Positions 1 to 35,418 of a stretch of 35,418 nucleotides of DNA are shown here, piece by piece. Source of the DNA: Acetobacteraceae bacterium (lineage in GTDB: Bacteria; Pseudomonadota; Alphaproteobacteria; Acetobacterales; Acetobacteraceae); contig JAIYDD010000111.1 of assembly GCA_027487675.1 (NCBI GenBank), positions 1 to 35,418 on the forward strand. The letters are read 5' to 3'. The notes under the pieces were generated by a model. That model made no database searches, was not told the origin of the DNA, and worked only from the letters and a program-made list of their open reading frames with translations. The first letter of the stretch is position 1. Each line of letters begins with the position of its first letter. Both the position numbers and the translations under genes were made by a program.

Positions 1-167
1 GCCCAGGGGGCCGAATAGCCGGGCGAGACCTGGCCGGCATTGGCGAAGCTGGTCTCCATGCCCGGCGCCGGCTGGCGGTCCAGCACCGTCACCTCATGGC
101 CCGCGCGGGCCAGGTACCAGGCGCTGGTCACGCCCACCACGCCGGAGCCGAGAACCACGACGCGCAT
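1..167 (-). CDS. dadA: D-amino acid dehydrogenase, N-terminal part (cut by window edge)
   Basis: Only the first 55 codons are present; the gene runs off the left edge. The peptide begins [20 protein letters not shown], a Rossmann dinucleotide-binding segment (GSGVVG, the GxGxxG type), and continues with [20 protein letters not shown]. That second block is highly characteristic of DadA, the membrane-associated FAD enzyme that oxidatively deaminates D-amino acids such as D-alanine to 2-oxo acids. The ATG at 167 puts the Rossmann strand at the extreme N-terminus, as in the family. It is divergent from an Lrp/AsnC regulator at 328; Lrp-type proteins control dad genes in several proteobacteria, so local control is likely, but this is inference. 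Confidence 0.85.
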
Positions 168-196
168 CGCCGCGACACCTTTTCAGCCAGGGGACA

Positions 197-212
197 CCGA
201 AGCGGGCTTCGG
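197..212. promoter_or_regulatory. Dyad in the dadA-lrp intergenic region
   Basis: CCGAAGCGGGCTTCGG is a 7+2+7 inverted repeat in the 160-bp divergent region, 30 bp upstream of the dadA start. It could be an operator for the adjacent Lrp-type regulator. There is no experimental or comparative support here. Confidence 0.3.
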
Positions 213-293
213 AACGGCGACCAGCATAACCGCAGGATCGGCCGCATTTCCGGCCTGACCGACGCAGGAGCTGTCGCGCAGGGCCACCCCTTC

Positions 294-324
294 GCATATC
301 CTGCGGCGGAACGGCAGGATATGC
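294..324. promoter_or_regulatory. Perfect 11-bp inverted repeat overlapping the lrp-type ribosome-binding site
   Basis: GCATATCCTGC (294-304) and GCAGGATATGC (314-324) are perfect inverted repeats with a 9-bp spacer, ending three bases before the ATG at 328. The best Shine-Dalgarno candidate, AGGA at 316-319, lies in the right arm. The repeat could be the autoregulatory operator of the Lrp-type protein, or an mRNA hairpin that hides the ribosome-binding site, or both. It is unusually AT-rich at the arm tips for this genome. Confidence 0.6.
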
Positions 325-327
325 CAC

Positions 328-780
328 ATGGATGAGCTGGACCGCGCGATCCTCCGCGCGCTGCGCGAGGACGCCCGCATCACCAACGCCGCGCTGGCCG
401 GGGCGGTGGGCCTCTCCGCCTCCGCCTGCCTGCGGCGGGTGCGGCTGCTGGAACGGTCCGGCACGATCCGCGGCTACACCGTGATCACCGACGAGCCCGC
501 GCCGCGCGACCAGGTGACGGTGATCGTGCAGATCACGCTGGAACGGCAGACCGACGAGCACCTGAAGCGCTTCGAGGACGCGGTGCGGAAATGCCCGGAG
601 GTGAAGGAATGCCACCTGATGACCGGCATGTCCGACTACCTGCTGCGCGTCGAGGCGCGCGATGCCGCCGACTACGAACGCCTGCACAAGGACTGGCTGT
701 CGCGCATGCCGGGGGTGGCGCGGATCCAGTCGGCGTTTGCCATCCGCACGGTGATCCGCGGCGGGCGGCAGGCGGGGTGA
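328..780 (+). CDS. Lrp/AsnC family transcriptional regulator
   Basis: A 150-residue protein of usual Lrp/AsnC length. Residues 1-60 form the helix-turn-helix (ELDRAILRALREDARITNAA then VGLSASACLRRVRLLERSG). After a linker, residues about 68-145 form the RAM/AsnC ligand-binding domain, with the conserved segment VKECHLMTGMSDYLLRVEA. Such proteins are octameric amino-acid-responsive regulators. The gene is divergent from dadA, which suggests it controls D-amino-acid breakdown in response to an amino acid; the ligand cannot be read from sequence. The start at 328 has AGGA at 316-319 as a weak ribosome-binding site embedded in an inverted repeat. Confidence 0.92.
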   Translation: MDELDRAILRALREDARITNAALAGAVGLSASACLRRVRLLERSGTIRGYTVITDEPAPRDQVTVIVQITLERQTDEHLKRFEDAVRKCPEVKECHLMTGMSDYLLRVEARDAADYERLHKDWLSRMPGVARIQSAFAIRTVIRGGRQAG

Positions 781-797
781 AGAAAATCCCGGGCGGC

Positions 798-826
798 TGT
801 CGAAGCGGCCCTCCATGGGGTGTCAG
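798..826 (+). promoter_or_regulatory. Candidate ECF42-type promoter upstream of the DGPF gene
   Basis: TGTCGA occurs at 798-803, upstream of the DGPF gene at 911 that is coupled to an ECF42 sigma factor. From memory of published ECF42 work, TGTCGA is the conserved -35 element and a CGA/TC-type sequence the -10. About 17 bp further on is TGTC (821-824), only an approximate -10. The -35 match is seen directly; use as a promoter is inference. Confidence 0.45.
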
Positions 827-910
827 GGCATCGGAAGGGCATGCCGCCCGCCCCGCCTTGCCGGCCGCCGGCCCGCGGCGCGAAGCTTCCGGACCGAAAG
901 GGACCGCCCC

Positions 911-1276
911 ATGCAGTTCATGATGATCATGACCGAGACCGCCGAGGACTTCGCCGAGCGCACCGACCCCGCCCGCGCCCCCGCCTATTGGGGCGGCTGG
1001 ACCGCCTTCATCGGCGCCATGGCGCAGGCCGGCATCATCCTGCGGGGCGACGGGCTGCAGGCCCCGCACACGGCGACCACGGTGCGCGTGCGCGACGGCC
1101 AGGTCGCGGTGCAGGACGGGCCCTTCGCCGACAGCAAGGAACAGCTCGCCGGCTACTTCATCATCGAGGTGCCGGACCTGGAGACCGCCATCGCCTGGGC
1201 CGCGAAGGCGCCCGCGTCCCGCCAGGCCGCGGTCGAGCTCCGCCCGGTGCTGCCGCCGATGGCCCCGCCGGCGTGA
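911..1276 (+). CDS. DGPF domain / YCII-related protein, partner of ECF42 sigma factor
   Basis: A 121-residue YCII-like protein beginning MQFMMIMTETAEDFAER and carrying the signature VQDGPFADSKEQLAGYFIIE that gives the DGPF family its name. The fold is a ferredoxin-like dimer; the biochemical function of these proteins is not established. The ATG at 911 follows AAAGGGA and starts at the conserved N-terminal strand; an upstream extension is open but unlike the family. Its stop overlaps the GTG of the sigma factor (GTGA), indicating translational coupling. DGPF genes are the typical genomic partners, and proposed targets, of ECF42 sigma factors. Confidence 0.9.
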   Translation: MQFMMIMTETAEDFAERTDPARAPAYWGGWTAFIGAMAQAGIILRGDGLQAPHTATTVRVRDGQVAVQDGPFADSKEQLAGYFIIEVPDLETAIAWAAKAPASRQAAVELRPVLPPMAPPA

Positions 1277-2508
1277 CGCAGGAGGCCGCGCGCCGCGCCG
1301 CGGAACGGGCGGCGCGCGACTCCTACGGCCGGCTGCTGGCCGGCCTCGCCGCGCGGTCGCGCGACATCGCGGCGGCAGAGGATGCGCTGGCGGAGGCCTT
1401 CGCCGCCGCGCTCCGCACCTGGCCGGAGCGCGGCGTGCCGGCGAGCCCCGAGGCCTGGCTGGTCGCCGCCGCACGCAACGCGCTCTCCAACGCCGCGCGC
1501 CACCGCCGCGTGCGCGCCGCCGCCGCCGCCGAGATCGAGCGGCGGATCGAGGCCGCGGCCGCCGACACGCCCGCCGCCATCCCGGACGAGCGGCTTTCCC
1601 TTCTCTTCGTCTGCGCTCATCCGGCCATCGACCCGGCCGCGCGCACGCCGCTGATGCTGCAGGCGGTGCTGGGGCTGGACGCGGCGCGGATCGCGCGCGC
1701 CTTCCTGGTCTCGCCGGCGGCGATGTCGCAACGCCTGGTGCGGGCCAAGGCGCGCATCCGCGACACCGGCCTGCGCTTCGCGCCGCCCGAGCCGGCCGAG
1801 ATGCCGCCGCGCCTCGCCGAGGTGCTGGCCGCCATCTACGCCGCCTATGCCACCGGCTGGGACGCGCTGACCGAGGGCGAGGCCGCCGGCGCGGGGCTGG
1901 CGGAGGAGGCGATCTGGCTCGGCCGCCTGGTGGTCCGGCTGCTGCCGGCGGAGCCGGAGGCGCTCGGCCTGCTGGCGCTGATGCTGCATTGCGAGGCGCG
2001 GCGCGGCGCACGGCGCGATGCCGATGCGCGCTTCGTGCCGCTGGCCGCGCAGGACCCGAAGCTGTGGTCGCGCGACCTGATCATCGAGGCGGAGGGGCTG
2101 CTGACGGCCGGGTCGCGGGCCGGCCGCTTCGGGCGCTTCCTGTGCGAGGCGGCGATCCAGTCCGTGCATGCGCAGCGCGGCCTCACCGGCCGGACCGACC
2201 ATGCGGCGCTGCGGCTGCTGTATGATCTGCTGGTGGCGCATGGCGCCGGCGTGGGGGCGGAGACGGCGCGCGCCGCCGCGCTGCTGGAAGGCGGGGATGC
2301 CCCGGCCGCGCTGGCGGCGCTGGAGGCGATCGAGCCCGGGCGCGTGCCGTCCTACCAGCCCTTCTGGGGCACGCTGGCCTGTGTTCTGGCGGCACTCGGG
2401 CAGGCGCCGCGCGCGGCCGCGGCGCTGAAGACGGCGCTGGCGCTGACGCCCGACCCGGCGCTGCGCGCGTTCCTGGCCGCGCGTGTCGCGCGGGGCGCGG
2501 CGCCATAG
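1273..2508 (+). CDS. RNA polymerase sigma factor, ECF42 type (SigJ-like with C-terminal TPR-like domain)
   Basis: A 411-residue protein starting at GTG 1273, overlapping the DGPF stop. Region 2 lies near residues 20-85 (EDALAEAFAAALRTWPERGV, then PEAWLVAAARNALSNAARHR). Region 4 lies near 110-170 (DERLSLLFVCAHPAIDPAAR, then FLVSPAAMSQRLVRAKARIR). The remaining 230 residues are the helical, TPR-like extension typical of ECF42/DUF6596 proteins, with the marker segment YAAYATGWDALTEGE and the family landmark LLALMLHCEARRGARRDADA. No anti-sigma gene is adjacent, as usual for this group, where the C-terminal domain is thought to control activity. The real start is the GTG; a longer open frame upstream only shadows the DGPF gene. 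Confidence 0.92.
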   Translation: MTQEAARRAAERAARDSYGRLLAGLAARSRDIAAAEDALAEAFAAALRTWPERGVPASPEAWLVAAARNALSNAARHRRVRAAAAAEIERRIEAAAADTPAAIPDERLSLLFVCAHPAIDPAARTPLMLQAVLGLDAARIARAFLVSPAAMSQRLVRAKARIRDTGLRFAPPEPAEMPPRLAEVLAAIYAAYATGWDALTEGEAAGAGLAEEAIWLGRLVVRLLPAEPEALGLLALMLHCEARRGARRDADARFVPLAAQDPKLWSRDLIIEAEGLLTAGSRAGRFGRFLCEAAIQSVHAQRGLTGRTDHAALRLLYDLLVAHGAGVGAETARAAALLEGGDAPAALAALEAIEPGRVPSYQPFWGTLACVLAALGQAPRAAAALKTALALTPDPALRAFLAARVARGAAP

Positions 2509-2568
2509 GCGCCAATTTCCTGTCGAAGGATGCGCGAGGTGGCCCGGGTGTAGGCGTTGCCTCCCCCG

Positions 2569-2621
2569 TCAAGCGCCTTCGGCGTTTGACCCCCCCACAA
2601 CCAGGGCTGCCGCCCTGGACC
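2569..2621 (+). repeat. Paired-hairpin element 3' of the ECF42 gene
   Basis: Hairpin 1 is TCAAGCGCC-TTC-GGCGTTTGA (2569-2589), the linker is C-rich, and hairpin 2 is CCAGGGC-TGCC-GCCCTGG (2601-2618) followed by ACC. The architecture matches the other paired-hairpin elements in the window. It sits 61 bp after the sigma factor stop in the same orientation and may act as a transcript 3' end. Confidence 0.55.
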
Positions 2622-2657
2622 GGCAGCAGGAGAACGGACAGCCAATGGAAGGGGGTT

Positions 2658-2700
2658 GCAAGGGGCCGCTGCCCCTTGCCGGGGCGCCGGGGCGGAGCCC
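2658..2700 (+). repeat. Second, degenerate paired-hairpin element
   Basis: Hairpin 1 is GCAAGGGGC-CGCT-GCCCCTTGC (2658-2679, 9-bp stem). A weaker second hairpin, GGGC-GGA-GCCC (2690-2700), follows a GC-rich linker. It lies between the convergent sigma factor gene and trxB-like pseudogene; the rest of this 244-bp gap shows no gene. Confidence 0.4.
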
Positions 2701-2752
2701 TGGCCGGAGCGCGAGGCAGAGCCTTGCACCTCGCACCGCCGCCATATGGGCG

Positions 2753-3678
2753 CTAGGCGACCCGCCCCTCCTCCTCCGTCGGCAGGCCGCAGCGGTTGTG
2801 GATGCGCGTCGCGGCGATCGCGGCATGGCCGATGCCAACCACGATCCGGTCGAGCCCCCCCACCACGTGGCCGGCGGCATAGAGGCCCGGCACGCTCGTC
2901 TGCATCCCGGCATCCACCACCAGCGCGCCGACGCCGTCGCGCTCGGCGCCCAGCGCCTCGGCCAGGCTCGTCCGGTAGTCCAGGCCGAGCGCGGAATAGA
3001 GGATGTCGAAGGACAGCGCCTCGCCCCCGCATGCAGCGCGGCGATGCGGTCGCCCTCTACCTGCATGGCCAGCACCGGCTGGTCCACCACCCGCACGCCA
3101 TGCCGGTCCAGCCGCGCCCGGGTCGGCGGATCCAATTCCAGCCGCCGGCCCAGCGTCAGCAGCGTGACGTCGCCGGAATAGGACCGGGCGAGGAAGGCGG
3201 CCTCCCCCGCGCCCTTCGCGCCATGGCCGATCACGGCGATGCGCCGGCCCTGGCTCTCGAAGCCGTCGCAGACCGGGCAGTAGCGCACCAGGCCGCGGCG
3301 CACCGCGTCCGGCAGGCCGGGCAGGTCGGACTCCACGTCGCGCGCGCCGGTCGCCAGCAGCACGTGGCGGGCGGACAGGCCCGGATGCCCCGCGATCTCG
3401 GCGCGGAAGCCGCCCGGGCCGCGGGCCAGCGCCAGCACGGCGGCGCCGATCACCGGGACCTCGTAGCGCGCCAGGTGCTCGCGCTGGCGGGCCAGGATCC
3501 CGGTCCCCGGGATGCCGTCGGCGAAGAAGGGGATGTTGTGGCTGGCGGGAATTCAGGCGGCGCGCGGATCGCCGGCATCGACCACCACGACGCGGCGGCG
3601 GAAGCGCGCCAGGTAGAGCGCCGCGGTCATCCCCGCCGGGCCCCCGCCGATGACGAGGGCATCGAGATCCATGGACAT
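2753..3678 (-). pseudogene. Thioredoxin reductase-like FAD/NAD(P) oxidoreductase, disrupted by a stop and a frameshift
   Basis: Read from ATG 3678 the product begins MSMDLDALVIGGGPAGMTAA (FAD-binding GGGPAG). It meets an in-frame TGA at 3553-3555 (codon 42), resumes in frame with IPASHNIPFFADGIPGTG, and carries the redox pair CPVC (YCPVCDGFES) and a second Rossmann segment (AVIGHGAKGAGEAAFLA). At the C run 3025-3029 the frame shifts by one missing base. The C-terminus then continues in another frame as LSFDILYSALGLDY and PGLYAAGHVVGGLDRIVVGI, ending in TAG at 2753. Restoring one base gives about 308 residues, the normal TrxB-like length. With two independent lesions this is probably a real pseudogene; the homopolymer lesion alone could be a sequencing error. 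Confidence 0.8.
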
Positions 3679-3785
3679 GCCAGGGCCAACGCAGCCCGGC
3701 GCGGCGGTTCCGCCCGCCTGCCACCAACCGCGGCCGCCGGCGTTGGCGCCCAGCCACGCGACACGCCGCAGGAAGGGACAACGCC

Positions 3786-4853
3786 ATGGCCGGACCGAGC
3801 CCCACCCCTCCGCGCCCGGGCTTCGTCGCGGCCACGCTCGGCGGCTGGCGCGCGCTCGGCGGGGCGCGCCGGCGCGCGGCGCCGCCGGCGCCGTCCCGCC
3901 CGCCGATCCCGGAAGACGATGCCGGCCGCGACGTGGCGCAACCGCACCGCTTCCCCGCCGCCGGCTGGTGGATGATCGCCCGGCGCACGCTGCGCCAGGC
4001 CAATGACGACCGGCTGATGACTGAAGCCGCCGGCATCACCTTCTACACGCTGCTGGCGCTTTTCCCGGCGATCGCGGCACTGGTCTCGATCTATGGCCTG
4101 GTGGTGGACCAGGGCACGGTGGCCGACCACCTGGACGCGCTGGCGGGCATCGTGCCCGGCGGCGGCATGGCGCTGATCGGCGAACAGGCGCGGCGCGTCG
4201 CGGGGCAGGCCTCCTCCACGCTCGGCTTCGGGGCGCTGCTCAGCCTGGGCCTCTCGCTCTGGACCGCGAACCAGGCGACCAAGGCGATCTTCGACGCGCT
4301 GAACGTGGTCTATGAGGAGAAGGAGAAGCGCAGCTTCCTGCGCTTCACCGCGGTCACGCTGCTGTTCACGCTGTGCGGCATGGTCTTCGCCGTGCTGGCG
4401 ATGGCCGCCGTGGTGGTGCTGCCGGTGGTGTTCGGCGTCGTCGGGCTGGGGCCGACGGCGGAGACGCTGCTGCGCATCGCGCGCTGGCCGTTGCTGCTGG
4501 CGGGCGTCATGCTGATCCTGGCCGCGCTGTATCGCTACGGGCCCAGCCGCGAACGCGCGCGCTGGCGCTGGGTGACCTGCGGCAGCGCCTTCGCCGCGGT
4601 GGCGTGGATGATCGTCTCGCTCGGCTTCTCCTGGTACGTCGAGAGCTTCGGCAGCTACAACGAGACCTATGGCTCGCTCGGCGCGGTGGTGGGCTTCATG
4701 ACCTGGATCTGGATCTCGGCCATGGTCGTGCTGCTGGGCGGCGAGCTGAACGCGGAGATGGAACACCAGACCGCGCGCGACACCACGACGGGCCCCGACA
4801 GGCCGATGGGACGGCGCGGCGCGCGCATGGCGGACACGGTGGCGCTGCGCTGA
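3786..4853 (+). CDS. YihY/virulence factor BrkB family inner-membrane protein
   Basis: 355 residues. The N-terminal 60 residues are Pro/Arg/Ala-rich and cytoplasmic-looking. The core has about six hydrophobic segments: near 80-105 (ITFYTLLALFPAIAALVSIY), 140-160 (FGALLSLGLSLWTANQATKA), 185-220, 235-255, 265-285 and 300-320 (VVGFMTWIWISAMVVLLGGE). Conserved YihY/BrkB landmarks are the GITFYTLLALFPAIAALVS stretch, YNETYGSLGAVVGFM and LLGGELNAEMEHQ. The family is often annotated as ribonuclease BN by historical mistake; its function is unknown. AGGAAGGGA precedes the ATG with good spacing. It is divergent from the trxB-like pseudogene (107 bp) and convergent with the OmpR-type gene. Confidence 0.9.
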   Translation: MAGPSPTPPRPGFVAATLGGWRALGGARRRAAPPAPSRPPIPEDDAGRDVAQPHRFPAAGWWMIARRTLRQANDDRLMTEAAGITFYTLLALFPAIAALVSIYGLVVDQGTVADHLDALAGIVPGGGMALIGEQARRVAGQASSTLGFGALLSLGLSLWTANQATKAIFDALNVVYEEKEKRSFLRFTAVTLLFTLCGMVFAVLAMAAVVVLPVVFGVVGLGPTAETLLRIARWPLLLAGVMLILAALYRYGPSRERARWRWVTCGSAFAAVAWMIVSLGFSWYVESFGSYNETYGSLGAVVGFMTWIWISAMVVLLGGELNAEMEHQTARDTTTGPDRPMGRRGARMADTVALR

Positions 4854-4879
4854 GGGCCCGCCGGCGCGGCGCCCGGGCC

Positions 4880-4896
4880 CGGGGCTTGCGGCCCCG
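4880..4896. terminator. Possible bidirectional terminator hairpin
   Basis: CGGGGC-TTGCG-GCCCCG forms a 6-bp GC stem in the 46-bp gap between convergent genes. There is no T-tract, so intrinsic termination is uncertain. Confidence 0.3.
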
Positions 4897-4899
4897 CCG

Positions 4900-5682
4900 T
4901 CACCGCGCCGCCTCGGCCTCCCGCCGCACCACCAGCCCGGTGAAGGCATAGCCGATGCCGCGCACCGCCTTGATCAGGCAGTCGGAGGGATCGGCCGAGG
5001 CCAGCTTGCGGCGCAGGCGCAGCACCAGATTGTCCAGCGCCCGGTCTTCCGGATAGTGCGGCCGACGCAGCACGGCGGCGGCCAGCGCGTCGCGGCTGAC
5101 CGGGTGCCCCGCCGCGCGCACCAGCACGTGAAGCAGCTCGAACTCGGCCGAGGTCAGGTCGCAGGCGGAGCGGTTGTGCAGGAAGACGTCGCGGCGGCGG
5201 ACCGAAAGCGTGACGCCGGCGGCCAGCTCCAGCTCCTCCGGCGCGGTCGGCCCGGGGACGGGGACGCGCGCCTCCTCGTCGCGGATCGCGGCGCGCTCGA
5301 GCACGCGGCGCAGCCGGGCCGCCAGTTCCCGCATCCCCATGCAGGCGGTGACATAGTCGTCGGCGCCGGCTTCCAGCGCCGCGATGCGGTCCCATTCGTC
5401 ATCGGCGCCGAGCGCGCGGAAGACACAGGGCGTGGCGGAAGCGGCGCGCAGCCGCATCAGGAAGGGGACGCCGGAGCGGCCATCGCGCCGGCGCTGCAGC
5501 AGCACCAGGTCGGGCGCCGGCGCGGCAAGCGCGCGCTTCAGCACCGCTTCGGGGTCGGGCAGGTGCTCGGATCGGAAGCCCAGCTGGTCGAGCGCGCCGG
5601 CGACGCTGCGGCCCTGGGCCGGCTGGTCGTCGAGGAGCAGGATGCGGGCGGCGCGGGGGGAGGTCGGCAGGTTGTCGAACAT
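4900..5682 (-). CDS. OmpR/PhoB-type response regulator with degenerate receiver domain
   Basis: 260 residues from ATG 5682, which has GAAGG six bases upstream; a GTG at 5694 in the same frame lacks a ribosome-binding site. The receiver spans about residues 11-132. The acidic pair is kept (LLLDDQ, D18-D19), but the phosphoacceptor at the end of strand 3 is Gln63 (PDLVLLQRRRDG), the switch Ser/Thr is missing (PCVFRALGADD), and the conserved Lys is Ala113 (DDYVTACM instead of DDYVTKPF). The winged-helix DNA-binding domain (about 150-250) is intact, with LTSAEFELLHVLV, DNLVLRLRRKL and IKAVRGIGYAF. No histidine kinase is adjacent. It is therefore likely a phosphorylation-independent transcription factor; the regulon is unknown. 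Confidence 0.9.
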   Translation of the reverse strand: MFDNLPTSPRAARILLLDDQPAQGRSVAGALDQLGFRSEHLPDPEAVLKRALAAPAPDLVLLQRRRDGRSGVPFLMRLRAASATPCVFRALGADDEWDRIAALEAGADDYVTACMGMRELAARLRRVLERAAIRDEEARVPVPGPTAPEELELAAGVTLSVRRRDVFLHNRSACDLTSAEFELLHVLVRAAGHPVSRDALAAAVLRRPHYPEDRALDNLVLRLRRKLASADPSDCLIKAVRGIGYAFTGLVVRREAEAAR

Positions 5683-5715
5683 CGGAACCTTCACGACAAT
5701 GTATACGATCTACGA

Positions 5716-5731
5716 TTCACGCTAACGTGAA
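5716..5731. promoter_or_regulatory. Perfect dyad upstream of the OmpR-type gene
   Basis: TTCACGCTAACGTGAA is a perfect 6+4+6 palindrome, 34 bp upstream of the regulator's ATG. The same CTTCACG heptamer recurs at 5689-5695, and TACGAT is repeated just inside it. It is a candidate autoregulatory operator. Confidence 0.45.
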
Positions 5732-6116
5732 GGTGTCCGGCTGACAAGCATTTTTGCGCGCCGGATGCGGAACTTTCGTGACGGCCAGGATCGGGAAGGC
5801 GACACAGGCTGCATGCGGGGCAGGGCACCGTGCGCGGCGCCGGCGCGCACAGCCATCATGGCGCGCCGTCCGTGCGGTGACGCGACAGCTGCCTCCAGGC
5901 AGCTCGGCCTTGGCGACCGCGCCCGAGCGGCCTGCCCCTGAAATCCGTCGGATTCGCCGAAGACAGCAAGGCACAGGCAGGCCGGAAGGGGCAAACGCCG
6001 TTGGCACGGCCGCAAGGCCCGAAGGACGTCGCGGCCGGCCCAGCCTCGTCCGGCCCGGCGATCCACGCCCCGCGCCGCGCCCGCCCGCGGCATCAACGCT
6101 TCGGGGCGGTCGCGGC
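5732..6116. other. Gene-poor interval
   Basis: About 385 bp with no credible coding sequence, between the promoter side of the OmpR-type gene and the stop of the isomerase gene. Open frames here have no recognisable domain and no ribosome-binding site. Apart from short GC-rich dyads I see nothing in it. Confidence 0.6.
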
Positions 6117-6728
6117 CTAGCCGAGCCGCGCCAGGTGTCGCGCCACGAAGTCCAGCCGGTCCTGGCCCCAGAACACTTCCTCGCCGATCGCGTAGGTCGG
6201 CGCGCCGAACACCCCGCGGGCCAGCGCCGCCTCGCTGTCGGCGCGGCGCATCGCCGCCCAGCGCGGCTCCTCGCCCAGCGCCAGCACCCGCGCCGCATCC
6301 AGCCCGCAATCGGCCATCAGCCGCGCCAGCACGGCGCGATCGGCGGGGTCCTGCTCTTCCTCCCACAGCGCGCGCAGCACGCGGTGGGAGAGGCGCAGCG
6401 CCGGCGCCTGGCCCAGTGTCTCCCGCACCGCGATCACGCAGCCGGCGCAGAATGCCTCGTCGAAGGGGAAGGCCTTCGGCTGGATCACGATCGGCACGCC
6501 GAGATGGTCCCGCCACCGCCGCAGCTCCGCCAGCCGATAGGCCTGGCGCTGCGGGCTGCGCTTCGGCAGCGGCAGCCCGCCGGAGGCAGGGAACACCACC
6601 TCCCGGTAGTCGCAGGGGAACACGCGCAGGTTTGCCCCATGCGCCGCCGCCAGCGCCTCGATCCGCGCCGCCCCCAGATGCGCCCAGGGGCTGGACAGCG
6701 AGAGGTAGTAGTCGATCGCGGCCGCCAT
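6117..6728 (-). CDS. 2-hydroxychromene-2-carboxylate isomerase-like (DsbA/GST-kappa fold)
   Basis: 203 residues from ATG 6728, eight bases after the stop of the Bug gene; a GTG further upstream would overlap that gene. The N-terminus IDYYLSLSSPWAHLGAARIE is the HCCA-isomerase/GST-kappa signature (D-Y-Y-x-S-x-x-SPWA). The C-terminal GVFGAPTYAIGEEVFWGQDRLDFV is the conserved cis-Pro and glutathione-site block. Family members use glutathione to isomerise 2-hydroxychromene-2-carboxylate in naphthalene-type aromatic breakdown, but many act on unknown substrates. It probably forms an operon with the preceding Bug receptor, hinting that the imported acid may be aromatic; that link is inference. Confidence 0.88.
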   Translation of the reverse strand: MAAAIDYYLSLSSPWAHLGAARIEALAAAHGANLRVFPCDYREVVFPASGGLPLPKRSPQRQAYRLAELRRWRDHLGVPIVIQPKAFPFDEAFCAGCVIAVRETLGQAPALRLSHRVLRALWEEEQDPADRAVLARLMADCGLDAARVLALGEEPRWAAMRRADSEAALARGVFGAPTYAIGEEVFWGQDRLDFVARHLARLG

Positions 6729-6735
6729 CACGCCG

Positions 6736-7716
6736 TCACTGGATGCGGATGTTGCGGGCACGGATCATGTTCCGCCACTTCGCGTTCTCGGCCGCGAAAT
6801 AGGCCGGCCAGTCGTCCGGCGTGCCGACGGTCGGCACCACCGCCAGCGCCGCCAGGCGTTCGCGCGTCTCCGCCGCTTCCATCGCCGCCTTCGCCATCTC
6901 GTTCATGCGGCGGATGATGGCGGGCGGCGTGCCGGCCGGCGCCTGCAGCGCGATGTGCTCCACCACCTCCACGCCCGGAAAACCCTGCTCGGCGAAGGTC
7001 GGGATGCTGGGCACCAGCGGGCTGCGCTCCCGCGTTGCAACCGCCAGCGCGCGCAGGCCGCCGGACTGGATGTGCGGCAGGATGCCCGACGCCGCCTGGA
7101 ACACCATCGGCGTCTCGTTCGCCAGCACCGCCTGCACCGCCGGCGCGCCGCCGCGATAGCCCACATCGGCGATCTCGAGCCGCGCCTCCTGCAGGAACAG
7201 CTCGGTCGCGAGATGGGTGGAGGAGCCGGTGCCGGAATTCGCATAGGTCAGCCGGTGGTTCGGCCTCCGCGCCATGGCGACGAAGTCCGCCAGCGTGCGC
7301 GCCGGGAAGGACGGGTGCACGACCATGATGATCGGCATCGACGCGATCAGCCCGATGCCGATGAAATCCCGCTCGTTGTCATAGGGCGTCTGCATCAGGT
7401 GCGGCGCCATGGCATAGGTGCTGACGGTGCTGACCAGCATCGTGTAGCCATCCGGCCGCGCGCGGGCGACCGAATTGAACCCGATGGTGCCGTTGGCGCC
7501 GGTGCGGTTGTCCACCACGAAGCTGCGGCCGGTGTCCTGCGACAGGCGCTGCGCCAGGATGCGCGCCACCGCGTCGGTGGACCCGCCCGCCGCCCAGGGG
7601 ACGACGAGCGTGACGGCGCGGCTCGGCCAGGCGTCCTGCGCGCGGGCGATGCCGGCTGCAAGGGGCGCTGCCAAGGGCAGGCCGGCGAGCCCGGCCAGGG
7701 CGCGGCGGGTGATCAT
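6736..7716 (-). CDS. Bug/TctC family tripartite tricarboxylate transporter receptor
   Basis: 326 residues from ATG 7716 with GGGAGGAAG just upstream. The N-terminus MITRRALAGLAGLPLAAPLA is a twin-Arg-like or Sec signal peptide ending near ARAQDAWPSR. The mature part shows the Bug hallmarks VTLVVPWAAGGSTDAVARIL, VVDNRTGANGTIGFN, ARPDGYTMLVST and YRGGAPAVQAVLANE. Bug proteins bind carboxylates or amino acids in the periplasm and feed TctAB permeases, but no tctA or tctB gene is in the window. It is followed after eight bases by the HCCA-isomerase-like gene. Confidence 0.93.
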   Translation of the reverse strand: MITRRALAGLAGLPLAAPLAAGIARAQDAWPSRAVTLVVPWAAGGSTDAVARILAQRLSQDTGRSFVVDNRTGANGTIGFNSVARARPDGYTMLVSTVSTYAMAPHLMQTPYDNERDFIGIGLIASMPIIMVVHPSFPARTLADFVAMARRPNHRLTYANSGTGSSTHLATELFLQEARLEIADVGYRGGAPAVQAVLANETPMVFQAASGILPHIQSGGLRALAVATRERSPLVPSIPTFAEQGFPGVEVVEHIALQAPAGTPPAIIRRMNEMAKAAMEAAETRERLAALAVVPTVGTPDDWPAYFAAENAKWRNMIRARNIRIQ

Positions 7717-7875
7717 GATGGGCTTCCTCCCGAAGGCTTGGTTTCCCTGCGGCACAGGTTAGCCGCTTCCGCCGGGAAGGGCAGGGGGGCGCCCGCCGCG
7801 GGCGACGATGCGGCCGCGCCATCCCGCCTGCCCCACCCTTGACAGGCCGCGCGGCCGCCCGGCAGGGGTGCGCCG

Positions 7876-8607
7876 ATGCGCGAGATCGTCGTCGTCCGCA
7901 CCCATGTGGCGAGCCCGGCCGCCCTCGCGGCCTATGACCGCTACGCCGCGCTGTCGGGGCGGCCGACGGTGTTCTGCTGCGACGAGACGGCGGGTCCCGT
8001 GGACACCGGCGGCCGGCCCAAGCTGTCCTTCACCGCGGGCGGCCTCGCCGCGCACGGCCTGCGCGCGGAGCCCGGGCCGCGCGGCACCGGCTGGTCCTGC
8101 GGCGACTACTGCCACTACGTCCTGCGCCGCGACCTGCCGGATTTCGACCGCTGCTGGCTGCTGGAGCCCGACGTGCTGCTCAACCTGGACCGGCCGGCCG
8201 AGTTCTTCGATTCCCTTGCCGTGCGCGAGGACGCCTTCCTCGCCGCCTGGTTCGGGCCCGCCGACCCGTCCTGGCGGTGGGCGGCGGCGGCGGGGCGCCA
8301 CTACGCCACGGTGCATCGCTGCCTGTTCCCGGTGACGCGGCTGAGCGCGCCGGCGGCGGACCACCTGCTGCGGGCGCGGCGCGCCCTCGCGACCTCCGCC
8401 GCGCGGACCTGGCTCAACGACGAAGCCTTCGTGGCCAGCGAGTTGATGGCCGCCGGCTTCGCCTGCGCCGACCTCAACGCCACCGGCCGCGTCTTCTGGA
8501 CGGAGCGGAGCTTCCGCTGGCGCCCGGCGCATGACGCCGCTCGCCTGGCCGCCGCGCCGCGCGATGGACTGCTGTGGCACCCGGTGCGGGAAGCCGCGGC
8601 GGCCTGA
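7876..8607 (+). CDS. Hypothetical protein, possible GT-A type glycosyltransferase
   Basis: 243 residues starting MREIVVVRTHVASPAALAAY. No family is recognised with confidence. An alpha/beta N-terminal segment is followed by CGDYCHYVLRRDLPDFDRCW and LLEPDVLLNLDRPAEFFDSL, an arrangement resembling the acidic nucleotide-sugar site of GT-A enzymes (W-L-x-E-x-D-V). Later come LNDEAFVASELMAAG and VFWTERSFRWRP, again reminiscent of hexosyltransferases. No signal peptide or membrane segment is visible. Its neighbour across the gap is a glycosyltransferase-methyltransferase fusion, which supports a glycan role. This is tentative. Confidence 0.6.
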   Translation: MREIVVVRTHVASPAALAAYDRYAALSGRPTVFCCDETAGPVDTGGRPKLSFTAGGLAAHGLRAEPGPRGTGWSCGDYCHYVLRRDLPDFDRCWLLEPDVLLNLDRPAEFFDSLAVREDAFLAAWFGPADPSWRWAAAAGRHYATVHRCLFPVTRLSAPAADHLLRARRALATSAARTWLNDEAFVASELMAAGFACADLNATGRVFWTERSFRWRPAHDAARLAAAPRDGLLWHPVREAAAA

Positions 8608-8934
8608 CAGCCTGCGAGCCGGTGCGGGGAAACGCCGGGTCGGCCACGGGGAACCCGCGCTGGCCATGGGCATCGCAGCCCGGGTTCGATCTCTCCCCTG
8701 AATGCCGCGGCGCCGGCAGGCCGCCCCTACCGGGCAGCGGCGTCGCGGGACCGGTCGCGTGTCCCACCGGCCCGATGCCCGCCCGGCGCGGTGGCCGGCA
8801 GTCGGCTGCGGCAGCCCCGGAGCGGGTCGCGGCGGGCGAGGGCCGGTCGCCGCAGGCCGACCGGCGCCGCGGCGTCGCGGTGCGCGAGGCCCCGCCGCTG
8901 CGAGGGCATGCGCGGTTCGTCCTGCCCGGACCGG
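8608..8934. other. 327-bp gap between convergent genes
   Basis: No credible gene, tRNA or element is seen. Several open frames cross it only because stop codons are rare at this GC content. Confidence 0.55.
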
Positions 8935-11004
8935 TCAGCCGGGCGCCGGGCCGGGGGGCAGCGCGCCGGCCTCCGCCGCCGGCGCCGGCTCTCCGCCCGC
9001 AGCCGCCGCCTCTCCCGCTGCCGCGGCGCCCGCCTCGATCCGCGGTGCCGTCCCCGCCGCCGCTGCTTCCGCCGCGTTGTCGCCCGCCGCGCTGTCCGCC
9101 GCCGCCTCGCCCGCAGCCGTGGCGCCCGGCTCAATCCGCGGTGCCGTCCCGGCCGCCGCCGCTGCCTCCGCCGCGTTGTCGCCCGCCGCGCTCTCCGCCG
9201 CCGCTGTCTCCGCCAGCCCGGCTGCTGCCCCGGGCGCCGGCTCGGCCGGGCTGGCGGCGCTGGCGGCGACGCAATCCAGGTCATGCAGCGGCGTCGTCAC
9301 CGTGCCCCGCGGTTCCTCGCCGGGAAGGGGCAGCGATGCGGCCCGGCGCACCCAGACCGCCGCGGCATCGTCCGGCGTGTCCATGCGTTCCAGCACGACC
9401 AGCGCGTGGCGCAGCACCGGGCGGCTGGCCACCAGGCGCACCGCCAGCGTTTCCTGGAGGTTCGGGTGCCAGCCCCGCGCGGCGAAGCCCACCAGCCATC
9501 GCGTCACCGGCCAGGGCAGGGTGAACAGGATGGCGCGGCTGGCGTGGCGGACGATGTTGTCCACCACGATCTCCACGCGGTGCGCCGACAGCCCGGCACG
9601 CGGGCGGATGGCGACGACCAGGTCGAAGGTCTCCCGCAGGTCGAGCGGCCGGGTGGTGTCGCTGCGCCGCAGGCTGCCCGGCGGCAGCAGCATCGCCGCC
9701 CCGGGCGCCGCGTCGCCCGCATCCACGCCGACGCAACGCGCCACGCCGCGGTCGCGGGCATCGAGGAGCAGCGTGCCCTCCCCGCAGTCGAGGTCGAGCA
9801 CCGATCGCGGGGCATAGCGCGCCAGCAGGTGGCGAAGCGGCGGCAGGTCGGCCGCCACCGGCGCCGCGGCCTCGGCCGGCGCATCCCCCGGCGCCGCCGC
9901 CCCGGCCGCGGCGTCGCCTGGCCGCGCATCCGCCATCGCCGCATCCTGCGTCCCGCCATCGCCCGCCGCCCGGTCCTGCGCCGGGCGCTCCGGCGACGCG
10001 GCCTCGGCCTCGGCCGCGGATCCGGGGACCCCCTCCGCCCTGGCCTGGGCCGGCGGCGAGGGTGCCGGCCTTTGCCGGTCGGCGGCGGCGAGGTGGTTGG
10101 CGAAGGCATGCATCAGCGTGCGCAGGACCGAGGGCCGGCGCATCGGGAAGCGCAGCTCATAGGCCGCATCCAGCGGTGCATCGACCAGCACCTCCCCCAG
10201 CGGCGCCCGCGGGCTGACCCGGCCGTAGCGCAGGTTCATCGCCAGCGCCGCCGCGCGGGCGGTGTCGTCGTCGGCGAGCATCGCCTCGAAGCCGAGTTGC
10301 CAGTGGCGGCCGAAAGGGCGCTCCCCGGCCAGCCGGTTCCGCTCGGCATAGGCCAGCCAGCCCCCCAGCACCTTCTGGCGGATCTGCTCCAGGCTCCGCA
10401 CCGGGTAATGGGCCAGGGCGAGCCCCGCCAGATGTGCCCGGCGGGGTGCCAGGGCGGGATCGACCGTGCCGATCGCGTGGTTGCCCTGGTGGATCACCAT
10501 CTGCTCGGGCGGGGCGTGGTCGCAGCGCACCACGGCCTTCACCTGGCCGTTGTCGTGTTCGGGCAGCAGGTGGTGGCGGATGCGCCGCGGCGGGTCGCCG
10601 CCGGCGGCGTCCATCTCCTCCGGCCGCAGCACGTAGTTGCGCCAGCGCACCGCCCCGTACCTGCCGGCCCGGATGCTGCCGAGCGCCGCTTCCAGCGCCG
10701 CGCGGTCGGGCGCGACGAGGAACTCGTCCGCGTCGAGCAGCAGGACGAAGTCCGGCTTCAGCAGCGGCACGGCGCGGCGGTAGAGCCAGGTCATCTTCTC
10801 GGACTGGAAGTAGCCGATGATCGGGTCTTCGATCACCGTCAGCGGCAGGCCTTCGCGCTGCAACTCCGCCAGGATCTCCCGCGTGCCGTCGGTGGAGCCG
10901 TTCTCCAGCAGGCAGATCTGGTCGGCGAAGCGCAGGGCGTGGCGGACGAAGGCCTCGATGACGTCGGCCTCGTTCTTCACCATGCCGAGGCAGCAGATCC
11001 GCAT
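8935..11004 (-). CDS. Glycosyltransferase family 2-like / SAM methyltransferase-like fusion with Ala-rich tail
   Basis: 689 residues; GGAGG lies ten bases before ATG 11004. Residues 1-300 are a GT-A domain (MRICCLGMVKNEADVIEAFV, ENGSTDGT, and the DxD-type motif LLLDADEF at 88-95). Residues 310-385 are a low-complexity Ala/Pro/Glu linker. Residues 386-545 resemble a class I methyltransferase (motif I SVLDLDCGEGTLLLDARDRG, then VGVDAG), although later motifs are weak and activity is uncertain. Residues 580-689 are an Ala/Gly/Pro-rich tail with two copies of a 32-residue repeat (SAAGDNAAEAAAA, GTAPRIE, AAGEAA). It probably acts on a surface polysaccharide or glycoprotein. The acceptor is unknown. 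Confidence 0.85.
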   Translation of the reverse strand: MRICCLGMVKNEADVIEAFVRHALRFADQICLLENGSTDGTREILAELQREGLPLTVIEDPIIGYFQSEKMTWLYRRAVPLLKPDFVLLLDADEFLVAPDRAALEAALGSIRAGRYGAVRWRNYVLRPEEMDAAGGDPPRRIRHHLLPEHDNGQVKAVVRCDHAPPEQMVIHQGNHAIGTVDPALAPRRAHLAGLALAHYPVRSLEQIRQKVLGGWLAYAERNRLAGERPFGRHWQLGFEAMLADDDTARAAALAMNLRYGRVSPRAPLGEVLVDAPLDAAYELRFPMRRPSVLRTLMHAFANHLAAADRQRPAPSPPAQARAEGVPGSAAEAEAASPERPAQDRAAGDGGTQDAAMADARPGDAAAGAAAPGDAPAEAAAPVAADLPPLRHLLARYAPRSVLDLDCGEGTLLLDARDRGVARCVGVDAGDAAPGAAMLLPPGSLRRSDTTRPLDLRETFDLVVAIRPRAGLSAHRVEIVVDNIVRHASRAILFTLPWPVTRWLVGFAARGWHPNLQETLAVRLVASRPVLRHALVVLERMDTPDDAAAVWVRRAASLPLPGEEPRGTVTTPLHDLDCVAASAASPAEPAPGAAAGLAETAAAESAAGDNAAEAAAAAGTAPRIEPGATAAGEAAADSAAGDNAAEAAAAGTAPRIEAGAAAAGEAAAAGGEPAPAAEAGALPPGPAPG
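9004..9211. repeat. Two 96-bp tandem repeats within the glycosyltransferase fusion
   Basis: The landmark ATCCGCGGTGCCGTCC recurs at 9038 and 9134, a 96-bp period equal to 32 codons. The copies encode the Ala-rich repeat around APRIEPG and APRIEAG. In-frame periodicity suggests length variation by slippage. Confidence 0.8.
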
Positions 11005-11211
11005 GCCGGACCTCCGGGACGGGGCAGCGGGACCCGCCGGGCGGGGTCGCGGCGGGATGGGCAGTGCAGCATCGCCGCCAGCAAATGGCTGCGCCAGGTC
11101 GGCCGCCGCACAACCGGGCAGCGAGTCGACGCGCCGTTCTTCGGGCGCGGCGGTATCCCGACCCGCCGCCCCGCTGTCAAGTTCGGCGGCGAAAAAGCTG
11201 GCCGCGCAACG

Positions 11212-11865
11212 TTATTCCGCGTCCGGCTGCGCCGCCGGCAGCGCGTTGCGGAAGGCGGGCAGGGCGTTGCAGGCGGCCTCGATCGCCAGCGCCCGCGGAT
11301 AGGGCGAGAGATCGGTCGCGAAGCGCCGCGCATTGCCCAGCTGCGGCACCAGGCAGGCATCGGCCATCCCCGGCGCGTCGCCATGGCAGAACCGGCCCGT
11401 CGCGTCCTCGGCCAGCCGGGTCTCCACCGCGGCGATGCCGAGCCCGATCCAGTGCCGCGCCCAGGCATCCACCCCCGCCTGGTCCTGGCCGAGCGCGTGC
11501 TTCACATGCCGCAGCACGCGCAAATTCTGCAGGGGATGGGTGTCGCAGGCGATGGTCAGCGCCAGCGCCCTGACCCGCGCGCGGCCCCACGGGTCGGCGG
11601 GCAGCAGGGGCGCGCCGGGCTGCGTCTCCTCCAGCCATTCCAGGATGGCCAGCGACTGCGCCAGCACGCCCAGCCCCGGCACTTCGAGGGCCGGCACCAG
11701 CCCCTGCGGGTTCAGCGCCACGTAGTCCGGCGCCGACTGCTCGTTGCGGACCAGGTGGTGGAAGGCGTGGGTGTGCGGCACCCCCTTCAGGTTCAGCGCA
11801 ATCCTCACCCGCCAGGCGGCGGAGGAGCGGAAATAGCCGTGCAGCACCATCGGCGCCTGGTCCAT
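11212..11865 (-). CDS. maiA: Maleylacetoacetate isomerase (zeta-class GST)
   Basis: 217 residues from ATG 11865 (GAGGAAGGGGCG upstream). The N-terminal thioredoxin-like domain has the zeta-class site SSAAWRVRIALNLKG (residues about 14-28), with the Cys of the eukaryotic SSCSWR motif replaced, as in many bacterial homologues. Next comes NPQGLVPALEV and AQSLAILEWLEETQPGAPLL. The helical domain has LALTIACDTHPLQNLRVLRH and GDAPGMADACLVPQLGNARRF. It uses glutathione to isomerise maleylacetoacetate to fumarylacetoacetate in tyrosine/homogentisate breakdown, or maleylpyruvate in the gentisate path. Neither fahA nor hmgA is in view. It is divergent from the DHDPS-family gene (75 bp). Confidence 0.92.
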   Translation of the reverse strand: MDQAPMVLHGYFRSSAAWRVRIALNLKGVPHTHAFHHLVRNEQSAPDYVALNPQGLVPALEVPGLGVLAQSLAILEWLEETQPGAPLLPADPWGRARVRALALTIACDTHPLQNLRVLRHVKHALGQDQAGVDAWARHWIGLGIAAVETRLAEDATGRFCHGDAPGMADACLVPQLGNARRFATDLSPYPRALAIEAACNALPAFRNALPAAQPDAE

Positions 11866-11940
11866 GCCTCGCCCCTTCCTCCCGGTCGTCAAGGAACCGA
11901 CATGCCTGTAAGCTGCGGGCCGGACAAGCGGGAGACCACC

Positions 11941-12885
11941 ATGGGCAAGCTGCGGATCGAGGGCTCCTTCGTCGCCTTGATCACCCCCTTCAACGCCGAT
12001 GGCAGCGTCGATTTCGGTGCCTTCCGCACGCTGCTGGACTGGCACGCCGCCAACGGCACCGCCGCCGTGCTGATCATGGGCTCGACCGGCGAGGTCTCCA
12101 TGCTGGCGCCCGAGGAACGGCGCGAGATCGTGGAGAAGACGGCCGCCATGAAGGACGGCCGGATGCACTTCTTCTACGGCTGCACCGGCCCCAGCACCGC
12201 CGCCACCATCAAGTATCTTGCCCACGCGAAGGCCGTCGGCGCCGACGGCGCGATCCTGGCCGCCCCCGCCTATATCTGCGCGCCCGAGGACGACATCGAG
12301 GCGTATTTCGCCGAATGCGCCGATGCGGTCGAACTCCCCATCGGCATCTACAACAACCCGCCGCGGGTGAAGTCCGACCTGCACTGGGACCATCTGCTGC
12401 GCCTTTTGCGCCACCCGAACATCGTGGTGCTGAAGGAGAGCACGACGCGCGTCGGCCAGGTGGCGCAGGTGCTGGCGGCGCGGCCCGACGCCGCCGTGAT
12501 GTGCTGCGACAGCCCGAACCTCGGCCTGGTGGTGCCGACCATGTCGCTCGGCGGCCACGGCACGGCGAACATGACGGGCAACCTGGACCCGGCCGGCATG
12601 GCGCTGCTGTCGAAGCCCTGGGCGGACCCGGCGCAATCCGAGGTGTTCCGCGAGACCTATCTGCGCCTGCTGCCGCTGCTGCACTTCACCTACAGCGCGA
12701 TCAACCCGGTCGCGGTGAAGTCGCTGATGAAGGCGGTCGGGCTGCCGGCCGGCGATCTGCGGCGGCCCCTGTCGGGGCTGAAGCCGGACCATCTGGCGAA
12801 GGGCGTGCAGATCGTGCGCGACCTGGGGCTGGATGCGCGCTACGGGTGGCGGCTGCCGCAGGCGCTGGCACTGGCGGCGGAGTGA
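11941..12885 (+). CDS. Dihydrodipicolinate synthase / N-acetylneuraminate lyase family protein
   Basis: 314 residues from ATG 11941 (GCGGGAGA upstream). It is a class I aldolase TIM barrel: GSTGE at 47-51 (usual GTTGE), the catalytic Tyr in YNNPPR (Tyr137), and the Schiff-base Lys in VVLKEST (Lys165). Arg142, five residues after the Tyr, matches the substrate-carboxylate Arg of true DapA, so 4-hydroxy-tetrahydrodipicolinate synthase activity is possible. However, such genes are multi-copy in this type of organism and often serve sugar-acid or hydroxyproline breakdown, so no symbol is given. It is monocistronic and followed by a paired-hairpin element. Confidence 0.88.
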   Translation: MGKLRIEGSFVALITPFNADGSVDFGAFRTLLDWHAANGTAAVLIMGSTGEVSMLAPEERREIVEKTAAMKDGRMHFFYGCTGPSTAATIKYLAHAKAVGADGAILAAPAYICAPEDDIEAYFAECADAVELPIGIYNNPPRVKSDLHWDHLLRLLRHPNIVVLKESTTRVGQVAQVLAARPDAAVMCCDSPNLGLVVPTMSLGGHGTANMTGNLDPAGMALLSKPWADPAQSEVFRETYLRLLPLLHFTYSAINPVAVKSLMKAVGLPAGDLRRPLSGLKPDHLAKGVQIVRDLGLDARYGWRLPQALALAAE

Positions 12886-12906
12886 GGGTCGCCCGGGAGG
12901 GGCTCT

Positions 12907-12967
12907 GGGCGCGGCAGCGCCGCGCCCCCGATACCCACCCCGCCAAGGGCCGAAAGGCCCTTGGAAC
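12907..12967 (+). repeat. Paired-hairpin element 3' of the DHDPS-family gene
   Basis: Hairpin 1 is GGGCGCGGC-AGC-GCCGCGCCC (12907-12927). The linker is C-rich (GATACCCACCCCG). Hairpin 2 is CCAAGGGCC-GAAA-GGCCCTTGG (12943-12964), with a GNRA-type loop, followed by AACCC. It starts 21 bp after the stop and has the orientation of that gene. Confidence 0.7.
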
Positions 12968-12984
12968 CCGGGTGTTGGACGCGC

Positions 12985-14355
12985 CTAGCCGACCAGCACC
13001 AGGTCGGCCGTGGCGGGGGACAGCGGCGTGTTCAGCTGGGCCACCACGTCGGGCACGCCGTTGAGGTCGGCATCCAGCGACCAGACCGTGCCGGTCGCGT
13101 CCAGGGCCGACCGCCCAGGCGCCTGCAAGGCGCCCGGCGCCACCTCGCCCGGCTCGCCGGAGGCCCGCCAGGCCGCCACCACGCCATCGGACGTCGCATC
13201 CGATAGCGCGGCGAAGCCGCCGATCTCGGCCGGCGCGCCGGCGACGCCCTGGGCGAACAGCGTGTCGCTCGCCAGCACCTGCAGCAGCGAGACGGCGTTC
13301 ACATGCGCCTCCGCCGCGTTCAGCGCCACCGGATTGCCGGCCGCGTCCACCGTCGGCAGCGTCAGCGTCGCGCCGATATGGCTGCCGATGCGGCTGATCA
13401 GGTCGCCGTCGCTGCGCAGGTTCAGCGCCTCGATCAGCCCCAGCGCCGCCGGGTCCAGCGCGCCGCCATTGATCGCCTCCGCCGCGTCCCGCCCGCCCAG
13501 CGGATCGACCGTCACCAGCCACACCGCGCCCGTCGCGAAGGGCAGGCCGGACGCCACCAGCCCCTCCGCCGCCTCATGGGCCGCGACCTGCGCCACCGCG
13601 CCGCCGAGGCTCGGGCCGGCGAAATACAGTTCGCGCCCTTCCAGCACCGCCGCCGCCGTGGCGTCGGCGATCATCTCCGCGAAGGCACCCGACTCGACCT
13701 GCAGCCGCCCGAGGGTAGCGGCGGAGACCGCGTCCGCGGCGGAGCCGACCTGCAACCCGTCCACGACGAAGACATCCGCCCGCCCGACCTCCGGCACCAG
13801 CCGATAGGCGAGGAAGCCGCTTTCGGGGTCGGCATAGCGATCGGCCGGGCGATACACGCCATCCGCGATGGCGATGGACGCCACATTGTCCGGCCCCAGA
13901 GTCTCGATGATGCGCGCCAGCACCGACAGCCGCGCGCCCATCGCCGCCTCGGCGCGCGTGATGTCGGCGCTGCCGGTCGGCACCTCGCCTGTCGCGTCGG
14001 GCGCGGTGAAGTCGGCGCCGAACAGCGCCGACAGCTCCTCCAGCCTACCGATGTTCAGCTCGCGCGGGTCGAGGTCGCCGACGCGCTCCAGCGCCGCATC
14101 GAGGCCACCCTCCGGCGCGACGTCCTCGCGCAGCCGGTCCTCGAGCGCCGGCAACCCGGCCGTCAGCCGCCCGATGGTGTCGTTGGCATCCGTCGCCGCG
14201 CGGTCGATGGCGGCGCGCGCATCGTCCTCCATCCCGGGCAATTCTTCCCCCACCCGTGCGAGCCCGTCACCCACCGCGGCAAAGGCATCTTCTACGGCCG
14301 GGCGCAGCCGCGCCTCGAGATCGGCCAGGCTGCTGCGGAAGTTGGAAAACGGCAT
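12985..14355 (-). CDS. Class-3-lipase-like hydrolase, possibly type I secreted
   Basis: 456 residues from ATG 14355, with AGGAG 11 bases upstream. Residues 1-160 are Ala/Asp/Leu-rich and largely helical (LADLEARLRPAVEDAFAAVG). Residues 165-370 resemble class-3 lipases: the nucleophile elbow GPSLGGA (Ser249), a candidate acid Asp318 (LRSDGDLISRIGSH) and candidate His351 (EAHVNAVSLL). The C-terminus has an EF-hand-like DADLNGVPD, then Pro/Thr/Ala residues and the final ADLVLVG. No N-terminal signal peptide is visible. An acidic residue followed by a short hydrophobic end is common in type I secretion substrates, so export by an ABC system is plausible, but no transporter is nearby. Confidence 0.7.
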   Translation of the reverse strand: MPFSNFRSSLADLEARLRPAVEDAFAAVGDGLARVGEELPGMEDDARAAIDRAATDANDTIGRLTAGLPALEDRLREDVAPEGGLDAALERVGDLDPRELNIGRLEELSALFGADFTAPDATGEVPTGSADITRAEAAMGARLSVLARIIETLGPDNVASIAIADGVYRPADRYADPESGFLAYRLVPEVGRADVFVVDGLQVGSAADAVSAATLGRLQVESGAFAEMIADATAAAVLEGRELYFAGPSLGGAVAQVAAHEAAEGLVASGLPFATGAVWLVTVDPLGGRDAAEAINGGALDPAALGLIEALNLRSDGDLISRIGSHIGATLTLPTVDAAGNPVALNAAEAHVNAVSLLQVLASDTLFAQGVAGAPAEIGGFAALSDATSDGVVAAWRASGEPGEVAPGALQAPGRSALDATGTVWSLDADLNGVPDVVAQLNTPLSPATADLVLVG

Positions 14356-14378
14356 CGCGACGGCATCTCCTGCTGTGA

Positions 14379-16082
<1,704 letters not shown>

Positions 16083-16133
16083 CCACCCCCGTCCCCCTGG
16101 CCGCAGCGCGCATCGCGTCCTAGGCTCTGCGAG

Positions 16134-16252
16134 GTCCGGTTCTGCGCTGGCGGTCTCCGGGAGGGCTCTGCCCTCCCGGACCCTCCCGCCGGGGACCGTG
16201 GCGGTCCCCGGACCCCAGCCCTCGGTTTTGTCGCTGGTTGGGGCGGGGGCCT
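16134..16252 (+). repeat. Paired-hairpin element, left arm of a long inverted duplication
   Basis: Hairpin 1 is CCGGGAGGGC-TCT-GCCCTCCCGG (16157-16179) and hairpin 2 is CCGGGGACCG-TGG-CGGTCCCCGG (16189-16211), followed by ACCCC. The conserved tail, positions 16230-16252, begins GTCGCTGGTTGGGG. It lies 3' of guaB and in guaB's orientation. The mirror copy is at 16282-16399. Confidence 0.8.
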
Positions 16253-16281
16253 CACGCGCGCGCCATCGCCACGCGCACGCC

Positions 16282-16399
16282 AGGCCCCCTCCCCAACCAG
16301 CGACCAACTGATGACGGGTCCAGGGGCGTCACGCCCCTGGTGGGTGGGGTCTGGGGAGGGCAAAGCCCTCCCCAGGGGCCGACAGCACCGAACCAGGAC
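16282..16399 (-). repeat. Paired-hairpin element, right arm of the inverted duplication
   Basis: On the minus strand the order is GTCC-GGTTC-like head, hairpin CTGGGGAGGGC-TTT-GCCCTCCCCAG (16375-16351), C-rich linker, hairpin CCAGGGGCG-TGA-CGCCCCTGG (16340-16320), ACCC, then a 23-bp tail matching the left arm at 22 positions. The stems differ from the left copy but remain fully paired. A 29-bp spacer (16253-16281) separates the arms; the 340-bp intergenic region holds no gene. Confidence 0.8.
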
Positions 16400-16422
16400 G
16401 TTGCACAGCCAAGAGGCCGGCG

Positions 16423-17505
16423 ATGCGTGTTGCAGTCCTTGGGGGTGGGAATGGCGGCTTCGCCGCGGCGGCGGATTTCGTCGAGGCGGGGCATGAGGTG
16501 CGTCTGTGGCGCACTGATGCGGCCGAGGCGGCGCGGCAGCGCGCGGCGGGTGGTGCGATCCGGCTGAAGGATTCGCGCGGCGAGCGGGGGGTGGTGCCGG
16601 CGCTGGTGACGGCCGACGTGGCGGAGGCGGTGTCGGGGGCGGAGCTGGTCTTCGCGCCGGCGCCGGCGACGACGCATGAGGCATTGGCGCCGCGCCTGGC
16701 GCCGCTGCTGCAGGACGGGCAGGTGGTCTTCCTCGCCCCCGGCACGCTGGGGACGGTGCTGCTGGCGCAGGCGCTGCACCGGCATCGGCCGGGCGCGCGC
16801 GTGGCCTTCGCGGAGACGGGCACGCTGCCCTGGCTGGCGCGCAAGCATGGGCCGGACAGTGTCGCGATCACGGTGCGGGCGAAGCATCTGCCGGTGGGCG
16901 TCTTCCCGCTGGCGCTGGCCGATCACGCGCAGGCGGTGATCGCGCGCGCCTTCCCGGGGGTGACGCGGCCCTGTGGCGATGCGCTGTCGGGTGCCTTGAT
17001 GAATGCGGGCCCGATCATCCATCCGCCGCTGATCACGATGAATGCCGGTCCGCTCGAGCATTTCGAGAAGTGGGACATCCACAAGGAGGGCACGCAGCCT
17101 TCGACGCGCCGCGTGACGGATGCGCTGGATGCCGAGCGCATCGCGATCCGCGAGGCGCTGGGCTATGGCGCGCCGCATTTCCCCTTGGCCGATCACTACG
17201 CGAAGGAAGGTGCCGAGTGGATGTATGGCCGCGGCAGCCATGACCGGCTGACCGACAGCGGCGACTGGCGCGAACGCATCGTGCTGACCGGGCACCGCTA
17301 CATGCGGGAGGATGTGCGGCTGGGCCTGTCGCTGCTCTGCGATGCCGGGCGGGTGGCCGGCGTCGCGACGCCGCTGGCCGCGGCGTTCCTCGCGATCGGC
17401 GGCGCAATCTGCGGCGAGGCGTTCTGGGGGGCGCGCACGCTCGGAAGCTGTGGCCTTCCGGCGGATGCGGCGGCGCGGGCGAAGGTGCTGGCGCATGGCT
17501 TCTGA
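16423..17505 (+). CDS. NAD/NADP octopine/nopaline dehydrogenase family protein
   Basis: 360 residues. An N-terminal Rossmann domain (MRVAVLGGGNGGFAAAADFV, GGGNGG; then FAPAPATTHEALAP and VFLAPGTLGTVLLA) is followed by the helical opine-dehydrogenase C-terminal domain from about residue 185 (ALMNAGPIIHPPLITMNAGP, with the conserved His; WDIHKEGTQPSTRRVTDALD; YGAPHFPLADHYAKEG). Relatives reversibly join or cleave amino acids and 2-oxo acids; in soil bacteria they often act in the catabolic direction. It overlaps the next gene by 11 bases and so is translationally coupled to a second dehydrogenase and a Bug receptor, suggesting uptake and oxidation of one substrate. The substrate is unknown. Confidence 0.88.
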   Translation: MRVAVLGGGNGGFAAAADFVEAGHEVRLWRTDAAEAARQRAAGGAIRLKDSRGERGVVPALVTADVAEAVSGAELVFAPAPATTHEALAPRLAPLLQDGQVVFLAPGTLGTVLLAQALHRHRPGARVAFAETGTLPWLARKHGPDSVAITVRAKHLPVGVFPLALADHAQAVIARAFPGVTRPCGDALSGALMNAGPIIHPPLITMNAGPLEHFEKWDIHKEGTQPSTRRVTDALDAERIAIREALGYGAPHFPLADHYAKEGAEWMYGRGSHDRLTDSGDWRERIVLTGHRYMREDVRLGLSLLCDAGRVAGVATPLAAAFLAIGGAICGEAFWGARTLGSCGLPADAAARAKVLAHGF

Positions 17506-18490
17506 CGCGCGGGTCCCGGTCGCCTGCCTCGGCGCCGGGCGGATGGGGCGGGGCATCGCGGTGCAGTTCGCCTATGCGGGGCATGAGGTCGCGCTGTTCG
17601 ACCTGAAGCCTCGCGCGGCGGAAGACTTCGCCCGGCTGGCCGCGTCGGCGCTGGAGGAGGTGCGCGCCACGCTCGGCATGCTCGCCGGCCTCGGCCTGTT
17701 CGACCCCGCGCATGTCGCCGCGATCGCCGCGCGCGTCGGCGTCCGCCCGGCGGCGGAGGCCGCGGCGCTGTCCGGCTACCCGATGGTCTTCGAAGGCGTC
17801 CCGGAGATCCCCGACCTGAAGCGCGCCGCGCTGGCCGAGGCGGCGTCGCACATGGCGCCCGGTGCGATCCTCGCCTCCACCACCTCGACCATCATGGTGG
17901 ACGATCTGTCGCCCGCGGTGCCGGACCCGTCGCGCTTCCTGAACATCCACTGGCTGAACCCGGCCTACCTGGTCCCGCTGGTGGAAGTCTCGCCGGGCCG
18001 CGCCACCGACGAAGCGGTCACCGCCCGCGCGATGGCGCTGCTGGAAAGCGTCGGCAAGGTGCCGGTGCGCATGGCCGCCAGCCCCGGCTTCATCGTCCCG
18101 CGCATCCAGGCGCTGGCGATGAACGAAGCCGCGCGCCTGGTCGAGGAAGGTGTCGCGACCGCGGCCGACGTGGACAAGGCGCTGCGCTACGGCTTCGGCT
18201 TCCGCTTCGGCGTGCTCGGCATGCTGGAATTCATTGACTGGGGCGGCGCCGACATCCTGCACCATGCCAGCGCCTACCTGGAATCCGCCCTCGGCGATGC
18301 GCGCTACCGGGCGCCCGCCATCGTCGGCCGGCACATGGCGGAGGGCAGGCTCGGCATGGGCAGCGGCAGCGGCTTCCTGCCCTGGGCGGAGATGGACGTC
18401 GCCGCCCACAAGCGCGGCCGCTTGGCCGAGATGATCGCCCGCCTGCGGCAGGAGGGGCTGGCGCGCCCGCCCGTTCTGCCGACAGACTGA
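17495..18490 (+). CDS. 3-hydroxyacyl-CoA dehydrogenase family protein
   Basis: 331 residues from ATG 17495, overlapping the preceding gene's end. The Rossmann domain is ACLGAGRMGRGIAVQFAYAG. The active-site region reads ASTTSTIMVDDLSPAV then FLNIHWLNPAYLVPLVEVSP, the equivalent of the HFFNPVPLMPLVEV block. The C-terminal dimerisation domain includes SPGFIVPRIQALAMNEAARL and RYGFGFRFGVLGMLEFIDWG. A short single-C-domain form like this fits 3-hydroxybutyryl-CoA, L-carnitine or L-gulonate-type dehydrogenases; operon context with an opine-type enzyme argues for an unusual hydroxy acid rather than fatty-acid oxidation. Exact substrate unknown. Confidence 0.88.
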   Translation: MASDARVPVACLGAGRMGRGIAVQFAYAGHEVALFDLKPRAAEDFARLAASALEEVRATLGMLAGLGLFDPAHVAAIAARVGVRPAAEAAALSGYPMVFEGVPEIPDLKRAALAEAASHMAPGAILASTTSTIMVDDLSPAVPDPSRFLNIHWLNPAYLVPLVEVSPGRATDEAVTARAMALLESVGKVPVRMAASPGFIVPRIQALAMNEAARLVEEGVATAADVDKALRYGFGFRFGVLGMLEFIDWGGADILHHASAYLESALGDARYRAPAIVGRHMAEGRLGMGSGSGFLPWAEMDVAAHKRGRLAEMIARLRQEGLARPPVLPTD

Positions 18491-18519
18491 GCCCGACCGA
18501 ACCGGAGGGAGACCGGACC

Positions 18520-19485
18520 ATGATCGCGCGCCGCGCCCTGCTCGCCACGCCGCTCGCCCTGGCCGCCCTGCCGGCCGCCGCGCAGCCCGCCTGGCCGGAC
18601 CGGCCGACGCGCTGGATGGTGGCCTATGGCGCGGGCGGCGCCTCCGACCTCTTCGCCCGCATGATGGGCCGCGCGCTGACGGCTTCCGGCGGCCCCGGCA
18701 TCGTGGTGGAGAACCGGCCCTCCGGCGGCGGCATCGTCGCGACGGAAGCCGTGCTGTCCGGCCCCGCCGATGGCAGCAACGTGCTGCACGTGGACAACGG
18801 GATGATGGTCTACAACCCGGCGCTCTACGCGCGCCTGCCCTTCGACCCGGACCGCGACCTGGTCATGGCCGGCTTCATCGCGCGCTTCCCCTTCTTCGTG
18901 CTGACCCGCCCCGAAAGCCCGCTGACCACCTTCGAGCTGCTGCGCGAAGCCGGCCAGCGCCAGCCCATCACCTATGCGACGCCCGCCGTGGCCAGCCCGC
19001 ACCACATGGCGATGGAGCTGCTGCGCCTGCGCGCCGGCTTCCAGGCGACCCATGTGCCCTATCGCGGCATGCCCGCCGTGCTGCAGGACCTGATCGCCGG
19101 CCGCGTCGATTGCGCGATCGCCGACGTCACCAACGCGACGCCGCTGCTGACCACCGGCCGCGCCCGCGCGCTGGTCACCTTCGGCGCCCGCCGTGCCGCG
19201 GCGCAGCCCGAGGTGCGCACCGCGCAGGAAGCCGGCGTGCCCGATTGCGTCGCCGATGGCTGGCAGGGTGTGGCGCTGCCGCGCGCCGCCGCGCCCGACT
19301 TGCTGGAAAGGGTCAACGCCGCCGTGCGCGCCGCCATGGCCTCGGCCGAGGTGCAGCGCCAGCTCGGCACCACCGGCGCCGAGACCGAGCCGCTGACCGT
19401 CGCGCAATGCGCCGATCTGATCCGCCGGGAAGCCACGCTGTGGCGCCCGCTGATCCGCGACCTCGGCATCCGCCTGGACGGCTGA
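18520..19485 (+). CDS. Bug/TctC family tripartite tricarboxylate transporter receptor
   Basis: 321 residues, with GGAGGGAGA upstream of ATG 18520 and 29 bp after the dehydrogenase stop. The signal peptide MIARRALLATPLALAALPAA ends near AAAQPAWPDR. Bug landmarks are WMVAYGAGGASDLFARMMGR, IVVENRPSGGGIVATEAV, YRGMPAVLQDLIAGRVD and ADVTNATPLLTTGRARAL. It presumably captures the substrate of the two upstream dehydrogenases in the periplasm. No TctAB permease is encoded nearby, so it must share one from elsewhere. Confidence 0.92.
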   Translation: MIARRALLATPLALAALPAAAQPAWPDRPTRWMVAYGAGGASDLFARMMGRALTASGGPGIVVENRPSGGGIVATEAVLSGPADGSNVLHVDNGMMVYNPALYARLPFDPDRDLVMAGFIARFPFFVLTRPESPLTTFELLREAGQRQPITYATPAVASPHHMAMELLRLRAGFQATHVPYRGMPAVLQDLIAGRVDCAIADVTNATPLLTTGRARALVTFGARRAAAQPEVRTAQEAGVPDCVADGWQGVALPRAAAPDLLERVNAAVRAAMASAEVQRQLGTTGAETEPLTVAQCADLIRREATLWRPLIRDLGIRLDG

Positions 19486-19500
19486 GCGCCGCGGCGGCGC
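19486..19500 (+). terminator. Possible terminator hairpin after the Bug gene
   Basis: GCGCCG-CGG-CGGCGC forms a 6-bp stem starting immediately after the TGA. It has no T-tract, so the assignment is weak. Confidence 0.3.
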
Positions 19501-19540
19501 CTTCGCAGGACGCGCCCGACGGGCACGCGGCCCGGGGTGC

Positions 19541-19819
19541 TCAGGGGCGGGAGGGTTCCTGCGTCCCCCCGGCCGCTGCCGTGGGGGAGGGGTCCGGCCA
19601 CGGGCCGCCGCGCATCGCGCGCAGCAGCGCCTCCGGCATGGCCGGCGCGAAGGGCATCCAGGCGCGCAGCATCGCCTCGGGCGCCGTCGCGGCGGCGGCG
19701 TCGGCGAGCCGGGCGCGCATCTGCTCCAGCATCGCCTCGTGCAGCGGCGTCACGTCCGGCAGGCCGAGGAAGCGCCGGGCTTCCTCGGGCGTGCACTCGA
19801 CCTCGATGGTGAACTTCAT
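19541..19819 (-). CDS. DUF6489 family small protein
   Basis: 92 residues from ATG 19819, with GGAGGGG seven bases upstream. The sequence MKFTIEVECTPEEARRFLGL followed by PDVTPLHEAMLEQM is the DUF6489 signature, a small family widespread in alphaproteobacteria and of unknown function. The C-terminal third is Ala/Pro-rich and probably disordered. It is convergent with the Bug gene and lies 165 bp downstream of a phasin-like/CBS gene on the same strand. That association may be meaningful: the first part looks like a small cytosolic adaptor, but no function can be assigned. Confidence 0.8.
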   Translation of the reverse strand: MKFTIEVECTPEEARRFLGLPDVTPLHEAMLEQMRARLADAAAATAPEAMLRAWMPFAPAMPEALLRAMRGGPWPDPSPTAAAGGTQEPSRP

Positions 19820-19984
19820 GCCGGGCCCCTCCGGCCTCGGCAACGGTGGTGGGCGGGCGGGGTTGCCGCGGCGCCACGCCTTGGCGCGCGGCCCGTCGTG
19901 GCGCCAAGCGGCGAGGGGCTGCGGCGCCGTGTGCGGGGCCGCGCGGCGCGTGATGGCCGCCGCGCCGCCCCGCAGGTCACAGGC

Positions 19985-21580
19985 TCAGTGGCCCGGCGCG
20001 GCCGCCGCGTCCTGCCGGCCCCGTCCCGCCAGCGTGGCCGCGAACCCGGCCTCGCCCGGCGCGGCGCGCAGCAGATCCGACAGCGAGACGATGCCGACCA
20101 CCCGCCCGTCGCGGTCCAGCACCGGCAGGCGTCCCTGCCCGGACTCGCGCATCGTCTCGGCGGCGGCCTCCGCATCCGCGTCCTCGAGGACGTGGTGCAT
20201 GCCGGGGCTCATCGCCTCGCGCACCCGGGTCTGCGCCGCGTCCCGGCCCTCGGCCAGCACGCGCACCGCCAGGTCGCGCTCGGTCAGCATGCCGATCAGG
20301 CGCCCGTTCTCGACCACCGGCAGCACGCCGGCCTCCTCCTCCGCCATCAGCTTCGCGCCCTGCTGGACGGTCTCCTCCGGGCCGATCACCCGCACATCGC
20401 GCGTCATCGCCTCGGCCACGCGCGCGGCATGGCGGGATCCTTCGCCCTCGCCGGCCTGGCGCTGCCGCTCCAGCTGCTCCTCCAGCGGGCGCAGCGCATC
20501 GTCGGCGGTGCGGCGCGCCGCGCGCAGCACGGTGGCGCCGCCATCCATCAGCGTGTGGAGGTAGTCGCGCAGGAAGGCGCCCTGCATCTCCATCACGGAG
20601 CCGGGATTGGCGCGGCGGAACATCTCCTGCGTCAGGCGCATGTTCGTGCGCATCATGCCGGTGACGAGGCGGCCCATCGCCTCCTGCATCTCATGCATAC
20701 CGCCGCCGGCGGAGCGCGGCATCTGCATCAGGCGGGAGAGGTCCTGCGCCATCTGGCGCAGCGCCTCGCCGGAGCGCCCGGCGGAGCCTTCCAGCTCCTT
20801 CGCGATCTCCTGCGTGCCGCGCCGGCCTTCGCGCGCGACGCGGGCGGTCGCCTCGCGCATCGCCTCGGCCGTCGCGACGCCGGTGCGGCGGAACGCCTCG
20901 GCGCCGGCGCGCGTCGCCTCGGATTGCAGCCGGGCGGCGGCCCGACCGGTGCGGTTGGTGGCCTCCGCCGTGGCGTCGGCGCCCTCGCGCAATGCCGAGG
21001 CACCGGCCTGCGCGACGTCCTGCCGGGCGCCGCGGCCCATGTCCCGGGCGACGCGGGCGCCGTCCTCGAGGTTGCGGGCCGCATCCTGCTGCAGGCCGCC
21101 GATCGCATCCTGTGCGGTGCGCGCGGCCTCCTGCATGTTGCGCCCGGCCGCCTGCTGGCCGTTGCGCATCGCGTCCTGCGCGTTGCGCCCGGCGTCCTGC
21201 GCGTTGCGCCCGGCGTCCTGCGCGGCGCGACCGGCGTCCTGCTGCCCGGCGCGCATCGCATCCTGCGCGTTGCGCCCGGCATCCTGCGCGGCGCGCCCCG
21301 CTTCCTGCTGGCCGCCGCGCATCGCGTCCTGTGCGCTGCGCCCGGCCTCCTGCGCCGCGCCCCGCATCGAATCCTGTGCGCTGCGCCCGGCGTCCTGCGC
21401 CGCGCCGCGCATCGCATCCTGCGTGTTGCGCCCGGCATCCTGCGCCGCGCGCCCCGCCTCCTGCGCCGTCGCGCGCGCATTGTCCTGCTGCGTCACGCCC
21501 GGCTGGGCGCCGCGCGTCCCGCGGTCGCGCCCGGCCTCGTTCGCGCCGGGCGTGGTGTCGGTCTGCTTGTTGTCGGCCAT
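19985..21580 (-). CDS. Heptad/octad-repeat + phasin-like + tandem-CBS fusion protein
   Basis: 531 residues from ATG 21580. Residues 33-170 are an array of alternating 7- and 8-residue units (AQDAGRN, AQDAMRGA), predicted as one long amphipathic helix like LEA or apolipoprotein repeats. Residues 175-285 continue as Ala/Arg/Glu helix. Residues 290-378 resemble phasins (MQEAMGRLVTGMMRTNMRL; QGAFLRDYLHTLMDGGATVL). Residues 388-505 are a CBS pair (VAEAMTRDVRVIGPEETVQQ; LPVVENGRLIGMLTERDLAV; AMSPGMHHVLEDADAEAAAE; LPVLDRDGRVVGIVSLSDLL). No signal peptide or membrane segment is visible. It could coat a granule or membrane surface and sense adenine nucleotides through CBS. That function is inference; the architecture is plain. 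Confidence 0.85.
   Translation of the reverse strand: MADNKQTDTTPGANEAGRDRGTRGAQPGVTQQDNARATAQEAGRAAQDAGRNTQDAMRGAAQDAGRSAQDSMRGAAQEAGRSAQDAMRGGQQEAGRAAQDAGRNAQDAMRAGQQDAGRAAQDAGRNAQDAGRNAQDAMRNGQQAAGRNMQEAARTAQDAIGGLQQDAARNLEDGARVARDMGRGARQDVAQAGASALREGADATAEATNRTGRAAARLQSEATRAGAEAFRRTGVATAEAMREATARVAREGRRGTQEIAKELEGSAGRSGEALRQMAQDLSRLMQMPRSAGGGMHEMQEAMGRLVTGMMRTNMRLTQEMFRRANPGSVMEMQGAFLRDYLHTLMDGGATVLRAARRTADDALRPLEEQLERQRQAGEGEGSRHAARVAEAMTRDVRVIGPEETVQQGAKLMAEEEAGVLPVVENGRLIGMLTERDLAVRVLAEGRDAAQTRVREAMSPGMHHVLEDADAEAAAETMRESGQGRLPVLDRDGRVVGIVSLSDLLRAAPGEAGFAATLAGRGRQDAAAAPGH
21071..21484. repeat. 21/24-bp tandem repeat array in the CBS fusion gene
   Basis: Degenerate units alternate at about 21 and 24 bp with the recurring core CATCCTGCGCGTTGCGCCCG. 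They encode the Q-D-A-G/M-R helix repeats. The array is coding and in frame; it is not CRISPR. Confidence 0.85.
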
Positions 21581-21925
21581 TCGCTGGTCCCCTTGTCGTG
21601 CTGGTCGCGCCGCGCCCCGGTGGGACATGGCGCCCCGCCGCGCGGCCCAGGTGGGCGGCACGGCGTGGATGACAGGCCAACGGAGGACCGGGGGCAGGGT
21701 TTCTCGCAGTTGCGAGATGACCTCACTTCTTCACAGGGGCGGCAACCGGGCCGGTTTCGCGATGACAGCCCGCGCCGGCGCCGGGCCGATGCGGCGGCGC
21801 GGCCCTGGGCACGGCGGCGCCGCCGGCGCCCGGGGCCGCGCCGCCCCGGCGCCGCGATGCCCGCCGGCCTCGCGGGGCGCCGGCCGGCACGGCCCGGTCT
21901 GCCCGGGCAGCCATCCGCGCGCCGG
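21581..21925. other. 345-bp region upstream of the CBS fusion gene
   Basis: No gene seen. It holds the promoter side of the CBS fusion gene, the dyad at 21702-21717 and a very GC-rich stretch before the GST stop codon. Confidence 0.5.
21702..21717. promoter_or_regulatory. Perfect dyad TCTCGCA-GT-TGCGAGA
   Basis: A perfect 7+2+7 inverted repeat 122 bp upstream of the phasin-like/CBS gene start. It lies beside the only relatively AT-rich stretch of the region (ATGACCTCACTTCTTCACAG), so it is a plausible operator at the promoter. Confidence 0.4.
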
Positions 21926-22555
21926 TCAGGCCAGCGCCACCTCGAACCCCTTGGCGGTCGCGGGGCGGGCCATCATGCGCGCATACCAGGCGCCGACATT
22001 CGGCAGGTCGTCGAAGGGCACCTGGTGGCGCTCATGCCGCCAGGCCCAGCCGAGGATGGCGAAGTCCGCGATGCTCGGCTCGCCTTCCGTCGCCACGAAG
22101 TCCCGCCCCGCCAGGCGCTTGTCGAGCACGCCGTAGAGCCGCTTCGTCTCCGTGTGATAGCGCTTGAAGCCATACTCCTTCGCCGGCCCGTCGGGCTGCG
22201 TCAGGAAATGGTGCACCTGGCCGGGCATCGGGCCGAAGCCGCCCATCTGCCACATCAGCCATTCCGTCACGGCGACGCGCCCGCGCGCATCGGCGGGCAG
22301 GAAGCGCCCGGTCTTCCCCGCCAGGTAGAGCAGGATGGCGCCGCTCTCGAAGACGCTGATCGGCTGCCCGTCCGGGCCGTCCGGGTCCACGATCGCCGGG
22401 ATGCGGTTGTTGGGCGAGATCGCCAGGAAGGCGGGCTCGAATTGCTGGCCCTTGGTGATGTCCACCACATACACACGGTAGGGCAGGCCCATCTCCTCCA
22501 GCGCCACGGTGATCTTGCGGCCATTGGGCGTGTTGTAGCTGTAGAGGTCGATCAT
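21926..22555 (-). CDS. Glutathione S-transferase family protein, YfcG/Ure2p-like
   Basis: 209 residues from ATG 22555. The N-terminal domain begins MIDLYSYNTPNGRKITVALE with the YfcG-type TPNG-K site, followed by ISPNNRIPAIVD (cis-Pro) and VFESGAILLYLAGKTGRFLP (glutathione-binding ES pair). The helical domain includes WLMWQMGGFGPMPGQVHHFL and PSIADFAILGWAWRHE. YfcG relatives act as disulfide-bond reductases and peroxidases using glutathione rather than as classic transferases. A close paralogue lies at 32598-33308. Upstream is a hypothetical gene on the other strand. Confidence 0.92.
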   Translation of the reverse strand: MIDLYSYNTPNGRKITVALEEMGLPYRVYVVDITKGQQFEPAFLAISPNNRIPAIVDPDGPDGQPISVFESGAILLYLAGKTGRFLPADARGRVAVTEWLMWQMGGFGPMPGQVHHFLTQPDGPAKEYGFKRYHTETKRLYGVLDKRLAGRDFVATEGEPSIADFAILGWAWRHERHQVPFDDLPNVGAWYARMMARPATAKGFEVALA

Positions 22556-22682
22556 CGATCCTGGGTCCTCTCTCCGCGGTCGGCAGGGTTGATCCCACGA
22601 AGCGCCAGGCCGGCCAAGCCGGGCAGGGGGCCGGCCGCGGGGATCACTTGACCGAGGGCCGCCCGGCTTGCGACGAAGGGGG

Positions 22683-22967
22683 GTGGCCGAGCCTGTCATC
22701 CTGCGCGGCGGGGACGACGATACGCTCTGGGCGGTGATTGCCACCGCCGGGAAGCGCAGCAGCGTCGCGAACGTCTATCGCAGCCGCGCCGATGCGCTGG
22801 ACGACAGCGCCTGGCGGGCGCAGCAGGTGCGGGCCTATGAGGATTTCCTGCGCCGGTCGCGCCAGCCGGTGCCGCACTATTCCGTCGCGCCGATCCGCCG
22901 CGCCGACCTGCCCAAGAAATGGAGCCCGCTGCCGGCTCTGGGGTTCCTGCGCGGGCAGTTAATCTAG
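22683..22967 (+). CDS. Small hypothetical protein
   Basis: 94 residues from GTG 22683, reading VAEPVILRGGDDDTLWAVIA, with AAGGGG directly upstream; a TTG at 22668 is an alternative. The sequence is soluble-looking, with a Lys/Arg-rich C-terminus (RRSRQPVPHYSVAPIRRADL and PKKWSPLPALGFLRGQL). No family is recognised. It is divergent from the YfcG-like GST. The stop codon TAG is part of the CTAG that begins a MITE-like insertion, so the original 3' end may have been preserved by target duplication. Coding status is moderately likely. Confidence 0.5.
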   Translation: MAEPVILRGGDDDTLWAVIATAGKRSSVANVYRSRADALDDSAWRAQQVRAYEDFLRRSRQPVPHYSVAPIRRADLPKKWSPLPALGFLRGQLI

Positions 22968-23000
22968 CAGGCTGCGGAAATTTGCCGGCTGAAGAAGGCA

Positions 23001-23055
23001 GCGGGAGGGCGCTGCCCTCCCGCACCCACCCGCCAGGAAGCTGAGTTTCCTGGAC
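23001..23055 (+). repeat. Paired-hairpin element inside the MITE
   Basis: Hairpin 1 is GCGGGAGGGC-GCT-GCCCTCCCGC (23001-23023), the linker is ACCCACCCG, and hairpin 2 is CCAGGAA-GCTGAGT-TTCCTGG (23033-23052) followed by ACC. It has the architecture of the copies outside the MITE. Confidence 0.7.
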
Positions 23056-23098
23056 CTTCCTGAAGTTTATGAGATATATCAATAACTAAGGGGAGATG

Positions 23099-23147
23099 CA
23101 GGAACATCAGGTTCCTGCCGGGGTTCTCGAGGGGCGGAGCCCCTCGA
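23099..23147. repeat. Second hairpin pair inside the MITE
   Basis: CAGGAAC-ATCAG-GTTCCTG (23099-23117) and TCGAGGGGC-GGA-GCCCCTCGA (23127-23147), separated by CCGGGGTTC. These may be the opposite-facing half of the element. Confidence 0.55.
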
Positions 23148-23191
23148 CCTTTCCCTTTGCTTCCCGAGGCGAATTTCCGCAGCCTGCTAGA

Positions 23192-23235
23192 GCGTGATCG
23201 CCGAAGGGCGGTACGCCCGAAAGCGCGAATCACGC
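23192..23235. repeat. Imperfect palindrome abutting the MITE
   Basis: GCGTGAT-CGC (from 23192) pairs with GCGAATCACGC (to 23235), around an inner GGGCG-GTA-CGCCC (23206-23218). It starts one base after the MITE end and resembles a separate short palindromic repeat that served as insertion site. The rest of the gap to rlmE has no gene. Confidence 0.5.
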
Positions 23236-23331
23236 GGCAAACCAATGGTCCAGCGAACGAACAGGACAAGACCAAAGGGGCGTCGCCCCTCCGAGCTGCC
23301 CCACCAGGCGGCACGTGTCTGCTCGACCTCG

Positions 23332-24036
23332 TCAATCGTGCTGCGGCGGTGGGTCGCGGTCGGCCGGGGCGCGGAAGCCGGTGGCGACCACGTAGAGCTC
23401 GGAACTGTCCTTGCGGCTCGCCGGCGGCTTGGCGTGGCGCACCGTGGCGAAGTCGCGCTTCAGCGCGGCCAGGAAGTCGCGCTCCGCGCCGCCCTGGAAC
23501 ACCTTCGCCACGAAGGCCCCGCCCGGGGCCAGCACGCGCTGGGCGAAGTGCAGGGCGAGCTCCGCCAGCGCCATGATGCGCAGGTGGTCGGTCGCGGCAT
23601 GGCCCGTGGTGTTCGGCGCCATGTCGCTCAGCACCAGGTCCGCCCGGCCGCCGAGGGCGGCTTCCACCCGCGCTTCCGCCGCCGGGTCCTGGAAGTCGCC
23701 CTGCAGCACGATGGCGCCGGCCAGCGCGTCCATCGGCAGCAGGTCGAGCGCGACGACGCGCCCGCGATCGCCCGCCTTCTGCACCGCCAGTTGCGTCCAG
23801 CCGCCCGGCGCGGCGCCGAGGTCCACCACCCGCGTGCCGGGCTTCAGCAGGTGGAACTTCTCGTCCAGCTCCAGCAGCTTGAAGGCGGCGCGGCTGCGGA
23901 AGCCGCGCGCCCTGGCGGCCGCCACATAGGGATCGTTCAGCTGGCGCTCCAGCCAGCGCTGGCTCTGCGGGCTGCGGCCCTTGGCGGTGCGCAGGCGCGA
24001 TGCCAGCGGCCGCCCGCTGCTCGGGGGTTTCGTCAT
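23332..24036 (-). CDS. rlmE: 23S rRNA (uridine(2552)-2'-O)-methyltransferase
   Basis: 234 residues. The RrmJ/FtsJ core has the catalytic Lys in RSRAAFKLLELDEKF and SAM motif I VVDLGAAPGGWTQLAV. It also has the catalytic Asp in LVLSDMAPNTTGHAATDHLR, Lys in GGAFVAKVFQG, and the final KDSSELYVVATGF with Glu. This completes the K-D-K-E tetrad. It methylates U2552 of 23S rRNA during late 50S assembly. The N-terminal 25 residues are basic and disordered. It begins 19 bp after the ppx stop, so the two form an operon. Confidence 0.96.
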   Translation of the reverse strand: MTKPPSSGRPLASRLRTAKGRSPQSQRWLERQLNDPYVAAARARGFRSRAAFKLLELDEKFHLLKPGTRVVDLGAAPGGWTQLAVQKAGDRGRVVALDLLPMDALAGAIVLQGDFQDPAAEARVEAALGGRADLVLSDMAPNTTGHAATDHLRIMALAELALHFAQRVLAPGGAFVAKVFQGGAERDFLAALKRDFATVRHAKPPASRKDSSELYVVATGFRAPADRDPPPQHD

Positions 24037-24055
24037 GCGGGGCGGATATGCGCCC

Positions 24056-25162
24056 TCAGGCGTGGCCGTGCCAGTGCGGGAAGGGGCGGGGGGCGTTGCG
24101 CCGCGGCCCGGCGCGGTCGGCGCGGATCAGCCGCAGCAGGATCCCCTCCCGCAACCCGCGATCCGCGACGGTCAGGCGCGGGACCGGCCAGACCTCCCGG
24201 ATGGCGGCGAAGACGGCGCAGCCGGGCAGCACGAACTCGACGCGGTCCGGGCCCACGCAGGGATGCGCCGCCAGCCCCTCGCGCCCCAGCGCGAAGAGGT
24301 CGCCCAGCGCACGGTCCGCCATCTCCATGTCCAGCGTCTGGCCATCGACCAGCGGGCGGCGGTAGCGCGGCAGCGCCATCGCCACGCCCGCCAGGGTGGT
24401 CACGGTGCCGGAGGTGCCCATCAGCCGCACCCCGCCCGCCCGGATCTCCTGCCCGATGCAATGCACCGCGTCGAAGCCGTGCAGCCGTTCCGCCACTTCC
24501 TCCACCACCGCGCGGAAGCCGGCTTCGGTGAAGCAGGACGGGCCGCAGCGCTCGGAGAGCGTGACGACGCCGACGGGGACGGAGATGTAGCCGATCAGCT
24601 CCGGCGGGCGCGGGCCGGGATGGACCCGCACCCATGCGATCTCGGTGGAGCCGCCGCCGATGTCGAACAGCAGCACGCGCCGGTCGTGCCGGTCCAGCAG
24701 GGGCGCGCAGGATTCCATGGCGAGTTCCGCTTCCTCGCGCGGGGAGATGACGCGGAGCCGCAGGCCGGTCTCGGCTTCCACCCGGGCGAGGAAGGCCGGG
24801 CCGTTGGCGGCGCGCCGGCAGGCCTCGGTCGCCACGGCCTGCAGCGCCCGGACGGGGCGGCGACCGAGCTTCTCCACGCAGCTGCGCAACGCGCCGAGGG
24901 CGCGGTCCATCGCGGCATCGGAGAGTCGCCCCGTGCCGGCCAGGCCCTCGCCCAGGCGGACGATGCGGCTGAAACTGTCCAGCACCCGGAAGCCGCCCGG
25001 GGTGGGCGCGGCGACCAGCAGCCGGCAATTGTTGGTGCCGAGATCGAGCGCCGCGAAGGCGCAGCTGCGCGCCGGCCCCTGGGGGAGGGCCGCAGCCGCC
25101 GGCGCATCGCACGGGTCGGGTCCCGGCAGGCCGGGGGTTGCGGGGAGGGCGTCGTCTGGCAT
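24056..25162 (-). CDS. ppx: Ppx/GppA family exopolyphosphatase / pppGpp phosphohydrolase
   Basis: 368 residues from ATG 25162; further upstream codons are open but unlike the family. After a Pro/Ala-rich leader the actin-like ATPase fold starts at about residue 35 with FAALDLGTNNCRLLVA (phosphate 1). It continues with SFSRIVRLGEGLAGTGRLSD, AVATEACRRAANGPAFLARV, ISPREEAELA, the phosphate-2 loop LLFDIGGGSTEI and the late LMGTSGTVTTLAGVA. It is the short form without the C-terminal HD-like domain. It removes terminal phosphate from polyphosphate or converts pppGpp to ppGpp. Linked to rlmE, as in many alphaproteobacteria. Confidence 0.92.
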   Translation of the reverse strand: MPDDALPATPGLPGPDPCDAPAAAALPQGPARSCAFAALDLGTNNCRLLVAAPTPGGFRVLDSFSRIVRLGEGLAGTGRLSDAAMDRALGALRSCVEKLGRRPVRALQAVATEACRRAANGPAFLARVEAETGLRLRVISPREEAELAMESCAPLLDRHDRRVLLFDIGGGSTEIAWVRVHPGPRPPELIGYISVPVGVVTLSERCGPSCFTEAGFRAVVEEVAERLHGFDAVHCIGQEIRAGGVRLMGTSGTVTTLAGVAMALPRYRRPLVDGQTLDMEMADRALGDLFALGREGLAAHPCVGPDRVEFVLPGCAVFAAIREVWPVPRLTVADRGLREGILLRLIRADRAGPRRNAPRPFPHWHGHA

Positions 25163-25349
25163 CGGTGTCCGCGGGTGAGCCGGACGGAAATGGGATCGGC
25201 CGGGCCTTGGGTGAATGGCCATGATCCGGCGCGGGGGGCGCGGGGGCAAGGCATTTTGCGGGCCGCGCCATCGCGCGGGGAGGTTGCCCGCCCAGGCTCC
25301 GCATGGTAGCAGGCCCGCCCGCGGCGAAAACGGCGCGGCCACCGGTCGG

Positions 25350-25423
25350 TGGGGGATAGTTTAACGGTAGAACTCCCGACTCTGACTCGGGCAGTCTTGG
25401 TTCGAATCCAGGTCCCCCAGCCA
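25350..25423 (+). tRNA. tRNA-Gln (anticodon CUG)
   Basis: A full cloverleaf with encoded CCA. The acceptor 5' strand TGGGGGA pairs with TCCCCCA. The D stem is GTTT/GAAC around AACGGTA. The anticodon stem is CCCGA/TCGGG with loop CTCTGAC (CTG at 25382-25384), and the T arm is CTTGG-TTCGAAT-CCAGG. The discriminator base is G. It stands alone in the gap after the ppx promoter. Confidence 0.97.
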
Positions 25424-25578
25424 CCTCCCGCCAAGGCGCGACGCGTCGGCGCCGCGCCTCCGCGGCAGGATCGCCCGGCAGGCTCAGCGCTTCCGCCTCG
25501 CCGGGCTCACCGGCGCCCCGCCGCTGCGCAGCGCGACCGCCGGCCGGCGCCTTGCCGGACGGTGGCGGCCCGCTTCCC

Positions 25579-26127
25579 TCACGCCGCCAGCGCCGGCGCG
25601 GCGGGGAAGTCGACCTCGGTGCCGAAGGTCTCGTTGACGTAGTTGGTCAGCGTGTTCAGCGCGACATGCAGCACGATCTCGACCAGCTGCGCATCCGTCA
25701 GCCCGGCGGCGCGGGCGGCGGCCAGGTCCGCTTCCGTCGCATGGCCCCGCGTCTCGACCACCTGCACGGCGAAGCGCAGCGCGGCGTCGGCCTTCGCGTC
25801 GGCGGAACGGCCACCGCGCGCCGCCGCGATCTCCGCCTCGTCGAGCTTCGCGAGGTTGCGGCCGATGTAGCTGTGGGCGGCAAGGCAGTAGCCGCAGCCG
25901 TTGCGCTCGGCGACCGCCAGCGCGATGCGTTCCCGCGTCCGCGCATCGAGGCTGCCCTTCGACAGCGCGCCGTTCAGCGCGAGGTAGCCCTCGAGCGCGG
26001 CGGGCGAGGTGGCGACCAGGCGGAACAGGTTCGGCACGCTGCCGAGGCTGCGCTGCGCGGCGGCGAGCAGCGGGCGGGCGGCCTCGGGCGCGTCGTCGAT
26101 GGTGGCGGGGGTGGGGATGCGTGACAT
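25579..26127 (-). CDS. Carboxymuconolactone decarboxylase / AhpD-like peroxidase-related protein
   Basis: 182 residues from ATG 26127. The AhpD-type redox site is NGCGYCLAAHSYIGRN (Cys78, Cys81, His85), the CxxC-xxx-H form used by alkylhydroperoxidase-like proteins. The C-terminal helix is LVEIVLHVALNTLTNYVNET, typical of this family. It is probably a cytosolic thiol peroxidase or alkylhydroperoxide-linked protein. It is divergent from the LysR regulator, with the LysR-type dyad between them, so it is the likely regulated target. Confidence 0.92.
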   Translation of the reverse strand: MSRIPTPATIDDAPEAARPLLAAAQRSLGSVPNLFRLVATSPAALEGYLALNGALSKGSLDARTRERIALAVAERNGCGYCLAAHSYIGRNLAKLDEAEIAAARGGRSADAKADAALRFAVQVVETRGHATEADLAAARAAGLTDAQLVEIVLHVALNTLTNYVNETFGTEVDFPAAPALAA

Positions 26128-26228
26128 GGTGGCGTCCGTCCTGTGATGCGGCGGGCGGGCTGCCCGTCCGGTTGCCTTCATGTGCGCAGGGTGCGGCGTT
26201 GCGGAACGGCGGGCACCGGCAAGACAAT

Positions 26229-26245
26229 GTTGCGCGGCGCGCAAC
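26229..26245. promoter_or_regulatory. LysR-type operator (T-N11-A palindrome)
   Basis: GTTGCGCGGCGCGCAAC is a perfect 8+1+8 dyad containing T-N11-A. It lies 28 bp upstream of the LysR start and about 100 bp upstream of the divergent AhpD-like start. GTTGCGGAAC, a second partial dyad, lies about 25 bp to its left. It is the expected autoregulatory and activation site of the divergent pair. Confidence 0.65.
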
Positions 26246-26272
26246 GGCGCGGGCCGTAACGGGGCGGCGGGC

Positions 26273-27223
26273 ATGACCGATCGGCTGCAGGCGATGGAGG
26301 TCTTCGTGGCGGTGGCGGAGGCCGGCGGCTTCGCCCGCGCCGCGGCGCGGCTGCACCTGTCGCCGCCCGCGGTCACCCGCGCGGTGGCGGGGCTGGAGGA
26401 GCGGCTCGGCGTCAGGCTGCTGAACCGCACCACGCGCAGCGTGCAGCCGACCGAGGCGGGGCTGCGCTTCCTGGACAGCGCGCGCGCCGTGCTGGCGCAG
26501 CTGGACGCGGCGGAACGCGAGGCGGCGGGCGAGATGGCGATGCCGGCGGGGCAGCTGACGGTCAGCTCCTCCGTCTCCTTCGGGCGGCATGCGGTGGCGC
26601 CGCTGGTCGCCGAGTTCCTGGCCGCGCATCCGCGCGTCTCCGTCACGCTGCTGATGCTCGACCGCATGGTGAACCTGGTCGATGAGGGCGTGGACATCGC
26701 CGTGCGCATCGGCGACCTGCCCGATTCCACGCTGGTCGCCCGCCAGGTCGGGCGGGTGCAGCGGCTGCTGGTGGCGAGCCCCGCCTACCTGGCGCGGCGC
26801 GGCACGCCGCGGGCGCCGGCGGAGCTGCGCCTGCACGACATCATCGGCTTCACCGGGCTGATGCCGAACCGCGAATGGCGGCATGTGTGGGAGGGCCGGC
26901 CGGCGACGCTGCGCCTGGCGCCGCGCTTCGAGCTGAACGACCCCGCCGCGTCGCTGGCGGCCGCCGAGGCCGGGCACGGCATCACGCTGACGCTCTGCTA
27001 CATGGCGGCGGGCGCGATCAACGCCGGGCGGCTGGTGCCGGTGCTGGCCGAGGCGGCGCCGCCGCATGTGCCGGTGCAGCTTGTGCATCCGCAGGCGCGG
27101 CTGGTGGCGCCCAAGGTGCGGGCCTTCATGGAACTGGCGGCGCGCCGTCTGCGGGAGAGGCTGGCCGGCGACCTGGCGATCCATGCCTCGGCGCTGCCGC
27201 CGTTGCGCGCCGCGGAAGAATGA
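26273..27223 (+). CDS. LysR family transcriptional regulator
   Basis: 316 residues from ATG 26273 (an in-frame upstream start would run through the operator). The winged HTH spans 1-60 (MEVFVAVAEAGGFARAAARL, then SPPAVTRAVAGLEERLGVRL). The effector-binding domain spans about 90-295 (QLTVSSSVSFGRHAVAPLVA; MLDRMVNLVDEGVDIAVRIG; GHGITLTLCYMAAGAI), of the CrgA/DmlR-like subgroup. It likely controls the divergent AhpD-like gene and perhaps the downstream DUF1348 and PNPOx-like genes. The effector is unknown. Confidence 0.93.
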   Translation: MTDRLQAMEVFVAVAEAGGFARAAARLHLSPPAVTRAVAGLEERLGVRLLNRTTRSVQPTEAGLRFLDSARAVLAQLDAAEREAAGEMAMPAGQLTVSSSVSFGRHAVAPLVAEFLAAHPRVSVTLLMLDRMVNLVDEGVDIAVRIGDLPDSTLVARQVGRVQRLLVASPAYLARRGTPRAPAELRLHDIIGFTGLMPNREWRHVWEGRPATLRLAPRFELNDPAASLAAAEAGHGITLTLCYMAAGAINAGRLVPVLAEAAPPHVPVQLVHPQARLVAPKVRAFMELAARRLRERLAGDLAIHASALPPLRAAEE

Positions 27224-27316
27224 GTTGCCGACGCCGCGCATTCCGCCCCGGCTGGGACGGGGCAAGATGACCGCCACGGCGTCGGCCCCATCGCCGCCGA
27301 CGAGGAGCACCACGCC

Positions 27317-27790
27317 ATGACCGAAGAGACCCGCCCGCCGCTGCCGCCCTTCACGCGGGAGACCGCGATCCGGAAGGTGCGCGCGGCCGAGGATGCCTGG
27401 AACACGCGCGACCCGGAGCGCGTCGCGCGCGCCTATACGGAAGACAGCCGCTGGCGGAACCGCGCGGAATTCCCGGCGGGGCGCGGGCAGATCCGCGACT
27501 TCCTGGTCCGCAAATGGGCGCGCGAGCTGGACTACCGCCTGGTGAAGGAGCTCTGGGCCTTCGCCGGCGACCGCATCGCCGTGCGCTTCGCCTATGAATG
27601 GCGCGACGACAGCGGCCAGTGGTTCCGCAGCTACGGCAACGAGAACTGGGAATTCGACGCGCGCGGCCTGATGCGGCTGCGCTTCGCCTCGATCAACGAC
27701 CTGCCGATCACGGAGGCGGAGCGGAAGTTCCGCTGGCCGGCCGGGCCGCGCCCGGCGGACCACCCCGGCCTGTCCGAGCTCGGCCTGTGA
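27317..27790 (+). CDS. DUF1348 (NTF2/SnoaL-like) family protein
   Basis: 157 residues. The conserved DUF1348 core is [60 protein letters not shown] and [20 protein letters not shown], then [20 protein letters not shown]. The family has a cone-shaped NTF2 fold with a buried pocket but no established reaction. The ATG at 27317 begins [20 protein letters not shown]. It lies 93 bp after the LysR stop and ten bases before the PNPOx-like gene, so an operon with the latter is likely. Confidence 0.93.
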
Positions 27791-27800
27791 GGAGGACGGG

Positions 27801-28400
27801 ATGGCACACGCCTTCGCGGAGATCGCCTTCACCCCGCGGGTGAAGGCCGAGCAGGAGAGGCTGGGCAGCCGCGGCGGCTATGCCCGCTTCGAGGCCGGGC
27901 CGGCGCATCACGACCGGCTGGGCCCCGACGAGGCGAGCTTCATCGGCGCGCGGGACAGCTTCTACATGGCGACGGTGGGCGAGACGGGCTGGCCCTATAT
28001 CCAGCATCGCGGCGGGCCGCCGGGCTTCCTGCGGGTGCTGGACGAGCGGACCCTCGGCTTCGCGGATTTCCGGGGCAACCGGCAATACGTCTCGCTCGGC
28101 AACCTGGCGGGCGAGGACCGGGCGGCCTTCTTCCTGATGGACTACGCCAACCGCACGCGGCTGAAGCTGCTCGGGCGGGTGCGGGCGACGGAGGACCGCG
28201 CGGTGCTGGCGAGGCTGGCGCCGCCCGGCTACCCGGCGAAGGTGGAGCGCGGCTTCCTGGTGGAGGTGGCGGGCTTCGACTGGAACTGCCCGCAGCACAT
28301 CACGCCGCGCTTCGCGCTGGGCGAGGTGGAGGCGGCGGTGCAGCCGCTGCGGGCGCGGATCGCGGAGCTGGAGGCGCGGCTGCGGGCTTCCGGCGGGTGA
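27801..28400 (+). CDS. Pyridoxamine 5'-phosphate oxidase-like FMN-binding protein
   Basis: 199 residues, with GAGGACGGG before the ATG. The split-barrel flavin-binding core reads SFYMATVGETGWPYIQHRGG, PPGFLRVLDERTLGFADFRG, NRQYVSLGNLAGEDRAAFFL and MDYANRTRLKLLGRVRATED. The long C-terminal helix reads ARIAELEARLRASGG. It belongs to the broad PNPOx-like group of flavin or F420 oxidoreductases, not the vitamin B6 enzyme itself. It follows the DUF1348 gene by ten bases. The substrate is unknown. Confidence 0.9.
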   Translation: MAHAFAEIAFTPRVKAEQERLGSRGGYARFEAGPAHHDRLGPDEASFIGARDSFYMATVGETGWPYIQHRGGPPGFLRVLDERTLGFADFRGNRQYVSLGNLAGEDRAAFFLMDYANRTRLKLLGRVRATEDRAVLARLAPPGYPAKVERGFLVEVAGFDWNCPQHITPRFALGEVEAAVQPLRARIAELEARLRASGG

Positions 28401-28468
28401 GGCCGCAGGGGGGCGTGGCGGGGCGCGGTCCGGGGGTGACGGCGGGGGCCTTCGGGGCGCGGCCGGGC

Positions 28469-28607
28469 GGCGGTTCGTAAATAAAGTGACTGTGTCACAT
28501 TGGCGGTAAGCCGTTTTTGGCACTTTATCACGGCCTTCGCAGGCCATCCCGGCGGGCGCCGCGGGCAGTTTCGGGGCCTCGGCCAGGCGGCTTGTAAAGA
28601 AAGCGAC
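28469..28607. promoter_or_regulatory. AT-rich operator-like cluster
   Basis: A 14-bp motif GTAAATAAAGTGAC (28477-28490) recurs as GTAAAGAAAGCGAC (28594-28607); with flanks the match covers 18 of 22 bases. An inverted copy of its core, CACTTTAT, is at 28521-28528. The first copy runs into the dyad GTGAC-TGT-GTCAC (28486-28498). Such dyads are typical of TetR/AcrR-type operators, but no such gene abuts it. Confidence 0.5.
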
Positions 28608-28850
28608 GCATCGGCCCCCGTCATCGGCGCCGCGGGCCGGCCCGGCGATGCCGTGGTCCGGCGGAACGTCGGATGGACGGGTTCAAGGAGCGACGCGGTG
28701 CCGGAAGGACGCCCGCGTGTTGCTATCTTGTTCCTGTATCGCGCCGCCGTCCAGCGAAAACCGCGCCGCCGCTGCGGCCGCGGCGTCGCCGCCCGGCCAT
28801 CGCCGGGGCGCGGGTCCGGCCCGGCACCGCGCGCCCCCGCACCCCGGGAT

Positions 28851-28907
28851 CCAAGGGCCTTCCGGCCCTTGGCGGGGAGGGCATCGGGAGGGGCGGCGCC
28901 CCTCCCG
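28851..28907 (-). repeat. Paired-hairpin element 3' of the ABC receptor gene
   Basis: On the minus strand: hairpin 1 CGGGAGGGGC-GCC-GCCCCTCCCG (28907-28885), linker ATGCCCTCCCCG, hairpin 2 CCAAGGGCC-GGAA-GGCCCTTGG (28872-28851), then ATCCC. It lies 26 bp after the stop of the minus-strand gene and in its orientation. Hairpin 2 is nearly identical to the copy at 12943. Confidence 0.7.
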
Positions 28908-28932
28908 GGCCATCAGCCGCACCCCCGCCCGG

Positions 28933-30546
28933 TCACCGCCCCGCCTTCTGGATGTTCCACATCACGATGATCCCCGGCATGCCCAGCACGCCCGACAGGC
29001 GCGGGCTGTAGGCCACCGGCAGGAACCACTGGCCGAAGGGGACATAGGGCACCACGCGATAGGCGCTCTCGTGCAGGCGTTCAAGGATCTGCCGGCGTTC
29101 CGCCTCGCTCGCGGCGTAGGGGAAGGCGTCGATCAGCGCCTGGTGCTCGGCGTCGCAGGGCCAGCCCGGCCAGGCGCGTTCGCAGCTGGCCTGCATCGGC
29201 ACGTTGCCCACCGGGTCCGACGCGCCGAGGCCGTTCCAGAAGGTCAGGCCGAAATGCCAGCCGCCCTCGCTGGGCGGGCGGCGGTTCGGGCGGCGGGTCG
29301 CCATGGTGGCGAAGTCCATCGCCTGGACGTCCACGCGCATCCCCGCCTGCTGCAGCTGCTGCGCCAGCACCAGGGTGGCGGCGTGGATGAAGGGGTTGTC
29401 GGTCGGGTCCATCAGCACGATCGGGCGGCCGTCATAGCCGCTCTCCCGGATCAGCTGGCGGGCGCGTTCCATGTTGCGGCCGATGCCGGCGGGCACGCCG
29501 GCATTGCTCTCCTGCGGCGAGCCGCAGACGAAGAAGGCGTGGCACACCCGGTAGAGCTCGGGGTCGGGGAACATCGCCTGCAGGTATTCGTTCTGGTCGG
29601 CCAGGTAGAGCAGCGCCTGGCGCGCGCGCGGATCGTCGAAGGGCGGATGCAGGTGGTTCATCCGGATCATGCCCTGGAAGCCCAGCGTGTTGATCCGCTC
29701 GATCCGCACGCCGCGCCGGCGCAGCTGGGGCAGGAAGTCGACGCCCGGCGTCTCGACGAAATCCACCTCGTTCTGCATCAGCGCCAGCGCCGCGGTCTGG
29801 GCGTTGGCGATGTTCAGCCACTCGACGCGGTCCACATGCACCCGCTTGCCGCCGGCGGTGCCGGAGGCAGGCTCGGCGCGCGGGCGATACGCCTCGTTGC
29901 GGCGGTAGACGACGCGCGAGCCGGGGATCCAGCCCGGGCGGTCGAAGATGAAGGGCCCGCTGCCGGTGGTGTCCTGGATGTTGGTGAAGGGGTCGGTGGC
30001 CGCCACGCGCGCCGGCATGATGGCCGGCATGTTGCCGGCGGGTTTTGAGAGTGCGTCGAGCATCAGCGCGTAGGGGCGGCGCAGGCGCCAGGCGAAGCTG
30101 CGGCCGTCCGCCTCGGGGGCCAGGCTTTCGGTGATCGCCAGCAGCTGGCGGCCATGCGGGTCGCGCGCCGCCCAGCGGCGGAGGGATGCCACCACATCCT
30201 CCGGCGTCACCGGCGCGCCGTCATGGAAGGCGAGGCCCTCGCGCAGGGTGAAGCGCCAGCTCAGGCCGTCCGCGCTGCTCTCCCACCGCTCGACCATCTG
30301 CGGCTGCGGCCGCTGCTCGGCGTCGCGGCCGAAGAGCTGGTCGTAGACCATGTGCGCGTGGCTCTGCACGACGCCCGCGGTGGTGTTGATGGGGTCCAGC
30401 GTCTGCAGGTCGGCGTTCGGCACGACGCGCAGGATGCGCGTCTCCGGGATGTTCTGGGCCTGCGCGGCGCCGGCGGAGAGCAGCAGCGCCAGCGCGCCGG
30501 CCAGGGTGGCGTGCAGGGCGGCGCGGCGTGGTGATGGTCCCGGCAT
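28933..30546 (-). CDS. ABC transporter substrate-binding protein, family 5 (peptide/dipeptide type)
   Basis: 537 residues from ATG 30546, with GGGAGACA upstream. The signal peptide (AALHATLAGALALLLSAGAA) ends near AQAQNIPETR. The mature protein shows SBP_bac_5 features: LQTLDPINTTAGVVQSHAHM, WESSADGLSWRFTLREGLAF, HDGAPVTPEDVVASLRRWAA, TGSGPFIFDRPGWIPGS, and a late ARQLIRESGYDGRPIVLMDP. Such proteins bind peptides, opines or glutathione-like compounds for an ABC importer, but no permease or ATPase gene is present here. It is the last gene of the TetR-GST cluster, 52 bp after a GST, so a glutathione-related ligand is an attractive guess only. Confidence 0.93.
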   Translation of the reverse strand: MPGPSPRRAALHATLAGALALLLSAGAAQAQNIPETRILRVVPNADLQTLDPINTTAGVVQSHAHMVYDQLFGRDAEQRPQPQMVERWESSADGLSWRFTLREGLAFHDGAPVTPEDVVASLRRWAARDPHGRQLLAITESLAPEADGRSFAWRLRRPYALMLDALSKPAGNMPAIMPARVAATDPFTNIQDTTGSGPFIFDRPGWIPGSRVVYRRNEAYRPRAEPASGTAGGKRVHVDRVEWLNIANAQTAALALMQNEVDFVETPGVDFLPQLRRRGVRIERINTLGFQGMIRMNHLHPPFDDPRARQALLYLADQNEYLQAMFPDPELYRVCHAFFVCGSPQESNAGVPAGIGRNMERARQLIRESGYDGRPIVLMDPTDNPFIHAATLVLAQQLQQAGMRVDVQAMDFATMATRRPNRRPPSEGGWHFGLTFWNGLGASDPVGNVPMQASCERAWPGWPCDAEHQALIDAFPYAASEAERRQILERLHESAYRVVPYVPFGQWFLPVAYSPRLSGVLGMPGIIVMWNIQKAGR

Positions 30547-30598
30547 GTCTTGCGTGTCTCCCGTTGTTGCGGTGGCCTGGCCCCGTTGGGGGGGCGGT

Positions 30599-31294
30599 TC
30601 AGTCGAGGGTGATGCCTTCCGGCACCGCCATGCCGCGCCGCACGGCGGGGCGCTGGCCGATGCGGGCGAACCAGGCGGCGAGGGCCGGAAAGCCGGAAAG
30701 GTCCTGCTCCGCCCAATGCGCCTTGGCGATCCAGGGGAAGGCGGCGATGTCGGCGATGCCGTAGTCGGCGCCGCCGAGATGCGGCGCGCCCGCCAGCCTG
30801 GCATCGAGCGTCGCATAGACCCGCGCGACCAGCCCGACGCTGTGCCGCCGCGCGGCCTCGGGCTTCTCGGGTGCGAGGCCCGTCCAGTGATGCGCCTGGC
30901 CGGTGAAGGGGCCGAGCGAGGTCAGCGCCACCATCAGCCAGGACAGCGCCTCCGCGCGCGCCGGGCCGGCCGCCGGCAGGAAGCGGCCATGCGCCTCCGC
31001 CAGGTGCAGCAGGATGGCGCCGCTTTCGAAGACCGGCGGCGATCCCGGCTCCACCAGGATCGGCACCTTGCCATAGGGGTTCAGCGCCGTGACCCCGGGC
31101 GCGAATTGTTCGCGCGCGCGGATGTTCACCGGCCGGACCTCGTAGGGCAGGCCCAGCTCCTCCAGCAGGATCGACGCGCGGTGGGTGTTCGGCGTCGCCC
31201 AGCCATAGAGCAGCCGCCGGCCCTGGTCGGGCTGGCGACCCGGTTCAGCCGTGCCTGCCTCCTGGCCCTCCGGCCATCGGGGCGCCTCAGCCAT
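30599..31294 (-). CDS. Glutathione S-transferase family protein
   Basis: 231 residues from ATG 31294, overlapping the peroxiredoxin stop (ATGGCTGA). A 25-residue charged leader precedes the thioredoxin-like domain at LLYGWATPNTHRASILLEEL. The glutathione-site blocks are VTALNPYGKVPILVE and VFESGAILLHLAEAHGRFLP. The helical domain includes SWLMVALTSLGPFTGQAHHW and ADYGIADIAAFPWIAK. It is closest to the YfcG/Ure2p-like group. Translational coupling to a peroxiredoxin suggests a role in peroxide or disulfide reduction. The leader may be an artefact if a downstream start is used. Confidence 0.9.
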   Translation of the reverse strand: MAEAPRWPEGQEAGTAEPGRQPDQGRRLLYGWATPNTHRASILLEELGLPYEVRPVNIRAREQFAPGVTALNPYGKVPILVEPGSPPVFESGAILLHLAEAHGRFLPAAGPARAEALSWLMVALTSLGPFTGQAHHWTGLAPEKPEAARRHSVGLVARVYATLDARLAGAPHLGGADYGIADIAAFPWIAKAHWAEQDLSGFPALAAWFARIGQRPAVRRGMAVPEGITLD

Positions 31295-31808
31295 GCGTGC
31301 CGCGGATCGGGTAGTTCATCTCCTGGATCCGCTTCACGCCGCGCGCGATGGCCGCAAGGTCCGGCCGCGCCCAGGGCGCGTTGGAGATGGCGACGACCTG
31401 CACGCGCCCGTCCGGGTTCACCAGGAACAGGCCGGGCTCGGCGAAGGGCCGGTCCGTCTCCTGCGCCGAGCGCGGGTCGGAGACATAGAGGCCGAGCGCC
31501 TGCATCTGCTCGACCGACAGGTCGTGCCCCACCGGGAAGGTCCAGCCGAATTCCGCGACATCGGCCGCCGCCTTCCCCGCCGGGTCGGCCGAGACCGCCA
31601 TCACCTGCACGCCGGCTTCCGCGAAGGCCGGCGCCGCCGCCTCCAGCGTGCCGAGATAGGGCTTGCAGACCGGGCAGTGCCGGCCGCGATAGACGACCAG
31701 CAGGCGCCAGCCCTGCATGGCGGCCGGCGCGATCTCCCCGCCGCCGAGGCGGGGCACCGCGACGGCCGGGAAGGCGGCGCCGGCGGCGATCTTCTGGGTG
31801 TGGGACAT
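31287..31808 (-). CDS. Peroxiredoxin-like protein (AhpC/TSA family)
   Basis: 173 residues from ATG 31808, with GGAGGAAAC upstream; a longer frame reaching 31844 lacks a ribosome-binding site. The redox motif is VVYRGRHCPVCKPYLGTLEA, with Cys45 (peroxidatic) and Cys48, the CxxC form of the PRX-like subfamily. The core continues VQVMAVSADPAGKAAADVAE, FPVGHDLSVEQMQALGLYVS and PGLFLVNPDGRVQVVAISNA. It would reduce peroxides with thiols; the next gene, a GST, overlaps it and may supply glutathione-dependent recycling. Confidence 0.9.
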   Translation of the reverse strand: MSHTQKIAAGAAFPAVAVPRLGGGEIAPAAMQGWRLLVVYRGRHCPVCKPYLGTLEAAAPAFAEAGVQVMAVSADPAGKAAADVAEFGWTFPVGHDLSVEQMQALGLYVSDPRSAQETDRPFAEPGLFLVNPDGRVQVVAISNAPWARPDLAAIARGVKRIQEMNYPIRGTHG

Positions 31809-31904
31809 GGGTGTGTTTCCTCCGCTGCGGTCAGGTTTTCGCAAGGCGTCCGCGCCGATCCCGGCCGCGGCGATCGGCGACGGCGTGCGGGCGGCGATGG
31901 CCGC

Positions 31905-32594
31905 TCACGCGTCGAAGGCGGGCGCGGCGCGGCCGGCCGCCGCGTAGCGGTCCAGCAGCCGCTCGCGCCAGGCGCGCACCGGGTCGGCATCCTCGAGCAG
32001 CTTCAGCGGGCTGACCGCCTTGGCCCACATGAAGCTGCCCAGCAGGATCAGGTCGGCGTAGTCCGGCGCCTCGCCGCCGAGGAAGGGCTGGGCGGCCACG
32101 ATGGCGCGCAGCGGCTGCAGGCTGCGGCGGAACTCCGGCAGGCGCGCCTCGCGGTCGGCCGTCACCTCCTCCAGCCGGCGGCCGAAGCGTTTCTCCCGGC
32201 TCTCGACGAAATAGGCGCGCGCGGGCTCGTCCAGCAGGGCGGGGATGTCGGAGACGATCAGCCGCGCCATGCCGCCCTGCACCACCTGGTCGTTCCAGTT
32301 GGCGATCAGGCGGTAGGGGGCTGCGTTGCCGCCCATCAGGCTGGGCGCGTCGGGGTAGGCGGCGTCGAGGTGCAGCGCGATCGCCCAGGAATCGGCGACC
32401 ACGGCATCGCCATCGACCAGCACCGGCACCTTGTCGTGGTCGGCGAAGGCGAGCCGGTCGGTCTCGGTGAAGCGCCAGGGCACGCTGTCGAAGGCCAGCC
32501 CCTTGTGGGCCAGCGCCATGCGGCTGCGCCAGCAATAGGGGCTGAAGACCCGCGCCGGGTCGGCGCCGCAGAGTTCGTAGAGAAGCCGCGCCAT
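31905..32594 (-). CDS. Glutathione S-transferase family protein, LigE/beta-etherase-like
   Basis: 229 residues. The N-terminus MARLLYELCGADPARVFSPY then CWRSRMALAHKGLAFD matches the SPYCWR-x-RMALAHKGL signature of LigE-like etherases and their relatives. The glutathione site is DHDKVPVLVDGDAVVADSWA. The C-terminal helical domain includes FVESREKRFGRRLEEVTADR and YADLILLGSFMWAK. LigE enzymes cleave beta-aryl ethers of lignin dimers with glutathione, but most relatives are uncharacterised. It starts three bases after the upstream GST stop; 96 bp separate it from the peroxiredoxin. Confidence 0.9.
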   Translation of the reverse strand: MARLLYELCGADPARVFSPYCWRSRMALAHKGLAFDSVPWRFTETDRLAFADHDKVPVLVDGDAVVADSWAIALHLDAAYPDAPSLMGGNAAPYRLIANWNDQVVQGGMARLIVSDIPALLDEPARAYFVESREKRFGRRLEEVTADREARLPEFRRSLQPLRAIVAAQPFLGGEAPDYADLILLGSFMWAKAVSPLKLLEDADPVRAWRERLLDRYAAAGRAAPAFDA

Positions 32595-32597
32595 CGC

Positions 32598-33308
32598 TCA
32601 GTTCCCCTTCACGGTGGCCGCGGTCTGCCCGAACAGCAGCGCGGCCGAGGCGGCGGTGACGTTGGGCTGGGTGTTGATGCCGGCGGCCAGCGCATAGGCG
32701 CGTTCGGTTGCCGGCCGCGCCTTCACCGCGGCGAACCAGCGCGCCAGGTGGGGGAAATCCGCCATGTTCTGGCGCTGGCGCTCATGCGGGACGATCCAGG
32801 GATAGATCGCCATGTCGGCGATGCCGTAGTCCGGCCCCGCCACGAACTCCCGGTCCCCCAGCCGCTTGTCCAGCACGCCGTAGAGGCGGTTGGTCTCGTT
32901 GACGTAGCGGTTGATGGCGTAGGGGATCTGTTCGGGGGCGTACTGCACGAAATGGTGGTTCTGCCCGGCCATCGGCCCGAGGCCGCCCATCTGCCAGAAC
33001 AGCCATTGCAGGGCCTCGGCGCGGCCGCGCGGGTCGGAGGCGGGCGCGACGAAGCGGCCGATCTTGTCGGCGAGGTAGAGCAGGATGGCGCCGCTTTCGA
33101 AGACCGAGACCGGGGCGCCGCCGCCGGCCGGCGCATGGTCCACCATCGCCGGGATGCGGTTGTTCGGGGCAATCGCCAAGAAATCCGGGTTGAACTGCTC
33201 GCCCTTCGAGATGTTCACCGGCACGATGCGATAGGGAAGGCCGGCTTCCTCCAGGAACATCGTGACCTTGTGGCCGTTCGGCGTGGTCCAGTAGTGCAGG
33301 TCGATCAC
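32598..33308 (-). CDS. Glutathione S-transferase family protein, YfcG/Ure2p-like
   Basis: 236 residues. It begins MIDLHYWTTPNGHKVTMFLE with the TPNG-K site, then FLAIAPNNRIPAMVD and VFESGAILLYLADKIGRFVA, WLFWQMGGLGPMAGQNHHFV, and YGIADMAIYPWIVPHERQRQ. A C-terminal extension of about 25 residues (TQPNVTAASAALLFGQTAAT) exceeds the paralogue at 21926-22555. YfcG proteins reduce disulfides using two glutathiones. Its ATG overlaps the TetR stop (ATGA), so the regulator and the GST genes are co-transcribed and translationally coupled. Confidence 0.93.
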   Translation of the reverse strand: MIDLHYWTTPNGHKVTMFLEEAGLPYRIVPVNISKGEQFNPDFLAIAPNNRIPAMVDHAPAGGGAPVSVFESGAILLYLADKIGRFVAPASDPRGRAEALQWLFWQMGGLGPMAGQNHHFVQYAPEQIPYAINRYVNETNRLYGVLDKRLGDREFVAGPDYGIADMAIYPWIVPHERQRQNMADFPHLARWFAAVKARPATERAYALAAGINTQPNVTAASAALLFGQTAATVKGN

Positions 33309-33904
33309 GGGGCGGGTTCCTTAGCGGGGGGGATCAGCATGGCGATCGCCTGGCGGGCGGCGCCGTGCAGCAGGGCGCGGTCGGGTCGGCTGCGGGCCAG
33401 CACGCGCAGGCCGAAGACGGTGGTGGTCAGCAGCCGCGCCATGTCCTCGGCCGGCAGGCCGGCATCGATGCGGCCTTCCGCCTGGCCGGCGCGCAGGGCG
33501 CGGAGGAAGAAGCCCTCCAGCTCCGCCGTGCGGGCGGCGACCAGGCTGGCGATGGCGGCGTCATGCGGGCCGAGTTCCTGCGCCACGTTGACCAGCAGGC
33601 AGCCGCGCGGGTCTTCGAGCGAGGCGGCGACGATCTCGCCCAGGAAGGCCTCGATGGCGCGGCGCGGCGGCTTGCCGCTTTCCAGCCGCCGTATGCGCGC
33701 CCGCATCGTGCCGTCCAGGTAGCGGTCGAGGCAGCGCGCGAAGAGGCCCTGCTTGTCGCCGAAGGCATTGTAGAGGCTGGGCGCCGAGAGCCGCATCGCC
33801 GCGCCGAGGTCGCGCACCGAGGTCGCGGCGTAGCCGCGGCGCCAGAACAGGTCGGTGGCGGCGTCGAGGACCGTGTCCTCGTCGAAGCCGCGGGGGCGGG
33901 GCAT
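33305..33904 (-). CDS. TetR/AcrR family transcriptional regulator
   Basis: 199 residues. The N-terminal HTH is FDEDTVLDAATDLFWRRGYA then TSVRDLGAAMRLSAPSLYNA and FGDKQGLFARCLDRYL. The C-terminal part (LEDPRGCLLVNVAQELGPHD; AGQAEGRIDAGLPAEDMARL) fits the ligand-binding domain of the YcdC/NemR-like group, which often senses electrophiles through a Cys. One Cys is present in the HTH-proximal helix and one in RGCLLVN. It heads the GST cluster and overlaps the first GST gene by four bases, so it very likely represses the cluster. Confidence 0.92.
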   Translation of the reverse strand: MPRPRGFDEDTVLDAATDLFWRRGYAATSVRDLGAAMRLSAPSLYNAFGDKQGLFARCLDRYLDGTMRARIRRLESGKPPRRAIEAFLGEIVAASLEDPRGCLLVNVAQELGPHDAAIASLVAARTAELEGFFLRALRAGQAEGRIDAGLPAEDMARLLTTTVFGLRVLARSRPDRALLHGAARQAIAMLIPPAKEPAP

Positions 33905-33921
33905 CTTGGCGCGCCAGCAAG

Positions 33922-33940
33922 TTATGTAGCGGACGGTATA
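33922..33940. promoter_or_regulatory. Possible TetR operator/promoter
   Basis: The minus-strand sequence TATACCGTCCGCTACATAA is an AT-ended imperfect dyad around ACCGTCCG, 18 bp upstream of the TetR start. It recalls NemR-type sites (TAGACC-N4-GGTCTA), but symmetry is partial. Confidence 0.35.
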
Positions 33941-34105
33941 GAACCATGGCGGGCAGGTCCAGCCTTTCCGGGCGCGCCGGTGGAGGTCTGCCGCCGCATG
34001 CCGGCTGTTTCACCATCCCCGCCCGCCGCGTAACGCGCCGAGGCCGGCGGGCGAAAGCCTGGGGTGCGCGTCGCCGGTCCGGCGTGCCGTGCGGAGGCGT
34101 CCCGC

Positions 34106-35224
34106 GTGCCAAGCCTTGCCCTTCCCGCCCTGCCGCGTCCGCGGCCGCGCCGGGCCGCCATGGCGCTCGGGGTCGGTGCCGGCGCGCTGGTGTTGGCCCT
34201 GCTGGCCGGGATGTCGGACCGGGCGCTGCCCGGCGTCTTCGCCGCGGCGCTGGCGCTGGGCATCGCCTTCGTATGGCTGGATTTCGGCTTCGCGGCCGGC
34301 TTCCGCGACCTGCTGGAGGGCGGGGATGGCCGGGCGGTGGCGGCGACGCTGCTGATCCCGGCGCTGGCGGCGCTCGTCATCATCCCGGTGGGCAGCCTGG
34401 ATCCCGGGCATGGGCGGTTCGTGACGCCGATCGGGCTGCCGCTGCTGGTGGGTGCGATGCTGTTCGGCATCGGGATGCAGCTGGCCAATGGCTGCGGCTC
34501 GGGCGTGCTGGTGGCGGCGGGGCAGGGGTCGCGGCGGATGTGGGTGGCGCTGCCCTTCTTCTGCGCCGGCGGGGTGCTGGGCAGCCTGGCGCTGCCGATG
34601 GGGCTCGCGCTGCCGGGGCTGGGGGAGGCGGACCTCGTCGGCTGGCTCGGGCCCTGGGGGGCGCTGGCGGCGACGCTCGGGCTGCTCGGCATGGCGGCGG
34701 CGGCGCTGCTGCGCGGGGCCTGGCCGGAGAAGCGGCGGCTGGTGGCGGCCTCCGTCATCGCGGGGCTGGCGGTGCTGATGTTCCTCGCTTCCGGCATGCC
34801 CTGGGGGATCACCACGGGGCTGACGCTGTGGGGGGCGAAGGCGGCGATGGCCGGCGGGCTGGACCTTTCGGCGAGCAGCTTCTGGACCGCCGACTGGGCG
34901 TTTCAGGCGCTGACCGGGCCGGTGCTGGCCAATCATTCCTCGCTGGCCGATCTCGGCCTGCTGCTCGGCGCCTTCCTGGCGGCGGCGGCGCGGGGCGAGG
35001 CGCGGCACGGCGTGGCCCTGCCGCTGCGGGCGGCGGCGGGGGCGGCGATCGGCGGGCTGCTGATGGGGGTGGGGGCGCGGCTCTCCTCCGGCTGCAATGT
35101 CGGCGCCTTCATCGGCGGCGCGGCCTCGGGCAGCCTGCACGGGCTGGTGTGGCTGGGCGCGGTGATCCCTGGGTGCTGGGTGGGGATCCGCCTTCGGCCG
35201 CTGTTCGGGATGGGGCGGCGGTAG
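34106..35224 (+). CDS. YeeE/YedE family sulfur-compound transporter
   Basis: 372 residues from GTG 34106; GGAGG lies eight bases upstream (34093-34097), deciding this start over a longer open frame. About nine to ten hydrophobic helices are seen. The two repeated family motifs are LANGCGSGVLVAAGQGSRR (first half) and GARLSSGCNVGAFIGGAASG (second half), each carrying the conserved Cys of the thiosulfate path known from TsuA. This is the full-length two-repeat form. It probably imports thiosulfate or a related sulfur species, which could serve cysteine and glutathione supply. It is divergent from the TetR gene (201 bp). Confidence 0.93.
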   Translation: MPSLALPALPRPRPRRAAMALGVGAGALVLALLAGMSDRALPGVFAAALALGIAFVWLDFGFAAGFRDLLEGGDGRAVAATLLIPALAALVIIPVGSLDPGHGRFVTPIGLPLLVGAMLFGIGMQLANGCGSGVLVAAGQGSRRMWVALPFFCAGGVLGSLALPMGLALPGLGEADLVGWLGPWGALAATLGLLGMAAAALLRGAWPEKRRLVAASVIAGLAVLMFLASGMPWGITTGLTLWGAKAAMAGGLDLSASSFWTADWAFQALTGPVLANHSSLADLGLLLGAFLAAAARGEARHGVALPLRAAAGAAIGGLLMGVGARLSSGCNVGAFIGGAASGSLHGLVWLGAVIPGCWVGIRLRPLFGMGRR

Positions 35225-35233
35225 GGGGCGGAT

Positions 35234-35283
35234 GCGAGGCTTAGCCTCGCGCCCCGGCCCGGGCAGCAGCCCCTTGCCTGCCC
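35234..35283 (+). repeat. Hairpin pair 3' of the YeeE gene
   Basis: GCGAGGC-TTA-GCCTCGC (35234-35250) is a perfect 7-bp stem nine bases after the stop. A looser second hairpin follows, GGGCAG ... CTGCCC (35261-35283). The order fits the paired-hairpin pattern. The remaining 135 bases to the window end show no gene. Confidence 0.5.
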
Positions 35284-35418
35284 TGGTGCGGGCAGACACC
35301 CGGGTTCCATGTGTGGACGGCCCCCCGGATGCAAGATGCTTTGTTGAGAGCGTGCGTCCCGGTGCGACTGCGGTCATGTGTCCGGCCTGTTGATGCGGCA
35401 CATGTCCGCTGGCCCAGA

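What the first reader, a model, noticed from the sequence alone, without database searches (positions are those of the whole stretch)
16134..16399. Long inverted duplication with covarying hairpin stems between guaB and the opine-dehydrogenase gene
Two arms of about 119 bp face each other around a 29-bp spacer. Each arm contains a head (GTCC-GGTTC), hairpin 1, a C-rich linker, hairpin 2 with ACCC, and a 23-bp tail that matches at 22 positions. The stems of hairpin 2 are CCGGGGACCG and CCAGGGGCG: the sequence changed but pairing stayed perfect, and hairpin 1 shows the same. Compensatory change of this kind implies selection on structure, either of an RNA or of a DNA cruciform. No named family is known to me for it.
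Basis: partly seen in the sequence, partly recalled or inferred. Interest (0 to 1): 0.75.

Follow-up and report, generated by a model that had tools for sequence, protein, structure and literature searches.

The report
Flipping palindromic repeat at gene ends
The sequence after guaB is one of dozens of copies, in this genome, of a mobile palindromic repeat that tends to sit at the 3' ends of genes in bacteria of the acetic-acid family; its hairpin stems change on both sides together and some copies have turned around in place, which looks more like a DNA-copying effect than proof of a new RNA.

Summary
In detail: two arms, each with two hairpins, face each other around a central stem at 16134-16399. 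It is one of at least 40 places in the genome; its double-hairpin arm gives at least 145 matches. Arms occur in 15 of 15 genomes of the genus, 59 of 150 of the family, and 2 of 189 other genomes drawn over the class. Clusters lie mostly at gene 3' ends: 50 convergent, 53 co-directional, 3 divergent, 9 unresolved. Covariation is strong, including an 8-bp segment that differs between copies yet pairs at 271 of 280 positions within copies. Selection on an RNA is not shown: G-U is not favoured over A-C, 8 of 17 double changes have no G-U step, and orthologous copies are inverted in place at 4 of 8 clearly decided head-to-head sites. That combination is a published footprint of template switching. 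I file it as a new variant of the REP/BIME/MITE kind, without RAYT in the genus or GTAG/CGTC tag. A sister family in the same genome is an IS5-type MITE carrying the same arms. A bidirectional 3'-end role is plausible, untested.

The parts
16134..16155 (+). outer head of the left arm, short degenerate terminal inverted repeat (GTCCGGTTC...)
   Evidence: read off the sequence; resembles 16380-16399 inverted; other copies share the core GTTGCGCTGGTGGC to varying degree
16156..16180 (+). hairpin 1, left arm
   Evidence: R1 match 16154-16216, 64.8 bits
16189..16211 (+). hairpin 2, left arm, followed by ACCCC
   Evidence: the exact 23-mer is at 20 places in the own genome
16230..16251 (+). left half of the central stem (GTCG, 8 variable bases, then a G-rich run)
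16252..16282 (.). 31-nt central loop, found in both orientations among copies (22 and 13 of 35)
16283..16304 (-). right half of the central stem
16320..16340 (-). hairpin 2, right arm
   Evidence: R1 match 16314-16377 on -, 76.9 bits
16351..16375 (-). hairpin 1, right arm
16380..16399 (-). outer head of the right arm
   Evidence: read off the sequence
14556..16082 (+). guaB (IMP dehydrogenase) upstream; the element lies downstream of its stop
   Evidence: PF00478 E 6.2e-161; gene script
16423..17505 (+). opine-dehydrogenase-like gene downstream, co-directional
   Evidence: PF02317 E 8.6e-29; ORF list
22964..23190 (.). copy of the sister family in the window: IS5-type MITE (22968-23186) with CTAG at both edges, carrying the same double-hairpin arms

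Best explanation
It is one copy of a dispersed, insertional palindromic repeat of Acetobacteraceae, of the REP/BIME/MITE kind. The unit is a double-hairpin arm: hairpin 1, an ACCC-rich linker, hairpin 2, then ACC. Two arms are usually joined head to head around a central stem. Shown: many copies lie at gene 3' ends; the sites tested in one relative are empty; stems covary; some orthologous copies, and central loops, are found inverted in place. Inferred: stem pairing and inversion are produced largely by DNA-level template switching between the inverted arms during replication, which rewrites one arm from the other and flips what lies between. Inferred, weaker: the symmetric structure is kept at 3' ends because it is harmless there and may serve as a bidirectional transcript-end structure (termination or protection of mRNA ends). 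How the window's family moves is unknown. Its sister family in the same genome is a MITE with the ends of an IS5-family element, whose YTAR target can include stop codons.
For: Copies and spread. Location: of 115 clusters 50 convergent, 53 co-directional, 3 divergent, 9 unresolved, against 22/84/38 in 144 background gaps of at least 100 bp; convergent odds ratio 5.0, p 4.9e-8; divergent 0.08, p 1.7e-7; 94 of 115 have a stop codon within 40 bp of, or overlapping by up to 60 bp, the outer hairpin. Insertion: at the 6 own sites with both flanks found in 1.2 Mb of G010, none of the 6 gaps holds an arm match at E 0.01; one (L059) looks by eye like a decayed copy. None of 14 other genus genomes has an arm near guaB. 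Covariation. In-place inversion with collinear flanks: L197/L215, L227/L228, L040/L199, L038/L045. Concerted change: 17 two-sided Watson-Crick replacements against 23 one-sided among 562 stem pairs; about 0.55 expected if sides change independently. Sister MITE. Arm homogenisation and spacer inversion are named for template switching in the abstract of PMC8604942.
Against: No target-site duplication or clean end was found for the window's family, and no transposase for it. At 4 of 8 clearly decided head-to-head sites the orthologues are direct; of 14 single-arm pairs 12 are direct and 2 undecided. Purifying selection could also keep stems: paired positions differ less than unpaired ones (61 of 1124 against 105 of 732; counts). 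One own copy lies between two transport-permease genes (PF00528) that abut in G010, which speaks against a strong terminator there. No T-run terminator signature in the window element. No expression data.
Confidence: 0.72

Rival explanations
1. Structured RNA under selection: the hairpins act in transcripts (bidirectional terminator, mRNA 3'-end shield or sRNA), and covariation comes from compensatory substitution under selection.
For: 3'-end position and convergent enrichment, strong covariation, stems more conserved than unpaired parts, several sites kept across species.
Against: G-U not in excess over A-C on the transcript strand (30 against 40, p 0.28; low power); 8 of 17 double changes have no G-U step; in-place inversions; no T run.
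Confidence: 0.3
2. Classical REP/BIME mobilised by a RAYT (Y1 tyrosine transposase).
For: Head-to-head dimers, high copy number and 3'-end position are as described for REPs (PMC3733652).
Against: PF01797 not found in 15 of 15 genomes of the genus, most of them drafts, while the control search finds it in 5 of 14 known genomes; no GTAG tag in the arm consensus.
Confidence: 0.05
3. A dedicated site-specific recombinase inverts the elements.
For: Whole-element inversions with ends just outside hairpin 1; inversion of Correia elements is on record (cited in PMC10969869, passage).
Against: Breakpoints seem to vary: in L034/L049 hairpin 1 looks exchanged between sides while hairpin 2 does not, and loops alone appear flipped. 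No recombinase was searched for, so this is not excluded.
Confidence: 0.12
4. Assembly artefact: assemblers mis-orient the segment between inverted repeats.
For: Most genomes here are drafts.
Against: The outer hairpins of the two arms are not identical, so no long identical inverted repeat bounds the flipped stretch; the seven genomes concerned have 10 to 60 contigs.
Confidence: 0.06

Closest known systems
REP / BIME repeats (GTAG and CGTC super-families, PMC3733652)
   Same: short hairpins, head-to-head dimers, high copy number, predominantly between convergent and co-directional genes close to stop codons; CGTC families lack a known transposase
   Different: arms carry two hairpins with an ACCC-rich linker, hairpin 1 with a 3-nt loop, no GTAG or CGTC tag in the consensus; that paper reports CGTC repeats missing in Acetobacteraceae (passage)
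IS5-type MITE (sister family in the same genome)
   Same: same double-hairpin arms, about 219 bp, palindromic, many at stop codons
   Different: has clear TIRs (CAGGCTGCGGAAATT) and YTAR duplications, which were not found for the window's family
Correia repeat enclosed elements (Neisseria)
   Same: mobile intergenic repeats reported to undergo inversion (PMC10969869, passage)
   Different: no sequence comparison was made
RIME (Rhizobium intergenic mosaic element) and mitochondrial double-hairpin elements
   Same: repeats with two palindromes (recalled; RIME and the second name came up only as search terms)
   Different: not compared by sequence

Membership tests
GTAG REP with RAYT | unpaired GTAG tag next to the stem | tested here: not met
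   61-arm alignment, read by eye: the unpaired conserved motif is ACC(C) after the hairpins
GTAG REP with RAYT | RAYT (Y1 transposase) in the genome | tested here: not met
   PF01797: 0 of 15 genus genomes, own included
CGTC REP | CGTC tag, 8-9 bp stem with A-T at the first two positions, loop 4-5, CCA tail (as described in PMC3733652, passage) | tested here: not met
   compared by eye with the arm consensus
REP / BIME in the wide sense | many copies, 3'-end intergenic position, head-to-head pairs | tested here: met
MITE | terminal inverted repeats plus target-site duplication | tested here: inconclusive
   window family: degenerate heads, no consistent duplication in 30 copies; sister family: met
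Rfam RNA family | score above a family's gathering threshold | tested here: not met
   none in the element; the only gathering match in the window is a tRNA
Intrinsic terminator | G+C hairpin followed by a T run | tested here: not met
   0 found at 15900-16600; one relative's copy, L050, does have a T run
Correia element | sequence homology to Correia repeats | not tested
   no reference sequence compared
RIME | sequence homology to RIME | not tested
   no reference sequence compared

The most novel reading that the evidence does not exclude
These bacteria carry a large natural set of invertible palindromes that flip in place and rewrite their own stems at high rate through a DNA-level process (template switching or an unknown recombinase), so that very strong covariation arises without selection on any RNA.
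Probability: 0.25. Interest if true: 0.75.

Novelty: new variant of a known kind. Interest (0 to 1): 0.5.

Why it matters
Covariation is the usual proof of a functional RNA. Here is a bacterial repeat family with strong covariation in which some of the same loci also show in-place inversion, no preference for G-U over A-C, and many pair changes with no G-U step. That makes it a ready test case for how far template switching, rather than selection, creates covariation. It is also a repeat found across much of Acetobacteraceae, a family in which CGTC repeats were reported missing (PMC3733652), and its sister MITE shows how a YTAR target can place a hairpin element exactly at stop codons.

Tried and rejected
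RAYT-driven REP: rejected, PF01797 not found in 15 of 15 genus genomes. Rfam: nothing above gathering in the element; the low-E microRNA matches lie below gathering and I take them as effects of a G+C-rich palindrome. Plasmid-borne repeat: no match in 72,556 plasmid records. Target-site duplication for the window's family: none consistent over 30 copies. Intrinsic terminator by T run: none in the window element. Transcript-strand G-U test for RNA selection: negative, low power. Named genomes: the 80 guaB loci gave one arm match, L118, E 4.4e-4, so they did not help; at the own genome's density few would be expected. Literature: the listings showed no paper on this repeat; only PubMed Central open-licence papers were searched, and one search listed 10 of 1,103. 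Papers: PMC3733652, abstract, passages and section 15; PMC10969869, passages; PMC8604942, abstract; PMC8794818, abstract and opening text; others, listings only. Recalled, not from a call: that IS5-group elements favour YTAR; RIME and mitochondrial double-hairpin elements.

Full report
What is there. The stretch 16134-16399 lies between guaB (14556-16082, PF00478) and an opine-dehydrogenase-like gene (16423-17505, PF02317). It holds two arms, each with two hairpins, around a central stem and a 31-nt loop; coordinates are in the parts list. It matches its own reverse complement at 74% over 291 bases and folds at -224.5 kcal/mol, z -13.85.

It is a repeat family. In the own genome (5.18 Mb, 288 contigs) the stretch has 75 matches on both strands, at 40 places; 40 of 243 first-look candidates were scored, so this is a lower bound. 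I fetched all 40 (30 as loci, 10 by place) and aligned 35; five fragmentary copies (L062, L063, L066-L068) were dropped. Nearly all of the 35 show the layout hairpin 1, hairpin 2, central stem, hairpin 2', hairpin 1'; exceptions are L065, whose right arm has no hairpin, and L026, whose left arm is shortened. Left and right arms differ in a way shared by most copies. Some copies carry extra inserted hairpins (L012, L015, L028, L030, L060).

The arm as a unit. A script found 76 arms with two hairpins in own and related loci (45 own); 61 remained after removing near-identical ones. They gave alignment A1 and covariance model R1. Because these arms were chosen for having hairpins, the 96.8% of cells paired is biased upward; the two-sided changes are not explained by that choice alone (111 cells against 29.0 +- 4.1 in shuffles and at most 19 in slid structures; the number of further pair types, 21 against 20.4, does not exceed shuffles). 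R1 matches 145 of 150 scored candidates in the own genome, 15 of 15 genomes of the genus with 9 to 145 matches each, 59 of 150 genomes and 42 of 102 genera of the family, own genus included (stricter filters, at most 35 candidates scored per genome), and besides the own genome 2 of 189 genomes drawn over the class, one match each (at most 27 scored per genome). The family is Acetobacteraceae judging by the best named guaB relatives (Roseomonas, Siccirubricoccus, Belnapia); no call named the genus.

Where copies sit. Loci that repeat a place were left out; one search was given 61 of the relatives' loci, leaving out repeats, the short L044 and the chance hits L047 and L048. 50 clusters lie between convergent genes, 53 between co-directional, 3 between divergent, 9 unresolved. 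In 400 kb of the own genome, taken from contigs that bear elements, the 144 gaps of at least 100 bp split 22, 84, 38. Convergent sites are enriched (odds ratio 5.0, p 4.9e-8), divergent sites depleted (0.08, p 1.7e-7); own copies alone give 7.3 and 0.11, relatives alone, against the own-genome background, 3.4 and 0.05. The outer hairpin lies a median of 21 bp from the upstream stop codon, and 41 of 53 co-directional clusters are nearer to the stop than to the next start. The gene finder tends to start genes late, so distances to starts are overestimates, and a few of the relatives' clusters are orthologous to each other. The pattern is the one described for REPs (PMC3733652 section 15).

Mobile. 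At the 6 own sites whose two flanks were both found in 1.2 Mb of relative G010, none of the 6 gaps holds an arm match at E up to 0.01, although 28 matches occur elsewhere in that 1.2 Mb; the L059 gap looks by eye like a decayed copy. Near guaB none of 14 other genus genomes has an arm (best E 0.12), so the window's copy is special to this lineage among those sampled. Other sites are kept between species. No consistent target-site duplication was found in 30 copies, and no RAYT in 15 of 15 genus genomes. A second family in the same genome is clearer: elements of about 219 bp with TIR CAGGCTGCGGAAATT, 45 forward and 42 reverse TIR matches, edges of the form YTAR, and the same double-hairpin arms. 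One lies in the window at 22968-23186 between two CTAG. The same ends, one with a mismatch, bound a 1.3-kb element in G011 with an IS5-family transposase (NF033581, E 2.8e-80). 9 of 23 placements of this MITE, several cut by contig ends, sit exactly at a stop codon, as expected if YTAR targets include TAG and TAA.

Covariation, and what it means. In the 35 aligned copies an 8-base segment of the central stem differs widely between copies (27 distinct left halves) and pairs at 271 of 280 positions within copies against 48% across copies; 26 of 35 copies pair fully there. Over 24 positions 775 of 840 pair, against 640 +- 9 when right halves are dealt out at random, maximum 680 in 20,000 shuffles. 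Three results bear on the cause. First, over arms at co-directional genes G-U on the transcript is not commoner than A-C (30 against 40, p 0.28): no sign of RNA-specific tolerance, at low power. Second, in 17 orthologous pairs, picked from the closer ones, 562 stem pairs could be compared (10 with gaps set aside): 520 unchanged, 17 changed on both sides to another Watson-Crick pair, 2 changed on both sides otherwise, 23 changed on one side; independent change predicts about 0.55 of the first kind. Eight of the 17 are transversional and have no G-U step. Stems were defined on one member of each pair, which favours that member. Third, some orthologous copies between collinear flanks are inverted: L197/L215 (92% identical inverted, 80% direct), L227/L228 (95%, 77%), L040/L199 (89%, 76%), L038/L045 (88%, 84%; score 77 against 38). 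At a score margin of at least 30, chosen after seeing the scores, head-to-head sites split 4 inverted (these; L199 is inverted against L216 as well, while L040 and L216 are direct) and 4 direct (L031/L051, L206/L354, L196/L207, L332/L351). The script's own count, at a margin of 10 and with repeated rows for one site, is 7 inverted, 10 direct, 5 undecided. Single arms: of 14 pairs 12 direct, 2 undecided. In L034/L049 hairpin 1 looks exchanged between sides while hairpin 2 does not. The 31-nt central loop occurs in both orientations, 22 and 13 of 35 by a best-fit assignment; the mean difference between direct and inverted scores is 6.8 against 2.9 for shuffled loops. Arm homogenisation plus spacer inversion is what the abstract of PMC8604942 names for template switching between inverted repeats, and template switching has been proposed to create and maintain RNA stems (abstract of PMC8794818). 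I therefore prefer a DNA-level cause for much of the covariation, without excluding selection.

Function. Symmetry, 3'-end position and enrichment between convergent genes fit a bidirectional transcript-end structure, as proposed for REPs. Against a strong terminator: no T run in the window element, and one copy (L025) lies between two transport-permease genes (PF00528) that abut in G010. This step is inference.

Filing. It works like a BIME or MITE. It is not a GTAG or CGTC REP by the features tested, and MITE membership is inconclusive for the window's family. It is a new variant of a known kind.

Noticed in passing
window 22964-23190: IS5-type MITE between two CTAG, with the TAG stop codon of the left gene at its edge, carrying the same double-hairpin arms as the finding.
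   Followed up: yes
window 12903-12969, 28846-28910, 2653-2709: Further matches to the double-hairpin model in the same window, each between convergent genes by the gene script; the last is weak (E 0.009).
   Followed up: partly
L312:356-1655 (G011): IS5-family element whose ends match those of the sister MITE.
   Followed up: yes
L025:1488-1753: Element copy between two transport-permease genes that abut in G010; TGA is present at both edges.
   Followed up: partly
L012, L015, L028, L030, L060: Extra hairpins inserted inside arms, such as GGGCGCGGCAGTGCCGCGCCC, pointing to modular growth.
   Followed up: no
G000 contig ends such as C216:1-222 and C178:18500-18517: Several contigs of this draft end inside the sister MITE, so it probably limits the assembly.
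   Followed up: no
flanks of own copies: The spacers outside hairpin 1 are G-rich on the left and C-rich on the right, extending the palindrome outward.
   Followed up: no
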